Of a stretch of 57,717 bases of DNA, positions 1 through 57,717 are shown piece after piece (position 1 is the first letter of the stretch; each line of letters starts with the position of its first letter). The notes under the pieces are model-generated. The model was not told the DNA's origin. It did not search any database and was given only the letters and a program-made list of their open reading frames with translations. The stretch is taken from NCBI GenBank assembly GCA_002753135.1, contig PDZV01000002.1, forward strand, positions 1 to 57,717, given 5' to 3'. Source of the stretch: Magnetococcales bacterium WMHbinv6 (GTDB lineage: Bacteria; Pseudomonadota; Magnetococcia; Magnetococcales; Magnetaquicoccaceae). The position numbers and the translations under genes are program-made.

Positions 1-95
1 TGCCATTTCATGCGATCATTACAGCGTGTACCAGAAAAAATCGCCGGATTTTTCAGACACCCTGAAACCCTCTACGCTGCACATATCAATGTCGG

Positions 96-281
96 CTAAA
101 CAATGCACTGATTAGAAATAGGCGGATTATTCATGTTAAGAGAGGTTTGACCGACAGCGTAATTAAAATCAGTTCCACCATGGCTGCCACTATCCCTTTG
201 GGCTCCGAAACCACTTACAATATGTGGTGATACAATATCCATCGGTGGTAAAATTGTATTCATTGCGTTTTCTATTGGCAT
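96..281 (-). pseudogene. M23 metallopeptidase-like N-terminal fragment
   Basis: A 61-residue frame whose middle reads IVSGFGAQRD...SHGGTDFNYAVGQ. This matches the start of an M23 (LytM-type) peptidase domain, where the SGFG strand is followed by an HxxxD zinc-ligand motif; H34 and D38 would be those residues. The frame stops about 20 residues later, so the second half of the domain with the other zinc ligands is missing and the fragment cannot be an active peptidase. A good GGGAG ribosome site lies just before the ATG. It starts 19 bp after the stop of the secreted 148-residue protein at 301-747, so the two look co-transcribed. The remaining 95 bp to the window edge show no convincing continuation in any minus frame. 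It could be a decayed toxin or cell-wall hydrolase, or a short but real protein. Confidence 0.45.
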
Positions 282-300
282 CTCAATTCTCCCATATTGA

Positions 301-747
301 TTATGTTGACCAATCTTCTATACCGATCAAATACCAACAATCATCTTTCTCAAAGAAATAATAAACAAGATACCCAGAGTCGCCATCGGTTAAAGTAATT
401 TCGGCGGTATTGTACGTGACCTTGTCTAATCTTATAAATAATTTATTCTTTTCATTATCCTCTCTTAATTGAGCAAAGAGATTAATCTGGTCTGAGCTGA
501 TTATAACCTCTTTGCTTTCAGGCCACTCATTATGATCAAAAATCAATTTTTTTAATGGAAATTTGGTGAATTTTTTTTGAATAGTGATATCGTGTATAAA
601 TATTTGGATGAATTTGGTAAAATCAGTGGATGGACATGCTATTCCTGATTTGTTATCAGCATTAAATGTAGTTTCTGTATTTGAGTCATCTGCATAACCA
701 TTGTAAATGAATAACAACAAGACAACTATAATATTTATAAGTTTCAT
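301..747 (-). CDS. small secreted protein, possible immunity partner of an M23-type hydrolase
   Basis: A 148-residue protein with a clear signal peptide (MKLINIIVVLLLFIYNGYA) and a very strong TAGGAGGCG ribosome site, so export to the periplasm is likely. The mature part begins with a CPSTDF stretch, then FTKFPLKKL, and ends with a YYFFEKDDCWYLIGIEDWS segment. This layout resembles small periplasmic proteins of the DUF4348 kind and others found beside cell-wall hydrolase effectors; I recognise the pattern rather than a named family. Two cysteines (in ACPS and DDCW) could form a disulfide. The gene is AT-rich and immediately precedes the M23-like fragment, which suggests an immunity role, but that is inference from position only. 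Confidence 0.6.
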   Translation of the reverse strand: MKLINIIVVLLLFIYNGYADDSNTETTFNADNKSGIACPSTDFTKFIQIFIHDITIQKKFTKFPLKKLIFDHNEWPESKEVIISSDQINLFAQLREDNEKNKLFIRLDKVTYNTAEITLTDGDSGYLVYYFFEKDDCWYLIGIEDWST

Positions 748-1201
748 TTAACGCCTCCTATAAAAAATTATTGTTGATATTGTGTTTGGTTTATATCACA
801 TCGTTACATCTCACCGTCTCATCGTCTCATCGTTTCTGCCCCGCCCCTCAAGCCATTCGCAACCAACGGTGACGTCACGACAGAGTGTTGAGATAGCGAT
901 GAACAAACCAAGACAAGAGAAACAACAACCTGTCGCAATCAGGTTAGCAGAACACATAGCAAGAAGCAACAGGAAAGTTATTGCAATCCAAAATGCAAAT
1001 GATTGATATTTGAACGATAACCAATCAGATCTTGTTCGAGTCATTATTTATGCAATTTTAGTTGTTTTCTCGCAAAAATGTGGATGGCGATGAGGCTATT
1101 GTCTGCGAGGCTGGTTCGTTCGTTGTGTTACATTGGGTAAACATCAAGTGGTACAGTATAGGCGGCTATTGACATACGTTGATGTTTTTGACCCTCTTGG
1201 T
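748..1201. other. gene-poor AT-rich gap with one doubtful membrane ORF
   Basis: About 450 bp between the secreted protein and the phosphoesterase. The only noteworthy frame is on the minus strand at 811-1044 (77 residues). It begins MTRTRSDW and holds two hydrophobic stretches (FAFWIAITFLLLLAMC and CCFSCLGLFIAIST), as a small two-helix membrane protein would. It has no ribosome site and a charged tail that partly derives from a simple CTCATCGT repeat at about 818-832, so I give it little weight. No RNA gene or terminator is visible. The region probably holds the promoter for the minus-strand gene ending at 301. Confidence 0.35.
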
Positions 1202-2014
1202 TCACCACATCCATGTCAACATGGGCAACTCAGGGCGCGCACCAAGCCGTAACGGGACAATGGAAGTGCCGATACCTCTGGACACGTATAACGACCAGCC
1301 CCCCTTTTGGCACCAACCGGCCAAACAGGTGGCATGCCGTGTACTCGTCTCGATCGGAACTCCGAACAAAACGATCTGCCCGCCGTGGGTATGCCCGGCC
1401 AAAGCCAGCCCAGACAAATCGGGCCGTAGCGTTGAGCCTAGATGTTCAATGGTGATTGGGTTATGGGCCAGAACGAGGGTTGGACCAGTCCAATTCCTAT
1501 GCGAGGCCAGCGCCGCGTTCCAATCTGGTTTGCCTGCCAAGGCATCATCCAACCCGACGAGCAAAAGCCGTTTCGTCTCTTTTTGCAATAGCACGGAGTC
1601 GTTAATCAGCAAGGTGATGCGGTGACGCGTGTAAATCTGTCGCAACATTCTTATATCAAGCCCACTCCAATATTCCCAGTTACCCAAAATAGCAAACCTC
1701 GCCGCCCCACCCACCAATCGTCCAAGAAAGGAGTCCAATGCGGACAATTTTGTCGGACGGTCCACCATATCCCCTGTCAAAAGCAAAATATCGGGATTCT
1801 CCTTGTTTATTGCCTGGATGACAGATTCCTCAATCTTGGAGTCACCAGATACATGCAAATCGCTCAGTTGGCTAATGCGTAATTGGTCATTTGACTTTTC
1901 CGCCCACTCCAGGCGGTGATAGGTTACCTCTAGTTGATTGGACTCATTCAAGAACCAAATTGCTCCTGAGGCTGTACTGACGATTATAATAAATAGGATA
2001 ATAAATTTCATCAT
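1202..2014 (-). CDS. membrane-anchored calcineurin-like metallophosphoesterase
   Basis: A 270-residue protein with one N-terminal membrane segment (residues 3-22) and then a complete metallophosphoesterase core. The metal-binding motifs are in order: SDLHVSG (DxH), LTGDMVD (GDxxD), LGNWEYW (the GNHE position, with Trp replacing His), LAHNP, and GHTHGGQ (GHxH). This is the YkuE/LpxG-like group of membrane-tethered phosphoesterases that act on phospholipids or lipid A precursors; the substrate cannot be read from the sequence. The His-to-Trp change in the GN(H/D) motif is unusual, because that His normally stabilises the transition state. The gene is isolated, flanked by two gene-poor gaps. The start could be either of the first two Met codons. 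Confidence 0.85.
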   Translation of the reverse strand: MMKFIILFIIIVSTASGAIWFLNESNQLEVTYHRLEWAEKSNDQLRISQLSDLHVSGDSKIEESVIQAINKENPDILLLTGDMVDRPTKLSALDSFLGRLVGGAARFAILGNWEYWSGLDIRMLRQIYTRHRITLLINDSVLLQKETKRLLLVGLDDALAGKPDWNAALASHRNWTGPTLVLAHNPITIEHLGSTLRPDLSGLALAGHTHGGQIVLFGVPIETSTRHATCLAGWCQKGGWSLYVSRGIGTSIVPLRLGARPELPMLTWMW

Positions 2015-2641
2015 GTCCGTTTATCCCGTATTGACCTTGGCGCAACGCAAGCAGACTTGCCTGGGTTGCCAACGCAACGAAAGCCCCGCATGCTTTAGAA
2101 ATCCTCAACCAGACCGATGAAAGAATGGCCAACCAATCACTTTCTCTTTGTTTTTCAAATGACTGCACACATTATGCCGCACCGGACAAAAGAACGCCAC
2201 CAGCCATGGTGATACCGCGTCATAAAAAAATATAAGGTGAATTAAAATTTCCTTGGACAGCAGGCGGGAAGTGGAGTAGAAGTACCTCGCCTTGAGCGTC
2301 GCAGTGCAGCAAATTGGACCTTGGCACGCCGCTTGGCCTGTTTCAACCACCAATACCCTTTTGGGATCGCAAGGAGCGAAACGCCTATTTTCTGACAGTA
2401 TTTTCCAAACCCAACCGCACGGTCGAGCCGGCCTCTGTTCTTCACGAAGCAGGTTGCCCGACCAGTAGGCTGAGCCTGAAAGATTCTGCCACCACGGATA
2501 CGTTTCAATCCAGCGGAAATCGTCACCAGAGCGGTGTTACCTACGTGAAGCCAGGCCAATGGTTGTGCCGGAGTCGTGCAGCCATGCGTCGCAGGGTTGG
2601 GATCGAAAGTTTAACTCTACTGTCAGCAGAAGGAGGTCACC
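2015..2641. other. 627-bp gap with no recognisable gene
   Basis: The region between the phosphoesterase start and mgtE contains open frames of 60-105 residues on both strands, but none has a recognisable domain and none has a convincing ribosome site. One minus frame across about 2105-2530 stays open and reads like eroded coding sequence, so this may be a decayed gene. The last 20 bp carry the strong AGAAGGAGGTCACC ribosome site of mgtE. I see no tRNA-like, riboswitch-like or terminator structure I could defend. Confidence 0.4.
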
Positions 2642-4021
2642 ATGGCCGCCCCCCAATTGGACTCCCTCGCAAGTCGCGAACACCAATCCCCCTTTTATGC
2701 CGAAACCATCAGCCGATTGTTCCGGAAAAACTCCTTCACGGCCCTGCAAAAAGTGTTGTCGCGACTTTTTCCCTCCGATCTGGCACGGATTTTGGACGGC
2801 TATACCGAGGAAGAGGCAGCGAAAATTTTTTTTCTGATCCCTTCGCACCGTCTGGCCGCCAGCACCCTGAAATATATGAGTCCCGACCTGCGTAGCCATT
2901 TGATGCAGGATTATGCCCCGGAAAAACTGGTGCCAATTCTGGAAGAGTTGCCGCCCGATGATCGGGCCGACATTATCGGCCATCTGGACAGCGCTCTGGC
3001 CAAACGGTTCATGGGTGGCCTCGATGAAGAGAGCATGCGCGAAGTGGCGGAGTTGCTGCAGTATGAATCCGATACCGCCGGTGGCTTGATGACTCCAGAA
3101 TTTTTCGCCCTCTCGGTCGATACCACCGTGGGGGCCGCCATCGATGCCGTCCGCTCCCTGCCCTACTTTGAGATGGTTTTCTATCTCTACGTCCTGGATG
3201 ATAAACGTCGTCTGGTCGGGGTCAGCTCGTTGCGCCAATTGATCCTCAACGATCCGGGAAAAACTCTGGCAGAGATCATGAATCCCCGCACCATCAAGGT
3301 GCTGACCAACACCCCCAGCTCGGAAGTGGCAGAGATGGTCCGCCGTTATCGCCTGCTCGGCGTGCCGGTGGTCGATGATATGGATGTGCTGGTCGGGGTG
3401 ATCACCGTCGATGATGTGATCAGCAGCATGGACCAGGAGAGCACCGAAGATTTGATCAAAATGGCGGGCACGCCGCAGCCGGAGGTGGTCCACCAATCGT
3501 TTGCCAAAAATTTCAGCAACCGTCTGCCATGGCTGCTGCTGGCCCTGGTCGGTGCCCTGCTGACCGGTGCCGTGATTCACTTTTTCACCCCACTGCTGGA
3601 AAGCAAACTGATCCTGGCCGCCTTCATGCCCCTGGTGATGAACATGACCGGCAACATGGCCACCTCCACCGCCGCTGCCTCGGCCAAGGCCCTGGCCAAC
3701 AAGGCGATGCAGGCTGGTGCCTTTACACGCCTGTTTCTTATGGAAGCCGGTATCGGCCTGCTGTTGGGCAGCTTGAGCGGTCTGCTCGGCGGCCTTGCCA
3801 CCTGGCAACTGTTGCGCGATGCCACGCTCGGCCAGGTGGTAGGCCTAACGATTGTGATCAACTCAATGCTCGGTATTTTACTGACCCTCTTTTTCGCCAA
3901 AACTTCGGAAAAATTGCGCACCCGTCCGGAGTTTTTTTCCGGGCGCATCTCCCGACCACTGCTTGATTTGATCGGGGTTGCCATCTACTTTTCCCTGGCC
4001 AAAATGATGTTGGGGGGTTAG
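2642..4021 (+). CDS. mgtE: magnesium transporter MgtE
   Basis: A 459-residue protein of the normal MgtE length. The N-terminal half is the cytoplasmic MgtE_N superhelical domain (about residues 15-130), followed by two CBS domains (about 135-260; the second contains the phrase GVPVVDD and ends GVITVDDVI). The C-terminal half (about 285-459) has five hydrophobic helices and includes the conserved PLVMNMTGNMATST stretch that lines the Mg2+ pore. The family forms dimeric, Mg2+-gated channels in the inner membrane. A strong AAGGAGG site 7 bp upstream fixes the start. The next gene, a CorA-type transporter, begins 3 bp after the stop, so the pair is almost certainly one operon. Confidence 0.95.
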   Translation: MAAPQLDSLASREHQSPFYAETISRLFRKNSFTALQKVLSRLFPSDLARILDGYTEEEAAKIFFLIPSHRLAASTLKYMSPDLRSHLMQDYAPEKLVPILEELPPDDRADIIGHLDSALAKRFMGGLDEESMREVAELLQYESDTAGGLMTPEFFALSVDTTVGAAIDAVRSLPYFEMVFYLYVLDDKRRLVGVSSLRQLILNDPGKTLAEIMNPRTIKVLTNTPSSEVAEMVRRYRLLGVPVVDDMDVLVGVITVDDVISSMDQESTEDLIKMAGTPQPEVVHQSFAKNFSNRLPWLLLALVGALLTGAVIHFFTPLLESKLILAAFMPLVMNMTGNMATSTAAASAKALANKAMQAGAFTRLFLMEAGIGLLLGSLSGLLGGLATWQLLRDATLGQVVGLTIVINSMLGILLTLFFAKTSEKLRTRPEFFSGRISRPLLDLIGVAIYFSLAKMMLGG

Positions 4022-4024
4022 CCC

Positions 4025-5011
4025 ATGAGCAGCAATCCTTGCCCGGTTTATGCCTATTTGTTGGACGGCCTGGGGGGAGGTCGTGAAATGGGTTGGAAAG
4101 AGGTCCATGAGTGGCAGCCAAGCGACGGCATCCTCTGGCTGGTGGGTCGTCCCAGCGGTGGCGAGACACAACGCTGGCTGCGCCACGGCAGCGGCCTGCC
4201 GCAAGAGGTGTTGGAAATTATGCTCTCCACCACCAACAACCGGCCTCGTTGCATGACCTTTCGCCAAGGCACCTTGTTGTCGCTGCTCGGCATGAATCAA
4301 TCCCGACAAACGGCGGATGATGAATTGACCACCATCAGCATCTGGATCGATGCGCAACGTCTGATTGCCATGCGTTCGGCACCGACGCACAGCTTTGAGG
4401 ATATTCGTGCCAACCTGCAACCCGGCGAAGGCCCCACCCGCCCGGACGATATTCTCTCGCACGCCGTGCAACGGATTATCGCCCGCCTGGAACCTCTGGT
4501 CTTGAAGATGGGCCGCGATGTGGATGATCTGGAAGATGCCATTCTGCTCGACCCGAAAGCACAGGTACAACAGGAGCTGGTCGCCCTGCGCCATCGGCTG
4601 ATCATTCTGCGTCGGCAACTTGTGCCGCAGCATGAAGCTCTCTCCATGTTGCAACAACGGCGCGCCTGGATCAACGAAACCAACCGCCAGGTGCTGCAGG
4701 AGACGCAAGGCCGCCTGCAACATCAGATCAACGATCTGGATTCCACCCGTGAGCGTGCGGTGCTGGTACAGGATGAGATGACCAACACGCAAAACACCAA
4801 GCTCAACGAAACCATGAAGATTGTCGCCGTCTTCACCGCCTATCTCATGCCGTTGAATACCATCACCAGTCTGCTGGGCACCAATATCGAAGGGATCCCG
4901 TTCCAGGCGGGCAGCGATCATGCGTACGGCTTTACCTTGGAATTGCTGATGCTGGTTTTTGTGATGGGAGTCAGTTACAAAATTTTCAAGAAAAAGAAGT
5001 GGTTTGATTGA
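4025..5011 (+). CDS. CorA/ZntB-family divalent cation transporter
   Basis: A 328-residue protein with the CorA-family plan: a cytoplasmic alpha/beta domain, a long charged helix region (about 150-265) that forms the funnel stalk, and two C-terminal membrane helices (about 268-285 and 300-318) ending in KIFKKKKWFD. The loop between the helices reads LLGTNIEGIP. Most CorA proteins have GMN here and ZntB-like proteins have GIN followed by GGIP, so this GTN is a variant, with the following EGIP closer to ZntB. Mg2+, Zn2+ and other divalent ions are all possible substrates. It follows mgtE by 3 bp. The start at 4025 leaves little room for its own ribosome site, which suggests translational coupling. 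Confidence 0.88.
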   Translation: MSSNPCPVYAYLLDGLGGGREMGWKEVHEWQPSDGILWLVGRPSGGETQRWLRHGSGLPQEVLEIMLSTTNNRPRCMTFRQGTLLSLLGMNQSRQTADDELTTISIWIDAQRLIAMRSAPTHSFEDIRANLQPGEGPTRPDDILSHAVQRIIARLEPLVLKMGRDVDDLEDAILLDPKAQVQQELVALRHRLIILRRQLVPQHEALSMLQQRRAWINETNRQVLQETQGRLQHQINDLDSTRERAVLVQDEMTNTQNTKLNETMKIVAVFTAYLMPLNTITSLLGTNIEGIPFQAGSDHAYGFTLELLMLVFVMGVSYKIFKKKKWFD

Positions 5012-5045
5012 TTCCGTTTCTTTTTTTTCTCAAGGAGTACCGGCC

Positions 5046-5495
5046 ATGGCGGGAAGTACGGCAAGTGCGGTATCGGTCAGCAAGAACAGACTCTGGTATC
5101 ACAGCACCCTCTTCTGGGCAGTCATTGCGATCCTGTTGGTGTTGGGAGGTAACGCCTATTATGAATTTTCCGATGTGATGCTGGTCGTCAATCGGGAAGA
5201 TGGACGCGCCACCCTGCTGGCGGTGGTGGCCAAACAGGATGACTATTTTGCCCAAAACAATAAATATGCCACAACCTTGGAGGAGTTGGGCTACAGCGAG
5301 GTCAAGGATTATTCCATCGCATCGCCCAACGGCTTTTATCGCATCTGGATCAGCGAAGGGGACGGCACCTTTTATTCCCTGGCCGCCGAACCACAAGGCG
5401 AGCAAACCGGCGACAACAAATGCGCCCCCTTAACCTACGCCAGCAAAGGGCGCGCCAAAAGCGCCAAAGGGCCGAATGGGAGTGCGTGTTGGTGA
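5046..5495 (+). CDS. pilin-like globular domain on a non-pilin membrane anchor
   Basis: A 149-residue protein; CAAGGAG just upstream selects the ATG at 5046. One membrane helix lies at about residues 18-36. After it the sequence follows the body of PilE/ComP-type minor pilins: the alanine-rich helix (ATLLAVVAKQDDYFAQNNKYATTLEELGY), a Gly-Phe-Tyr strand, a YSLAAEPQGEQ strand, and a final C...LT...G.K.A.G....CW pattern whose two cysteines would close the D-loop. It lacks the prepilin-peptidase site: there is no short basic leader, no G before the cut, no F at +1 and no E at +5. It is therefore probably an anchored pilin-fold protein rather than an assembled pilin subunit. It lies 34 bp behind the CorA-type gene and ahead of a terminator, so it may be the last gene of that operon. 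Confidence 0.7.
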   Translation: MAGSTASAVSVSKNRLWYHSTLFWAVIAILLVLGGNAYYEFSDVMLVVNREDGRATLLAVVAKQDDYFAQNNKYATTLEELGYSEVKDYSIASPNGFYRIWISEGDGTFYSLAAEPQGEQTGDNKCAPLTYASKGRAKSAKGPNGSACW

Positions 5496-5506
5496 GGCTG
5501 TAAACA

Positions 5507-5554
5507 GAGAGGGGCCAGGAAACGATCTTTTTCCTGGCCTCTGGTCTGTTTTTT
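5507..5554 (+). terminator. rho-independent terminator
   Basis: A 10-bp stem, GGCCAGGAAA (5513-5522) with TTTCCTGGCC (5530-5539), a short loop, then a T run at 5549-5554. It closes the mgtE-corA-pilin-like unit and separates it from the convergent NACHT gene ending at 5567. Confidence 0.85.
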
Positions 5555-5566
5555 CAAGCAATATTT

Positions 5567-8500
5567 TTAATGCGCCTCGACACACTCCATCAGGACTGCA
5601 TACGCAACCGCATCCAACTTCAGCACTTCATTCCACACAGCCTCTTCAGTAAAGGCACCATTGTGGGCATTCATCTCTTTTTCCATAATGCGCAAAATGC
5701 TTCTTCTGTCCTCCCAATCCATGGACGTAAAGGTGGAAAGCCACGTGCTTAAAAATTTTGCTGCTGCTGTGGAGTCAATCTTGTTATTCTCAAACAGCTT
5801 GATTAGCCACGATGTAATCGTGGCAATATTTTCATGTTTTTGTTGCTCAAAATATTGACAAGACGGTTCAATCTCCTCTTCACAAAAATCTCCTTGCACC
5901 AATTTGATGAGCAGAACAGCACCGTACACAGCCCAATCATCATCCGGGACATTTTGCAACAACTCGAGAGGTATTTTATTAAAATGACTGCCTTTGAGAT
6001 AGCCAATTGCTATCACTTTTAACAAACCAGAAAATTGCGGATGCTGGATAAATTGATCGGAAAGCCATTCGACTCCATATAATTTGTTGCCAATCTCAAT
6101 TTTATGAGACAAGCAAACATTATTTATTGTCTTAATCTTATCAACTGTAACTTCATTACTGTTAATTAATGATAATATTTCCACATAAATAATGTCAATT
6201 GTTTTCGCATATAAAATAAAGTCATTTGCTGATAATCTAAATTCTGAATCAAATTCTTCATAACATACAGTGACCAATCGAAGAAACATTTTAGCATATA
6301 ATTTCTTACACTGTATTCCAATTGTGTCATCCTGTATGGTACTGAAGATTGAACCAAAACAATCAACAAAATCAACACCGCTTTTCAGATGAACCGATAG
6401 CCGTGGAGAAATTATTTCAAAATCACCGAATTTACACTCAGTAAGAGACACAAACGAACTTACTCTTTTGTCTTGTAATTTTCTCCATGATGCAATATCT
6501 CCATATTCTCCTTTGTCCACTCTGTCAGCATAACCGATTAATTCATCAGAACTCTTACAGGCGGACAAACACAATGCCAGAGGCCAGTAGCAGTATACTG
6601 ACAAACTCATTGACTGGAAGTCGCTCCAGCCAGCAGAGGCAATCTTCCGCAAGGCTGCTGACAAGAATGCTGCTGATGGATTATGTGCAAATTGTTCATT
6701 AACTAATAACGCTGTCCATGGATGATTTGGCAAATCATTCATGTTGACTTTCAATTGTTTATCTTCATTTTTATCTGGCAAATAATTTACAGCTATCGTG
6801 ACGGGAAATTTTTCAGAAATTTTGATTTCAAAATAATCATGATATTTTCCTTCTCGTTGGAACAATACATTTGAATTTGATTTATAATAATAATTATATA
6901 ATTCGCGAATTAATATAATTTTTCGATTGGCGTTCCATGTGAATTTCATATTCGGAACAAATTCATTTGCTTTATTAACAATCCAATTATTAATTGCTCT
7001 CTCATTTTTAGAAATAGAATAAATTATATCAAGTTGCTGATAGGCATCGTGTGGCCAATATTTCTCAGCAAGTTCAATTGCTCTACTTTCATTTTTACCA
7101 ATCAACAAATTGACCACAAACCATGTCCCAAGATTATCCGATGGTTTATTTTTCAAAAGATATTTACATTTGTCAATCAAACTATCAATTGCCCTGGCAT
7201 GTTGAATTTCGCTTACTCTCTTGTGAATCGGCTCAGTGGGTAGTGTCAACAACTCCAGTGTCAAATTAAAGAGTGGGTTGAAAAGACCAGGTGGACAAGT
7301 TGCAGCTATATCTTCCAGAATTTCCAAAGCCAATCGTGATCCTGGCAGGATGTGTTTTGCACACCAATTATTACTATCAATATTCATATTGGTGCAGACA
7401 CTTAAAAACAAATCAACCAAATAATTGTTTTTTTCTCTGACATGGCCTACCGCAAAAAGAAAGACATTGAGCCAATGCGCGAGAGGTGCAATATATTCAA
7501 GCCTGCTTTTTTTGTCTGATTCTGGCGCATCCATCAAACCTTCAGCCGCCATAAATTCCTGGATCGATCTGACCTCAAAGCCAATGCGCTTGTCTTCCGG
7601 TGCCACCAGCAGCACCATGCGATCTATTGCTGTATCAATAATTATTTTGCTTAATTTAGATATCTCATCTCCTTCATATCCATCTAATTGCAACATATGG
7701 TCAAGCAACTTTTTCAGATGCCTTTCATGCAGCAAAGTTGTTGTTGTTCTTGTATGTTCATTGGCTGCGTGCAAAATCAATCCGACGTGTTGGTGCAATT
7801 TGCGGACAATTTTTCTATGATCTCGCAGGACATCAGAAAAAATTGTATTTTTCTCAATCTCCCGCGCAACCATAACAAAATAATATTGGTTAAAAAGTTG
7901 CCACCGCTCTCGGGGAGGATCTCCGATATGATCCAGCAGGATGGCCATGATGGACACTTGCAACGGACTGGTCATCAGTTTGGCTGTATTATCTTGCTGC
8001 AACGCCCGTTGCAAGCGACCAAGAACTTTGTCCTGTCGGCTTTGACTCTCCTTGAAACGTGCCTTGACCAGGCGCGTTGCATAATGTTCTGCACGCACGG
8101 TGGAAAGAGGCGACAACCAGCATTCGGTAAATATTTCTTTGTCAAATTCACCGGAATAACCCTGTGGACGCGATGTGGCAACGATCATTATGTCTGCATC
8201 CAATGTCATCACACGCTGACGAAATTGGGTAATATGCTCCAGAATTTCCCTGCGATTGCTCGAAGCCGGTACTTCATCCAGACCGTCCAGAACCAATAAC
8301 CAAGGATAGACTTGCAACCAATGATGCAGATCGGATTCCGTAACAGGTATTTCACTTTTTTTACTAATCATATTTGTGAAATATTCCAGCAGCGAACTGA
8401 CTTCATTATTGCTTAATGCGTCAGCAAATCCCTTTAATTCAATGCGCACAGGAAAACGCCTGCTTTTCGGCAATGCTATGCCTTCTGACTCGCATTGACT

Positions 8501-9487
8501 GATCAATTCAAGCAATGGGCGACTGACTTCTTGTATCAATCCTCTCCTGTCCCGCAATATCAATGCACGATAAATTTGCGCAAGAAAAATTCCTACCGTG
8601 GTTTTTCCCTGACCTGGCCCACCGATCAGCAGAAAGCGTCCTTGCTCTTGATTTTGCCCTGGTAACAAAAGGTTGTGCAGAGAGGGCTTCAAACGTTCAT
8701 TGCCTGCGGTCAATAAGTGATGAATGATGCCCGGTGCAAGGCGTCCATTTGCAGAATCTGCTTTTTCAGGTACTTCATTGCTTCGTTCAGGGGTTGCCGC
8801 CAAATCGACAAACACTTTGGATAATGGTGTATCTTTTTCTTCTGTATGGCCGGCCTGAGTGAGATTGGCATACTGGTCATGACGCAATTCTCTCTGCAGA
8901 TACTGGTCCATAACCTGTTCAAAATTGGCTGATAAACCTTTTGATAATTCGTTAAGATACCGCACCAGCTCTGCCAGCACATCCCCTGGGGTTATCCAGG
9001 CGGCGTAAGCTGTTCTGATTGCAAGCTGAGTGTCAAGCAGACGTGCCAGCTTATCATAATCCCAGACATCATAACCTTTTAAGTTTAACCCGGAATTTTT
9101 CAAACTCTCCAGAGCCTTCTTTTTACCACCTTCCGGCACGCCACTTAACGGCACGTTGGTTACATACAAATAGTATTCCGGTACAGTGCGCTTGCTGCCT
9201 GGTTCGGTATATTTTTTGAGTTCGTTGCGCAACTGTTGCAAGGCCCACTTTTGATCTTCCTTATCGGAATCGGAGCGTTGGCGGAATTTTGCTTGAATCA
9301 CGCCATCGCCATCCCATGGCCGACCTTGGTCAGGGTAGTCAACTCTCCCTTGAAACGTGGCATCACTTCCACCATCGGGACCATCGCCAAATGGCCGCAC
9401 TTTATTGCCAAGGGTGGCGATGCAGAGTGCTTGGACCAACTGTTGAAATGATCGGGGGGATAAACCGTTCAGGTTATAGTCGGTCAT
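5567..9487 (-). CDS. restriction-endonuclease/NACHT STAND ATPase, probable antiphage protein
   Basis: A 1306-residue protein with three parts. Residues about 1-150 form an Mrr/PD-(D/E)xK-type nuclease domain with GPDGGSDATF (D42) and VIQAKF (Q65, K67). Residues about 280-560 are a NACHT NTPase: Walker A GGPGQGKTT at 289-297, Walker B LLVLDGLDEVP ending near 407, and the sensor-like TSRPQGY near 438-444. The last 700 or so residues are helical with no motif I recognise and would be the sensor region. Bacterial NACHT and Avs proteins of this build defend against phage by recognising a phage product and then activating the nuclease. No partner gene is needed and none is seen. The C-terminal half is strikingly AT-rich compared with the N-terminal half. 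The gene lies between a terminator and a broken Rpn gene, behind dnaN. Confidence 0.85.
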   Translation of the reverse strand: MTDYNLNGLSPRSFQQLVQALCIATLGNKVRPFGDGPDGGSDATFQGRVDYPDQGRPWDGDGVIQAKFRQRSDSDKEDQKWALQQLRNELKKYTEPGSKRTVPEYYLYVTNVPLSGVPEGGKKKALESLKNSGLNLKGYDVWDYDKLARLLDTQLAIRTAYAAWITPGDVLAELVRYLNELSKGLSANFEQVMDQYLQRELRHDQYANLTQAGHTEEKDTPLSKVFVDLAATPERSNEVPEKADSANGRLAPGIIHHLLTAGNERLKPSLHNLLLPGQNQEQGRFLLIGGPGQGKTTVGIFLAQIYRALILRDRRGLIQEVSRPLLELISQCESEGIALPKSRRFPVRIELKGFADALSNNEVSSLLEYFTNMISKKSEIPVTESDLHHWLQVYPWLLVLDGLDEVPASSNRREILEHITQFRQRVMTLDADIMIVATSRPQGYSGEFDKEIFTECWLSPLSTVRAEHYATRLVKARFKESQSRQDKVLGRLQRALQQDNTAKLMTSPLQVSIMAILLDHIGDPPRERWQLFNQYYFVMVAREIEKNTIFSDVLRDHRKIVRKLHQHVGLILHAANEHTRTTTTLLHERHLKKLLDHMLQLDGYEGDEISKLSKIIIDTAIDRMVLLVAPEDKRIGFEVRSIQEFMAAEGLMDAPESDKKSRLEYIAPLAHWLNVFLFAVGHVREKNNYLVDLFLSVCTNMNIDSNNWCAKHILPGSRLALEILEDIAATCPPGLFNPLFNLTLELLTLPTEPIHKRVSEIQHARAIDSLIDKCKYLLKNKPSDNLGTWFVVNLLIGKNESRAIELAEKYWPHDAYQQLDIIYSISKNERAINNWIVNKANEFVPNMKFTWNANRKIILIRELYNYYYKSNSNVLFQREGKYHDYFEIKISEKFPVTIAVNYLPDKNEDKQLKVNMNDLPNHPWTALLVNEQFAHNPSAAFLSAALRKIASAGWSDFQSMSLSVYCYWPLALCLSACKSSDELIGYADRVDKGEYGDIASWRKLQDKRVSSFVSLTECKFGDFEIISPRLSVHLKSGVDFVDCFGSIFSTIQDDTIGIQCKKLYAKMFLRLVTVCYEEFDSEFRLSANDFILYAKTIDIIYVEILSLINSNEVTVDKIKTINNVCLSHKIEIGNKLYGVEWLSDQFIQHPQFSGLLKVIAIGYLKGSHFNKIPLELLQNVPDDDWAVYGAVLLIKLVQGDFCEEEIEPSCQYFEQQKHENIATITSWLIKLFENNKIDSTAAAKFLSTWLSTFTSMDWEDRRSILRIMEKEMNAHNGAFTEEAVWNEVLKLDAVAYAVLMECVEAH

Positions 9488-9497
9488 GTAATAAATA

Positions 9498-9540
9498 CCG
9501 GAAAGTGGTGTAAAGAGTGTCTACACCATATCACTTCCGG
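9498..9540. repeat. inverted repeat in the leader of the NACHT gene
   Basis: Two arms, CCGGAA..TGGTGTA (9498-9512) and TACACCA..TTCCGG (9522-9540), pair through a 6-bp outer and a 7-bp inner stem with an uneven internal loop. On the coding strand the structure ends 10 nt before the ATG of the NACHT gene. This position fits an operator or an mRNA hairpin limiting translation. No T run follows on either strand, so a terminator is less likely. Confidence 0.55.
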
Positions 9541-9654
9541 CTATTTTTCACAACCATCTTACAAAAATATTTAATATTTGACTGAAGAACAACTCGGATC
9601 TCACGCTGCAATCGGGCTGCAGCACCTGCTCGGGACACTCATATGCTTGACGGT

Positions 9655-10555
9655 TTATTGAGGAATGACTTCGCACAACAAGGAGGCATCCAACACCCGA
9701 TCACTCCACTCTTCAAGTTGGGCAATGTCGGCGGACAATACGGTACTTTCAATCGATTCTGGCAGCGTGCCGAACCGGTGGCGCAGCTGGCGCAGTAGCA
9801 AGGCGGCACGACCTTTTTGTTCTCCCTGTTGTGCAGCCCGTTGTTCACCAATGGCGATACCGGCCTGAATTCCACGCTGCTCAATCTCCTGCGCCCATTT
9901 TTCCACATATCTTTCCAACATGACTACCACCTCCTCCAACTCTTCCGGAATCGGCATCGTTGTCTCTATGCCAGATCGCTTGTGTAAACCGGCTACCAGC
10001 AATTCACGAAATAGCGGTTTCAAATCGTTTGACGCCGGATGTGCCTGAAACCAGCCAACCAATTCCCGACTGGCCTCTATCAATGTTTCCGGTTGCAACG
10101 GATGCCCCATACGGAAAAATATCGCCAATAAGGAATCAAGAGAATCACTTTTCTTGATGCTGGATCGCACCTCTTCCAGTACATGATAACGCATCTGCGG
10201 CTGGTATTTCCACAATGGTGATTCCGGTGGCAGGTGGATTAAATCCCGCATTGCTACTGGTGCACTCCAAACAGACTCACCATTGTAAATCACAATCGGT
10301 AACACCGGAGGCAAACCATCTGTCACACGCCATTGACGTTCATCCACCAACTGCTGGTACAACAGACCGGTATACACATCGATCCGCAACACCATCCAGG
10401 GATCAACTTCTGACTGAAACTCTAATAAAATCAGGATAAAGGCTACGGGTGACATCCAACAGCGCAGCGATGGCTGGATCCAGATAATGCTCCAATAAAT
10501 CGGCAATAATCTCTGGTCGAGAAAAAAGCCGATGATAGATTGCATCATCTGTCAT
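9655..10555 (-). pseudogene. broken Rpn-family recombination-promoting nuclease/putative transposase
   Basis: The long frame (from about 10460 down to 9655) matches the body of Rpn/PD-(D/E)XK transposase-like proteins: LILLEFQSEVDPWMVLRI, VYTGLLYQQL, LPPVLPIVIYNGE, and a C-terminal coiled region with GIQAGIAIGEQRAAQQGEQKG. A second frame starting at 10555 supplies the missing N-terminus, MTDDAIYHRLFSRPEIIADL, which is how intact family members begin. The two frames do not join: near 10440-10460 the reading frame changes and roughly 40 residues that normally carry part of the catalytic core are absent. The gene is therefore an internal deletion with a frameshift. A GAGAGG ribosome site precedes 10555, and dnaN ends 21 bp upstream. 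The longer open frame may still be translated from an internal start. Confidence 0.8.
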
Positions 10556-10576
10556 CTTAATTTTTACACCTCTCTC

Positions 10577-11701
10577 CTACACCCGCATCGGCATCAACAC
10601 AAACTGCGTTCCCAGCTGGTACGGATCGGTCAACAAGACGGGCAGCTCCTCATTGTTCAACAGAAAACTGACTATCTCTCCCTCCATCACCGACAAAAAT
10701 TCGCGCAGGTAGCGGGCGCTGAAGCCGACCATCAGGACATCGCCGCCTTCCAGCTTTACCTGCATCTCCTCTTCCGCCTCTCCCTGTTCGGGATTGTTGC
10801 TGTTGAAACGCATGGTGTCGCCGGCAATCTCCAGACGGATGCCATGCGATTTTTCGTTCGACAACACCGAAACGCGACGCACAATGCCTAACAACACCTC
10901 CCGTTCCACATCCAGTCGCATCGGCTGATTGCGCGGAATCACCTGGCGATAGTCCGGATAACGCCCCTCCACCAGCTTGGCCACCATCATCACCTCTGGA
11001 CGCAGCAGCTGAATAAAATTGTCGTCCAGAATCATCTCCAAGGCATCGTCGCTCTCATCGAGCAGACGGCGAATTTCATGCACCGCCTTCTTGGGAATAA
11101 TCACCTCCCGCTCCTCAGACGGCAGCCCCTCCATCTCCCGATCAACCGAAGCCAAACGGTGACTGTCGGTCGCCACCACCCGAATATGACCACAGCCCCC
11201 CTCCGGGTCGGGTACGACATGAAACAAAACGCCATTCAAGGTATATCGGGTCACATCGTCCGACATGGCAAAATGGGTCTTGGCCAACATTTCCCGCAAA
11301 ACCGGTACCGCTACCGCAAAACGGTAAGGCCCCTCTGCCTGCGGAATCTTGGGAAATTGATCGGCTGGCAGGGTCGCCACCTCAAATTTGGCCCGACCGC
11401 TGGTAATCCGCATCCGACCGCGCGCATCAACCCGCAGCAACAGCTCTGCCCCCGCCGGTAGTTCGTTGACCACATCATACAGGGTGCGCGCATTGACCGT
11501 GATCACCCCGCCCTCGATCACCTCCGCCGGACAATAGGTGCGGACCGAAACCACCAAATCGGTTCCCTCCAGCCGCACCCGCCCCTCTTCGCTCTGCAAG
11601 AGCAGGTTGCGCACAATCGGCGTCATGTGTACCCGGTCCACCACCGTATGTACCCGTGACAACGCCTTGAAAAACGCATCACGAGTCAGTTGCAATTCCA
11701 T
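10577..11701 (-). CDS. dnaN: DNA polymerase III beta clamp
   Basis: A 374-residue protein of standard length for the sliding clamp. It begins MELQLTRDAFFKALSRVHTVVDR and ends VLMPMRV, the conserved C-terminal peptide of DnaN that contributes to the partner-binding pocket. Three repeated clamp domains are evident, with FHVV...IRVVATDSHRLA in the middle domain and GFSARYLREFL in the third. It clamps the replicative polymerase to DNA. It follows dnaA by 38 bp on the same strand. The usual next genes, recF and gyrB, are missing; the broken Rpn gene stands there instead. Confidence 0.97.
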   Translation of the reverse strand: MELQLTRDAFFKALSRVHTVVDRVHMTPIVRNLLLQSEEGRVRLEGTDLVVSVRTYCPAEVIEGGVITVNARTLYDVVNELPAGAELLLRVDARGRMRITSGRAKFEVATLPADQFPKIPQAEGPYRFAVAVPVLREMLAKTHFAMSDDVTRYTLNGVLFHVVPDPEGGCGHIRVVATDSHRLASVDREMEGLPSEEREVIIPKKAVHEIRRLLDESDDALEMILDDNFIQLLRPEVMMVAKLVEGRYPDYRQVIPRNQPMRLDVEREVLLGIVRRVSVLSNEKSHGIRLEIAGDTMRFNSNNPEQGEAEEEMQVKLEGGDVLMVGFSARYLREFLSVMEGEIVSFLLNNEELPVLLTDPYQLGTQFVLMPMRV

Positions 11702-11739
11702 GTCTCTTTATCTCTCTTTTCTGATGGTTTCATCACACT

Positions 11740-13080
11740 TCAGCTTTGCAACATGGCTGTCAGCGTCCGCAACTCTCCTGCCAAATCGGCATCCACGATC
11801 TGTTGCTCTTCAATTTTGCGCACCGCATGCATCACCGTCGTATGGTCCCGATCACCGAACTGCTTGCCGACTTCGGGAAATGAGTGCTTGGTCAACTGTT
11901 TGCACAAATACATGGCAATCTGCCGCGGATGACTGAACTGGCGCGCCCGTTTTGACGACCGCAAATCCAATACACGGATCTGATAATACTCCGCCACCTT
12001 TTTTTGAATCTCCTCCACCGTCACCTGACGACGATCCACCGGACGCACAATATGGCGCAACGATTCCACCACCAACCCCATCGTCACCGGCACCTTGTCC
12101 ATGGAGGCCATGGCCAAAACACGAATCAAGGCCCCTTCCAACTCCCGAATATTGCTCTGGATCGCATCGGCGAGAAAAAAGGCCACATCGTCCAGCAACT
12201 CGATCCCCTCCACCGCCGCCTTTTTTTTCAAAATGGCCACACGGGTCTCCAAGTCCGGCAGCTGAATGTCGGCGAGCAAACCCCAATTGAAACGGGATCG
12301 TAAACGCTCTTCCAAAAATTCCATCTGCGACGGAAGATGGTCCGATGAAAGAACAATCTGTCGGTTGCTCTCATACAACGCATTGAAGGTATGAAAAAAC
12401 TCCTCCTGGGTCGATTTTTTGCCCGCAATGAACTGAATATCATCCACCAGCAGCACATCAATGGAACGAAACAACTCTTTGAAATCATGGACCCGCTGAA
12501 ACCGTAACGACTCGATCATCTGGGTCATAAATTTTTCGGAAGAGATATACTGCACCTTGAGTGCCGGGCGATGGGCAAGCAGATGGTTGCCGATGGCATG
12601 CAGCAGATGGGTCTTGCCTAAACCGACACCGCCATGAATAAACAGCGGGTTATAAATTTTGGCCGGCTCTTCGGCCACCCGCGCCGCTGCCGCATGGGCA
12701 AATTGATTGCAACCGCCCACCACAAACGAATCAAAGGTGTAACGTGGATCCAAACCGCTCCGCCCGACAGCGACGGTTGCCGGGGGAGCCACCGTTGCCT
12801 CTGCCACCACAACCGGCGGCGGAACCCCTTCCGTTGCCTGCGGATCAACCCGAATCACCACCCGAATGGAGCGTGCTACCTGCTGCGATAACACCGCTTC
12901 CAGCAACGAACCATAATGGCTGCGCACATAATCCGCTGCCAGACCACTGGGGCTTAACAACTCCACACACCCTTCGGTCAGCTCGGTGCCAAGACACAAG
13001 GGCTTGAACCACATGTTATAGACCTGTGGCGTCACCTCTCCCTGGATGGCGGCCAGGGTGGCTGACCAATGCTCTTTCAT
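11740..13080 (-). CDS. dnaA: chromosomal replication initiator DnaA
   Basis: A 446-residue protein when started at MKEHWSATLAAIQG, which fits DnaA domain I; a Met nine residues earlier at 13107 would overlap the PilZ stop. The AAA+ domain carries Walker A GGVGLGKTHLLHAIGNH, Walker B VLLVDDIQFIAGK and sensor I VLSSDHLPS. The C-terminal domain IV has the DnaA-box signature GDRDHTTVMHAVRKIE. A Val/Ala/Pro-rich linker (about 95-130) separates domain I from the ATPase. It binds the origin and melts it for replication. The gene lies 16 bp behind a PilZ gene and ahead of dnaN. I found no cluster of DnaA boxes near it, so the origin may lie elsewhere. Confidence 0.96.
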   Translation of the reverse strand: MKEHWSATLAAIQGEVTPQVYNMWFKPLCLGTELTEGCVELLSPSGLAADYVRSHYGSLLEAVLSQQVARSIRVVIRVDPQATEGVPPPVVVAEATVAPPATVAVGRSGLDPRYTFDSFVVGGCNQFAHAAAARVAEEPAKIYNPLFIHGGVGLGKTHLLHAIGNHLLAHRPALKVQYISSEKFMTQMIESLRFQRVHDFKELFRSIDVLLVDDIQFIAGKKSTQEEFFHTFNALYESNRQIVLSSDHLPSQMEFLEERLRSRFNWGLLADIQLPDLETRVAILKKKAAVEGIELLDDVAFFLADAIQSNIRELEGALIRVLAMASMDKVPVTMGLVVESLRHIVRPVDRRQVTVEEIQKKVAEYYQIRVLDLRSSKRARQFSHPRQIAMYLCKQLTKHSFPEVGKQFGDRDHTTVMHAVRKIEEQQIVDADLAGELRTLTAMLQS

Positions 13081-13096
13081 CACCACCAGACGCCGA

Positions 13097-13384
13097 TCAG
13101 GATCCATCTGTACGCTGCAGACGCAAACCAATCTGGTTTTCACTCTGGTGCGCGACCAGACAAGAAAAACGGGAGTCTCGCCCATACAGACTGATGGCAA
13201 TCTCCACCAGGGTATCCCGTTGCAGAACCAGTTCCAGATCCTCGTCGGCAACAAACAACATACCCCCCAGGTTCATGTTGCCCAACTGCCCCCGAATGCA
13301 CCGCCCATCGGCCAACATCATCGTGGCTGGATCATGGCTCAATACCCGATCTTCCCGTCGATCCGCCTTGTTTTCCTCGATCAC
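13097..13384 (-). CDS. PilZ-domain protein, candidate c-di-GMP receptor
   Basis: A 95-residue single-domain protein started at a GTG with an excellent CAGGAGGTAATCAG ribosome site. It shows the PilZ pair of motifs: RREDR (R9xxxR13) near the start and GNMNLGGMLF, which stands for the (D/N)xSxxG motif with Asn in the Ser position. A final strand reads IGLRLQR. PilZ domains bind c-di-GMP through these motifs; the Ser-to-Asn change makes binding likely but not certain. It sits directly upstream of dnaA on the same strand with a 16-bp gap, so the two are probably co-transcribed. This is an uncommon neighbour for a replication initiator. Confidence 0.75.
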   Translation of the reverse strand: MIEENKADRREDRVLSHDPATMMLADGRCIRGQLGNMNLGGMLFVADEDLELVLQRDTLVEIAISLYGRDSRFSCLVAHQSENQIGLRLQRTDGS

Positions 13385-13475
13385 CTGATTACCTCCTGAA
13401 ACCTCATGCCCACCTGGTCAGTCACAACGACTTTAACCGCTCCCGCCTCTGCCCCTCTCTGACAAGGTATAGCCG

Positions 13476-13781
13476 TTATTCAACAATATCACCGCGCAGC
13501 GCATCCTTGTGCCCGACCGGTAAGACTCCCTGAAACCCATCATCCGGATTATAAAAATGGCGCACGGAACCCACCTTCCGGTACTTGTCGTACAAGGTGT
13601 TCCAACCCTTCACATAAATCGGACACTCATCATTGAAACAGACCAACATGATATCGGTACAAAAACCCATACCATCACCCCAGTCATTGTGGGTTGCCAA
13701 CCATTTGCTCATCGGCTGTCCACAGTAACGGCATGCCCTTACCATCGGATCTGCTGCAGGTTCCTTCTGCTCTTCACTCAT
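13476..13781 (-). CDS. zinc-ribbon hypothetical protein
   Basis: A 101-residue protein with two cysteine pairs, CRYCGQPM near residue 17 and VCFNDECPIY near residue 47, which would hold one zinc ion, with a Trp/Asp-rich segment between them. The tail (FYNPDDGFQGVLPVGHKDALRGDIVE) matches a group of short conserved proteins I have seen annotated only as hypothetical or Ogr/Delta-like in Proteobacteria. No function can be assigned. Its ATG overlaps the alaS stop in an ATGA, so it is translated as part of the alaS unit. Confidence 0.7.
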   Translation of the reverse strand: MSEEQKEPAADPMVRACRYCGQPMSKWLATHNDWGDGMGFCTDIMLVCFNDECPIYVKGWNTLYDKYRKVGSVRHFYNPDDGFQGVLPVGHKDALRGDIVE

Positions 13782-16414
13782 GCTGCTCTCTCCTCAAGCC
13801 AGCCGATGACGGCTGACAGCGCCTCTGCCAATTGTTCCGGACGATTTCCACCACCCATCGCCATATCGGGCCGACCGCCTCCTTTGCCACCGACCTGTCC
13901 GGCGACAAAGGCAATCAACTCTCCGGCCTTGCAACGACCATGCAAATCTGCCGTCACTCCGGCGATGAGTGTGACCTTCTCCCCTTCGCTGGCTGCCAAA
14001 ACGATCACCGCCGAACCGAAGCGCTCTTTGAGCCGGTCGACCATCTCCCGCAAGTCACGAACTTCCACACCGGTCACCCGGGTTGCCAACACGGTCATCC
14101 CAGCCACCACCCGACTCTGGGCCATCAACCCCTCGATCACCGAGCCGGAAACCGCTGCCTTGGCCTTTTCCAGGGTTTGCTCCAGGGAACGAATGCGCTC
14201 CAACAGACGCTCCACCCCTTGCGGCACCTGATCCGGCCGGCTTTTCAACAAAGTGGCAGCCTCACGCAACAGCACCGTCTCTTCCCGATAGCTCTCGCGC
14301 GCCAACGCGCCACAGACCGCCTCAATCCGCCGCACCCCAGCCGCCACCGCCCCTTCCGAGACAATGCGCAACAAGCCAATATCCCCGGAGCGCTGCACAT
14401 GGGTCCCGCCACACAGCTCCATGCTGCTGCCAATCTGCACCACCCGCACCTCATCGCCATATTTTTCGCCAAACAGGGCCACCGCACCGGCTTCGACTGC
14501 CGCAGCCGGGGTCATGATCAGCGTCGATTGCGCCGCGTTGGCACAAATGGCCACATTGCAGCGGGCCTCCACCTCGGCCAACTCCTCCGCTGTCAAGGCA
14601 CTGAAATGGGTAAAGTCAAAACGCAGTCGATGCGGTCCCACCAGCGATCCGGCCTGTTTGACATGTCCGCCCACCACCTCACGCAAGGCATGATGCAACA
14701 GATGGGTGGCAGAATGGTGCAAACGAATCGCCTGCCGCCGTTGGCCATCCACCTCCAGCTGCAGGGCATCGCCAACCTGCAGACTCCCCTCCTGCAGCTG
14801 ACCGACATGGGCAAAAAGATCCGGCACCGGCTTGCGGGTATCGCGGACGGCAAAACGGGCCGTGCTGCCAGAGGTGGTACGGATCCAGCCCGTATCGCCG
14901 ACCTGACCACCCGATTCGGCATAAAACGGCGTCTGGTTGGCGATAATCAGCCCCTCTTCTCCCACCTCAAGGCGATTGACCGCCGTGCCATTGACCACAA
15001 TGGCCTGCACCACACCCTGGGCGGTTTCCGTCTCATAGCCCAAAAATTCGCTGGCTCCCACCTGCTCGCGCAGTTGATGAAAGACCGCCGCCACCTTTTC
15101 ATCCCCCGAACCGACCCAGGCCGCCCGGGCCCGTTGCCGTTGCTCGCTCATGTAGCGGTTGAACCCTTCCATGTCCAGACCGATTCCGCGATCACGAACA
15201 ATGTCGCCGGTCAAATCGATGGGAAAGCCATAGGTGTCATACAGAGTGAACAGGGTCAGACCATCCAGCTCGCCACCGGCAGGCAACTGGCTGACCGCCT
15301 CTTCCAGTATTTTCAAGCCGCTGCCCAGGGTGGCGGCAAAGCGGCGCTCCTCATTTTCGATCACCGGCATCAGCACTTTGCTCTGCGCCGTCAACTCCGG
15401 GTAAAAGCTGCCCATCATCTGGCACAACACCGGCACCAGATGGACCAGAAAAGGCTCCTCCAGACCCAGCATCCGCCCGTGGCGCATGGCCCGCCGCATA
15501 ATCCGCCGCAACACATAGCCCCGCCCTTCATTGCTCGGCAACACCCCGTCGGCAATCAGAAAGGACATGGCCCGTATATGATCGGCCACCACCCGCAAGG
15601 AGACCAGATGGTCACCCTGTTCCGGGTCCACCCCGGCCAGTCGGGCCGTCTCCCGAATCAGCGGTTGAAACAGATCGGTATCAAAATTGTTGCTCTTGCC
15701 CTGCAGAATGGCCGCCAACCGCTCCAGACCAGCCCCGGTATCGATGCACGGTTGCGGCAGAGGCAGCATCGAACCATCGGCCCGACGGTCAAACTGCATG
15801 AAGACCAGATTCCAGATTTCCACAAAACGGTCCCCGTCCGCCTCCGCCGACCCAGGCGGCCCCCCCGCAATATGGGGACCGTGATCATAAAAAATTTCTG
15901 AACAGGGACCACAGGGACCCACCGGTCCCATGGACCAAAAATTATCATTGCTGTCAATGCGGATGATCTTCTCTGGCGGCAGACCGATTGTCTCTTGCCA
16001 AATGGCGTAGGCCTCGTCATCGCTGGCATAAACGGTGACCAGCAACCGTTCCACCGGCAAGCCCAAATCCTTCGTGACAAATTGCCAGGCCAAAGGAATG
16101 GCCAGCTCTTTGAAATAGTCCCCGAAGGAAAAATTGCCCAGCATTTCAAAGAAGGTATGATGTCGGGCGGTCCGCCCCACATTTTCCAGATCGTTATGCT
16201 TTCCCCCCGCCCGGACACATTTTTGTGAGCTGACCGCACGCGGCCAGAGAGGTCGTTCTTCTCCCAAAAAGGCACCCTTGAACTGATTCATCCCCGCATT
16301 GGTAAACAGCAGGGTGGGATCGTTGCGCGGCACCAGACTGGAAGAGGCCGCTATGGTATGGTCATGACGCTGAAAAAAGGTCAAAAACCGCTCGCGTATT
16401 TCATTGCCGTTCAT
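13778..16414 (-). CDS. alaS: alanyl-tRNA synthetase
   Basis: An 878-residue protein, the normal bacterial length. It opens with NEIRERFLTFFQRHDH and LVPRNDPTLLFTNAGMNQFK, the class II core. The editing domain carries the HHSATHLLHHAL zinc site and the ELCGGTHVQRSGDIG motif (HxxxH and CxxxH), and the C-Ala domain with a GGxGGGRPDMAMGGG segment closes the protein. It charges tRNA-Ala and clears mischarged Ser and Gly. A weak AGGA site precedes the ATG, 7 bp after recX. It overlaps the following zinc-ribbon gene by 4 bp. Confidence 0.98.
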   Translation of the reverse strand: MNGNEIRERFLTFFQRHDHTIAASSSLVPRNDPTLLFTNAGMNQFKGAFLGEERPLWPRAVSSQKCVRAGGKHNDLENVGRTARHHTFFEMLGNFSFGDYFKELAIPLAWQFVTKDLGLPVERLLVTVYASDDEAYAIWQETIGLPPEKIIRIDSNDNFWSMGPVGPCGPCSEIFYDHGPHIAGGPPGSAEADGDRFVEIWNLVFMQFDRRADGSMLPLPQPCIDTGAGLERLAAILQGKSNNFDTDLFQPLIRETARLAGVDPEQGDHLVSLRVVADHIRAMSFLIADGVLPSNEGRGYVLRRIMRRAMRHGRMLGLEEPFLVHLVPVLCQMMGSFYPELTAQSKVLMPVIENEERRFAATLGSGLKILEEAVSQLPAGGELDGLTLFTLYDTYGFPIDLTGDIVRDRGIGLDMEGFNRYMSEQRQRARAAWVGSGDEKVAAVFHQLREQVGASEFLGYETETAQGVVQAIVVNGTAVNRLEVGEEGLIIANQTPFYAESGGQVGDTGWIRTTSGSTARFAVRDTRKPVPDLFAHVGQLQEGSLQVGDALQLEVDGQRRQAIRLHHSATHLLHHALREVVGGHVKQAGSLVGPHRLRFDFTHFSALTAEELAEVEARCNVAICANAAQSTLIMTPAAAVEAGAVALFGEKYGDEVRVVQIGSSMELCGGTHVQRSGDIGLLRIVSEGAVAAGVRRIEAVCGALARESYREETVLLREAATLLKSRPDQVPQGVERLLERIRSLEQTLEKAKAAVSGSVIEGLMAQSRVVAGMTVLATRVTGVEVRDLREMVDRLKERFGSAVIVLAASEGEKVTLIAGVTADLHGRCKAGELIAFVAGQVGGKGGGRPDMAMGGGNRPEQLAEALSAVIGWLEERAA

Positions 16415-16421
16415 CGTATTC

Positions 16422-16898
16422 CTATCTGATTAGCTGCCAAATGACCTCATCGTCGAACCCCCGCCGCGCCAGGTAGGCATAACAGCGCTCTTTTTGCCGA
16501 CGATCACTGCCTGCCGCCTGCCAAAACTGCTCATCCACTTCGCCAAAACGTTTGCACAACGCCTGCCGCGCCCAGAACAACTCTTCCTGCTCGGCCAACA
16601 ACTCGGCCAAGGCCTGTTCTATCGTCCCCTCATCCACGTGCAGGGAGCGCAGTTCGGCACGGATCCAGCGTGGTCCATAACGCCCATGATGCAACCGATA
16701 GCGGGCCCGGGACAAGGCAAAAGCGGCATCATCCAGATAACCCAGCTCCTGGCACCGGGCCGTCACCCGTTCGATGCAGGTCAAGGAGGCCCCCTTCTGC
16801 CGCAAACGCTGTTGCAACTCCCAGACGCTGTAAGGTCGACGGGCCAGGCAACTCAGCGCCTGTTCATAGGCAGAATGATCGCTCTCTTCGAGCATCAT
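16422..16898 (-). CDS. recX: RecA regulator RecX
   Basis: A 158-residue protein when started at the ATG that overlaps the bpt stop in ATGA; an upstream Met at 16961 would give a longer, less family-like N-terminus. It has the three-helix RecX repeats: ALSCLARRPYSVWELQQRLRQKG, GYLDDAAFALSRARYRLHHGRYGPRWI, and CYAYLARRGFDDEVIWQLI. RecX binds RecA filaments and limits their activity. recA is usually next door but is not in this window. Here recX sits between bpt and alaS, in the same strand run. Confidence 0.9.
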   Translation of the reverse strand: MMLEESDHSAYEQALSCLARRPYSVWELQQRLRQKGASLTCIERVTARCQELGYLDDAAFALSRARYRLHHGRYGPRWIRAELRSLHVDEGTIEQALAELLAEQEELFWARQALCKRFGEVDEQFWQAAGSDRRQKERCYAYLARRGFDDEVIWQLIR

Positions 16899-17677
16899 GG
16901 CTCCCTGCCTGCTCTTGCTGCCATCTGTCCGCTTGCCATTTGCGGGACAAACGGCAACCACTGCCGCCCGCGAAAACTTTCCAACGGTTGAAAACGGGAT
17001 TTATAGAGCATTTTTCGGCACCCGGCAATCCAGTAGCCCAGATACAGATGATGCCTGCCCAACCCCAATGTCTCACGAATCTGCCATAAAATTGCATAAC
17101 TGCCCAAGCTGCGTGCCGCTTGATCCGGGGCAAAAAAGGTATACACCGCCGACAGAGCCTCTGGCAAAATGTCGGTTACCGCCACCATCAACAACCGTCC
17201 GTCGGCGCGAAACTCGACAAAACGGGTCATCGACCAGGAGGCCAGCAGATAGTCGGTAAAATCATCCGGCACCGGATCGGCCATCGGACCATCTCCATGT
17301 CGACAGGCGATATAATCCTGGTACAAGGCAAAGCGCTCCCGGTTAAATCCGGCAGGCAATACCCGCACCGTCAAATCCTGATTGCGTCGCCAGATACGGC
17401 GCAGGCTGCGACTCGGCTCAAAGGAGGCCACCGGTATGCGCACCGCCTGACAAGAGCGACATCCCGGGCAGTAATGACAATATACATGCCCGCCACTGCG
17501 ACGGAAACCGCGCTCCAACAAAAAGGCATACAGCGCATCATCCATCGCCACCGCCGGATCGACAAACAGGGTCGCTGCCGAACGGTCCGGCAGATAGCCA
17601 CACGGATGTGGCCGACTGAGCAGCAGATTGAGCGCCGGATTGTGCCAGGGGTTGCCAATCACGCTATTCATCGGCAA
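16895..17677 (-). CDS. bpt: aspartate/glutamate leucyltransferase
   Basis: A 260-residue protein of the arginyl/leucyl-tRNA-protein transferase family. The N-terminal domain has the cysteine cluster CHYCPGCRSCQAVRIPV, with the GYLPDR segment before it. The C-terminal GNAT-like domain shows MTRFVEFRADGRLLMVAVTDILP and GSYAILWQI...LYLGYWI, the family hallmark. Bacterial Bpt adds Leu to proteins with N-terminal Asp or Glu, marking them for ClpAP in the N-end rule pathway. It heads the minus-strand run and is divergent from hslV, another proteolysis gene. The start could be Met1 or Met3. Confidence 0.93.
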   Translation of the reverse strand: MPMNSVIGNPWHNPALNLLLSRPHPCGYLPDRSAATLFVDPAVAMDDALYAFLLERGFRRSGGHVYCHYCPGCRSCQAVRIPVASFEPSRSLRRIWRRNQDLTVRVLPAGFNRERFALYQDYIACRHGDGPMADPVPDDFTDYLLASWSMTRFVEFRADGRLLMVAVTDILPEALSAVYTFFAPDQAARSLGSYAILWQIRETLGLGRHHLYLGYWIAGCRKMLYKSRFQPLESFRGRQWLPFVPQMASGQMAARAGREP

Positions 17678-17785
17678 CCCCGCAGACGGCCATGCTTCAT
17701 ACCTTGCAATCCAGACATAAAACCGGCACCATAACAGCCCGTTGATAAAATAAGCGTTTGACGGCTAACCGGAGAATTTCGATCC

Positions 17786-18313
17786 ATGTTCAAAGGCACT
17801 ACCATCCTGTTGGTTCGACGGGACGACTCCCTGGTCATAGCGGGAGACGGTCAGGTAACACTGGGCAGTTTGGTGGTCAAAGCCAACGCCCGCAAGGTCC
17901 GTCCTCTGCATGAAGGAAAAATATTGGCCGGCTTTGCCGGATCCACCGCCGACGCCTTCACCCTGTTTGAGCGGTTTGAAGGCAAACTGGCCAAACACAG
18001 CGGCAATCTGATTCGCTCTGCCGTCGAACTGGCCAAAGATTGGCGCATGGACCGTATGCTGCGCCGCCTGGAAGCGATGATGTTGGCCGCCGACCGGCAA
18101 TCCAGCCTGATCATCAGCGGTACCGGCGATGTGCTGGAACCGGAATATGGCATCGCCGCCATCGGCTCCGGCGGGGCCTATGCCCAGTCCGCCGCCCTGG
18201 CCCTGCTGCAAAACACCCAACTCCCGGCACGAACCATTGCGGAAAAGGCCATGGAAATCGCAGCAAATATCTGCATTTACACCAATAATAACATAATCAT
18301 AGAAGAGTTGTAA
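17786..18313 (+). CDS. hslV: ATP-dependent protease peptidase subunit HslV
   Basis: A 175-residue protein that begins [14 protein letters not shown]; the threonine after KG is the N-terminal nucleophile exposed by removal of the leader, as in all HslV. The core phrase [25 protein letters not shown] and the [16 protein letters not shown] stretch are typical. It forms the dodecameric proteolytic core used by the HslU unfoldase. CGGAGAA precedes the ATG. hslU starts at the base right after its stop. The 108-bp divergent region to bpt contains a CTTGCAA element that might be a heat-shock promoter, but spacing to a -10 is poor. Confidence 0.97.
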
Positions 18314-19699
18314 ATGGCTGAATTCACCCCTCGTGAAACGGTTTCGGAACTGGATCGCTACATTATCGGCCAAAACGAAGCCAAACGGGCTGTCGCCGTG
18401 GCTTTGCGCAACCGCTGGCGCCGTCAACAACTGGAACCGGGCATGCGCGAAGAGGTCTACCCGAAAAATATTTTGATGATCGGTCCCACCGGCGTCGGCA
18501 AAACCGAAATTGCCCGCCGTCTGGCCAAACTCTCCGACGCCCCCTTCATCAAAGTGGAGGCCACCAAGTTTACCGAGGTCGGCTATGTGGGCCGCGACGT
18601 GGAGTCGATCATCCGCGACCTGACCGAACTGGCGGTCAAGGCCGGGTTGGAGCGGAGCAAACAGGAGGTGCGTCGCAAAGCCGAAGAGATGGCCGAAGAA
18701 CGTCTGCTCGATCTGCTGCTGCCCTCCTCGCCGCACGCCAACAAGGATCTGGCCAGCGACACACTCTTCACGCAGCACGGCAGCAGCCTTGAACCGGCGA
18801 CCAGCAGCGAAAATTCAACCCGACAAAAATTTCGTCGTCTGCTGCGCGAAGGCAAGCTGGACGAACGAGAGGTGGAAATTGAGACCCGCGAAGCCCGCAA
18901 CACCCCCACGCTGGAAGTTTTTACCCCGCAAGGGATGGAAGGGGTCGGAATCAACCTTCAGGACATGATCGGCGGCATGTTTGGCCAAAAAGCGCAAAAG
19001 CACCGCACCACCGTCAAAGAGGCCCTGGCACTGCTCACCGATGAGGAGGCCAGCAAACTGGTCGATCGGGAACGGACCAAAAAAGAGGCCGTTGAACGGG
19101 TCGAACAGGCGGGCATTGTCTTTCTTGACGAACTCGACAAGGTCTGCAACCGCTTCGATAGCGGTCGCAGCGGTGCCGATGTCTCCCGCGAGGGGGTGCA
19201 AAGAGATCTGCTGCCCCTGGTCGAAGGAACCACCGTCTCCACCAAACATGGCATGGTGCGCACCGACCATATTCTGTTCATCGCCTCCGGAGCCTTTCAA
19301 CTGGCCAAACCTTCCGATCTGCTGCCGGAACTGCAGGGGCGTCTGCCCATCCGTGTGGAGCTGAAAAGTTTAGGGGTGGATGAGTTTGTCCGCATTCTCT
19401 CCGAACCGGAAAATGCCCTCACCCGCCAGTACAGCGCCCTGTTGGCAACAGAAAAGGTTCAGCTCTCTTTTTCTGACGACGCCGTCCGCGCCATTGCCGA
19501 AGTGGCTGCCCACGTCAACGAAACAACAGAAAATATCGGTGCCCGGCGTCTGCATACCGTGATGGAAAAACTGCTCGATGAACTCTCCTTCGTCGCCAAC
19601 GAGCGGCACGGTGAAGCGATCCTCATCGATGCCGAATATGTCCACAACCAGCTCAAGGCGTTGGCCCATAACGAAGATTTATCCCGCTTTATTTTGTGA
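18314..19699 (+). CDS. hslU: HslU ATPase, unfoldase subunit of HslVU
   Basis: A 461-residue AAA+ unfoldase. The N-terminus reads [33 protein letters not shown]-type sequence, Walker A is [15 protein letters not shown], and the pore loop region is [15 protein letters not shown] (GYVG). The inserted I-domain spans about residues 110-235, Walker B is [10 protein letters not shown], and sensor I IASGAF. The C-terminus DLSRFIL is the tail that docks into HslV. It unfolds substrates for HslV in the cytoplasm. It is immediately adjacent to hslV with no gap, so expression is coupled. Confidence 0.98.
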
Positions 19700-19775
19700 C
19701 CACGATAAAATACTCCCCTCCGGAACATTTTTTTGTTAGCATGGCGGGGAGCGTGTGCCGCTGTTGTCAGAGTGG

Positions 19776-19796
19776 CTGCCGGTGGGGGGCCGGCAG
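19776..19796. other. GC-rich hairpin upstream of ppk2
   Basis: A 7-bp stem, CTGCCGG (19776-19782) with CCGGCAG (19790-19796), with a G-rich loop, lies between hslU and the polyphosphate kinase. No T run follows, so it is not a standard terminator. It may be a leader hairpin in the ppk2 transcript. Confidence 0.4.
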
Positions 19797-19862
19797 AGTT
19801 GCTCGTTGGCTGAACAATCTGCCTGCTCACGCGAACGTTTGGCTGTTGTTTTGGAGAAGTGT

Positions 19863-20693
19863 ATGGCAGAACATCCCCCGTCTACAGAGATTATCCTCGG
19901 TTCAGGTGGCCAAAAAGCCAAAGCAGGTGAACTCCCCCTCGTTGAGCGGATGCAAGAGGCCGAATACCTTACCCATATCAACCCTCTGCAGATTGAACTG
20001 GTCAAAATGCAAAATTGGGTGCGCGAACAGGGAATCCGCATCGTCACCCTGTTTGAAGGTCGGGATGCCTCCGGCAAAGGCGGAACCATCAAACGTTTTA
20101 TCGAACATCTGAATCCCCGTGGCTATCGGGTGGTGGCTCTGGAAAAACCAACCGATCAGGAACGTTCGCAATGGTATTTTCAACGCTATATCCATCACCT
20201 GCCCTCTGCCGGTGAAATTGTCCTTTTCGACCGCAGCTGGTATAACCGCGCCGGGGTGGAGCGGGTCATGGGCTTTTGCAACAAAGAGGAGGTCAAAGAG
20301 TTTTTGCGCGCCGTGCCCCAGTTTGAACGCATGCTGGTCAACGCTGGCATCAAACTGTGCAAATTTTATTTTTCGGTCAGCAAACAGGAACAACGGCGAC
20401 GCTTTGCCAGCCGTCAGGATGATCCGCTCAAGCAGTGGAAACTCAGCCCGGTCGACCGGGAATCGCAAGAGCGCTGGGATGAATATACCCGCGCCAAAGA
20501 AGATATGTTTTTCTACTCTTCCACCCCGGAAGCCCCCTGGACAATCATTAAATCCTCGGATAAAAAACGCGCTCGTATCGAAAGCATCCGCTTTTTCTTG
20601 AGCCAGGTCGATTATCCGGATAAAAATGAGGCTCTCCTCCATTACGACCGGCGTATCGTGCGTACCGTACAGGAAGAGATCGGGATGGATTAA
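19863..20693 (+). CDS. ppk2: polyphosphate kinase 2
   Basis: A 276-residue protein when started at MAEHPPSTE, which has a GGAGAAG site 5-10 bp upstream. It is a single-domain PPK2: Walker A FEGRDASGKGGTIKRF, then LNPRGYRVVALEKPT, Walker B-like IVLFDRSWYNRAGVERVMGFC, and the lid region FRRRFASRQDDPLKQWKLSPVD-like stretch. The family transfers phosphate between polyphosphate and nucleotides (GDP or ADP); which nucleotide is preferred cannot be read here. It lies about 2 kb upstream of the pst cluster, which fits a role in phosphate storage and reuse. Confidence 0.95.
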   Translation: MAEHPPSTEIILGSGGQKAKAGELPLVERMQEAEYLTHINPLQIELVKMQNWVREQGIRIVTLFEGRDASGKGGTIKRFIEHLNPRGYRVVALEKPTDQERSQWYFQRYIHHLPSAGEIVLFDRSWYNRAGVERVMGFCNKEEVKEFLRAVPQFERMLVNAGIKLCKFYFSVSKQEQRRRFASRQDDPLKQWKLSPVDRESQERWDEYTRAKEDMFFYSSTPEAPWTIIKSSDKKRARIESIRFFLSQVDYPDKNEALLHYDRRIVRTVQEEIGMD

Positions 20694-20743
20694 TGACAAC
20701 CGGCAAAGGTTGTCCAGCCAGCGCCGGCAAAACGTGTTTTGTT

Positions 20744-20763
20744 GAGAGAGTCGTTGCTCTCTC
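20744..20763. other. short hairpin between ppk2 and the hemerythrin gene
   Basis: GAGAGAG (20744-20750) pairs with CTCTCTC (20757-20763) around a 6-nt loop. There is no downstream T run. It could slow transcription or stabilise the ppk2 message, and it ends 29 bp before the hemerythrin start. Confidence 0.35.
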
Positions 20764-20792
20764 CCAATCGGCCCATACCTGAAGGAGTGACC

Positions 20793-21224
20793 ATGATCGG
20801 ATTGACCAGCATGATGCCAGATAAATTTCGCCTCGATCATCCGGCCATCGATATGCAGCATGAAGTGTTGTTTGCCCTGTACAATGAGCTGAAAATTTCT
20901 CAGGAAAATGAGGAGCAGGCCTTCGATCTGGGCGATATATTCCTGGGCCTCAACGGCTATGTGGCCACCCATTTTCTCTTTGAAGAGGAGTTGATGGCCG
21001 CTTTCAGCTATCCAGAAAGTGAACAGCATCACGAAGAACATCGCCGCCTGACTGAAAATGTCGCCAATCTGCATAACCGCTTCAAACAAGCCAAATTTCC
21101 GCAGGAAAAAACACAAATCGCCAACGATGTTGCCGAATTTTTGCTGACCTGGCTGGCACACCATATTGCGGAAATTGATCGCTACCTGGTCCAACATCTG
21201 AACAGCCGTCCGGTAGTCCATTGA
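20793..21224 (+). CDS. bacteriohemerythrin
   Basis: A 143-residue single-domain hemerythrin; CTGAAGGAGTG before the ATG at 20793 fixes the start. Iron ligands fit the family: LDHPAIDMQH (H and the following HxxxxD region), THFLFEEELM (HxxxE), EQHHEEH, and LAHHIAEID (HxxxxD). Such proteins bind O2 reversibly at a di-iron centre and serve in O2 delivery, storage or sensing, often in microaerophilic and motile bacteria. It is a stand-alone domain with no attached signalling module. The next gene is a STAS protein 60 bp downstream. Confidence 0.92.
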   Translation: MIGLTSMMPDKFRLDHPAIDMQHEVLFALYNELKISQENEEQAFDLGDIFLGLNGYVATHFLFEEELMAAFSYPESEQHHEEHRRLTENVANLHNRFKQAKFPQEKTQIANDVAEFLLTWLAHHIAEIDRYLVQHLNSRPVVH

Positions 21225-21240
21225 TCCATCGATGGATCAA
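21221..21240. repeat. perfect 20-bp palindrome
   Basis: TTGATCCATCGATGGATCAA is fully self-complementary and overlaps the stop codon of the hemerythrin gene. A TATAAA sequence follows at about 21255. The placement, about 45 bp upstream of the STAS gene, would suit a dimeric regulator site; a loopless palindrome with no T run is a poor terminator. Confidence 0.55.
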
Positions 21241-21284
21241 GCGCTCCCATTCTCTATAAAACTTCAGTGAATTGAGGCTGCATC

Positions 21285-21578
21285 ATGTCACTCAAAACGT
21301 TTAAAAATGGCGACCGGGTCAACATCATCCTGCCCAAAACTTTCGGGTTTGAAGTCCGCAACGAGTTTCGCGATGCCATTCATGGCAACCCGCCTGGCAC
21401 CGTTTATGAGCTCGACTTCTGTGAAGTGGAAAAAATGGACAGCGCCGCCATGGGTATGCTGTTGTTGCTGAAAGAGGCGGCTGGCGGCGATGGTTTTGTG
21501 GTGTTGATGAATGTCAAGCCGGAAATTGTCAAACTGTTACACCTGGCCAGTTTCAACAAACTGTTCAACATCGGTTGA
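21285..21578 (+). CDS. STAS-domain anti-anti-sigma-like protein
   Basis: A 97-residue single STAS domain. The central phrase ELDFCEVEKMDSAAMGMLLLLKEAAGG holds the DSAAMG motif, in which the Ser is the normal phosphorylation site of SpoIIAA/RsbV-type proteins. Family members switch partner binding through phosphorylation of that Ser by an anti-sigma-type kinase; no such kinase or phosphatase is in the window. The start has GAGG about 8 bp upstream. It sits between hemerythrin and pstS, but 139 bp before pstS, so it is probably not in the pst unit. Confidence 0.9.
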   Translation: MSLKTFKNGDRVNIILPKTFGFEVRNEFRDAIHGNPPGTVYELDFCEVEKMDSAAMGMLLLLKEAAGGDGFVVLMNVKPEIVKLLHLASFNKLFNIG

Positions 21579-21588
21579 TGGGTAACAT

Positions 21589-21606
21589 TTTTACAATAAA
21601 TTTACA
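21589..21606 (+). promoter_or_regulatory. candidate PhoB-type direct repeat upstream of pstS
   Basis: Two 7-mers, TTTTACA (21589-21595) and ATTTACA (21600-21606), are separated by 4 bp and so repeat with an 11-bp period, the spacing of PhoB half-sites. The half-site sequence differs from the CTGTCAT of enterobacteria. It lies about 110 bp before the pstS start, and a phoBR pair is 10 kb away. The assignment is tentative. Confidence 0.35.
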
Positions 21607-21717
21607 AAATGATGGATGGGACTGCATCCGAAACCATGTATGATAGCTCCAGATCATGCCCGTGTTTGCCGGTATCCTGTCGACTGTCTCTTGCCGACTG
21701 AAAGTGGGAGGCCATCC

Positions 21718-22596
21718 ATGAAGTTGATCCGTTTTGCTCTGTTTTTCACCCTGCTTTCCCTGGTCTGCTCTGGTTCGCCTGCGCAGGCCAGAGTCATGAT
21801 CCAAAATAAGGGTTCCGATACCCTGGTCAACGTGGCCCAGGCGTGGGCGGAAACCTATCAGCGACTGCATCCGGAAATTGCCATCGCGGTCACCGGTGGC
21901 GGTTCGGGGACCGGTATTGCTGCCCTGCTCAACAATACCGTCGACATTGCCAACGCCAGCCGGGAAATTCAGCCCAAAGAGCTGGCTTTGGCCAAAACAA
22001 ACGGCATCCAACCAATTGAGCATGTGATCGGCTTTGATGCCCTGGCCATCTACGCCCATCCTGCCAATCCCATGGAGGCGATCACTTTGCCGCAACTGGC
22101 CGAAATGTACGGCGAAGGCGGCAAAAGCAAACGCTGGTCTGATCTTGGCATCACGGTACCGGGCTGCAAAGATCAGCGCATCATTCTGGTCAGTCGGCAA
22201 AACAATTCTGGTACCTATTTTTATTTCCGCGAACGGGTTCTCGGCCAACGACGTGATTTTGTTCTCGGCACCAAAGATATGCATGGTTCCAAAGATGTGG
22301 TGGATCTGGTGGCCAAAACCCCCTGCGCCATCGGCTACAGCGGCCTGGCCTACGCCAAGCCCCATGTCAAACTGCTCAAAATTGCCGAAAAAGAGGGAAT
22401 GCCGGCGGTGCTGCCCTCGATGGCCACCGCCATCGATAAAAGCTACCCGATCTCTCGCTCCCTGCTGATGTATACCCCCGGAGAAGCAAAAGATGCGGTG
22501 AAAAATTATCTGGATTGGATCAAAAGCGATCAAGGACAATGTATCCTGCTCAGCAAAGGATATGCCCCCTATCGCCCACTGGTCTGTCAACCCTGA
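21718..22596 (+). CDS. pstS: phosphate ABC transporter substrate-binding protein PstS
   Basis: A 292-residue protein with a signal peptide ending at PAQA; GTGGGAGG before the ATG at 21718 supports this start. The mature protein has the PstS phosphate-pocket phrases: IQNKGSDTLVNVAQAWAE, TGGGSGTGIAALLNNTVDIANASR, and RQNNSGTYFYFRERVLG. It captures phosphate in the periplasm and passes it to PstCA. It opens the pst gene series (pstS, phoU-like, pstC, pstA and two pstB). It is followed by an unusual PhoU fusion gene rather than directly by pstC. Confidence 0.93.
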   Translation: MKLIRFALFFTLLSLVCSGSPAQARVMIQNKGSDTLVNVAQAWAETYQRLHPEIAIAVTGGGSGTGIAALLNNTVDIANASREIQPKELALAKTNGIQPIEHVIGFDALAIYAHPANPMEAITLPQLAEMYGEGGKSKRWSDLGITVPGCKDQRIILVSRQNNSGTYFYFRERVLGQRRDFVLGTKDMHGSKDVVDLVAKTPCAIGYSGLAYAKPHVKLLKIAEKEGMPAVLPSMATAIDKSYPISRSLLMYTPGEAKDAVKNYLDWIKSDQGQCILLSKGYAPYRPLVCQP

Positions 22597-22685
22597 GAGC
22601 TGGTGAATCAATCTGCCGTGCAGCCTATTGGCGGCGTTGCAGGTTTGTTCACGCCTTGCCCTCCGCTTCCACAGGAAATCCGTCG

Positions 22686-23771
22686 ATGGCCATCTATGAA
22701 CAACGGTTGCAAGCCGATCTGAAACAAATCCACAACGGGCTGGCCCTGATCGGTGACCGGGTGGAGCGGGCCCTGCACAACGCCCTGACCGCCTTGTTCA
22801 CCAACGATGAAATTTTGGCCAACCAAACCATTCTCGGCGATCTGGGCATCAATCGGCTCTGCCTGGATCTGGAACATTTCTGCCATTTGGCCTTGATTCG
22901 CCATCAACCTTCGGCGGGACATCTGCGCCGTATCGTGGCCACCTTGAATCTGGTCAGCGAACTGGAACGGGTCGGCGACTATGCCACAACCATCTGCCGT
23001 ATCGCCTTGCTGCAGGCCCCTTTTCCGAGCGGCTCCCTCCATACCCAACTGCAAACCATGGCCAAAAGTGCCAGCCACATGTTGCAACAAGCCCTGACGG
23101 CCTTTGCCTCCGATCAACTGACACTGGCCCGGCAGACGATGAAAATGGCCGATCTGGTCGGGCAACAACTGGACGTTGCCCTGGCGGAACTGGAGCTGCA
23201 CGCAGCGCACCATCCCGATTCCGCACGCCTGATCCTTAACGTTTCCACCCTCTTCACCATGCTGGAGCGGGTCAGTGATCGGGCAAAAAATGTTTGCGAA
23301 GCCACCCTGTTCGTCGTTGCCGGAGAGAGCAAACCACCAAAACAGTTCACCATTCTGTTCATCGACCAGGATAACGCCCTGTTTGCCCCCCTGGCTCAAG
23401 CCATCGCCCGGCAACTCTATCCTTCCCAGGCCCTGTTCCGCATCGCCAGCCCGCAACCGACAGAAGCGCATCCGGCCTTGCTGGCGTTTCTGCGCCAGCA
23501 CAACTATCCCATCCCGGAGCAAAACGGACGTGCCCTGGCCGATTTGTCGTTGACCGAGGAGAACCAGATTATCATCAGCCTGCAAGGACCGGTTCGCTCC
23601 TATCCGCTCAAACTCTCTTTTCACACCCTGTTTCAGGATTGGCAGCCCGAACCGGCCACCTTGCCGGAGAGTCCGGCACAACGACAGGAGGCGCTGGAAC
23701 AGATCCATCAGCAGTTGTTCAACCAGATCCGCACCTTGATGGAAACCATTCTGGGGGAAGAGGTGGCCTGA
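22686..23771 (+). CDS. phoU: PhoU fused to a degenerate LMW-phosphatase/ArsC-like domain
   Basis: A 361-residue protein, about 130 residues longer than ordinary PhoU; ACAGGAAA precedes the ATG. Residues 1-215 hold both PhoU helical repeats, with the metal-binding phrases ELERVGDYA (92-100) and MLERVSDRAKN (192-202). Residues 221-355 follow the fold pattern of low-molecular-weight protein tyrosine phosphatases and arsenate reductases: ILFIDQDNALFAPLAQAIARQL in place of VLFVC-x5-RSPxAEA, then HPALLAFLRQH, ENQIIISL, and a final helical EQIHQQLFNQI segment. The catalytic Cys is D227 and the Arg is F233, so this part should be inactive and may sense or bind. PhoU couples the Pst transporter to PhoR. 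pstC follows 1 bp after the stop. Confidence 0.85.
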   Translation: MAIYEQRLQADLKQIHNGLALIGDRVERALHNALTALFTNDEILANQTILGDLGINRLCLDLEHFCHLALIRHQPSAGHLRRIVATLNLVSELERVGDYATTICRIALLQAPFPSGSLHTQLQTMAKSASHMLQQALTAFASDQLTLARQTMKMADLVGQQLDVALAELELHAAHHPDSARLILNVSTLFTMLERVSDRAKNVCEATLFVVAGESKPPKQFTILFIDQDNALFAPLAQAIARQLYPSQALFRIASPQPTEAHPALLAFLRQHNYPIPEQNGRALADLSLTEENQIIISLQGPVRSYPLKLSFHTLFQDWQPEPATLPESPAQRQEALEQIHQQLFNQIRTLMETILGEEVA

Positions 23772-23772
23772 A

Positions 23773-24678
23773 ATGGACCATTCTGCCTCCGACCGTCCTG
23801 ATCGCAACTGGTATCTGGATCAGTTGCTGCATGCGATCATGCTGCTCTGCGGTCTCTCTGCCATCCTCTTTGTGCTGGGTATTTTTCTCTTTGTCTTTGC
23901 TGAAGGGGCCGGTTTTATCTTTCATACCCTGGATTGGCAGGAGTTTTTTCTCTCGCCCCGCTGGATGCCCACTTCCAACTATCATCCCACCTACGGTATT
24001 CTGGCCCTGATCACCGGTACCGCCGCCATTACCCTGCTGGCCATGCTGCTGGCCGTGCCCCTCTCCCTGGGATCTGCCATCTATATCGCCGAATTTTCCC
24101 GTGGCCGCAAAAAAGAGATTCTGAAAATTCTCATCGAACTGTTGGCCGCCATCCCCTCCGTGGTCTGGGGTTTTATCGGTCTGGCCATCCTCAATCCGTT
24201 GATCATTACGCTGTTTGATGTCCCTCTCGGCTTGAATATTCTCAACTGCGGTCTCATTCTGGCCCTGATGTCGGCCCCGATCATTACCTCTATCGCCGAA
24301 GATGCCTTGAAAGCGGTTCCCGACAGCTATCGGGAGGCTGCCGAAGCCTTGGGAGCCACCCGTTGGCAAACCACCCATCGGGTGGTGCTGCCTGCCGCCA
24401 AACAGGGTTTGTTGGCTGCCGTACTTTTGGGGGTCGGACGCAGTTTTGGCGAAACCATGGCCGTTCTGATGGCCAGCGGCCACTCCATTCATATGCCGGA
24501 ATCTCTCTTCGATTCGGTGCGCGCCTTGACCGCCACCATCGCAGCCGAATTGGGCGAAACCGCCGTCGGCTCGGTCCACTATCAGGCCCTGTTTGCTATC
24601 GGTATCGTGCTTTTTACCATTACCTTTCTGATCAATCTGACCGCCGATTGGATCATCCACCGCCGTCCTAAGAGTTGA
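23773..24678 (+). CDS. pstC: phosphate ABC transporter permease PstC
   Basis: A 301-residue permease with six hydrophobic helices. The first lies at about residues 20-45, and a conserved periplasmic-side WMPTSNYHPTYGILALITGT follows, typical of PstC. The inner-membrane EAA loop reads DSYREAAEALGATRWQTTHRVVLPAAKQG. With PstA it forms the phosphate channel driven by PstB. It begins 1 bp after the phoU stop and overlaps or abuts pstA at its end. Confidence 0.95.
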   Translation: MDHSASDRPDRNWYLDQLLHAIMLLCGLSAILFVLGIFLFVFAEGAGFIFHTLDWQEFFLSPRWMPTSNYHPTYGILALITGTAAITLLAMLLAVPLSLGSAIYIAEFSRGRKKEILKILIELLAAIPSVVWGFIGLAILNPLIITLFDVPLGLNILNCGLILALMSAPIITSIAEDALKAVPDSYREAAEALGATRWQTTHRVVLPAAKQGLLAAVLLGVGRSFGETMAVLMASGHSIHMPESLFDSVRALTATIAAELGETAVGSVHYQALFAIGIVLFTITFLINLTADWIIHRRPKS

Positions 24679-24680
24679 CC

Positions 24681-25553
24681 ATGTTTGCCGCCCAATCTGT
24701 CAACCATCATCATCAGCGCAGGGAATGGCGCATTCGCCTGCTCTTTGGCCTGATGCTGATCCTGCTGATTCTGCCTGTGTTCTGGATTCTCTTCACCCTG
24801 ATCCAGGAGGGGGGATCGATGATCTCCTGGGAATTTATTGCCACCTTTCCCACCCGTGGCATGACCGCCGGAGGCATTTTTCCTGCCCTGCTTGGCACCA
24901 TCTGGCTGGTGGCCCTTTCGCTGCTGGCCTCGGTGCCCCTCGGTGTCGCCGCCGCCGTCTACCTGAGCGAATATGCCCGCCAGGAGCATTGGCTGACCCG
25001 TCTCATCCAGTTGGCAACCATCAATCTGGCCGGCGTCCCCTCCATCGTCCATGCCCTGTTCGGCCTGGGTGCCTTTGTCCATTTTCTCCACCTGGGAACC
25101 AGCATTCTCGCCGCCAGCCTGACCTTGGCGGTGATGACCCTGCCGGTGGTCATTGTCTCCTCCTGGGAATCCTTGCAGGCGGTGCCACACGCCTTCCGCG
25201 AAGCCTGCTGGAATATGGGTGCCACCCGCTGGCAAACCATTCGCCTGGTGGTACTGCCCAACGCCATGACCGGTATTTTGACCGGCATCATTCTGCAAAT
25301 TTCCCGCGCCGCCGGGGAGACCGCCCCGATTCTCTTTACCGGTGCTGTCTTTTTTCTTCCCTATCTGCCCACCAGCCCCTTTGATCAGACCATGGCCCTG
25401 GCCCTCCATCTCTACACCATCGCCACCCAGGTGCCCGATGTGCCCGATGCCCTGCCTTTTGGTGTCGCCCTGCTCCTGGTCGGCCTGGTGCTGCTGATGA
25501 ACAGCGGTGCCATCGTCTTGCGCATGATTCTGCGAGGCAAAAAAAAATGGTAA
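24681..25553 (+). CDS. pstA: phosphate ABC transporter permease PstA
   Basis: A 290-residue permease with six hydrophobic helices. The coupling loop is PHAFREACWNMGATRWQTIRLVVLPNAMTG, followed by the conserved RAAGETAPILFTGAVFF that marks PstA. I start it at the ATG at 24681; a TTG at 24675 overlapping the pstC stop is also possible. The last bases overlap the start of the first pstB gene by 7 bp, so expression is tightly linked. Confidence 0.95.
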   Translation: MFAAQSVNHHHQRREWRIRLLFGLMLILLILPVFWILFTLIQEGGSMISWEFIATFPTRGMTAGGIFPALLGTIWLVALSLLASVPLGVAAAVYLSEYARQEHWLTRLIQLATINLAGVPSIVHALFGLGAFVHFLHLGTSILAASLTLAVMTLPVVIVSSWESLQAVPHAFREACWNMGATRWQTIRLVVLPNAMTGILTGIILQISRAAGETAPILFTGAVFFLPYLPTSPFDQTMALALHLYTIATQVPDVPDALPFGVALLLVGLVLLMNSGAIVLRMILRGKKKW

Positions 25554-26296
25554 CCGTCGACAACCTGACCATCCGCTATGGTGCGCATACCGCTCTGGCC
25601 AACGTCAATCTGCAGATTCGCGCCAAAGAGATTTTTGCCATCATCGGTCCGGCCAACGCGGGCAAAAGCTCTTTTTTGTGTGCCATCAACCGCATGGATG
25701 CCCTGCGGCCCGGCATGTCGGTCAGTGGCGACATTCTCTTCAACGGCATCAATGTTCGCCAATGGCGCAACGTCTATGCCCTGCGTCGGCAAATCGGGGT
25801 GGTCTTTCCCCTGCCTGTCGGCCTGCCGATGACCATCTACGACAATGTTGCCCTGGCACCACGTCTGAGCGGCCAATCCCTGACCAAAGCCGATCTGGAC
25901 GCCCTGGTGGAACGCTGCCTGCGCCGCGCCGCTCTGTGGGATGAGGTCAAGGATCGTCTGCACTCTTTAGGCAGCCTGCTCTCCGGTGGTCAGCAACAAC
26001 GGCTGACCATCGCCCGCGCCCTGGCCCAGGAACCACAGCTGCTCATGCTCGATGAATTTTCCATCGCCGTCGACCCGGTCACCACCATGCGCATTGAAGA
26101 GATTCTGCGCACCTTGCAACAGGAGATGACCATTATTCTGGTCACCAACCTGGTGCAACAGGCCGCCCGTCTGGCCCAGCGCACCGCCTTTTTTCTCAAC
26201 GGTGCCTGCATCGAGGTGGGCGATACGGAGACCATTTTTTCCGGCCAAAGCCAGGATCCGCGCACCCGTGACTATCTTGAAGGAAAATTCGGTTGA
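25547..26296 (+). CDS. pstB: PstB-type ATPase with normal signature but lost Q-loop and H-loop residues
   Basis: A 249-residue ABC ATPase of the PstB group. Walker A is GPANAGKSS (34-42), the signature LSGGQQQR is intact (145-152), and Walker B LLMLDE (165-170) keeps the catalytic Glu. Two key residues are replaced: the Q-loop Gln is Pro88 (VFPLP where PstB has VFQ), and the switch His is Asn201 (LVTNL where PstB has VTHN). The ATP site built on its own Walker motifs should therefore hydrolyse poorly. It is immediately followed, with a 4-bp overlap, by a second PstB with a complementary defect. The two probably work as a heterodimer on PstCA; a regulatory role is also possible. Confidence 0.9.
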   Translation: MVTVDNLTIRYGAHTALANVNLQIRAKEIFAIIGPANAGKSSFLCAINRMDALRPGMSVSGDILFNGINVRQWRNVYALRRQIGVVFPLPVGLPMTIYDNVALAPRLSGQSLTKADLDALVERCLRRAALWDEVKDRLHSLGSLLSGGQQQRLTIARALAQEPQLLMLDEFSIAVDPVTTMRIEEILRTLQQEMTIILVTNLVQQAARLAQRTAFFLNGACIEVGDTETIFSGQSQDPRTRDYLEGKFG

Positions 26297-27087
26297 TGCA
26301 CCCGCCACCCTCCCCGGTTCCCATCGCCATCCACATTCAGCACCTGAACTTGTGGTATGGCACCTTTCAAGCCCTGTTTGACATCAACCTGCAGGTCAAA
26401 CAAGGGATCATTACCAGCATGATCGGCCCCTCCGGCTGCGGCAAATCCACCATTTTGCGCTGTGTCGACCGTATCAACGAACGGAGCGGTACCGTGCGCC
26501 GCGAAGGTCGCATCGAGGTGTTGGGCCATGACATATATGCGCCAGAGGTGGAGCTGGCACAACTGCGCAAAAGGGTCGGCATGGTCTTTCAGCGCCCAAA
26601 CCCGTTGCCCCTCTCCATCTTTGATAACGTACTTTTCGGCCACCGCATCCACCGCCAACCCGACGAACGGGTCAGCCGCCAGGAGGAGGCGGAACTGGCA
26701 GAGATGGCGCTGCAAAAAGTGCTGCTCTGGGACAAGGTCAAAGATCGCCTGCAGCAGAAAGCGACCGTCGGCCTCTCGCTGGAAGAGCAACAAAAACTTT
26801 GTATCGCCCGCCTGTTGCCGGTCAAGCCGGCCATTCTGCTGATGGATGAACCCTGTTCCGCCCTGGATCCGCAAGGCACCCTGGCCGTGGAAGAGTTGAT
26901 CTGGGAGCTGCGCGGCGACTATTCCATCCTGATGGTAACCCACAACATGGCCCAGGCCAGGCGCGCCAGCGAAGAGTGCATTTTTCTGTTGATGGGCCGC
27001 GTCATCGAACAGGGCCCCACCGACCGCCTTTTTCTCACCCCCAGCCAGCCGGAAACAGCCAACTATATTGAGGGGCGTTATGGCTGA
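26293..27087 (+). CDS. pstB: second PstB-type ATPase with degenerate signature motif
   Basis: A 264-residue ABC ATPase close to canonical PstB outside one motif. Walker A is GPSGCGKST (45-53), the Q-loop keeps Gln100 (VFQRPNP), Walker B with D-loop is LLMDEPCSALDP (E186), and the switch His217 is present (VTHNM). The signature, however, reads LSLEE (161-165) instead of LSGGQ. It ends in the PstB-typical YIEGRYG. In a heterodimer with the upstream PstB, its intact Walker site would face the other protein's intact LSGGQ, and its broken signature would face the other protein's impaired site. It is the last pst gene; its first base overlaps the previous gene. Confidence 0.92.
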   Translation: MMHPPPSPVPIAIHIQHLNLWYGTFQALFDINLQVKQGIITSMIGPSGCGKSTILRCVDRINERSGTVRREGRIEVLGHDIYAPEVELAQLRKRVGMVFQRPNPLPLSIFDNVLFGHRIHRQPDERVSRQEEAELAEMALQKVLLWDKVKDRLQQKATVGLSLEEQQKLCIARLLPVKPAILLMDEPCSALDPQGTLAVEELIWELRGDYSILMVTHNMAQARRASEECIFLLMGRVIEQGPTDRLFLTPSQPETANYIEGRYG

Positions 27088-27122
27088 CGCTCGACCTGTT
27101 TTGCATACCCTCTCCTGATTGA

Positions 27123-27149
27123 GTTACATAATGTTACAATAAGTCATGC
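27123..27149 (+). promoter_or_regulatory. GTTACA direct repeats upstream of the diguanylate cyclase
   Basis: GTTACAT (27123-27129), GTTACAA (27133-27139) and the weaker GTCATGC (27143-27149) recur every 10 bp in the 236-bp gap behind pstB. A further GTTACA is at about 27174 after an AAGGAGG that has no start codon near it. The half-sites share TTACAATAA with the repeat before pstS, so a common regulator is possible but unproven. Confidence 0.3.
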
Positions 27150-27323
27150 AAAATCAATCTGCAAACAAGGAGGTTACACAAAACAGCTTCCCAAACCTGC
27201 AGTGCGTTTTTTCCTTGTTCCATGCCGAAAAAATTTTAAGATGGCTGATTCAATTTGATAACCTCGGGTTGCCGCGTCTCTCTGTTTTTCCCGGCACCAT
27301 GGTCTATGAGGCCGGATTTTGCC

Positions 27324-29036
27324 ATGTCCGCAACTGCCAATACCTTTAAGCCAAAACTCTTTCTGCTGATTCTGGTCATGCCGGGCATCCTCTGGTTTGC
27401 CGTGCTGGCTGCCGGGATGCAGGGGTTGCTCTCCATCCGCGACAACCAGGCTGTCGCCCATCAGGATCGGGAACTGCTCAAATTGGGTACCCAGGCCATT
27501 GACCATATCCGAGAGGCACAGTTTCACTTCAAGTCACAAGTGCAACATTGGAAAAATATGCTGCTGCGCGGTCAGGATGTGACACAGCGGAACCTGCACC
27601 TGCAACGGATGGAACAGGAAGAACAACAGGTGCAAGAGGTTTTGCAGCAGCTCCCCTCCCTGTTGCAACCGTTGGGGTTGGACCCGAATATTTTGCAACA
27701 GGTGGCCAGTCTGCAACAGCAACACCGCGCCTTGGGGCTGCATTACCGTTCCGCCCTGCGGGTGTACAACGACAGCCTGCAGAAGCAGTCAGCTGCCCAT
27801 ACCGCTGCCATGGCTGCCGACAAAGTCGTTTTCGGCCAAGACACCCTGACCAGTGATAATACCGACCAACTGGCCGTTGCCATTGTGCAACAGGTGCAAC
27901 AACTGGTAATGAATGCCGCCGAACGTGACGACCGCTGGTTCAGTCGACAGATTACCTATGCCGCCTGGATTTTGGCCGCTTTTATCCTGCTGATTCTGCC
28001 CGTGGCCTTTTTTACCGTCCGACGCCACGTCATTCAACCCATTACCCTGATGACCGACGCCATCGAACAGGTTGCACAAGGCAATCTGCAACAACAGGTG
28101 GCCGCACAAAGCATGGATGAACTCAGTCGCATGGGCCTCGCCTTCAACCATATGGCCAGCGAACTCAACCGGATCCATTCCGGTCTGCAAAGTGAACGGG
28201 ACAAGTTGACCACCATCATCGTCGCCGCCCAGGAGGGTATCGTCATCACCGATCGTTTGGGCAACATCGCCTTGATCAATCCTGCCGCCGAACGTCTGTT
28301 GGAAAAAAGCGCCGAACAAATCACCCGGGAGGGGTTTCTCAACCTGCTCGATGATCCCGACTATCTGCATGCCTATCTCAATCAGTCCGGTATCGAAATT
28401 CCCTCCACGGTGGTCTATCACAATCGGGTGTTGAGCTTTTATGCGGCAACCATTCACGACCCGGATGGTCAGGCAATCGGTTCCGCTGCCTTGATGCGCG
28501 ACATCACGGAAGAAAAGCGGCTGGAAAAACAACTGCGCGATCTCTCCAATACCGACAGTTTGACCAGCCTGAACAACCGACGCCGCATGGAAGAAATTTT
28601 GAGCGAAGAGTTCAGCCGCGCCAAACGCTACAAGCTGCCATTGAGCATTCTCATGCTTGATGTCGACCATTTCAAACGCTTTAACGACCAGCATGGCCAC
28701 GACCAAGGTGATCGGGTCTTGCAAGCGGTCGCCCGTGTCATGCACAATACCTGTCGGGATGTGGATTCGCCTTGCCGTTATGGTGGCGAAGAGTTTTGTC
28801 TGATTCTGCCCAGTACCGCCTTGGAGGGGGCAGACCGCATGGCGGAACGGTTGCGTTACAACGTCGAACAGCATCGTGTCGATGGTCTGCAGGTCACCAT
28901 CAGCATTGGTGTCGCCGTCTTCCCCCTGGTCGGAGAAACGGCCGAATCCTTGAAAAAATTGGCCGACGAAGCCCTGTATCAAGCCAAACATGCCGGGCGT
29001 AACTGCTACCGTATCGCGGGTCAGCCGTTGACCTGA
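27324..29036 (+). CDS. membrane-bound HAMP-PAS diguanylate cyclase
   Basis: A 570-residue protein from the ATG at 27324 (alternatives at 27306 and a TTG at 27255; none has a clear ribosome site). It has a signal-anchor helix, a Gln-rich helical periplasmic part of about 170 residues, a second helix (AWILAAFILLILPVAFFTV), HAMP, PAS and a C-terminal GGDEF domain. The active loop is RYGGEEF, and RDVD lies five residues before it, matching the RxxD inhibitory site. It should make c-di-GMP from two GTP with product inhibition. It follows the pst genes after a 236-bp gap. The ligand of the sensor is unknown. Confidence 0.9.
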   Translation: MSATANTFKPKLFLLILVMPGILWFAVLAAGMQGLLSIRDNQAVAHQDRELLKLGTQAIDHIREAQFHFKSQVQHWKNMLLRGQDVTQRNLHLQRMEQEEQQVQEVLQQLPSLLQPLGLDPNILQQVASLQQQHRALGLHYRSALRVYNDSLQKQSAAHTAAMAADKVVFGQDTLTSDNTDQLAVAIVQQVQQLVMNAAERDDRWFSRQITYAAWILAAFILLILPVAFFTVRRHVIQPITLMTDAIEQVAQGNLQQQVAAQSMDELSRMGLAFNHMASELNRIHSGLQSERDKLTTIIVAAQEGIVITDRLGNIALINPAAERLLEKSAEQITREGFLNLLDDPDYLHAYLNQSGIEIPSTVVYHNRVLSFYAATIHDPDGQAIGSAALMRDITEEKRLEKQLRDLSNTDSLTSLNNRRRMEEILSEEFSRAKRYKLPLSILMLDVDHFKRFNDQHGHDQGDRVLQAVARVMHNTCRDVDSPCRYGGEEFCLILPSTALEGADRMAERLRYNVEQHRVDGLQVTISIGVAVFPLVGETAESLKKLADEALYQAKHAGRNCYRIAGQPLT

Positions 29037-29100
29037 GAGCTTGTGAATACAGCGTCACCAGCAAGCCCGCTGGCACGGCACATTTTCCTTCGACAGGTTG

Positions 29101-31887
29101 ATGGGTTCACGCATGGATCTCCTCTCCCTTGCCACAGCAAAACGGTTGTTGCTACGCATTCTGCTTCGCCTGGGAGTGCTGATCGTCGCCTTTCTGCTGC
29201 TGATCGCCTGGCTGCAGGACGAACAGGCAGCGACCTGGACGACAGAGGAACGGTGGTCCCTGATCGTGCTGTTCAGCCTGCTGGCAGGCGGCCTGATCGG
29301 TCAACAAATCTATCGGCTGTTGCATCCCCTGGAACATTTGGCCGTCACCCTGCGCCACTGGCAGGAGCATCGCTCACCGGAAACCTTGCTGGAACCCATC
29401 CCCGCCTGCAGTCAGGAAATTTTGTGGATTCAAAACACCTTTCAAGCCCTGCTGATCAATCAGGAGTGGGAGAGCAGCCAACTCGAAGAACGGGTCGCAC
29501 AACGTACCCAGGATTTGAATCGGATCAAAGAGGAGGCGGAGGCGGCCAATCGCGCCAAAAGTGAATTTTTGGCCAATATGAGCCATGAAATTCGTACCCC
29601 GATGAATGCCATCATCGGTTTGACCGACCTGGCGTTGCGGATGCGGCCACCACCCAAATTGGAAAAACATCTTTCCAAAGTGTTGCACGCCTCTCGCGCT
29701 CTGTTGCGTATCTTGAACGACATTCTCGATTTTTCCAAAATAGAAGCCGGCAAGTTGACCCTGGATCCGGTACCGTTCAGCCTGCATCGTCTGTTCGACA
29801 ATCTGGGCGATCTGTTCCGACAGGCCGCCTCCGACAAAGGGGTTGAACTCAACCTTTCGATTGTCGCCACCATTCCGGCACGGCTGATTGCCGACGATGC
29901 CCGTATCGAACAGGTGCTGGTCAACCTGATCAGCAACGCCATCAAGTTTACCGAAAATGGCGAAATCGACGTGCGCGCCATCGCCATGGATAAAACGCAA
30001 AGCCAACTGCGCCTGGTCTTCTCGGTGCGTGATACCGGCATCGGTCTCTCCTCCGAACAGATGGCTGCCCTGTTTGAACCGTTTGTCCAGGCCGACAGCT
30101 CCATCACCCGCCGCCACGGTGGCACCGGCCTCGGTTTGAGCATCTGTAAACGGCTGGTCGAAATGATGGGCGGTCGCATCGAAGTGGAAAGTACCATCGG
30201 CCAAGGCAGCATCTTTTTCTTTTCGGTGCTGGTCGGCGTCGACGAGGCCGAACCCCCGCTGGAGTTGATTCCACCAAAAGAGCTCAACACCCTGCGCATT
30301 CTGGTGGTCGATGACAATGAAACGGCACGACTGATCCTGTGGGAATATCTGCGCGGCTTCCAGGTCCGGCCCACGGTGGTCGACTCCGGGCAGCGCGCCC
30401 TGAACGAAGTGCAAGCAGCCTGGCACAACAACACGCCGTTCGATTTGATCTTTGTCGATCACCGCATGCCCGACATGAGCGGCCTGGAAACCGTGCGCAA
30501 ACTGTGTCGGCTGATCGACAGCCTGGATACCTCTGCGGACGGTGACGGTTCACCCGGCACGCTGCCGAAAATCATCATGCTGACCGCTTTTCACAGCGAT
30601 GAACTGAAACGTCAGGCCGGTGTGGCAGGAGTTGATCGTCTGCTGCAAAAACCGATCAGCAGTACCGAACTGTTCAATGCCATCATGGAGCTGTTTGGCC
30701 GCCACGACGCCAAAATCCACCACACAAAACGGGAGGAGACTGTCAACCTCTCTGCCATTACCCAGCAGATCGGTGGCGCACGTATTCTGTTGGTCGAAGA
30801 TAATGGCATCAACCGCGAAGTGGCCCGGGGCGTGTTGGAACAGGTGGGTATTCAGGTCGAGGAGGCCCATAACGGCCAGGAAGCGGTATGGATGGTCGGC
30901 AAAACCCGCTACGACGCCGTGCTGATGGATATTCAAATGCCGATCATGGATGGCATTACCGCCACCACACTGATCCGCCAGGACCGCCGTTGCCAAACCT
31001 TGCCCATTATCGCCATGACCGCCCATGCCCTGGACGGCGATCGCGATAAAAGTCTGGCGGCTGGCATGAACGTGCATATCACCAAACCGATTGATAACGA
31101 CACCCTCTACGCCGCCCTGCTGCAATGGATCAAACCCAAGGATCGCTCCCCCGGCCAGTGGACAGCGCCGCTGCTGCCCTCTACCGTGGAGGAGATTGCC
31201 CCGATCGCCTTGCCCGAGGCGCTGCCGGGCATCGATCTGCAGACCGCCTTGCGCCGCCTGCATGGCAATCGCCGTGTTTTGCTGGCACTGCTCTGGGAGT
31301 TTCACCGCGACTTTGCCCAGTCCGCCGCACAACTGACCATGGCCTTGTTGCACAACAAACGGCGCGACGATCAAAAGCAGGCGGAACGTCTGGTCCACGC
31401 AGTCAAAGGAATTGCCGGCAATCTGTCGGCCATGGAGCTGTTCAGTATTGCCAAGCAGTTGGAAGAGTCGGTCCGTACCGGCCAAAGTTCGGAGTGGGAA
31501 AATCTGCTGCACGAATACGCCGTTGCGCTGCAACGGGTATTGACCACCATCGAAACCCTGCCCCAACCCCTGGACGCCATCCAGATCAGCTCCGATCCCG
31601 CTGCCCTCATGCCCAGCCGCCCCCCTCTCGACAACGAAGCAATAACGGCTCTGCTGGAACAACTGGCCCGCTATCTGCTGGCCCAGGATGCCCGCGCTCA
31701 GGACATTTTTGATCAACTCAACCCGCAGCTGCCCGCTCATCTTGCACCACCAGCCGCACAACATTGGCAGCAACTGCGTGAACAGTTGGATCAATTTCAA
31801 TTTCAGCAGGCCCACGCCACCCTGACCGCCGTGAGTGCCTCTTTGCCTGTCAGCGTGCAAAATCCGGCAAGCAGATCTGAGACGTAG
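29101..31887 (+). CDS. hybrid histidine kinase with two receiver domains and HPt
   Basis: A 928-residue phosphorelay protein. Two membrane helices (about 17-38 and 52-71) flank a very short extracytoplasmic loop, so any signal is probably sensed in or near the membrane. A coiled segment leads to HisKA ([13 protein letters not shown], His162) and HATPase_c ([28 protein letters not shown]). Two receivers follow, with [13 protein letters not shown] and [13 protein letters not shown] as phosphorylation sites, then an HPt domain with [11 protein letters not shown]. It could start at 29101 or 29113. The partner output protein is not obvious; the REC-PAS-GGDEF-EAL protein at 47449 is a candidate. 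It converges on phoB with an 8-bp gap and no terminator. Confidence 0.92.
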
Positions 31888-31895
31888 CCCCTCTT

Positions 31896-32615
31896 CTATT
31901 GCAAACGGCTTGCCCCGTCACCAGGACGTTCCCGCAGGCGGTAACCCATGTTGCGCACCGTTTCAATGGCATCACCCACCGGTCCCAACTTTTCCCGCAG
32001 CCGTTTGACATGCACGTCCACCGTGCGGGTCTGGACCGATGTGTTGTTCAAGTTCCATACCTTGGTCAATAATATATCCCGCGACTGTACCCGCCCCTTG
32101 TTGGTCAGCAACAGATCCAGCAACTTGAACTCCATGGCGGTCAAAAAAATTTCTTGTTCCGCCAACCAGACCCGATGGCGCGTCCGATCCATCTTCAGCA
32201 TGCCGAATACCACCTGTGACTCTTCCGTCGCCTGCGCACCCGAACCACTGCGGCGCAAAATAGCCCGGACCCGTAACATCAGCTCCCGCACGTGAAACGG
32301 TTTGACCACATAATCATCTGCCCCCAACTCAAAACCGACCACCCGATCGGTATCTTCCCCCTTGGCGCTTAAAAAGAGAATCGGCGTCGCCCGTGTCCGC
32401 TCATCCATGCGCAAACGATGACACACCTCAATGCCTGACATGCCCGGTAACATGACATCCAACATGGCCAAATCCGGCGGCCCATTCTGGCTGACCCACT
32501 CCAACCCCTCCTCGCCGCTGACAAAAGGAAATACCTGATACCCCTCATTTTTCAGGTTATATTCCAAGGTCATCAATAAATCTTCTTCATCCTCGATGAT
32601 CAGAATATTGGCCAT
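31896..32615 (-). CDS. phoB: phosphate regulon response regulator PhoB
   Basis: A 239-residue OmpR-family regulator. The receiver starts ILIIEDEEDLLMTLEYNLKNEGY, has the phosphorylation site LAMLDVMLPGMSG (Asp near 53), the switch Thr/Ser in LFLSAKGED, and Lys in VVKPF. The C-terminal winged helix reads FLTAMEFKLLDLLLTNKGRVQSRDILLTKVW and VDVHVKRLREKLG, which matches PhoB closely. It activates Pho genes when phosphorylated by PhoR. The assignment as PhoB, rather than another OmpR regulator, rests on sequence pattern plus the adjacent phoR and the nearby pst genes. It lies 85 bp after phoR. Confidence 0.9.
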   Translation of the reverse strand: MANILIIEDEEDLLMTLEYNLKNEGYQVFPFVSGEEGLEWVSQNGPPDLAMLDVMLPGMSGIEVCHRLRMDERTRATPILFLSAKGEDTDRVVGFELGADDYVVKPFHVRELMLRVRAILRRSGSGAQATEESQVVFGMLKMDRTRHRVWLAEQEIFLTAMEFKLLDLLLTNKGRVQSRDILLTKVWNLNNTSVQTRTVDVHVKRLREKLGPVGDAIETVRNMGYRLRERPGDGASRLQ

Positions 32616-32700
32616 TGCTTACACCCCATCCGCTTGTTGCTAAAACCACCACCTGCTTCCGACTTGCGACAACAACCGCTGCGCAGCCAACCAATGCCGA

Positions 32701-34467
32701 TCAGACAACAACCCGCGATACACTCAGCCAAAACAGGGATCCCTGTGGAACAATGGCCTCCATGCCAACCGTTTCACCCATTTTTTCCGCAAGATGTTTG
32801 ACAATCGACAAGCCCAATCCCGTCCCGCCCATCTTGCGGGAACGTCCTGAATCGACGCGATAAAACCGTTCAAAAACGCGGTCACGGTGCTGGGGCGCAA
32901 TGCCAGGGCCATCGTCGAGTACCTCCAGGCGCCATTGTCCCTGCCGTTCCCGCGTCCGCACCCATATTTTGGCACGGTTTGGCACATACTTGACCGCATT
33001 ATCAAGAAAATTGATCAAAATACGCCGCAACACTTCCGCATCGGCCCGGATGGTCATTTCCGGCTCCACCATGATCTGCAGCTTGATCTCCTTATCCTGC
33101 GCGGCCAGGCGCACCAGATCCACCACCTCATGGACAATCGGTAACAGCTCCAGGGATTGCAGTTCGATGGCAAACTGATCGGCCTCCAAACGGGAAAGAT
33201 CCAGCAGATCGGCAATCAATTTGGCCAGTCGACTGGCGTTGCGCTCCATGGCGCTGACCAGAATGCGGCTGTATTTATTATCCTCCAGCGCCCCTTCCAG
33301 CAGCGTCTGGGCATTGGCCTGCAAAACACTGACCGGCGTGCGCAACTCATGGGAGACATTGGCCACAAAATCGCGCCGCATGGCATCCAAACGCCGTTTT
33401 TCTGTCACGTCACGCAAGACGATGACGTGGCCAGGATGTTCATGCAACGGTGTCACCACCGCCGTCACCCGGCGCACCATGGGACCCGGCAGGTCAAATT
33501 CGGTCGAGAAGGGCTGGGCAGGCAGATACGGTTGCTCCAGAGCCAGCTCTTTGCGTATCTGCTCCGGCAAAATATGGCGCACTGCCTCGCCAACCGGTGC
33601 GTGCGGTAAAGACAACAACTCCGTGACCGAACGGTTCATCAGGGTAATCACCTGTTCTCCATCCAGGGCAATCACCCCCTCATGCATGCTTTGCAGCACC
33701 GCCAACATTTGCGACTGTCGTTCCGACAGCAGGGCCAAGGTTTCATTTTTCTCTTCTGCCAACAGGTTCAAAGAGCTGGCCAGCCCGGCCAAGGCGTCAT
33801 TGGCATGAATTTCAATGCGCGGCGCACGGGTCGAGTGGGCCATGGTCTGGGCACAGGCGATGACATGTCGTTGCGAATGGGTGGTCCAGTGGGCAAACAA
33901 GCCGCTCAGAGAGATGGCGGTCATGATGGCAATCAAGCCCGCCACAACGATGGCCATTCGCAACCGACTGGTCAATGCCTGCACCCCCTCCAAAGGAACC
34001 GCAGCACGGACTATCCCCTGCCCTCCATCCGGTTGCTGAAAGGGTACCGCCACATACAACATCCCTTGCGCCATCGTCGCCGATTCCCGACGACTGATGC
34101 CCACGCCATCCCGTAAAGCCTCCACCACCTCTGGACGGAGCTTATGATTGTCCATGGAGAGCAGAGCGACAGCATCGCGCTGCGAATCGCCCAAAACCCG
34201 TCCGTCTTCGGCAATAAAGGTTACCCGAACCCCCTGATCATGGCCTAACAGATCCGCCAGACGATCCGGATTGCGGTTGCTGGTGAGCGACCCGTCAGAC
34301 TCCACCAACAGGCGACCGATGGTGGCATGCCGCCGCAATTCGGTCACCAGTTGCGTCTCCAACCATTCGCCCAGCGAATATTCCAGATAGACATTTGCCG
34401 TGACAATGGCAATCAATACCAGCAATAGAAAAGAGAGAACATATTTACTGCGCAGGTCGAGGGTCAT
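32701..34467 (-). CDS. phoR: phosphate regulon sensor histidine kinase PhoR-like
   Basis: A 588-residue kinase with GGGAGAG upstream of the ATG. Two membrane helices (about 10-30 and 170-192) enclose a periplasmic domain of about 140 residues, larger than in enterobacterial PhoR and more like Gram-positive-type PhoR. A HAMP-like linker, a PAS domain (QSMHEGVIALDGEQVITLMN), HisKA (FVANVSHELRTPVSVLQ) and HATPase_c ([36 protein letters not shown]) follow. It phosphorylates PhoB when phosphate is low, under control of PstSCAB and PhoU. It lies 40 bp after ubiB on the same strand. Confidence 0.88.
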   Translation of the reverse strand: MTLDLRSKYVLSFLLLVLIAIVTANVYLEYSLGEWLETQLVTELRRHATIGRLLVESDGSLTSNRNPDRLADLLGHDQGVRVTFIAEDGRVLGDSQRDAVALLSMDNHKLRPEVVEALRDGVGISRRESATMAQGMLYVAVPFQQPDGGQGIVRAAVPLEGVQALTSRLRMAIVVAGLIAIMTAISLSGLFAHWTTHSQRHVIACAQTMAHSTRAPRIEIHANDALAGLASSLNLLAEEKNETLALLSERQSQMLAVLQSMHEGVIALDGEQVITLMNRSVTELLSLPHAPVGEAVRHILPEQIRKELALEQPYLPAQPFSTEFDLPGPMVRRVTAVVTPLHEHPGHVIVLRDVTEKRRLDAMRRDFVANVSHELRTPVSVLQANAQTLLEGALEDNKYSRILVSAMERNASRLAKLIADLLDLSRLEADQFAIELQSLELLPIVHEVVDLVRLAAQDKEIKLQIMVEPEMTIRADAEVLRRILINFLDNAVKYVPNRAKIWVRTRERQGQWRLEVLDDGPGIAPQHRDRVFERFYRVDSGRSRKMGGTGLGLSIVKHLAEKMGETVGMEAIVPQGSLFWLSVSRVVV

Positions 34468-34507
34468 GGCTCTCCCGGATGGACAACAAACGAATCGAGA
34501 ATGGCTG

Positions 34508-36145
34508 TCAGCGACTGCCCGGTTTGATGCTTAACAGATAACTCAGCAGTGCGCCGGCCATCGGGGGCAGATACCACCAGGCTGACAAGCCACCCAATAC
34601 CAACATGCCGCTGCCCAAAAACAGCGTTCCACCGACAATGGCCCAGGTCTGACTGCGCAAACCACGGGCTACGCTCCGCTCCAATCCTTCCAAAGCGGTC
34701 GGATGAATGCGCAACTGAAACTGATCCTGACTCAACCGTTCCAGTCCGTTGACAATAATGTCCGGCACCAGCGTCGCGGCACTGTACAATTTTTTTGCCT
34801 GGGCAGTCGCCTCCTGCAACTTGCCCTTCGGTCCCAGATTGTCGGTCATCCAGTCGCGAATCAACGGCCCGGAGAGTTCCCACATATTCAAATTGGGGTT
34901 GATCTCCCGTCCCACTCCCTCCAGGACCAGCATGGTTTTCTGCAGCAGCAACAAATGGGGCTGTACGGCCATGTTGAACTGTTCGGTCACCTTGAACAGC
35001 TCGGCCAGCAGATTGCCGATGGAAATTTCCTTGAGCGGTTGACCAAAAATCGGCTCGGCCAACATCTGGCAGGCCTCTTCAAAGGCGTCGATATTGGTAT
35101 CGTGCGGGACATAACCGGCAACCACGTGCATTTCCGCTACCAGACGGTAATCCCGCTGCAAAAAGCCCTGTAAAATGCGGGCCAAGACAATACGATCCTG
35201 CCGACTGACCCGACCGACGATGCCAAAATCCAAAATCGCCAGCGTCCCGTCGGCCAGCACAAAAATATTGCCCGGATGTTGATCGGCATGAAAATAACCG
35301 TCACGGAAAACCTGCTTGAAAAAACTGGTGACAATATTGCGGGAAATGGTGATCGGATCGAGCTTGCCGGTTGCCGGTCGATTGACCATCTCATCGATCG
35401 GCACCCCCTCAATCCACTCCATGGTCAACACGCGCCGCGTCGATAACGGCCAGATCACCTCGGGAACCCGCATCTCCCGATCTTCCCGAAAATTTTCGCG
35501 AAATTTTTGCGCCCGTGACGCCTCAATCTGAAAATTGATCTCATTGCGAATCGAAGAGGCAAACTCTGCCACCACCTGCTTGGCCCGCATCCGCCGCCAA
35601 TCCGGCAGATAGGTGTCAACCAACTCTGCCAAGGTGGTCAGCATGCGAATATCCATCTCCACCAACGCCACCACATTGGGCCGCATGACCTTGACGGCCA
35701 CCTCCCGCCCGGCCAACGTGGTCGCCCGGTGAACCTGGGCCATCGAAGCCGAGGCAACCGGACTGGCAACAAAGGTCCGGAAAAATTGTTCGACCGGACC
35801 ATGCAGATCCTTTTCGATAATCTCCCGCACCTGGGAAAAAGGAAAGGGTGGCACATCATCCTGCAACTTTTTCATCTCCACACTGAAATCGTCGGGCAAA
35901 ATTTCCGTGCGGGTCGACAAGGCCTGGCCAAATTTGATGAAGGTCGGCCCCAACTCCTCCATCGCTTTACGCAAACGGACCTGCGGCGACTCCCGGCGCA
36001 CACGACGCACCGCCGGATGCAAAGCCATCATCCAGGTCAACAGCCGAAACGGCAACGACAAGGTCGAGAGAGGCTCAACATCATAGTGAGCCAAAATCAG
36101 CAGAATCGTCGTCAAACGACGAATGGATCGATAATGTCCCAGCAT
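34508..36145 (-). CDS. ubiB: ubiquinone biosynthesis atypical kinase UbiB
   Basis: A 545-residue protein when started at MLGHYRSIRRL, 7 bp after the ubiJ stop. It is an ABC1/ADCK-type atypical kinase: KFGQALSTRTEILP carries the family KxGQ motif, SMAQVHRATTLAGREVAVKVMRP the Ala-rich nucleotide loop and VAVKV lysine, and DQHPGNIFVLADGTLAILDFGIVG the catalytic HPGN and DFG. Two membrane helices at the C-terminus (WAIVGGTLFLGSGMLVLGGL and the next) anchor it. UbiB supports coenzyme Q synthesis, probably by extracting lipid precursors from the membrane. The ubiE-ubiJ-ubiB order is the classical proteobacterial one. Confidence 0.95.
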   Translation of the reverse strand: MLGHYRSIRRLTTILLILAHYDVEPLSTLSLPFRLLTWMMALHPAVRRVRRESPQVRLRKAMEELGPTFIKFGQALSTRTEILPDDFSVEMKKLQDDVPPFPFSQVREIIEKDLHGPVEQFFRTFVASPVASASMAQVHRATTLAGREVAVKVMRPNVVALVEMDIRMLTTLAELVDTYLPDWRRMRAKQVVAEFASSIRNEINFQIEASRAQKFRENFREDREMRVPEVIWPLSTRRVLTMEWIEGVPIDEMVNRPATGKLDPITISRNIVTSFFKQVFRDGYFHADQHPGNIFVLADGTLAILDFGIVGRVSRQDRIVLARILQGFLQRDYRLVAEMHVVAGYVPHDTNIDAFEEACQMLAEPIFGQPLKEISIGNLLAELFKVTEQFNMAVQPHLLLLQKTMLVLEGVGREINPNLNMWELSGPLIRDWMTDNLGPKGKLQEATAQAKKLYSAATLVPDIIVNGLERLSQDQFQLRIHPTALEGLERSVARGLRSQTWAIVGGTLFLGSGMLVLGGLSAWWYLPPMAGALLSYLLSIKPGSR

Positions 36146-36152
36146 CGCGTGA

Positions 36153-36866
36153 TCAAACCGGCGCAGAGATCGATTCGTCGTCTGCCGTCGGCAGATCTTC
36201 CGGGACAACGCCTGTTGCCTGCGCCAAGGCCCGCTTTTTTTCTACCCGGTTGATCGCCCGCTGCAACCGTTCACTCCGTTCCAGCACTGCATCCATCTGT
36301 TCGCGAAAGGTTTGCCATTGGGCCTGACGAGGCAGCGTGCGCTGTGTCATCCACTCTTCCACACCCCCATCCAGCTGATCCATCTTTTGTCCCACGCTCT
36401 TCTGCAACTGCTCCACGGAACGTACCGTCGCTCCCGCCAGCTTCTCCCCCAACCAGGGGGCCAGTTCACGCTGCCAGTCAATCTCGACGTTGTCCAAAAT
36501 ATTTTTGAAATGCAAACCGGTATCCGTCTCTCCGGACAGCTTCAACTCGCGGGCAAAAAAGAGCGAATCCGGATCCCGGGTATTGAACAACAAGGCCAGA
36601 AAAGCCCGGCTGCTGCCCGCCATGGTCACATGGGCCACCGTATCGCTATAGGTATGAATGCGCACCTCACCCCCCTCATCCACCACCATGAAAAAGGCGT
36701 GCTGCAAATCCTCTACCTCAAACTGAAACACCTTGCCAGACAACTCGGCCAAACGGGCCTTCAGCTCTGGATAACGTTGAAAAAACAGATTCAAGGTGAC
36801 ACTCAAACCAACCGCAGTCAGCGGCCTGGGCAACCATTTTAGCGGTACTGCCAACCAGGAATTCAT
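36153..36866 (-). CDS. ubiJ: ubiquinone biosynthesis accessory factor UbiJ
   Basis: A 237-residue protein with an SCP2 lipid-binding domain (about residues 15-125; FQFEVEDLQHAFFMVVDEGGEV and SGETDTGLHFKNIL) followed by a long coiled helix (about 150-215). This two-part plan is that of UbiJ, which binds lipid intermediates and organises the Ubi complex in the cytosol. AGAAAGGTG precedes the ATG, and only 2 bp separate it from the ubiE stop. SCP2 proteins are weakly conserved, so the name relies partly on the ubiE-ubiB context. Confidence 0.9.
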   Translation of the reverse strand: MNSWLAVPLKWLPRPLTAVGLSVTLNLFFQRYPELKARLAELSGKVFQFEVEDLQHAFFMVVDEGGEVRIHTYSDTVAHVTMAGSSRAFLALLFNTRDPDSLFFARELKLSGETDTGLHFKNILDNVEIDWQRELAPWLGEKLAGATVRSVEQLQKSVGQKMDQLDGGVEEWMTQRTLPRQAQWQTFREQMDAVLERSERLQRAINRVEKKRALAQATGVVPEDLPTADDESISAPV

Positions 36867-36868
36867 CG

Positions 36869-37618
36869 TTACACCTTTCTGCCGACATGAACAGCCGCAA
36901 TCCCTGCGCTGAGATTATGATAACGGACGCCGTATAAGCCACATTCGGTTAACAGTTTGACCACCTCTTCCTGGGGAGGAAAGCGGCGAATCGATTCGGC
37001 CAGATATTGATAGGCCTCCCGATCCTTGGCCACCCAATAACCCAACTCCGGCAACACCTTGAATCTGTAGGTATCATACAACGACTGCAAAAACGGGATG
37101 GCTACCCGGGAAAACTCCAGACACATCAAGGTGCCGCCAGGCCGCAATACCCGCACCATCTCACGAAAAGCCGCTTCCATCTGCGTCACATTGCGGATAC
37201 CAAATCCAATGGTAATTCCGTGAAAGGTGTTATCGGCAAACGGCAACTCCTCCGCATTGCCCTGGGTCCAATACAACCCTTGAATGCGCCCCTCATCCAC
37301 CAGTCGTTGCCGACCCCGTTCCAGCATGTTGGCATTGATGTCGTAAATCACCACCCGACCGCTTCCAGCCAACTGCTCATGGATCAAACGGGCCAAATCG
37401 CCTGTTCCCCCCGCCACATCAAGAAAATGTTGCCCGGGACGAACATGTAAACGGCGAATGGCAAACTGCTTCCATAAACGATGAATCCCCAACGACATCA
37501 AATCATTCATCAGATCATAGTTGCCCGCCACAGAATCAAAAACCTGTTTGACTTTGACCACCTTTTCCGCAAAAGGAATTTCACTGAAACCAAAATGGGT
37601 CATGGTTGGTTGGGACAT
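36869..37618 (-). CDS. ubiE: ubiquinone/menaquinone methyltransferase UbiE
   Basis: A 249-residue class I methyltransferase. The start region KVVKVKQVFDSVAGNYDLMNDLMSLGIHRLWK is the UbiE signature 1, FLDVAGGTGDLA is the SAM-binding motif I, and IGFGIRNVTQMEAAFREMVRVLRPGG is signature 2. It methylates the quinone ring in the cytoplasm. A good AGGAG site is present. It heads the ubiE-ubiJ-ubiB-phoR-phoB run on the minus strand; its promoter should lie in 37619-37807, upstream of the inverted-repeat element. Confidence 0.97.
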   Translation of the reverse strand: MSQPTMTHFGFSEIPFAEKVVKVKQVFDSVAGNYDLMNDLMSLGIHRLWKQFAIRRLHVRPGQHFLDVAGGTGDLARLIHEQLAGSGRVVIYDINANMLERGRQRLVDEGRIQGLYWTQGNAEELPFADNTFHGITIGFGIRNVTQMEAAFREMVRVLRPGGTLMCLEFSRVAIPFLQSLYDTYRFKVLPELGYWVAKDREAYQYLAESIRRFPPQEEVVKLLTECGLYGVRYHNLSAGIAAVHVGRKV

Positions 37619-37807
37619 CTAACGACTCCTGAAGTGGACATGGGATCGGACAGGGCAAATACTAACCCCATCCACCCCCCCGTGGGAAGCGTTGTTGATC
37701 ATTCATCCCACGCAACACCCCATTTGCCCCTTTTTTGTCCAACCACATCCTCTTATACTGTCAGCAACAGCGACCACGGCAGCCACCTATCCGGCACGAC
37801 TGCTTTT

Positions 37808-37950
37808 TAGGGCCTGTTCTCATTCGACCAAAAGCCCTTCAGACAAGGCGCTGGGCCGCAAGCAGCGCAGCATACGAGGTGTATGTGAGCAGCGGAGCGG
37901 CCCAGCAATGCCGTATCAAGGGGTTTTGGACCGAATGAGAACAGGCCCTA
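37808..37950. mobile_element. MITE-like inverted-repeat element flanked by TA
   Basis: A 143-bp element lies in the gap between ubiE and ubiD. Its ends are a perfect 19-bp inverted repeat: TAGGGCCTGTTCTCATTCG (37808-37826) and its complement at 37932-37950. The pairing continues imperfectly inward through CCAAAA, CCCTT and CTGGGCCGC on both sides, so nearly the whole element can fold. If the outer TA is the target duplication, the terminal repeat begins GGGCCTGTTC, as in IS5- or IS630-type ends. It encodes no protein. It looks like a non-autonomous transposon; no matching transposase is in the window. Confidence 0.75.
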
Positions 37951-37988
37951 TGTAACCAACCACTCTGTCTGGAGTGAAACAGCCCCTC

Positions 37989-39839
37989 ATGACCCTCTCC
38001 TCGCCGAAAGCCTTCCTTGACCTGCGCGCTTTCATCCACTGGTTGGAAGAGAACGGCCAACTGCTGCGGATCACAGCCGAAGTGGATCCCGCCCTGGAAG
38101 TGACCGAAATTGCCCGTCGCCTGTTGGCCAGAGAAGGTCCGGCTCTTCTTTTCGAGCGGGTCAAAGGCAGTGCGCTGCCCCTGTTGGCCAATCTGTTCGG
38201 CACCCAGCAGCGGGTGGCCATGGCCATCGGTCGCACCCTGCCCGAACTGGAACAGTTGGGCAGCCTGATGGCACAACTCAAACAGCCGCAACCGCCGGAA
38301 AATCTGGCCGATGCCACCGCCTTGTTGCAACGGATCAGTCGGGTACGACACATGCCCACCCGCACCCTGCGCCGCCCGCCCTGCCAGGAAATTGTCCTGC
38401 GCGGCGATGAGGTCAATCTGGACCGCTTGCCGATACAAACCTGCTGGCCAGAAGATGTGGCACCCCTGGTCACCTGGCCCCTGGTGATCACCCAGGGGCC
38501 ACAAGGCGGTCCAATCAATATCGGCGTCTACCGCATGCAGAAATTGTCCCGCAACCGTCTGATCATGCGTTGGTTGAAACATCGCGGCGGTGCGCAGCAT
38601 GCCCGCGCCTACCAAACAGAGTTGCCCGTCGCCGTGGCCATCGGCTGCGATCCGGCCACCTTGCTGGCTGCCGTCACCCCCATACCAGAAACCCTCTCCG
38701 AATATGCCTTTGCCGGTCTGCTGCGCGAAAAACGGGTCGAGACCGCCCCCGCCCTGACCGTGCCGCTACCGGTTCCTGCCTACGCCGAAATTGTCCTGGA
38801 AGGAACCGTCAATCTGCAAGAAACGGCCCCGGAAGGGCCATTTGGCGACCATACCGGCTACTACAATGAGGTGGAATCTTTTCCTGTCTTTACCGTCCAT
38901 TGCATGACCATGCGCCGTCGGCCCATCTATCTCTCCACCTATACCGGACGCCCGCCCGATGAACCGGCCATGCTGGCCTTGGCCCTCAACCATATTTTTG
39001 TACCGCTGTTGCGCCAACAGTTTCCGGAAATTCAACAGTTCCACCTGAGCATGGAGGCCTGTTCTTATCGCCTGGCCGTCGTCTCTCTGGCCAAAGGGTA
39101 TCCGGGCCATGCCTTTCGCGTGATGGCCGCCATCTGGGGCTTTTTGCGCCAGTTTCTCTATACCAAATATATTATCGTCGTCGATCCTGAGGTGCCAGTC
39201 GACAACTGGGAAGCGGTCGCCAACGCCATCGCCCAGCATGTGCATAGCGACCGCGACCTGCAAATTTTGACCAATACCCCGATTGATTATCTGGATTTTG
39301 CCTCACCCCTGCCCGGTTTGGGCGGCAAGGTGGGCATCGATGCCACCCGCAAAAGTGGGCCGGAACAACAGGCCGCACCACCCCTGCCCACACTGAACCC
39401 GGATCGTCAGTGGCTGGCATCCCTCCGCGCCGCAGCCCCTTTTATTCGGGATTGCCATTTTTTTGCCAATGGCCGCAGTGCGGTTGCCTGTATCGATGGC
39501 CAACAAGTCGGCGATGGGCGTCGCGCCATCACGGCACTTTTCGAACATGTTCCTCCCGGAGCAGGCGTTGACCAGCTTTGGGTGGTCAATCAGGATATCA
39601 ACCCCACCTCCTGGGCCGATCTGCTCTGGGCGATGACCACGCGGGCTGACCCGGGCCGTGATCTGGTCCTGGAGCGCACACATGGCCGTTTTGCCATCGA
39701 TGCCACCGTGAACAAACAGACACAACGACAGTGGGGTACCGTCTTGCAGATGGATCAGGCCAGCAAAGATCGGGTCAGCGCCCGCTGGCCAGAATATGGT
39801 CTGCCGCCGCCCTGGCAGGCGGTACCTGCAGTGGACTGA
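37989..39839 (+). CDS. ubiD: UbiD-family decarboxylase
   Basis: A 616-residue protein, longer than the roughly 490 of enterobacterial UbiD, mostly because of a C-terminal extension. It has the family core: PLLANLFGTQQRVAMAIG, the PGRD-type VYRMQ...NRLIMRWLKHRGGAQH stretch, IGCDPATLLAAVTPIP, and PEGPFGDHTGYYNEVE with the prenylated-flavin-site E(x)PFG D. It decarboxylates 3-polyprenyl-4-hydroxybenzoate using prenyl-FMN supplied by UbiX, which is not in the window. I prefer the ATG at 37989 over a GTG at 37974. It begins 38 bp after the mobile element, which may supply or disturb its promoter. Confidence 0.92.
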   Translation: MTLSSPKAFLDLRAFIHWLEENGQLLRITAEVDPALEVTEIARRLLAREGPALLFERVKGSALPLLANLFGTQQRVAMAIGRTLPELEQLGSLMAQLKQPQPPENLADATALLQRISRVRHMPTRTLRRPPCQEIVLRGDEVNLDRLPIQTCWPEDVAPLVTWPLVITQGPQGGPINIGVYRMQKLSRNRLIMRWLKHRGGAQHARAYQTELPVAVAIGCDPATLLAAVTPIPETLSEYAFAGLLREKRVETAPALTVPLPVPAYAEIVLEGTVNLQETAPEGPFGDHTGYYNEVESFPVFTVHCMTMRRRPIYLSTYTGRPPDEPAMLALALNHIFVPLLRQQFPEIQQFHLSMEACSYRLAVVSLAKGYPGHAFRVMAAIWGFLRQFLYTKYIIVVDPEVPVDNWEAVANAIAQHVHSDRDLQILTNTPIDYLDFASPLPGLGGKVGIDATRKSGPEQQAAPPLPTLNPDRQWLASLRAAAPFIRDCHFFANGRSAVACIDGQQVGDGRRAITALFEHVPPGAGVDQLWVVNQDINPTSWADLLWAMTTRADPGRDLVLERTHGRFAIDATVNKQTQRQWGTVLQMDQASKDRVSARWPEYGLPPPWQAVPAVD

Positions 39840-39866
39840 AAAAAACCAGGGGCGGATGCCCCTGGT
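39839..39866 (-). terminator. rho-independent terminator of the chemoreceptor gene
   Basis: ACCAGGGGC (39845-39853) pairs with GCCCCTGGT (39858-39866) around a 4-nt loop. On the minus strand seven T residues follow (39839-39845), so it ends the chemoreceptor transcript. It abuts the ubiD stop and may also help end that message. Confidence 0.85.
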
Positions 39867-39911
39867 CGCTGTGCCAACTCGCAAAGGGTGGCTGGACCGC
39901 CACCAAAGAGA

Positions 39912-41963
39912 TTAAAAACTTTCAAACTCATCGTCTGCATGGCTCATCTTCAGCGCCACGCCACCCCCGCCGCTTTTTTTGGCCGGTGCAGGCAGGGCCC
40001 TGCTGCTTGCTGCCGCCTTGATGGCAGGCCCCTTCCTGGCCGGTGTCATCTGCATTTTATGCGCGGATGGCGCTCTGGCGGGTGCAGACGCTTTTTTCCG
40101 TACCGCCGCACCGCTCGTCGTGCCCAACTTGAAGAATGAGATGGCCTGACTCATCAAATCTGCCTGCGCGCTCAACTCTTCTGCGGTTGCCGCCATCTCT
40201 TCGGAGGCACCGGCATTCTGCTGAATCACCTGATCCAACTGCTGAATCGCCTGATTGATCTGGCCCGCCCCCTGGCTCTGTTCCTGGCTGGAGACGTTAA
40301 TCTCCTGAATCAGCTCCGCTGTTTTTTGAATATCCGGTACCAGTTTATTGATGATACCACCTGCCCGCTCAGCCACATCCACGCTGGAAGCTGACAATTG
40401 GCTGATCTCCCCCGCCGCCGTCTGGCTGCGCTCCGCCAGCTTGCGCACCTCGGCTGCCACCACGGCAAATCCTTTGCCATGTTCACCCGCACGGGCTGCC
40501 TCAATGGCCGCATTCAGGGCCAACAGGTTGGTCTGGCGGGCAATCTCCTCAATGATACCGATCTTGGAGGCAATTTCGCGCATCGCCTGCACCGCTTCAC
40601 CCACCGCCTGACCGCCCTCTTCGGCATCGCGGGCCGCCTGCTGGGCAATGGTCTGCGTGGCACTGGCATTATCGGAGTTCTGCTGAATGTTGGAAGACAT
40701 CTCTTCCATCGCCGAGGAGGTCTCTTCAATGGAGGCCGCCTGGTTGGTGGCCCCTTGTGATAAATTTTGCGCCGCATCAGAAATTTCGTTGCTGCCAATC
40801 GCCACCTGCTCTGCCGAGGTCGACACCTCCCCAATCACCTCGCGCAGTTTTTCGGCCATCTGTTTCAGGGTATCGGCCAGTTGCCCAACCTCATCCTTCT
40901 GTTGCAGGTCAATCGTTGCCGTCAAATCACCACCGGCAATGCGCCGGGCAAAATCCACCCCCAAGGTCAACGCCGACACCAAGGCCCGGGTCAGCAGAAA
41001 GGCAATCAACACCCCTAAAATGAGTGCTACCGAACTGGCACTGCCGATCCAGATATCCGCCGAGATGACCTCGGCGTGGGCTTTATTCTGTTGGCCAATT
41101 ACCACAGCATCCAGCTTTTCTGCCGCCAAACGGCGGGCATTGATCAACTCCTGTTCCGCTTTGTTCTGCGCACGGATCGCCTCAAGAGTGGCTGCCATCT
41201 CTTTTTGGTATTGTTCAATTCCGGCAATAATTTTTTTAATCTGCTCAATGTTGGCGGCATCTTTGAAGCGTGGCAACAACTCCTTCGCCACCTTCAGAGC
41301 ATTGCCGCTGCTCTCTCCATTGCGTTGAATATACATCTCCTCCTTGCCACCGGTGATAAAAATTTCTTTCTCACCAATGCGGGCATCTTTGAAAAAAATC
41401 AGCAGTTGTGCGGCACGTGCCACCTTGTCTGCCCGATCTTCAAAGGCAGCACGATCGGCATTGCTCTGCCCTGATTGTTCCACCAGCATATCGTGCAGCT
41501 TTTTGCTTTGATCTTCCTGCATTTTGGTCACTTCCACCCGCACCACATTATCAGCAATATCGCGAATGCGGGCTAAACTTTCATTGCGCTTTTTTTCCAG
41601 ATCCACATAGTGAGCAAACGATTTGCCATAATTGTCTATGGCATTGATCACGGCATCCAGTTGTGCCCGGTCATCGGCACTGTGAAATTTAAGCTCGCGT
41701 GCCGAGGCCGCCTTTTTTTTAAACTCCTCTTGTGCTTTTTGATTTTCCTGAACATATTTCATCTCTTTGCGCATGATGAAATTTTTTTCCATCTGCATCG
41801 CTTTGTTGATCTGCTCGATCAAATGGGCCAAATCCTGGCTTTTATCCAGTCGACTGGCAACCCCGCTAATCCCGTTATAGCCGGTCAAGGCAACAACCAC
41901 CGTCAACAGCAACACCATCCCAAAACCCAAACCCAATTTCAGCCCCAGCTTCAGATCCTTCAT
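39912..41963 (-). CDS. methyl-accepting chemotaxis protein with a helical sensor domain
   Basis: A 683-residue receptor; GGGAGGTGATGG before the ATG at 41963 sets the start. A membrane helix (about 9-29) is followed by a large all-helical periplasmic region of about 260 residues that resembles HBM or four-helix-bundle sensors, a second helix (about 300-320), HAMP, and the signalling bundle with the conserved hairpin tip [44 protein letters not shown]. An Ala/Lys/Pro-rich linker leads to the final EFESF, which fits the x-[HFYW]-x-x-[HFYW] tether for CheR or CheB. It would steer flagellar movement; the ligand is unknown. Other che genes are not in the window. Confidence 0.95.
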
Positions 41964-42131
41964 GCCATCACCTCCCCATTGGGTAAACACAAACAACTGC
42001 CACACACCACCGGCGTGGGTGTGGCAGAATAATTTGTTACAAAATATTAACTTTTGTCAGCAGAAGGGATGATAAACCAGTGGAATAACTCTGTCAGCAA
42101 AAAAGTGCAACCAACGCACTCTCCTTAACCA

Positions 42132-42359
42132 TTATTTGGGGGCTGCCGGGGGATTGGGTACGTTTGTCTCCAATTTTTCTGCCTTATCCATTTTTTCTTG
42201 CAACTTTTTGGCTTTGGCTTCGGCGCGCACATCCGGTGCATACTCTTTACTGTAGTTATGGGTGAGAAATCCGACCAGAATCAGGGCCAGAACAAAAAAA
42301 ACAACCCCTGCCCGATTCATTTTTTTACGCAACTCTGGGGTGATATGATCTTGTTCCAT
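42132..42359 (-). CDS. small single-span membrane protein behind the oxidase genes
   Basis: A 75-residue protein with an AAAGG ribosome site. The N-terminus is cytoplasmic-looking (MEQDHITPELRKKMNRAG), one membrane helix runs from about 18 to 35 (VVFFVLALILVGFL), and a charged Lys/Glu-rich helix and Pro-rich tail follow. It resembles no family I can name. It lies behind ctaD but beyond a terminator hairpin, so it may be transcribed by read-through or by its own promoter. Small subunit-like proteins are common in oxidase loci, but that role is a guess. Confidence 0.6.
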   Translation of the reverse strand: MEQDHITPELRKKMNRAGVVFFVLALILVGFLTHNYSKEYAPDVRAEAKAKKLQEKMDKAEKLETNVPNPPAAPK

Positions 42360-42399
42360 CGCGAATACCTTTCAAAGGGATGACAGCCACTCTTATCGC

Positions 42400-42429
42400 A
42401 AAAAGGCCGGGAGGTTATCCCCCCGGCCT
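42400..42429 (-). terminator. rho-independent terminator of the oxidase operon
   Basis: AGGCCGGG (42404-42411) pairs with CCCGGCCT (42422-42429), and five T residues follow on the minus strand at 42400-42404. It lies 31 bp after the ctaD stop and before the small membrane protein gene. Confidence 0.8.
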
Positions 42430-42460
42430 GTTCACTGCAACAACGGGCTACGTTAAGCGA

Positions 42461-44065
42461 TTATTTGCTGTAGTTGTAGGGCGACCAGTTGCCGTCCAGA
42501 ACCACATCCTGCGGAAAGTTGCCCGGGCCTGGAGGCGTTTCGGTGTGGGTCCACTCCAGCGATTTGGAACCCCACGGATTGTTGGAGGCCTTTGCACCGC
42601 TCACGGCACTCAGCAACCAGTTGCTGATGGTGATGATCATTCCCGTGGCGACAATGAAGGCACCGATGGTTGCCACCTTATGATAGTTGCCAAAATAGGC
42701 CGGAAATTGGGAATAGTCCCAATAACGGCGAGGCATACCATCGACGCCGATGATGAACAAGGGCCAAAAGGTGACGTTGACGCCGATAAAGTTCAACCAG
42801 AAACCGATTTTTGCCCGACCCTCATGCAGCATGCGACCGGAAATTTTTGGAAACCAAAAGTCCACGGCAGCAAAGACGGAGAAGGCAGCAAAAATGCCCA
42901 TGATAAAGTGGAAGTGGGCATGGACGAACGATGTTTCACCCAAGTGGACCGACATGACCGTCATGGCCAACGGAATACCGGTCAAACCACCAATCAGCAA
43001 CAGATACAACGCTGCCACACCATAATACATCGGAATGTTGAAGGTAATGGCCCCCCGATACAACGTACCAAACAGGGAGATGGTCATCAAACCGACAGGC
43101 ACCGAAATCAACAGGGTGGTCACCATTTGACCAATGCGAATCCAGTCGGGCATGCCGGAATAGTAGAGGTGATGCACCCACACCTCCCCGGAGACCAGCA
43201 CGATACCAATCATGCCATAGACTGCCGCTTTGTAGTTGAAGATGCGGTTTTTGGCCATGGTGGCATAGATTTCATAGAAGATGCCCATGGCCGGCAGGAA
43301 GATAACATACACTGCCGGATGCGAGTAGAACCAGAAAAGGTTTTGATAGAGCAATACGTCACCACCATTGGCCGGATCGTAAAAATGGGTACCCAGATAA
43401 CGATCAAACAACAACAAGGTCACGGCAGCCGCCAACACCGGCACAAAAACCAACTGAATGATCAGGGCAGTGAAGCAACCCCAGATGAACATATTCAACT
43501 GCATCCAGCCCATACCCGGAGCGCGCATGTAGATGATGGTCACCAAAAAGTTGACCGAGGCCAGAATGGAGGAGAAGCCGATCAGATGCACGGTAAAGAC
43601 ATAGAGTGCCAGGTTGCCGCCGGTTTTGATCGAATAGGGCGGATAACCGGTCCACATCACATCCGGCTTGTCCGGCACCACAAAGGTCAGCAGAGCCAGC
43701 ACGATACCTGCCCAGAACAGCCAGACCGACAGGGCATTGATGCGCGGAAAAGCCACATCTTTGGCCCCGATCATCAGCGGGATCAGATAGTTGGCCGCAA
43801 AGCCGGTCAGGCCCGGAATCAAAAAGCCCAGAATCATGGCCGCGCCATGGAAATAGAGCCAGACATTGTACTGCTCACCACCAGTATAGACATCCGAAAC
43901 AATGGTCGCACCCGGTGACATCTGCTCAATACGAATCAACAGTGCCATAATACCGGCGACGGCAAATGCAGCAATCGAGCCAATCAAATAGAGAATGCCG
44001 ATTCGCTTATGGTCGGTGGTGAAAATCCACTCCGACAGTTTAAATCCCGACGATGCTGTACTCAT
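42461..44065 (-). CDS. ctaD: cytochrome c oxidase subunit I, A2-like
   Basis: A 534-residue, twelve-helix heme-copper oxidase subunit. Key phrases are YFHGAAMILGFLIPGL (heme a His), WFYSHPAVYVIFLPAMG (Cu-B His), VWVHHLYYSGM (the two further Cu-B His) and HAHFHFIMG (heme a3 and a ligands). The Glu of the usual HPEVY is replaced: the segment is YSHPAVY, the signature of A2-type oxidases, which use Tyr-Ser in the D-channel. The Mg-site HDTYY region is also altered (LGETSF). It reduces O2 to water and pumps protons at the inner membrane. It follows ctaC after 94 bp and is closed by a terminator. Confidence 0.95.
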   Translation of the reverse strand: MSTASSGFKLSEWIFTTDHKRIGILYLIGSIAAFAVAGIMALLIRIEQMSPGATIVSDVYTGGEQYNVWLYFHGAAMILGFLIPGLTGFAANYLIPLMIGAKDVAFPRINALSVWLFWAGIVLALLTFVVPDKPDVMWTGYPPYSIKTGGNLALYVFTVHLIGFSSILASVNFLVTIIYMRAPGMGWMQLNMFIWGCFTALIIQLVFVPVLAAAVTLLLFDRYLGTHFYDPANGGDVLLYQNLFWFYSHPAVYVIFLPAMGIFYEIYATMAKNRIFNYKAAVYGMIGIVLVSGEVWVHHLYYSGMPDWIRIGQMVTTLLISVPVGLMTISLFGTLYRGAITFNIPMYYGVAALYLLLIGGLTGIPLAMTVMSVHLGETSFVHAHFHFIMGIFAAFSVFAAVDFWFPKISGRMLHEGRAKIGFWLNFIGVNVTFWPLFIIGVDGMPRRYWDYSQFPAYFGNYHKVATIGAFIVATGMIITISNWLLSAVSGAKASNNPWGSKSLEWTHTETPPGPGNFPQDVVLDGNWSPYNYSK

Positions 44066-44159
44066 GCGATCAAATCCTTCCGATTATTCGTTGAAGGTCA
44101 TTAAGGCCAATCGACATTCGGGGCAGAGTGTCCATTGGCCCTTGTTCGACGTATCTCAA

Positions 44160-44888
44160 TCAGGCACCTTTGCCGCCCTGTTTCATATTCGCCAACCATT
44201 GATCAAACTCAGCCTGCGGAACGGCTTTCACCTTGGTCCACATGAATGAGTGACGGTTGCCGCAATATTCGGCACAGGTGGCAATGGTTTCACCCACTGC
44301 CTTCGGCTGGAACCACAAATAGGTCACCCGGCCAGGCATCAAATCCTCTTTCACCCGATGTTCCGGCAAAAAGAAAGAGTGGACCACATCGACAGAATTC
44401 ATGCGCAATACCACCGGCTTGCCCACCGGAACCACCAGCCCGTCACCGGTCTTGGAATCCGGATCGAAAATGGTGGTGACACCATTTTCATACTCAAAGC
44501 TCCAGGTCCACATACTGCCGGTCACTTTCACTTCCACCGCATTGCGGGGCACGTTGCGGTATTCGTTCCATACCGTCCAACCCTTGGCCGCCAGGTAGAA
44601 GTCATCGGCCATGAACAAAAAGGCCGGAATGACCGCAAAACCGATGGCTGCCAGTTTGGTCAGTTGCGGGCCTTCACCCACTTGCCCCTCCCGCGTGGCC
44701 CGGTACTTGAACACCCAGTACAAACCCGCTGAAAGAAACACCGCGCCGATAATAAACAGATCAATCAGCACGTCACGCCACAGATGGTTCCAACTGGCTG
44801 CAGGGTCCGGCACCGGCGCCGCTGCGTGCGCCAGGAGAGCCGTCAACCCGAGGCCCAACATGGCCATCACGGAAACTACCCGTTTCAT
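44160..44888 (-). CDS. ctaC: cytochrome c oxidase subunit II
   Basis: A 242-residue protein; GAGGAG before the ATG at 44888 fixes the start, and an upstream in-frame Met is less likely. A signal-like helix is followed by a second membrane helix (about 35-60), and then the periplasmic cupredoxin domain with the Cu-A ligands VVHSFFLPEHRVKEDLMPG and CAEYCGNRHSFM (CxxxCxxxHxxM). The conserved electron-entry Trp region is GSMWTWSFEYENG. No cytochrome c domain is attached, so electrons come from a separate cytochrome. It sits between sco and ctaD. Confidence 0.95.
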   Translation of the reverse strand: MKRVVSVMAMLGLGLTALLAHAAAPVPDPAASWNHLWRDVLIDLFIIGAVFLSAGLYWVFKYRATREGQVGEGPQLTKLAAIGFAVIPAFLFMADDFYLAAKGWTVWNEYRNVPRNAVEVKVTGSMWTWSFEYENGVTTIFDPDSKTGDGLVVPVGKPVVLRMNSVDVVHSFFLPEHRVKEDLMPGRVTYLWFQPKAVGETIATCAEYCGNRHSFMWTKVKAVPQAEFDQWLANMKQGGKGA

Positions 44889-44899
44889 GAATGTTCTCC

Positions 44900-45748
44900 T
44901 CATTGTTTAGTGTTCTTGCGACGATGTATCAGGCGATAAATGCCCAAAGAGCCGAGCAGCAATAAAATCCCTAATACGAATGATCCGGCTCCAACGAAGA
45001 CCGGTATGTTTATCGTATAACGACCTTCCTTAAAATTATAACTATAACAAAGACTTACCAAATAATCAACCGTCTCGGAGGGCTTGAATTGATTTGCTTT
45101 TGCCTCCAGAAGCGCCAGCTCAATATCTTTGGCGCTGGCCGTCATCATATTCAGATAACGGGCCACCCGCCCTTCCGCGTTCATGATGATCACCACGGTC
45201 GGGTGGAAAAAAGTTTTGTCCCGGGGTGACCAAAAAAATTTGTACCCCAATTTACTCATTTCGGTCTGTATCGCCTGGGGATCCTGAAACAGCGTTACAT
45301 ACCAGCCAGGGGTGCGCTCACGCGAAATGCCCAAATATTTACTGAAGGAGTCGATGGTCTGTACCGTATCGTTTTTATCGAACGAGACGAACAGTACATT
45401 GTAATCCACCCCCACCTGCACCGCCTTCACATCCTTGAGCATGGTGCGCAACGTACCACCGACAGTAAAACAGGAGCCGTCGCAGGTGTAGTAGGCCGGA
45501 ACCAAAATAAAGGGCCGGTCTGGAAACTTTTCAAACGCGAGGGGCGTGCCATCTTCCTGCAACAATGTCAGCTCTTTGCCGAAGCGGATGCCCAGATATT
45601 TTTCCTGATCGATACGAAACAGGTTGGGATCAATCTCCGAGTTTTCGGTGGGTTTGGAGATGGCCAGTGCCTCTGCGGCACCGGCCAACCAAATCACCAG
45701 GAACAACCAGCAGCTCAGACGTCGTCCCATCACCCTGCCTGCCGCCAT
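44900..45748 (-). CDS. SCO1/SenC-family copper chaperone with C-terminal anchor
   Basis: A 282-residue protein with an N-terminal signal peptide and a C-terminal membrane helix (about 247-270, ending RRKNTKQ). The thioredoxin-like core has YYTCDGSCFTVGGTLR, a CxxxC copper site, and TFFHPTVVIIMN with the third ligand His. Most Sco proteins have only an N-terminal anchor, so the C-terminal one marks a separate branch. It probably delivers copper to the Cu-A site of the CtaC encoded 11 bp downstream. Its start abuts the ctaE stop. CtaG and CtaB are not in the window. Confidence 0.88.
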   Translation of the reverse strand: MAAGRVMGRRLSCWLFLVIWLAGAAEALAISKPTENSEIDPNLFRIDQEKYLGIRFGKELTLLQEDGTPLAFEKFPDRPFILVPAYYTCDGSCFTVGGTLRTMLKDVKAVQVGVDYNVLFVSFDKNDTVQTIDSFSKYLGISRERTPGWYVTLFQDPQAIQTEMSKLGYKFFWSPRDKTFFHPTVVIIMNAEGRVARYLNMMTASAKDIELALLEAKANQFKPSETVDYLVSLCYSYNFKEGRYTINIPVFVGAGSFVLGILLLLGSLGIYRLIHRRKNTKQ

Positions 45749-46519
45749 CTACCAGTAATACACTTGCGAGGCAACGAAAAACCACACAATATCAACGAAA
45801 TGCCAATACAAGCCGACACAGAAGGCCAGATATTGATTGGTCAACCCCTTCACCGCGGCCAGCATTACGGTCAAAAAGGCACCAAGCCCAACCAGAACGT
45901 GCGAGGCATGGAAACCAGTGATGGAATAGAAGATTGAGCTGTAAGCGTTGGTCGACGGGGAAAATTTCATGTGCATCAAGTGGCTGTACTCATAGACCGT
46001 GCAAGCGAGAAAAACAGCACCCAGCACCACAGAGATCAGCACCCAGGTGATGAAGCCACCTCTGTCGTTATGCTCCAATTTGACCTCAGCCACATGATAG
46101 GTCAGGCTGGAAGCGACCAGAATCACCGTCATGATGATCGGCAGCCTGAGGTTCATGTTGGTGGGCGTTCCTGCCGGGGGCCAATCCGGGCCAGCGGAAA
46201 GACGCATGGTCCAGTAGGCGGCAAACAACGACAGGAAAATAAACACCTCTGACACGATAAAAATCGGCAGAGCAATTGGCGAAAGCCCTTCAACCAACGG
46301 TTTGTGGGTCAACGCTTCTCCCGTCCATTTGGCAATTCCTGCCAGCAGTAACGGCGTGCCGATTCCGGCACTGACAATGGCCAACATGGCACTGTTGTAG
46401 CTGAACCAGCCGATAAAGCCGAAAACGACCAAGAACAATACCCCACCAACAATCAGCAATGGTGCCACACTGGTCTCCCAGTGATGCACATGTCCATGGC
46501 CTGATGCGGAATTCGCCAT
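45749..46519 (-). CDS. ctaE: cytochrome c oxidase subunit III
   Basis: A 256-residue membrane protein from the ATG at 46519, which has AAGGGAGTGG upstream; a longer frame from 46624 lacks support. Seven hydrophobic helices are visible. The family phrases are FIVSEVFIFLSLFAAYW, ITGFHASHVLVG and GLYWHFVDIVWFFV. The N-terminus has an unusual His-rich HGHVHHWETS start. It stabilises subunit I and proton uptake. It is the first gene of the ctaE-sco-ctaC-ctaD run, an order that differs from the common ctaC-ctaD-...-ctaE. Confidence 0.94.
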   Translation of the reverse strand: MANSASGHGHVHHWETSVAPLLIVGGVLFLVVFGFIGWFSYNSAMLAIVSAGIGTPLLLAGIAKWTGEALTHKPLVEGLSPIALPIFIVSEVFIFLSLFAAYWTMRLSAGPDWPPAGTPTNMNLRLPIIMTVILVASSLTYHVAEVKLEHNDRGGFITWVLISVVLGAVFLACTVYEYSHLMHMKFSPSTNAYSSIFYSITGFHASHVLVGLGAFLTVMLAAVKGLTNQYLAFCVGLYWHFVDIVWFFVASQVYYW

Positions 46520-46635
46520 AATCCACTCCCTTAACCCGGTTAGCTTCGCCCAATGCCCCCTGCTCTTGTACAGCAGAAAGCGACCCAGATAACAGCCGCC
46601 AAAAGATAACTTTCCACCCGGCAATTGTCAAATTA

Positions 46636-46657
46636 AATTTTGCTATCTTGCAAAATT
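46636..46657. repeat. inverted repeat upstream of the oxidase operon
   Basis: AATTTTGC (46636-46643) and GCAAAATT (46650-46657) are separated by 6 bp. The site lies about 115 bp upstream of the ctaE start, in an AT-rich stretch likely to hold the oxidase promoter. It would fit a dimeric regulator; its identity is unknown. Confidence 0.4.
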
Positions 46658-46712
46658 CAACTTTCTGGTGTGCTATCCGGCAGCCCAAGGCGGGCAGCAA
46701 CGATGACTTGCG

Positions 46713-47177
46713 TTAAAACTCCCACGCCCCATCTGGACGACGGCAGGCCATTTTGACAACCGTTTCGCGTCGCCCATCGATGATCGATTCAATTTCTGCC
46801 TGCCGACATGGCTGCCCACCGGCATTTTGCGTCGTTGAACGGGGCGTAACGGTATATTGATGGCCATTGTTGGGGTTGGTCCAGGCGACCGGCTGATTAT
46901 CCGGCATCCGCTCGTAGGCCTGATTGACCCGTTGCCGGTCGTGCTTATCCATCTCATTGCCAACCGCATAACCGGCCAATCCACCCACTGCCGCACCGAT
47001 CAGCGCATTCTGACCCCGGTTTTTGGAGGGTCCAACCAGGCTGCCGACCAAACCCCCACCCAACGCTCCAACCCCTGCACCTGCCTGGGCACGATTTTCT
47101 ACACAGCCGTGCAACAACAAACTGGCCGCCAATACCATGACTGCTCCTGTCAGCTGTGTGTGATTGAATTTGCGCAT
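46713..47177 (-). CDS. glycine-zipper outer-membrane lipoprotein
   Basis: A 154-residue lipoprotein: the signal peptide ends LLLHGC, a lipobox with Cys as the lipidated residue. The mature part has a glycine-zipper segment (GAGVGALGGGLVGSLVG and ALIGAAVGGLAGYAVGNEMD) followed by a C-terminal domain ending VKMACRRPDGAWEF, as in the rickettsial 17-kDa surface antigen family. Such proteins sit in the outer membrane with unclear roles in envelope integrity. It is divergent from the REC-PAS-GGDEF-EAL gene across a 271-bp gap in which I see no further gene. Confidence 0.9.
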   Translation of the reverse strand: MRKFNHTQLTGAVMVLAASLLLHGCVENRAQAGAGVGALGGGLVGSLVGPSKNRGQNALIGAAVGGLAGYAVGNEMDKHDRQRVNQAYERMPDNQPVAWTNPNNGHQYTVTPRSTTQNAGGQPCRQAEIESIIDGRRETVVKMACRRPDGAWEF

Positions 47178-47448
47178 TTATTCCTCCTTATCCTGTCAAT
47201 TTACAAGAGATTATATCGATATGACCCCACCTGTGCGGCCTACCGGCAGACCAATTCCTCAACTGTCATTTCTCCCCGTTATGCAAAGTTGATGCTATCT
47301 GATGTGCAACAGGAAAGTGCTGGCGTTCTGCAACGATTCATGGCACACTGCGGAGCAGGAGGGCGTATGGGAACGCCGCTCCGAGTCGTTCGGACCCTGC
47401 ATCCAGAGAACAACACCGGCACGCCAGAACCATAACGAGAATCACCCT

Positions 47449-49713
47449 ATGTCGGATAAGCAGGAACAGTCGACCAGCCTATTGTTAATGGATAGTGCGC
47501 CCCACAGCCAGGTGCCGGCCCGCGTGGAACAGCCGCAGGAACCCTGGGTGGTCATGGTGGTCGACGATGATGAGGATGTCCATAAACTCACTCGCCTGGT
47601 TTTGCGTGACCTGCGCTTCGATCAACGTCCTGTCACCTTTTTGCACGCCTATTCTGCCGCTGAGGCCTTTACGTTGCTTGCCCAACATACCCGCACCGCC
47701 GTCCTGTTGCTGGATGTGGTGATGGAGACCGATCATGCCGGTTTGCAACTGGTCCGACAAATCCGTGATCAACTGCAAAACCCGCTGGTACGCATCATTC
47801 TCCGCACCGGTCAGGCCGGGCAAGCCCCCGAAATGAAGGTCATCGCTGAGTATGATATCAATGACTATCGGGAAAAAACGGAACTGACCAGCCAAAAACT
47901 GATCAGTGCCGTGACCATCGCCCTGCGTGGCTACCGCGACCTGTTGACCATTCGACAACTCTCCCTGCAGAAGCGCGAAACCGAAGAACGGCTGAAAATG
48001 GCCACCACCATCTTTGAAGGTGCCCTCAGTGAGGCGGAAAAACAGCTCAACATTACCCAACATGTGCTTGAACATGCCGTCGAAGGGGTGATGATCACCG
48101 ATCGGGATGGCAAAATTGTCGCCGTCAATCCTGCCTTTACCGCCATTACCGGCTATACGGAGGAAGAGGCGATTGGCCAAACGCCGCGCCTGCTGCGCTC
48201 CAACCGGCAACAACACTCTTTCTATGAAAACATGTGGCAAGAGATTGTCGAACATGGCCACTGGAAAGGGGAAATCTGGAACCGACGCAAAAATGGCGAA
48301 GCCTATCCGCAATTTGCCACCATCACCGCCATTCGCGACCTCAGCGGTCATCCAAGCCACTACATCAGCGTTTTTCATGACCTGACACCGTTGCAGGCCC
48401 GTGACCAGGCCCTGCGCTTTGCCGGACAGCACGACACTTTGACCGGTTTGCCCAATCGTGATCTGTTCATGGATCGTCTTAGCCAAGCCATCGGCCATGC
48501 CAGCCGCAGCAATACACGTCTTTTGGTGTTGTTTTTTGATATCGACCGCTTCCAGAATATCAACAATCAATTGAACTATATCAGTGGCGATCAGTTGCTG
48601 CAGGATATTGCCGGACGGTTGCGCGATTTTATCCGCGAAGGGGATACCCTCGCCCGCATGGGCGGCGATTCGTTTGCCTTTATCCTGCGCGAAATCCGCC
48701 AACCCGAAGATGCCCTGGTGGTGGTCAACAAACTGGTCAAAGCCATCGCCCACCCCTTCCTTGTCGGACAAACCGAACTGCACATCACCACCAGCATTGG
48801 TATCACCCTCTATCCCGATGATGGTGATCATCCTCTGGCCCTGGTCAAAAATGCCGAAATCGCCCTGACACGGGCCAAAAACGCCGGACGGGACACCTAC
48901 CAGTTTTATAAACCGGCCATGGGTGATCAGGTGGACCGCCGCCTGCTGATGGAAAAAGATCTGCGCACTGCCCTGGAGCATCAACAGTTTATTCTGCACT
49001 ACCAACCCAAAGTGGATGTACGAACCAACGGCATTGTCGGCATGGAAGCCCTGGTACGCTGGATCCATCCCAGCTCTGGTATGGTTTCACCCGCAGAGTT
49101 TATTCCCATCGCCGAAGAGACCGGCCTGGTCATTCCGATGGGGGAGTGGATTCTCAGCAGCGCCTGCCGACAAACCCGCGCCTGGCTGGATGCCGGTTAT
49201 GGTCCGCTCAAAGTGGCCGTCAACCTCTCTGCCCGCCAGTTTCGGCAACCCGGACTCTATAACCTGATCGCCACCACTCTCCAGGAGAGCGGCCTCGACG
49301 CCGCCTCCCTGGAGTTGGAAATTACTGAAAGCATGATGGTTGAAAATGTGGAAGAGGCGATCCAGGTGTTGACCCGACTCCGCTCCCTGGGACTTTCCAT
49401 CGCCATGGATGATTTCGGCACCGGTTATTCTTCGCTCAGCTACCTGAAACGGTTTCCGATTCAGACCCTCAAAATTGACCGCTCTTTTATTCGCGACCTG
49501 CCGCATCACGCCGATGATGTGGCCATTGTGCGCGCCATCGTCGCCATGGGCAAAAGCCTGCGCCTGCAAGTGGTTGCCGAAGGAGTCGAAAATAAAGAAC
49601 AACTGGATTTTATTGCTGAAAACCATATTGACGAAATTCAAGGCTTTTTCTACAGCCGCCCCTTGCCTGCAGATTCTTTTGTCCGTTTGCTTCAGGAAAA
49701 AAAGCCGTTATAA
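47449..49713 (+). CDS. response regulator with PAS, degenerate GGDEF and intact EAL
   Basis: A 754-residue cytoplasmic protein from the ATG at 47449. It has a receiver domain (VVMVVDDDEDVHKLTRL, site VLLLDVVM) whose end DINDYREKTELT resembles DUF3369-type regulators, then PAS (about 205-320), GGDEF and EAL. The GGDEF loop is RMGGDSF, losing the catalytic Glu, but REGD five residues earlier keeps an RxxD c-di-GMP site. The EAL part keeps its catalytic set: MEALVRW, NLSARQF, ELEITES, AMDDFGTGYSSL, LKIDRSFI, VAEGVE. It should break down c-di-GMP, with the GGDEF part acting as a sensor. An orphan kinase such as the one at 29101 could phosphorylate it. Confidence 0.93.
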   Translation: MSDKQEQSTSLLLMDSAPHSQVPARVEQPQEPWVVMVVDDDEDVHKLTRLVLRDLRFDQRPVTFLHAYSAAEAFTLLAQHTRTAVLLLDVVMETDHAGLQLVRQIRDQLQNPLVRIILRTGQAGQAPEMKVIAEYDINDYREKTELTSQKLISAVTIALRGYRDLLTIRQLSLQKRETEERLKMATTIFEGALSEAEKQLNITQHVLEHAVEGVMITDRDGKIVAVNPAFTAITGYTEEEAIGQTPRLLRSNRQQHSFYENMWQEIVEHGHWKGEIWNRRKNGEAYPQFATITAIRDLSGHPSHYISVFHDLTPLQARDQALRFAGQHDTLTGLPNRDLFMDRLSQAIGHASRSNTRLLVLFFDIDRFQNINNQLNYISGDQLLQDIAGRLRDFIREGDTLARMGGDSFAFILREIRQPEDALVVVNKLVKAIAHPFLVGQTELHITTSIGITLYPDDGDHPLALVKNAEIALTRAKNAGRDTYQFYKPAMGDQVDRRLLMEKDLRTALEHQQFILHYQPKVDVRTNGIVGMEALVRWIHPSSGMVSPAEFIPIAEETGLVIPMGEWILSSACRQTRAWLDAGYGPLKVAVNLSARQFRQPGLYNLIATTLQESGLDAASLELEITESMMVENVEEAIQVLTRLRSLGLSIAMDDFGTGYSSLSYLKRFPIQTLKIDRSFIRDLPHHADDVAIVRAIVAMGKSLRLQVVAEGVENKEQLDFIAENHIDEIQGFFYSRPLPADSFVRLLQEKKPL

Positions 49714-49825
49714 TGGTTACAATGCAAAACGGGCCTCGGGCTGTCGGATCCATGCAGATCTGTTGTTGAACCAGCTAAACACCCTGCTTGCCAGGGTTCC
49801 ATCATTAAACCGCAAGGAGAAACCG

Positions 49826-50221
49826 ATGCACGGCTATTCCAGAAAAAAAACCGGGTTGTTGTGGGCTATCCTCACCTCCTCTCTGGCGTTCGTGGCCACG
49901 GGATCCGCCGCTGAAGAGAGTTCCATGGTCAGCTTCAAAAGCGATGTCATGCCCATCCTGCAATACCGTTGCCTGGAGTGTCATCGTGCCGATGGCCCTG
50001 GTGTCGCCTATAGCGGACTTAATCTGGAAAGCTACGAAGGACTGATGAAAGGTACCCGCTTCGGTCCCGTCGTCGTTCCCAATAATGCCATGGTCAGCAA
50101 TCTCAACGTACTGGTCGAAGGACGCGCCGGTATCCGCATGCCCCACAACCGGAAACGACTGACCCCCTGCGAAATCCAGGTGCTGCGCAACTGGGTCAAC
50201 CAGGGCGCAAAAAATAATTAA
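49826..50221 (+). CDS. small secreted cytochrome c-like protein
   Basis: A 131-residue protein; CAAGGAGAAACCG precedes the ATG. A signal peptide ends near GSAAEE. The mature part has one heme-binding motif, CLECH, within VMPILQYRCLECHRADGPG, followed by GLNLESYEGLMKG, GPVVVPNNAMVSNLNVLVEG and IRMPHNRKRLTPCEIQVLRNWVNQGAKNN. This is the pattern of planctomycete-type (PSCyt1) cytochrome domains. A Met in the RMPHNR stretch could be the axial ligand. It is a candidate electron carrier in the periplasm, but not obviously tied to the oxidase operon 4 kb away. Confidence 0.85.
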   Translation: MHGYSRKKTGLLWAILTSSLAFVATGSAAEESSMVSFKSDVMPILQYRCLECHRADGPGVAYSGLNLESYEGLMKGTRFGPVVVPNNAMVSNLNVLVEGRAGIRMPHNRKRLTPCEIQVLRNWVNQGAKNN

Positions 50222-50314
50222 TCCACATCCTGTTGTATGCCGTGTTGCGCGCACCGCAACACCGGCCTCAACCAGGATGTAGCCCACCCCTTCCTATGTG
50301 ATCAAGATTTTCGG

Positions 50315-51238
50315 ATGAGACCTCGCACTGCTGTTATTCCCGTTGCCGGCCTGGGAACCCGTTTCCTGCCCGCCACCAAAGCCATGCCGAAAGAGATGCT
50401 GACCGTCGTTGACAAACCGCTGGTTCAGTATGCTGTCGAAGAGGCCTTCGCCGCCGGTATCGAACGCATTATTTTCGTAACCGGTCGCGGCAAAGAGATG
50501 CTGGCGGACCATTTCGATTACACCCCGGAACTGGAGGAGACGTTGCGCGGTCGCAATCGCATCGATCCTCTGCAGCAGATCCGTGCCCTGGTACCTACCG
50601 CCGGTTGCCTGATCTATACCCGGCAAAATGAACCGCTTGGTCTGGGACATGCCATCTGGTGCGCACGTCATCTGGTGGGCGATGCCCCCTTCGCCATCCT
50701 GTTGCCCGATGATCTGGTATGGGCAGGAAACGGGCAACCCTCGGTGATGAAACAAATGTGTGACCAGTTTGTATCGCTGCAACAGCCCATGGTTGCCATC
50801 ATGGAGGTGGAACAGCAGGAGACCAGCAAATACGGCATTCTCGACCCGCTCGACCCTGCCGCCACGCTCTCCACTGACCTGGTGCAGGCCAAGGGTCTGG
50901 TCGAAAAACCGGCACCTCATGTTGCCCCATCGCGGATGGCCATCATTGGTCGTTATATTCTGCACCCGGAAATTTTTAACCTGCTGGGCCGCAAACAGAC
51001 CGGTGCCGGCGGTGAAATTCAACTGACCGATGCCATGGCACTGATGATGCAAAAACATCCGATCTACGGTTTTCGCTTTCAGGGAACCCGCTATGATTGC
51101 GGGGACAAGGTTGGATTCCAAATGGCCAACCTGGCACTGGCACTGGAACAGTCGGATATGCGCGCCCGTCTGCTGCCCTTTTTGAGTGGCCAACTCTCCC
51201 AGTGGCACTCTTCACCCAGCGGCCTGTCCACCTCTTGA
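50315..51238 (+). CDS. galU: UTP-glucose-1-phosphate uridylyltransferase
   Basis: A 307-residue nucleotidyltransferase from the ATG at 50315. The nucleotide-binding loop VIPVAGLGTRFLPATKAMPKEMLTVVDKPLVQYAVEEA is that of GalU, with EPLGLGHAIWCAR, LLPDDLVW and KGLVEKPAP later. It makes UDP-glucose from UTP and glucose 1-phosphate. The next genes, ugd and a phosphohexomutase, use or supply that pathway, so this is a sugar-nucleotide operon for cell-surface polysaccharide. ugd begins 16 bp after the stop. Confidence 0.96.
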   Translation: MRPRTAVIPVAGLGTRFLPATKAMPKEMLTVVDKPLVQYAVEEAFAAGIERIIFVTGRGKEMLADHFDYTPELEETLRGRNRIDPLQQIRALVPTAGCLIYTRQNEPLGLGHAIWCARHLVGDAPFAILLPDDLVWAGNGQPSVMKQMCDQFVSLQQPMVAIMEVEQQETSKYGILDPLDPAATLSTDLVQAKGLVEKPAPHVAPSRMAIIGRYILHPEIFNLLGRKQTGAGGEIQLTDAMALMMQKHPIYGFRFQGTRYDCGDKVGFQMANLALALEQSDMRARLLPFLSGQLSQWHSSPSGLSTS

Positions 51239-51254
51239 TCCACAGGAATCGGAT

Positions 51255-52574
51255 ATGCGTATCACCATTATCGGCTCAGGTTACGTCGGCTTGGTTTCTG
51301 GGGCCTGTTTTTCTGAATTTGGTGTTGATGTTACCTGTGTCGACAACGATGCCGATAAGGTTGCCCGCTTGCAACGGGGGGAAATTCCCATCTTTGAACC
51401 CGGCCTTGACCTGTTGGTCGAACGCAACAGCAGTGCAGGACGCCTCCATTTCACCACCTCGCTGGCCGAGGCGGTGCGCCAGAGCGAACTGGTCTTTATT
51501 GCCGTCGGCACGCCAGAACGGCGTGGCGATGGGGCTGCCGATCTCAATTATGTCTTTGCAGCGGCCCGGCAACTGGCACCACATATCAAAAAATTTACCA
51601 CCATCGTCACCAAATCCACCGTACCGGTAGGGACAGGTGCCCAGGTGGCAGCGATCATCCGGGAGAGCAACCCGGAAGCCGATTTTGCCATGGCCTCCAA
51701 CCCGGAATTTTTGCGCGAAGGTTCCGCCATCGAAGATTTCATGCGCCCGGATCGGGTGGTGATCGGGGTCGAAGAGAGCCGCGCCGAAGCGGCTTTGCGC
51801 AGTCTTTATCGACCGCTCTTTCTGATTGAAACACCGATTCTGGTCACCAACATTGTCACCGCCGAACTGACCAAATATGCCGCCAACGCCTTTCTGGCGA
51901 CCAAAATCATGTTCATCAACCAAATCGCCAATCTGTGCGAGGCGGTCGGTGCTGATGTGCATGCCGTGGCCAAAGGGATGGGACTGGATCGCCGTATCGG
52001 TGGCAAATTTCTCCATCCCGGTCCCGGCTATGGCGGCTCCTGTTTTCCCAAAGATACCAGTGCGCTGGCCCGCACCGCCGCCCAACATGGGGAACCGGTT
52101 ACCATCGTCGAAAGCGTCATTGCCGCCAACGCCAAACAAAAAGCGCGCATGGCTGAAAAAATTATCCAGGCCATGGATGATCGGTTGCAGGGTACGACCA
52201 TCGCCATTCTGGGCTTGACCTTCAAACCCAATACCGATGATATGCGCGACGCCCCTGCCCTCACCATTCTCCCTGCTCTGCAGGAAAAGGGTGCCCGCCT
52301 CCAGGTCTATGATCCGGAAGGAATGGCAGCCGCTCGTCGTTATCTGTCCGGTCTGCATTACTGCAACAATGCCTACGAAGCGTGCCAGAATGTGGATGCG
52401 GTCATCATTCTGACCGAGTGGAACCAGTTCCGTAATCTGGATCTGCCACGCCTCCAGTCGGGCATGCGCCCCCGTCTGGACGGTCGCTATCTGTTTTGTG
52501 ATCTGCGCAACATTTATGTGCCGGAAACCATGCGTCAAGCCGGCTTTCACTATGTAGGAGTTGGCCGTGTCTAA
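51255..52574 (+). CDS. ugd: UDP-glucose 6-dehydrogenase
   Basis: A 439-residue protein; CACAGGAATCGG precedes the ATG at 51255. The N-terminal Rossmann motif is IIGSGYVGLVSGACF, the central domain has TKYAANAFLATKIMFINQIANLCE, and the catalytic cysteine is in GPGYGGSCFPKD. The C-terminal domain carries GLTFKPNTDDMRDAPAL. It oxidises UDP-glucose to UDP-glucuronate with two NAD+. It overlaps the next gene by 8 bp. Confidence 0.96.
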   Translation: MRITIIGSGYVGLVSGACFSEFGVDVTCVDNDADKVARLQRGEIPIFEPGLDLLVERNSSAGRLHFTTSLAEAVRQSELVFIAVGTPERRGDGAADLNYVFAAARQLAPHIKKFTTIVTKSTVPVGTGAQVAAIIRESNPEADFAMASNPEFLREGSAIEDFMRPDRVVIGVEESRAEAALRSLYRPLFLIETPILVTNIVTAELTKYAANAFLATKIMFINQIANLCEAVGADVHAVAKGMGLDRRIGGKFLHPGPGYGGSCFPKDTSALARTAAQHGEPVTIVESVIAANAKQKARMAEKIIQAMDDRLQGTTIAILGLTFKPNTDDMRDAPALTILPALQEKGARLQVYDPEGMAAARRYLSGLHYCNNAYEACQNVDAVIILTEWNQFRNLDLPRLQSGMRPRLDGRYLFCDLRNIYVPETMRQAGFHYVGVGRV

Positions 52575-53964
52575 TCTCGCTCACATTTTCCGCGAATATG
52601 ATATTCGTGGTCTGGCTGGCAGTGAACTTTCCGACGCCCTGGTCAGGAATCTGGGTATCACCTTTGCCCAACATGTTGCCGAACAACGCAGCCGCAATAC
52701 TTCCATGCGCATTGTCATCGGTCGGGATGGTCGACACTCCTCACCGGGTCTGGCGCAAGCCTTGGCCGATGGTTTGGCCCATGGCGGGGCGGAAGTGATC
52801 GATTGCGGTCTGGTGCCCACCCCTGCCCTCTATTTCGCCAGCCATCACTTTGATGCCGATGCCGCCATCATGCTTACCGGCAGCCATAATCCCCCGGATT
52901 ATAACGGCCTGAAAATGGTGCGTGACGGTCGCTCCGTCTATGGCAGCGAAATTCAAACCCTGCGCCAACGTCTGGAAGCCGGGGTAACCCCCTTGCCGCA
53001 AGCGGCTGAAATTCGTACCGGTCGGATCCTGGAGCGCTATCTGCAACGGATTCTCGCCGACTACAAACCGGGACGTTCCCTGCAGGTGGTACTGGATTGT
53101 GGCAATGGGGTCACAGGCGTGGTCGCCCCGGAACTGCTTAACCGCCTGCCCGGCGTCGCCGGCGAAGTGTTATACCCCGAAGTGGATGGTTCTTTCCCCA
53201 ATCATCATCCCGATCCGACCATTCCGGCCAACCTGCAGGCCCTCTGGGTCCATATGCAGGAGACCGATGCCGAGTTGGGTATTGCCTTCGATGGCGATGG
53301 TGATCGCATCGGGGCCCTGGATGAAAACGGTAAAATCATCTGGGGTGATCGGCTGATGATTCTGTTTGCCCGGCAAATTTTGGCCACTCATCCGGGTGCC
53401 ACCATCATCGGCGATGTCAAATGCTCACAACTGCTCTTTGACGCCGTGGCCGAAGCAGGTGGTACACCCTTGATGTGGAAAACCGGCCACTCTCTGGTCA
53501 AAAGCAAAATGCGCGAAACCGCTGCCCCCCTCGGTGGCGAAATGAGCGGTCATCTCTTTTTTGCAGATCGTTACCTGGGCTATGACGATGCCCTGTACGC
53601 CGCTGTCCGTCTGATCGAACTGGTCTCCAGCGGCCCGGAGACCCTCTCAGAACGGCTGCGCAATCTGCCGGAAAGTTTTTCTTCCCCGGAGTTGCGTCTG
53701 GAGTGTGCCGACGAGCGCAAATTTCAGGTGATGGAACGGATCCGTATGCAGCTGCAAAACAGCGGTGTCCCATTCTCGGCCATTGACGGCGTGCGGGTCA
53801 GCAGCGAGCAGGGCTGGTGGTTGCTGCGCGTTTCCAATACCCAACCGGCCCTGGTGGCCCGCATCGAAGCCAACAGCCGTGCCCACCTGCAGCAACTGAC
53901 ACAGGCCCTGGCAGAACTGTTGGCTGCGGAAGGCATCTCCCTGCCCGAGTGGCAGGAAGCGTGA
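52567..53964 (+). CDS. phosphomannomutase/phosphoglucomutase
   Basis: A 465-residue alpha-D-phosphohexomutase. TAGGAG stands 6 bp before the GTG at 52567, so I prefer that to the TTG at 52561. It has the four family signatures: IFREYDIRG at the start, the phosphoserine loop MLTGSHNPPDYNG, the metal loop AFDGDGDRIG, and the sugar-binding GGEMSGH. The C-terminal RVSNTQPALVARIEAN loop binds phosphate. It resembles AlgC, which handles both mannose and glucose phosphates. It would feed galU and a GDP-mannose pathway. pyrD starts 13 bp after the stop. Confidence 0.93.
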   Translation: MSNLAHIFREYDIRGLAGSELSDALVRNLGITFAQHVAEQRSRNTSMRIVIGRDGRHSSPGLAQALADGLAHGGAEVIDCGLVPTPALYFASHHFDADAAIMLTGSHNPPDYNGLKMVRDGRSVYGSEIQTLRQRLEAGVTPLPQAAEIRTGRILERYLQRILADYKPGRSLQVVLDCGNGVTGVVAPELLNRLPGVAGEVLYPEVDGSFPNHHPDPTIPANLQALWVHMQETDAELGIAFDGDGDRIGALDENGKIIWGDRLMILFARQILATHPGATIIGDVKCSQLLFDAVAEAGGTPLMWKTGHSLVKSKMRETAAPLGGEMSGHLFFADRYLGYDDALYAAVRLIELVSSGPETLSERLRNLPESFSSPELRLECADERKFQVMERIRMQLQNSGVPFSAIDGVRVSSEQGWWLLRVSNTQPALVARIEANSRAHLQQLTQALAELLAAEGISLPEWQEA

Positions 53965-53977
53965 CTCTGCTTTGCGC

Positions 53978-54907
53978 ATGAGCAACCCGCTTGCTGTTAA
54001 TCTGGCCGGTATCGCCCTCGCTTCACCGATTGTTCTGCTCTCCGGTTGCGCCGGTTTTGCCGAAGAGTTGGCCGCCATCGAAGGTTTTGATTTTTCGGTT
54101 ATCGGGGCCATCTGTCTGAAGGGAACCACCCTGGAGCCCCGACAAGGCAACGCACCACCGCGTCTGGCCGAAACCCCCGCCGGTATGCTCAACGCCATCG
54201 GCCTGCAAAATCCGGGGGCCAAAACGGTGGTCGAACATATTCTGCCACGTATCCGCCACCTGCCAACGCGCCTGATCGCCAATATTGCCGGTTCCACGGT
54301 TGCCGACTATGCCGAAGTGGCCCGTCTCTTTGATAACAGCCCCATCGATGGCATTGAAATCAATATTTCCTGCCCCAATGTCAAAGAGGGTGGTGCCGCC
54401 TTTGGGGCCGATCCCCAATCGGCTGCTGCCGTCGTCTCTGCCGTGCGCCAGATGACCAGCAAACCGATCATCACCAAACTCTCTCCCAATGTCACCGATA
54501 TTGGCCTGATTGCCCGTGCGGCCATCGAAGCTGGAACAGATGCCTTTTCGGCCATCAATACCTTGATGGGTATGGCCATCGATATTCAGCAGCGTCGCCC
54601 GATCCTGGGCAATCGGCAAGGTGGTCTCTCCGGCCCGGCAATTAAACCCATCGCCCTGCTCAAAGTCTGGCAACTGCACAAAATAACCGCTCCGCTTGGC
54701 ATTCCGATCATCGGCCAGGGAGGCATTGCCAGTGGCGAGGATGCGGTTGAATTTTTTCTGGCTGGTGCCAACGCCGTCGGCATTGGCACCGCCTTGTTCC
54801 GCAATCCGCTTATCGCCCAACAAATCCACGCCGAACTGGGCCGTTATCTGCAGAATCAGGGTTTCGCTTCGGTTACAGCATTGACGGGAGCCCTGCACCT
54901 TGCCTAA
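53978..54907 (+). CDS. pyrD: dihydroorotate dehydrogenase, class 1B-like catalytic subunit
   Basis: A 309-residue flavoprotein from the ATG at 53978. It has the barrel and FMN motifs of class 1 enzymes: [44 protein letters not shown] with the catalytic Cys, [11 protein letters not shown], and [31 protein letters not shown]. It oxidises dihydroorotate to orotate in pyrimidine synthesis. Class 1B enzymes pair with PyrK for NAD; pyrK is not in this window. It follows the phosphohexomutase on the same strand. Confidence 0.93.
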
Positions 54908-54911
54908 ACTG

Positions 54912-54943
54912 CATCGGCACGACAACCAGGCCGGTTGCCGATG
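54912..54943. other. stem-loop between pyrD and the cyclophilin gene
   Basis: CATCGGC (54912-54918) pairs with GCCGATG (54937-54943), and AACC with GGTT extends the stem inside. No T run follows. It starts 5 bp after the pyrD stop and could be a weak terminator or processing site. Confidence 0.4.
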
Positions 54944-54975
54944 GGAACCGCTCTACGATGAATGAGGATTGCCGG

Positions 54976-55602
54976 ATGATGATTACGCGCTTGCTGACGG
55001 CCTTGCTGGCCGTGTGGATACTCTTTACTGCTCCCGCCTGTGCTGCCGCCGGGCCTACACCCAATGTTGCTGGAGGAAAAAATATGGTGGTGTTGTCGAC
55101 TTCGCTGGGTGAAATTACCATCGCTCTGGACGCTGAAAAAGCGCCCATCACCGTGAAAAATTTTCTCGAATATGTGGATGCCGGATTTTATGATGGCACC
55201 ATTTTCCATCGGGTAATCAAAGGTTTTATGGTTCAGGGTGGCGGTTTCACGGCGGACATGCAGCAAAAAAGCACCAATCCCCCCATTCGCAATGAGGCCG
55301 ACAACGGCCTGAAAAATCAGCGCGGCAGCATTGCCATGGCCCGCACGGCCAACAAAGACAGCGCTACGGCACAATTTTTTATCAACGCCGTGCATAACAC
55401 CTTCCTCGATCACGGCGTGCGTGACTTTGGCTATGCCGTGTTCGGTCAGGTGGTCAGTGGCATGGATGTGGTCGATCGTATCGAGCAGGTTCGTACCGGC
55501 TGGCAGGATGTGCCCAGCGAACCGGTAATCATCCAGACCATTCGCCGCGCCTCTGCCCCTTCGCAAGCTCCAGCCAGTCCGGCCCCTGCTGCACCGCCAT
55601 GA
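54976..55602 (+). CDS. secreted cyclophilin-type peptidyl-prolyl isomerase
   Basis: A 208-residue protein; GAGG 8 bp upstream favours the ATG at 54976 (54958 and 54979 are also possible). A signal peptide ends near PACAAAG. The cyclophilin domain has [16 protein letters not shown], with the catalytic Arg in FHRV, and [12 protein letters not shown] and [13 protein letters not shown]. It helps protein folding in the periplasm by proline isomerisation. An Ala/Pro-rich tail follows. It overlaps the next gene by 4 bp (ATGA). Confidence 0.92.
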
Positions 55603-56933
55603 TTACTACCCCCTGTAAATCGTTTTGCTGTGTTCGTATCCACAATACGGAAGCTCTGAAAGTCGCTTTGGCAGAAGGAGATTGGGTGGCTTTGTTCAGC
55701 CGCTTCTATGCCATTGCCGATGAACAGATTCGGCAACACGAAGGTGAGTTGATCCGTTCTCTGGGTGATGGTTTGTTGGCGGCCTTTGCACATGCTGAAC
55801 AGGCGTTGCAGGCCGCCATTCACATTCATGAGACCATCAGCCGTACGATCCCCTTTGCCACAACCGGCTTTTCCTGCAAAATTGCCATTGCCAGCGGCAC
55901 CTTCAGTTCATTGACCATCGCAAACAGCCTGCTGGATTATCTGGGTACAACGGTTGATATTGCCCTGCAGCTGTGCGATCGGGCGCATGGTAATGCCATC
56001 CTGCTGTATCATCAGCCGTTACAGTCGGATACTTTATTACCCATTCACTCCCTGGCTGGAGAGCAACAGCATCGTCTTTTGCCAGACTATTTTGTTGAAC
56101 AACCCCTCTGCCACTTGCAAAGCATCAAGGCACCCATTCGTACCCATGCCATTTTTTGGCAGGCAATTGCCAACCAATACCAAAGCACGCAACCGATGCG
56201 CGAGTGTCGCATCAAAGCCGAACAGACGAGCGAAGAAGAGGTTGTCCAGTTTGGCAAGGTGACTGCCTTCAAAAAAGAGCGCGGCTTTGGCTTTATTCAA
56301 TATTTTACCGATGAGAATGAATATCGGGAAATCTATTTCCACATGAGCTATGTGGTCGGACAGGCGGTGATCCAGGAAAACGACCATGTGCAGTTTGTCA
56401 TCAAACCAGGCAAGGAGGGGCGGCCTCAAGCCTGCTCGGTTTTGGTCATGGGCGGGCGCATGATTGGTCAGGTGGCTTCGCTGGAAGGGGACGGCTCGGG
56501 CTATATCACCATCCGCAATCAGGCTTCAGAGGTGATCCGTTTTCTGATTCTGCCACATATCAGCCGTCATCTGCCCCTGCGTGTCAACGATGTGGTGGAA
56601 TTTGTGGTCGGCTCCGGTTCAGAGGCGGAAGGGTTGATCGCCACCGAAATTACACTCCATCCCGGCGATAAAATTCTGCACAGCATGGAAACAGGCGATA
56701 ATCTGACCCTTGGGGCCATTGAACAGGCCATCGTCACCGTCTATTTTGCGGACAAAGGGTACGGTTTCGCCAAATGTCGCCGCAACAACATCTATGTCCA
56801 CGTCTCCGAATTGACCGACCCGGAACACATTCCCATGCCGGGTGAGTTGATCGAGTTTGAGGTCTCCCCAGGCCGAGATGGCACCTATCGGGCCAACAAC
56901 ATTCGTTCCGTGCAACGCAAAAGTGACGCTTGA
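55599..56933 (+). CDS. class III cyclase-like domain fused to three cold-shock-like domains
   Basis: A 444-residue protein with no membrane helix. Residues about 8-170 resemble a class III nucleotide cyclase domain: [13 protein letters not shown] (GDG at 56-58) and [23 protein letters not shown] match the second metal Asp and the G-x-x-V-(N/D)-x-A helix. The first metal Asp (FxDIxGxT) is absent (VRIHNTEAL), so it is probably not an active cyclase. Residues 217-285 form a cold-shock domain with KERGFGFI and IYFHMS (the RNP motifs), 288-352 a weaker one, and 375-440 a third with KGYGFAK and IYVHVSE. Cold-shock domains bind single-stranded RNA or DNA. A nucleotide- or signal-sensing RNA-binding protein is the plain reading. 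It is coupled to the cyclophilin gene. Confidence 0.8.
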
Positions 56934-56997
56934 AAAAGCAAAAGCGGGATCGCAACAGGCCAGCACACGAACCATTGGCGGTTTTCAGTACGGAAAA

Positions 56998-57717
56998 TCA
57001 GGCAGATCCAGGAAAGATGGCTCCCAGCTGGCGAACGCTTTCGTCCAAAGAACATCCCTGCTCAACCGGTTGGCGCAGATAGTTGCGAATCGGGGTGATC
57101 AGTTTGAGGGCGTTATCAATCTGTGGGTTGCTGCCGGCCACATAGGCACCAATATTGACCATATCTTCGGCCCGACTGTAGGTGGCCAGGGCTTCACGCA
57201 GACGTCCCGCCCACCGTTTCTGTTTGACATCAACCAGCGATTCCATCAAACGGGATAATGATTCCAGAATATCGATGGCCGGATATTGGTTGGCGGCAGC
57301 CAGAGAGCGCGACAAGACAATGTGACCGTCCAGAATACCTCGGACAGCGTCGGCGACCGGATCCTGCAGATCATCCCCTTCCACCAGAATGGTGTACAAG
57401 CCGGTGATGCTGCCGTCCCCTTCATCGCGACCGGTCCGCTCCAAGAGGCGTGGCAAAAGCATGAAGGTGGAGGGCGGATAACCTCGGGTGGTCGGCGGCT
57501 CGCCACGAGTCAGGCCAACCTCCCGTTGTGCCATGGCAAAACGGGTCACTGAATCCATCAATAACAGCACATGTTGCTGCCTGGCACGAAAATATTCGGC
57601 AATCGCCGTGGCCAAAAAGGCGGCACGCAGACGCAGCAACGGCGGCTGATCAGAGGTGGCAACCACCACTACCGAGCGGGCCATTCCTTCTGGCCCCAAA
57701 TCGCGTTCAATAAACTC
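56998..57717 (-). CDS. fliI: flagellar export ATPase FliI, partial
   Basis: Only the C-terminal 239 or so residues lie in the window; the frame runs off the end at 57717. MDSVTRFAMAQREVGLTRGEPPTTRGYPPS is the family signature of FliI and related type III secretion ATPases, with LYTILVEGDDLQDPVADAVRGILDGHIVLSR after it. The final EQGCSLDESVRQLGAIF is a typical FliI C-terminus. The ATPase powers export of flagellar proteins; the P-loop is upstream, outside the window. FliI is preferred over T3SS homologues because of the chemoreceptor and the free-living setting. It converges on the cyclase-cold-shock gene with a 64-bp gap. Confidence 0.92.
   Translation of the reverse strand, partial: EFIERDLGPEGMARSVVVVATSDQPPLLRLRAAFLATAIAEYFRARQQHVLLLMDSVTRFAMAQREVGLTRGEPPTTRGYPPSTFMLLPRLLERTGRDEGDGSITGLYTILVEGDDLQDPVADAVRGILDGHIVLSRSLAAANQYPAIDILESLSRLMESLVDVKQKRWAGRLREALATYSRAEDMVNIGAYVAGSNPQIDNALKLITPIRNYLRQPVEQGCSLDESVRQLGAIFPGSA

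Follow-up and report, generated by a model that had tools for sequence, protein, structure and literature searches.

The window, namely the whole stretch of 57,717 nucleotides that was analysed (contig PDZV01000002.1 of Magnetococcales bacterium WMHbinv6, positions 1 to 57,717 of the forward strand), carries three consecutive genes read from the same strand. The first of them, mgtE (2642..4021, +), encodes an MgtE-type Mg2+/divalent cation transporter, assigned with Pfam and NCBIfam, and is presumed to be the first gene of an operon. It is followed after 3 nt by corA (4025..5011, +), encoding a CorA-superfamily transporter of the CmaX/ZntB-like type, which was assigned with Pfam and PDB sequences. 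The third gene (5046..5495, +) starts with an ATG placed 34 nt past the end of corA and encodes a 149-aa protein designated PilL, a name used only here. An AAGGAG ribosome-binding site (5032..5037, +) was recognised in the sequence at a spacing of 8 nt from this ATG, and a terminator-like hairpin of 13 pairs with a T-rich tail was found 3′ of the PilL gene (5510..5542, +), which is suggestive only, four terminator-like sites being found in the region against 4.2 expected in shuffles. The genes mgtE, corA and PilL share one strand, are separated by gaps of 3 and 34 nt, and are most simply read as a three-gene operon, in which PilL would be the last gene.

The MgtE of the window contains MgtE_N, CBS and MgtE domains in Pfam and reached 292 bits with NCBIfam TIGR00400, the cut-off of which is 232.75. 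The CorA protein scored 179 bits with the Pfam CorA model, and its closest PDB sequences were CmaX (7nh9, E 9e-42) and ZntB (5n9y, E 7e-30). It is thus closest to CmaX/ZntB and yet scores under the NCBIfam ZntB and CorA cut-offs, so that these matches point to no single transported ion. GTN was present in all 17 CorA proteins compared, at the place where CorA carries GMN.

On the other strand, a 1306-aa protein is encoded at 5567-9487 (-). Its N-terminus weakly resembles Mrr, and NACHT and NPHP3 were matched weakly too, none of these matches reaching the Pfam cut-offs; in PADLOC, the N-terminus matched PDC-S73 (E 1e-5) and, at E 7e-7, a model for an Argonaute-associated REase, and the product is possibly a NACHT-type defence protein. 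It is followed by a YhgA-like putative transposase (Transposase_31) with DUF4351 (9655-10548, -), and by dnaN and dnaA (10577-13254, -), which lie a few kb from the mgtE-corA-PilL operon. The nearest named relatives of PilL are those of 'Ca. Magnetaquicoccus inordinatus' UR-1 and of a Magnetococcales MAG, on which grounds the window is assigned to the magnetotactic-coccus group, and in the UR-1 contig (L004) mgtE-corA-PilL is placed between recF and dnaN, so near replication-initiation genes as well.

PilL may be divided into an N-terminal tail (residues 1-15, 5046..5090, +), presumed to be cytoplasmic and devoid of a leader ending with G/A at the helix, the membrane part of a long helix (residues ~16-39, 5091..5162, +), and a pilin head of the PilE/ComP type (residues 44-149, 5175..5492, +) that includes C126, C148 and the final CW. 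When the long helix was aligned with pilin alpha-1N, W17, L22 and Y39 fell at the pilin positions -1, +5 and +22, respectively. The sequence-only reading had likened the globular part to minor pilins down to the final CW, and this likeness was borne out by both profile searches and structure prediction. Pfam ComP_DUS (PF16732) matched residues 44-130 (E 9e-13, 49.3 bits, cut-off 27.3), and its gathering score of 27.3 was exceeded by all 12 PilL orthologues described below, with 34.2-60 bits when whole open frames were scanned. A profile built from the 12 PilL sequences retrieved P. aeruginosa PilE (PDB 4noa) with E 4.6e-16, in an alignment extending through the terminal CW. AlphaFold2 models, built from the 12 PilL sequences alone, predicted for the window protein one long helix (residues 12-71) plus a small sheet, with a mean pLDDT of 75 and a poor model over the last nine residues, and for the distant member L012 a long helix (residues 2-62) plus a small sheet, with a pLDDT of 77. 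PilE 4noa was the top PDB match of both models (Foldseek 7.6e-6 and 1.9e-5), and the window model was superposed on it with a Z of 12.2 and an rmsd of 2.6 over 100 residues. The predicted structure of PilL presents the lollipop fold, with a long alpha-1 and a beta-sheet head, and C126 and C148 could pair in it as in pilins. Another contig of the same genome encodes a regular ComP_DUS prepilin with an N_methyl match (L002:1306-1758, -), adjoining a large ORF that is PilY1-like by eye.

As to the anchor, the absence of the prepilin peptidase motif, already noticed in the sequence-only reading, was confirmed for the window protein, which has no G or A among residues 9-24 and gave no match to Pfam N_methyl over its whole open frame. 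An upstream start that would restore a leader was ruled out: the frame is open upstream only as far as 4965, within corA, where nothing prepilin-like is gained, and a TTG at 5004, taken as an alternative start, adds no leader.

The anchor was then compared between the 12 PilL orthologues and 72 other relatives with a pilin domain. The latter comprised 48 pilins outside the class Magnetococcia (eight loci plus 40 taken mostly, not strictly, by score, lower-scoring matches being left out) and 24 further proteins with a pilin domain from within the class, of which 25 were listed and one, L016, was dropped for having no open-frame match at E <= 1e-3. A strict class III pattern was defined as G or A, a hydrophobic residue, three uncharged residues, E or D, and then 15 uncharged residues; Asp at position 5 was accepted, as in L155. 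This pattern was found in none of the 12 PilL proteins versus 71 of the 72 relatives, that is, 48/48 outside the class and 23/24 within it, the sole miss being L015, which is cut off by a contig end and was omitted from the column counts, leaving 71 true pilins there. Likewise, Pfam N_methyl matched 0/12 PilL and 10/10 control pilins. These scans of the 12, as well as that with ComP_DUS and the Glu5-free scan described below, used whole open frames.

Two column differences accompany the loss of the signal. Position 22, counted from the cleavage site, is Y or W in all 12 PilL versus P in 70/71 true pilins, and it lies outside the pattern by which the true pilins were selected. Position 5 is M, L, I, T or F in all 12, versus 70 E and one D among the 71 true pilins; these were chosen by a pattern demanding E/D at that position, and the informative figure is the 71/72 relatives meeting the pattern. 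The alignment register is fixed, because the aromatic residue at position 24 is retained in 12/12 PilL and R50 is invariant in PilL and true pilins alike; a 7-residue insertion between aromatic 24 and R50 was found in five members (those of genus g2 and of G034/G035). Of the rows L056, L057 and L058 in the alignments used (A2 and A3), not every one starts with the initiation codon. For the three members from genus g2, translation most likely begins at the first helix turn, which would leave no leader.

Scans of lower stringency delimited what may remain of a cleavage site. A looser first scan, which also permitted S at -1, matched 2/12 PilL (L005 and L057, both in polar stretches ahead of the helix), 47/48 of the other pilins and 23/24 of the class pilins. 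A Glu5-free scan, requiring G/A and then 18 uncharged residues with position 5 free, matched 7/12 PilL open frames, and 4/12 when a hydrophobic residue was demanded at +1, while both variants matched 71/72 of the other relatives (48/48 outside the class and 23/24 in it). Among the four PilL matches with a hydrophobic +1, those of L011 and L012 precede the predicted start, that of L056 falls in a polar stretch overlapping corA, and only that of L006 (G|MFW) lies within the predicted protein, where it adjoins the helix. L007, L008 and L057 carry G|S directly ahead of the helix, and no Glu5-free cleavage site was found in the window protein, L005, L009, L010 or L058. Judged by these scans, some PilL orthologues may still be cleaved in the absence of Glu5, whereas the window protein would not be; its cleavage site is clearly lost, and loss of Glu5 and Pro22 is, by the alignment, common to all 12.

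The membrane topology is less readily deduced. The net charge of the N-terminal tail was 0 or below in 9/12 PilL rows, L056 entering this count without its true N-terminus, and three rows were +2 just past the helix, so that charge does not clearly predict an N-in topology. Cleavage by signal peptidase I where the helix ends (G-N-A37) is conceivable.

PilL orthologues were found in 12 of the 48 genomes examined from the class, with scores of 195-244 bits, the next best class protein reaching 57. In 398 genomes sampled from the phylum (the 48 class genomes and 350 others), of which at most nine candidates per genome were scored and a copy may have been missed, no PilL was found outside the class, the best outside match having 90 bits. 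A contig search with the window PilL alone, which reaches close relatives only, returned two loci, both from Magnetococcales; no match was found in plasmids, nor in viral predicted structures at E <= 0.001. The 12 proteins formed one clade with an SH-aLRT of 98 in a quick tree of 83 sequences, their frames are open in all 12 genomes, the matched region being free of stops, and dN/dS was 0.11 and 0.13 versus the two nearest orthologues, at a dS of about 1.4. Some residues set the family apart from true pilins: E115 occurs in 11/12 PilL versus 0/66 true pilins and Y39 in 11/12 versus 0/71, while D88, D106 and Q117, each present in 12/12 PilL, are found in 13/53, 15/67 and 17/62 true pilins, respectively. 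On these comparisons, PilL is a maintained family and not a lone oddity or a decayed pilin. The suggestion that it is pilin-derived is supported by the 12 orthologues forming one clade in which the pilin head is retained with an altered anchor.

The sequence-only reading had linked this protein with metal-ion transporter genes rather than with pilus genes, and had called for homologues with the same anchor and neighbours; both points held throughout the family, for the 12 orthologues lacking the strict signal all adjoin at least one of mgtE and a CmaX/ZntB-like corA, the genes being arranged in two orders. PilL directly follows corA in 9/12 and directly precedes mgtE in 3/12, the latter being the genus-g2 members, in which one corA comes after mgtE and a second, divergent corA lies on the other side. 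At these loci (L059, L060 and L061) several CorA and MgtE genes surround PilL, and the PilL-adjacent MgtE has two MgtE_N stretches, as found with Pfam for L061 and with tblastn for the other two. With the PilL starts chosen, the corA stop and the PilL start are 1 nt apart in two genomes. In G006, the linkage rests on a corA tail only, the PilL contig carrying just the last 32 corA residues, and mgtE and the rest of corA end another contig. Downstream of PilL in G006 (L062:196-2926) there is a 426-aa ORF that is NRAMP-like by eye, followed by a protein with MgtE_N and CBS matches in which no MgtE membrane-domain match was found. dnaA/dnaN or recF was found near the operon in G000-G002 and at none of the other loci in the stretches examined; the neighbourhood common to all is, therefore, that of the transporters.

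The reverse relation is looser. The mgtE-corA pair is present in all 12 PilL genomes and in six others, chosen by the next most similar CorA (E 1e-79 or better), in which PilL is absent both near the pair and genome-wide, two of the six being just 77-78% complete. The mgtE-neighbour check covered these more similar CorA genes and, among the more distant ones, the second corA of G005. When PilL presence is mapped on a tree of the 18 CorA proteins, at least three changes are required, and no difference between CorA proteins with and without PilL was found in the last 75 residues, pore loop included, among 17 proteins. Since six genomes hold the pair without PilL, PilL is not essential to it.

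A former minor pilin of the PilE/ComP type may have turned into a protein held permanently in the inner membrane by a single pass, which would serve the MgtE/CorA pair as an accessory subunit; to this reading we assign slightly less than an even chance. The helix would insert PilL into the membrane in such a way that the head faces the periplasm, and the window protein would stay uncut and membrane-bound, because it has no prepilin peptidase site. It would be unable to enter filaments, since Glu5, Pro22 and a freed N-terminus are all absent. As a less certain step, the helix would pack against a transporter and the head would be placed over the periplasmic mouth, modulating or sensing divalent-cation uptake. 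The fuller version, in which a pilin was exapted as a dedicated non-filament subunit of CorA/MgtE, with the helix turned into a permanent anchor and the head into a periplasmic gate or sensor, is put forward tentatively, as a plausible outcome with somewhat poorer prospects. The altered anchor and the transporter linkage are read directly from the sequences; the role with the MgtE-CorA pair we infer from the operon position, that is, from linkage alone, and linkage of genes can reflect shared regulation only. Over the receptor or scaffold role suggested in the sequence-only reading, which none of the results demonstrates, we prefer the accessory-subunit reading for the genetic linkage and for the residues that are conserved in PilL and rare or absent in true pilins. 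Against it count the unclear N-in charge, the alike CorA pore regions, the absence of PilL from six genomes with the pair, the Glu5-free sites of some orthologues and the conceivable signal peptidase I cleavage.

The same conserved residues may be read in another way, in which PilL is a periplasm-facing sensor or ligand binder for metal or envelope stress, co-transcribed with the transporters and not bound to them. All 12 proteins share D88 and D106, and E115 is family-specific. Moreover, in the part of the source consulted, the P. aeruginosa gene for CmaX, to which the window CorA is closest among solved structures, is controlled by envelope-stress sigma factors together with genes for a mechanosensitive channel and a hypothetical protein (PMC7641640). 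However, the order of the strands suggests that E115 lies at one end of the sheet and D88/D106 at the other, and this role is regarded as doubtful, if worth keeping in mind. A role in pilus or DNA-uptake biology, with PilL as a membrane-retained decoy, a regulator or a ComP-like receptor and the metal genes as mere co-transcribed neighbours, is considered unlikely: the head belongs to the ComP_DUS family and the genome possesses a prepilin peptidase-domain gene (Peptidase_A24) besides its ComP_DUS prepilin, yet corA and/or mgtE stand beside every orthologue in two gene orders, and Glu5 and Pro22 are lost in all of them.

It is also very improbable that PilL is a divergent prepilin, still cleaved in the absence of Glu5 and serving as a minor or tip pilus subunit. 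Glu5 can be absent from tip pilins, according to the portion of the literature accessed (PMC10191384), and the sites of L006, L007, L008 and L057 directly ahead of the helix would suit such processing; against this, the window protein and four further orthologues have no such G/A, no residues precede the helix in the three members from genus g2, provided that their likeliest start is right, N_methyl matches none of the 12, and Pro22 has been lost too. A decaying or misassembled pilin gene, to which the lost signal is the sole pointer, is scarcely credible given the conserved neighbourhood, and decay was ruled out by the 12 intact frames together with the dN/dS of 0.11-0.13 versus the nearest two.

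If the accessory-subunit reading is true, a pilin fold would be in use outside pili, secretion and DNA uptake, and, if the transporter link is functional, PilL would represent a new accessory protein for MgtE/CorA-type uptake systems. The usual marks of type IV pilins are the signal and the capacity for assembly; the dozen PilL orthologues form a series, provided by nature, that has lost the docking (Glu5) and melting (Pro22) residues and the canonical signal while the head is kept under selection. In the parts of the sources consulted, Glu5 is described as serving subunit docking, Gly14/Pro22 as possibly letting the helix melt during assembly (PMC5059446), and the prepilin leader as always ending in Gly or Ala, Glu5 being frequent and not universal (PMC10191384). 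On the features tested, the window PilL fails membership of the type IV pilins except for its fold. No pilin-head protein associated with metal transporters or lacking prepilin processing was named in the titles and abstract beginnings of the open-licence PMC articles retrieved, and the words pili, pilus, pilin, CorA, MgtE and magnesium are all absent from the main text of the paper on the UR-1 genome (PMC6783814). The head family is already known, and the converted anchor with its metal-transport neighbourhood would be a variant not found in the open-licence PMC literature, as far as those titles and abstract beginnings reach.

Among known systems, P. aeruginosa PilE (4noa) and the ComP_DUS family share with PilL the head fold, the cysteine pair, the final CW and the long alpha-1, whereas the ComP_DUS relatives bear the class III signal (71/72) and Pro22 (70/71), and PilL has neither and sits with metal transporters. 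The type IV pilin-like G and H proteins (PF16734) gave a weak match in 4/12 PilL (best E 3.7e-5), under the cut-off in the members shown, and ComP_DUS fits PilL better. On the transporter side, the cmaX-cfrX-cmpX operon of P. aeruginosa resembles the window locus in that a CorA relative, CmaX, is encoded with a hypothetical protein; its partners, however, are CfrX and an MscS-like channel, and no partner with a pilin head is mentioned in the part of the article seen (PMC7641640). CpaL of Caulobacter crescentus, as described in the excerpt consulted, is similar to PilL in presenting a pilin-like module within a specialised protein, and differs from it in a potential prepilin peptidase site, a vWA domain and a predicted place at the pilus tip (PMC12607857).

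Follow-up and report, generated by a model that had tools for sequence, protein, structure and literature searches.

A PhoU protein fused to a dead LMW-PTP/ArsC-like domain, encoded with two complementary PstB proteins in a Magnetococcales pst operon

Introduction

The means by which PhoU informs PhoR of what the Pst transporter is doing are not yet settled, and Pst is also a route through which arsenate enters cells. In the 57,717-nucleotide stretch of DNA analyzed here (the window), which comes from the magnetotactic-type bacterium Magnetococcales bacterium WMHbinv6, a gene within a pst operon encodes a PhoU protein that continues into a second domain resembling LMW-PTP and ArsC enzymes but carrying neither of their key P-loop residues. 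What such a domain does on a regulator of phosphate uptake, and which transporter it serves, are the questions raised by this locus. An earlier note on this DNA had proposed that the domain is an inactive copy that could act as a phosphate-related sensor or as a docking module. For PhoU fused to an LMWPc, ArsC or tyrosine phosphatase domain, and likewise for a degenerate PstB, no earlier description was found in the open-access papers searched, most subscription journals being outside that coverage.

Results

The fused gene and its operon

An uninterrupted frame at 22686-23771 on the forward strand encodes one polypeptide of 361 residues, whose parts and neighbors are listed in Table 1. The operon runs pstS-phoU*-pstC-pstA-pstB1-pstB2 (phoU* denotes the fused gene) and is tightly packed: a single base pair separates phoU* from pstC, and the subsequent genes overlap. 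The placement of the gene between pstS and pstC, as first described, thus holds. Positions 27255-31887, which separate pstB2 from the phoB- and phoR-like genes, encode a HAMP-PAS-GGDEF-like protein and a hybrid histidine kinase with receiver domains. Both of the PhoU proteins found in the window genome are fused. The second is encoded in an operon of the order pstS-phoU*-pstCAB1B2-phoB-phoR (locus L031, 1663-14395), which directly adjoins an arsenic cluster containing an intact arsC and ACR3-like, GAPDH-like and ArsJ-like MFS genes.

Table 1. Features of the fused gene and its neighborhood in the window
Feature	Position	Strand	Basis
PhoU domain (residues 1-214)	22686..23327	+	both PhoU repeats; motifs ELERVGDYA, LERVSDRAKN
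Pseudo-ArsC/LMW-PTP-like tail (residues 215-361)	23328..23768	+	LMWPc, ArsC profile, Foldseek
D227 codon, catalytic Cys position	23364..23366	+	alignment; conservation rank 6/140, 91 type I tails
F233 codon, CX5R Arg position	23382..23384	+	alignment; variable column, rank 83/140
pstS	21616..22596	+	TIGR02136 203.4 bits, slightly below cut-off of 206.6; likely start 21718, MKLIRFALFF signal peptide
pstC	23773..24678	+	TIGR02138 E 3.4e-83
pstA	24675..25553	+	TIGR00974 E 3e-76
pstB1	25547..26296	+	TIGR00972 E 2.9e-82, below equivalog cut-off; motifs and alignment
pstB2	26293..27087	+	TIGR00972 E 9.3e-91, below equivalog cut-off; motifs and alignment
PhoB-like response regulator, likely output partner	31896..32615	-	ORF, from sequence; homologues beside fused operons
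PhoR-like histidine kinase, likely partner	32701..34467	-	ORF; homologues beside fused operons

The N-terminal part of the protein is a PhoU by sequence, by structure and by its setting among pst genes. TIGR02135 (phoU_full) matched residues 6 to 214 above its cut-off (139.8 bits, E 8.8e-41), the Pfam PhoU profile matched with an E value of 3.7e-27, and in Foldseek the corresponding part of the AlphaFold model (pLDDT 92.5 and pTM 0.82 for the whole protein) superposed on the PhoU structures 4q25 and 1t72 with TMt values of 0.94 and 0.92, respectively, so that the two PhoU repeats form the two three-helix bundles that are the hallmark of this adaptor. The acidic E/D-x-x-x-D metal-site motifs are present; at the Asp of the second one, residue 198, many of the Magnetococcales relatives, like the second copy of the window genome, have Asn. 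The ArsC-like tail follows in the same frame, which bears out the fusion described in the earlier note.

Fold of the tail

The tail, of about 145 residues, had been assigned to the LMW-PTP/ArsC fold with a search by hidden Markov model and a structure prediction suggested as checks, and both agreed with the assignment. Searched alone, it gave an end-to-end match to the Pfam LMWPc family (PF01451) that fell short of the curated cut-off (14.6 bits, E 0.04), and the same family matched 25 of 26 tails of relatives, with a best E value of 1.7e-11. A profile built from the tail family and run against the PDB found Bacillus subtilis ArsC (E 1.5e-12) ahead of the LMW-PTPs. The best structure for the modeled tail in Foldseek was Staphylococcus aureus ArsC (1jf8; TMt 0.80 and rmsd 2.8 over 130 columns), 1jl3 reaching 0.77, and the model has a four-stranded sheet with flanking helices and a P-loop after strand 1. 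Taken together, these results indicate that the tail is a domain of LMW-PTP/ArsC fold, with the thioredoxin-type ArsC enzymes as its nearest relatives as judged from the model and profile. Two other assignments were rejected. An unrelated helical extension is ruled out by the ArsC match in Foldseek, and a response-regulator receiver domain, considered because of the stretches ILFxDE and ILFIDQDN, is ruled out by both profile and fold, since the four strands of the modeled tail do not form the (beta-alpha)5 arrangement of CheY and no receivers were among the top 50 structures. A structure search of BFVD returned only noise.

The residues expected of an active enzyme are largely gone from this fold. 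Alignment places D227 at the position of the nucleophilic Cys and F233 at that of the CX5R Arg, as the earlier note had it, so the active CX5R(S/T) loop is absent; the two additional redox cysteines that follow strand 3 in thioredoxin-type ArsC are absent as well, IIISLQGPVRSYPL containing no cysteines. The region of the general-acid DP motif reads WQPEPA, with Pro in the column by alignment, while DP itself is kept in the Verrucomicrobia-type members. The window tail is among the most degenerate of the family, having also lost the SAG motif, and it sits on a long branch of the tail tree. The description of this protein as a dead LMW-PTP/ArsC domain on PhoU is therefore supported.

Distribution and two types of fusion

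At least 98 distinct proteins, drawn from many assemblies, have the full-length fusion, a recurrence well beyond chance. The best match to the window protein is from Magnetococcales bacterium HCHbin5 (L065), and the fusion is also found in other Magnetococcales families, in Gammaproteobacteria and, among named records, in Ca. Thiodiazotropha, Lamellibrachia symbionts, Verrucomicrobia, Lentisphaerae, Acidobacteria, Myxococcota/'Deltaproteobacteria', Eisenbacteria and Rhodothermia. Among the genomes sampled, it was present in 40 of 147 from the order of Ca. Thiodiazotropha and, with some matches being of type II (below), in 12 of 149 from the phylum of L092, 11 of 237 from the phylum of L079 and 6 of 195 from the phylum of L085, the last count including one genome (G364) in which the gene has an internal stop and the protein is only partially covered.

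The fused proteins fall into two types. Type I comprises the fusions with Asp at the Cys position and two Cys-bearing relatives (L079 and L157). By their PhoU parts, these proteins group in a single clade with support of 100/100; in about 90 of these proteins the tail is full length and in frame. Type II comprises L153, L154, L163 and L177, with intact CX5R, and L164 to L166, in which Cys has become Ser; the PhoU parts of these proteins lie among canonical PhoUs, and their operons have a single, ordinary PstB. Where wider flanks of type II were read (L198 to L200), arsC domains in the form of arsR-arsC fusions, or arsJ/gapdh-like genes, lie close by. A single origin of the two types is disfavored by the tree and by operon structure, and it is formally unrejected by the AU test (p 0.074).

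Two further arrangements of ArsC with Pho components were seen. At L204 (9499-11832, reverse strand), a PhoR-like histidine kinase carries a C-terminal ArsC domain with intact CX5R and adjoins phoB and an unfused phoU, and in Chloroflexi pst operons (L102, 874-1299; L110, 7502-7939; L114, 7455-7898) separate arsC genes adjoin phoU. From these arrangements and the two types of fusion, it appears on sequence grounds that ArsC domains have joined Pho signaling parts more than once, where Pst is the entry route of arsenate; ars/pst gene synteny has been reported (PMC3834237).

The active-site position across the fused proteins

The earlier note had asked for the same fusion in relatives, with or without the Cys, and both forms exist. 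At the Cys position, 87 of 99 distinct fused proteins have Asp, whereas 6 have Cys, 4 have Ser and 2 have Glu. Arg is found at its own position in 30 of the 99; Verrucomicrobia and many Acidobacteria retain it, most of the others have lost it, and about 20 sequences combine Asp with a retained Arg. Among the 91 type I tails, D227 is preceded in conservation only by F225, A237, W319, L351 and A254, the first three of which are invariant, and the Arg column drifts. Its rank as sixth most conserved of the 140 tail positions makes the Asp look selected.

The tail tree runs from ArsC-like sequences with the loop pattern C..R through D..R (Verrucomicrobia and many Acidobacteria) to D..x (gammaproteobacteria, Magnetococcales and other Acidobacteria), in the last of which the Arg position is mostly Leu, Lys, Gln, His or Ala, and this series reads as a putative stepwise decay. 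Because the SH-aLRT support derives from a rapid tree search over 142 columns, single branches of this tree should not be over-read. The state of the Cys position at the base of type I implies at least two changes on the PhoU tree, with either direction allowed. The presence of Asp across the family, together with the tail tree, marks the exchange of Cys for Asp as characteristic of the family rather than as a local mutation. Evolution is faster in the tail than in the PhoU part (52% versus 64% identity to the nearest relative), and from this and the long branch of the window copy a partial relaxation of the window tail is possible.

Complementary PstB proteins

The two PstB proteins of the window each lack a different motif. 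PstB1 keeps Walker A and LSGGQ, and its Q-loop Gln and H-loop His are changed to Pro (P88) and Asn (N201), respectively; PstB2 keeps Walker A and B, the Q-loop and the H-loop, and its LSGGQ is replaced by LSLEE. The same complementary pair, the hallmark of an asymmetric ABC ATPase, was found in every type I operon with readable PstBs, where the PstB2 signature is LSLEE or LQLEQ and a heterodimer is predicted. In the type II and canonical operons that were examined, by contrast, the PstB motifs are ordinary. Given the established geometry of ABC dimers, the above-described defects would leave one composite ATP site degenerate and the other consensus, making PstB1 and PstB2 the ATPases of a putative asymmetric phosphate importer.

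We compared the distribution of the pair with that of the fusion. In the order of Ca. Thiodiazotropha, the fusion and a PstB1-type protein occur in exactly the same genomes, 40 of 147; the Fisher test of this association takes no account of shared ancestry. Of the 11 type I genomes in the Acidobacteriota sample, 10 have PstB1-type proteins, and in the eleventh the locus ends at the edge of a 3,707-base contig (L215). Nine further Acidobacteriota genomes of the sample and two Magnetococcales genomes have PstB1-type proteins without the fusion, their phoU being unfused or not found in the stretches examined. A strict one-to-one linkage is thus ruled out, since the pair occurs with an unfused phoU or with none in the stretch examined at L205 to L208, L210, L211, L213 and L214; at L205 to L208, L213 and L214, it is a phoU of any kind that was not found there. 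Near two second-copy fused loci, L216 (1981-5897) and L032, no recognizable pstB1 was found, and at L216 a search past pstA revealed no pstB at all. The occurrence of PstB1-type proteins beyond the fusion carriers places the fused PhoU within a broader asymmetric-PstB branch, and pairs lacking a fused PhoU show that the tail is not required by the pair.

Discussion

What does the tail do? The reading that we prefer, at about an even chance, is that the protein is a PhoU adaptor bearing a C-terminal pseudo-enzyme derived from a thioredoxin-type ArsC, which performs neither phosphatase nor reductase chemistry and instead has a docking or regulatory role. Lodged in the old anion pocket, the carboxylate of the Asp would act as a built-in ligand and keep the P-loop ordered, a suggestion drawn from sequence, and the tail would offer a surface through which the coupling by PhoU of the asymmetric transporter, with its PstB1 and PstB2, to the PhoR/PhoB pair is tuned. 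In favor of this role, PhoU and PhoR read PstB conformation in E. coli (PMC5775613), and PhoU directly contacts PhoR (PMC9239213). Of the two roles offered in the earlier note, docking is accordingly the one retained, and a phosphate- or arsenate-sensing loop is not, as neither the Arg nor the thiolate survives in the window protein and its clade, and the Asp or Glu fixed at the Cys position would be expected to weaken the binding of oxyanions.

That sensing role, in which phosphate or arsenate would still bind to the loop, with no turnover, and be reported through PhoU, is unlikely. The fused genes do lie in pst operons, PhoU and arsenic are linked genetically (PMC3834237), and many members outside Magnetococcales keep the Arg and the loop N/S (VDEHNSCRSQMAEA). 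In the window protein, however, Arg is Phe and Cys is Asp, the D..x clade mostly has Leu, Lys, Gln, His or Ala at the Arg position, and a carboxylate held permanently in the pocket would be expected to keep oxyanions out. Phosphate sensing through the window loop is less likely because the Arg is gone and the Asp is negative; for the D-X5-R members of other phyla, sensing of an oxyanion is a possible reading.

Somewhat more doubtful still is that the tail is a relic of an ArsC once placed on PhoU to detoxify arsenate brought in by Pst, the enzyme having decayed and the remainder being tolerated. Such a start would fit the independent-looking PhoU-ArsC fusions (L153, L154, L163 and L177), which keep CX5R intact and are encoded in pst operons with ars genes alongside, the arsenic genes next to the second copy of the window genome and the fast evolution of the tail. 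Mere tolerance, however, does not fit the completeness of the type I tails or the position of D227 among the most conserved residues. New chemistry, with the Asp acting as phosphoacceptor or nucleophile through an aspartyl-phosphate in a P-loop fold, is improbable: the Asp is fixed at the nucleophile position and some members keep the Arg, but the window clade lacks the Arg, a conserved Mg-binding acidic cluster was not noted, and we know of no precedent for an Asp nucleophile in LMW-PTPs. An artefact, either two genes merged by a sequencing error in a draft genome of 80 contigs or a chance resemblance, has a negligible probability, being contradicted by about 98 distinct proteins from many assemblies and by a confident two-domain model, and the recurrence in homologues rules out misassembly.

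Tentatively, and with somewhat less confidence than we place in the docking role of the tail, we suggest that the window operon represents a separate branch of phosphate uptake and signaling, in which an asymmetric PstB1/PstB2 heterodimer with one dead and one live ATP site is read by a dedicated PhoU carrying a selected Asp. This branch would have been born of the recruitment of an arsenate reductase to the Pst/Pho complex, which elsewhere gave PhoU-ArsC and PhoR-ArsC fusions with intact loops. It would be a natural variant that combines an asymmetric ATPase cycle with a PhoU bearing a recognizable extra domain, so that which PstB is read by PhoU, and what the domain contacts, become testable. 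The series of intact CX5R, D-X5-R and D-X5-not-R loops offers a comparison across a regulator-fused enzyme turning into a pseudo-enzyme, and the PhoU-ArsC and PhoR-ArsC fusions whose loops are intact point to a direct coupling, in some bacteria, of arsenate reduction to the control of phosphate uptake.

Each component of this system has a known counterpart from which it departs. Residues 1 to 214 share sequence family, fold and pst operon context with canonical PhoU (TIGR02135; Pseudomonas aeruginosa 4q25 and Aquifex aeolicus 1t72), which stops where the window protein adds its pseudo-ArsC domain and which, unlike the window PhoU, is not partnered by PstBs with complementary motif defects. The tail has the fold and the full-length sequence profile of thioredoxin-type ArsC (S. 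aureus pI258, 1jf8; B. subtilis, 1jl3 and 2ipa) but has Asp for the nucleophilic Cys and Phe for the loop Arg, lacks the resolving cysteines and is fused to PhoU. Type II fusions likewise place an ArsC domain after PhoU in a pst operon, but they have a single canonical PstB, arsR-arsC or other ars genes close by in the loci whose wider flanks were read, a PhoU outside the type I clade and catalytic residues that, apart from the Cys-to-Ser change in L164 to L166, are intact. Finally, two adjacent pstB genes, as in the window, are also present in the tandem pstB operons of Firmicutes (Enterococcus faecalis, PMC12096839; B. subtilis PstBA/PstBB, PMC11466899); in E. faecalis, both PstB1 and PstB2 keep all motifs (PMC12096839), whereas each of the window proteins has lost a different one.
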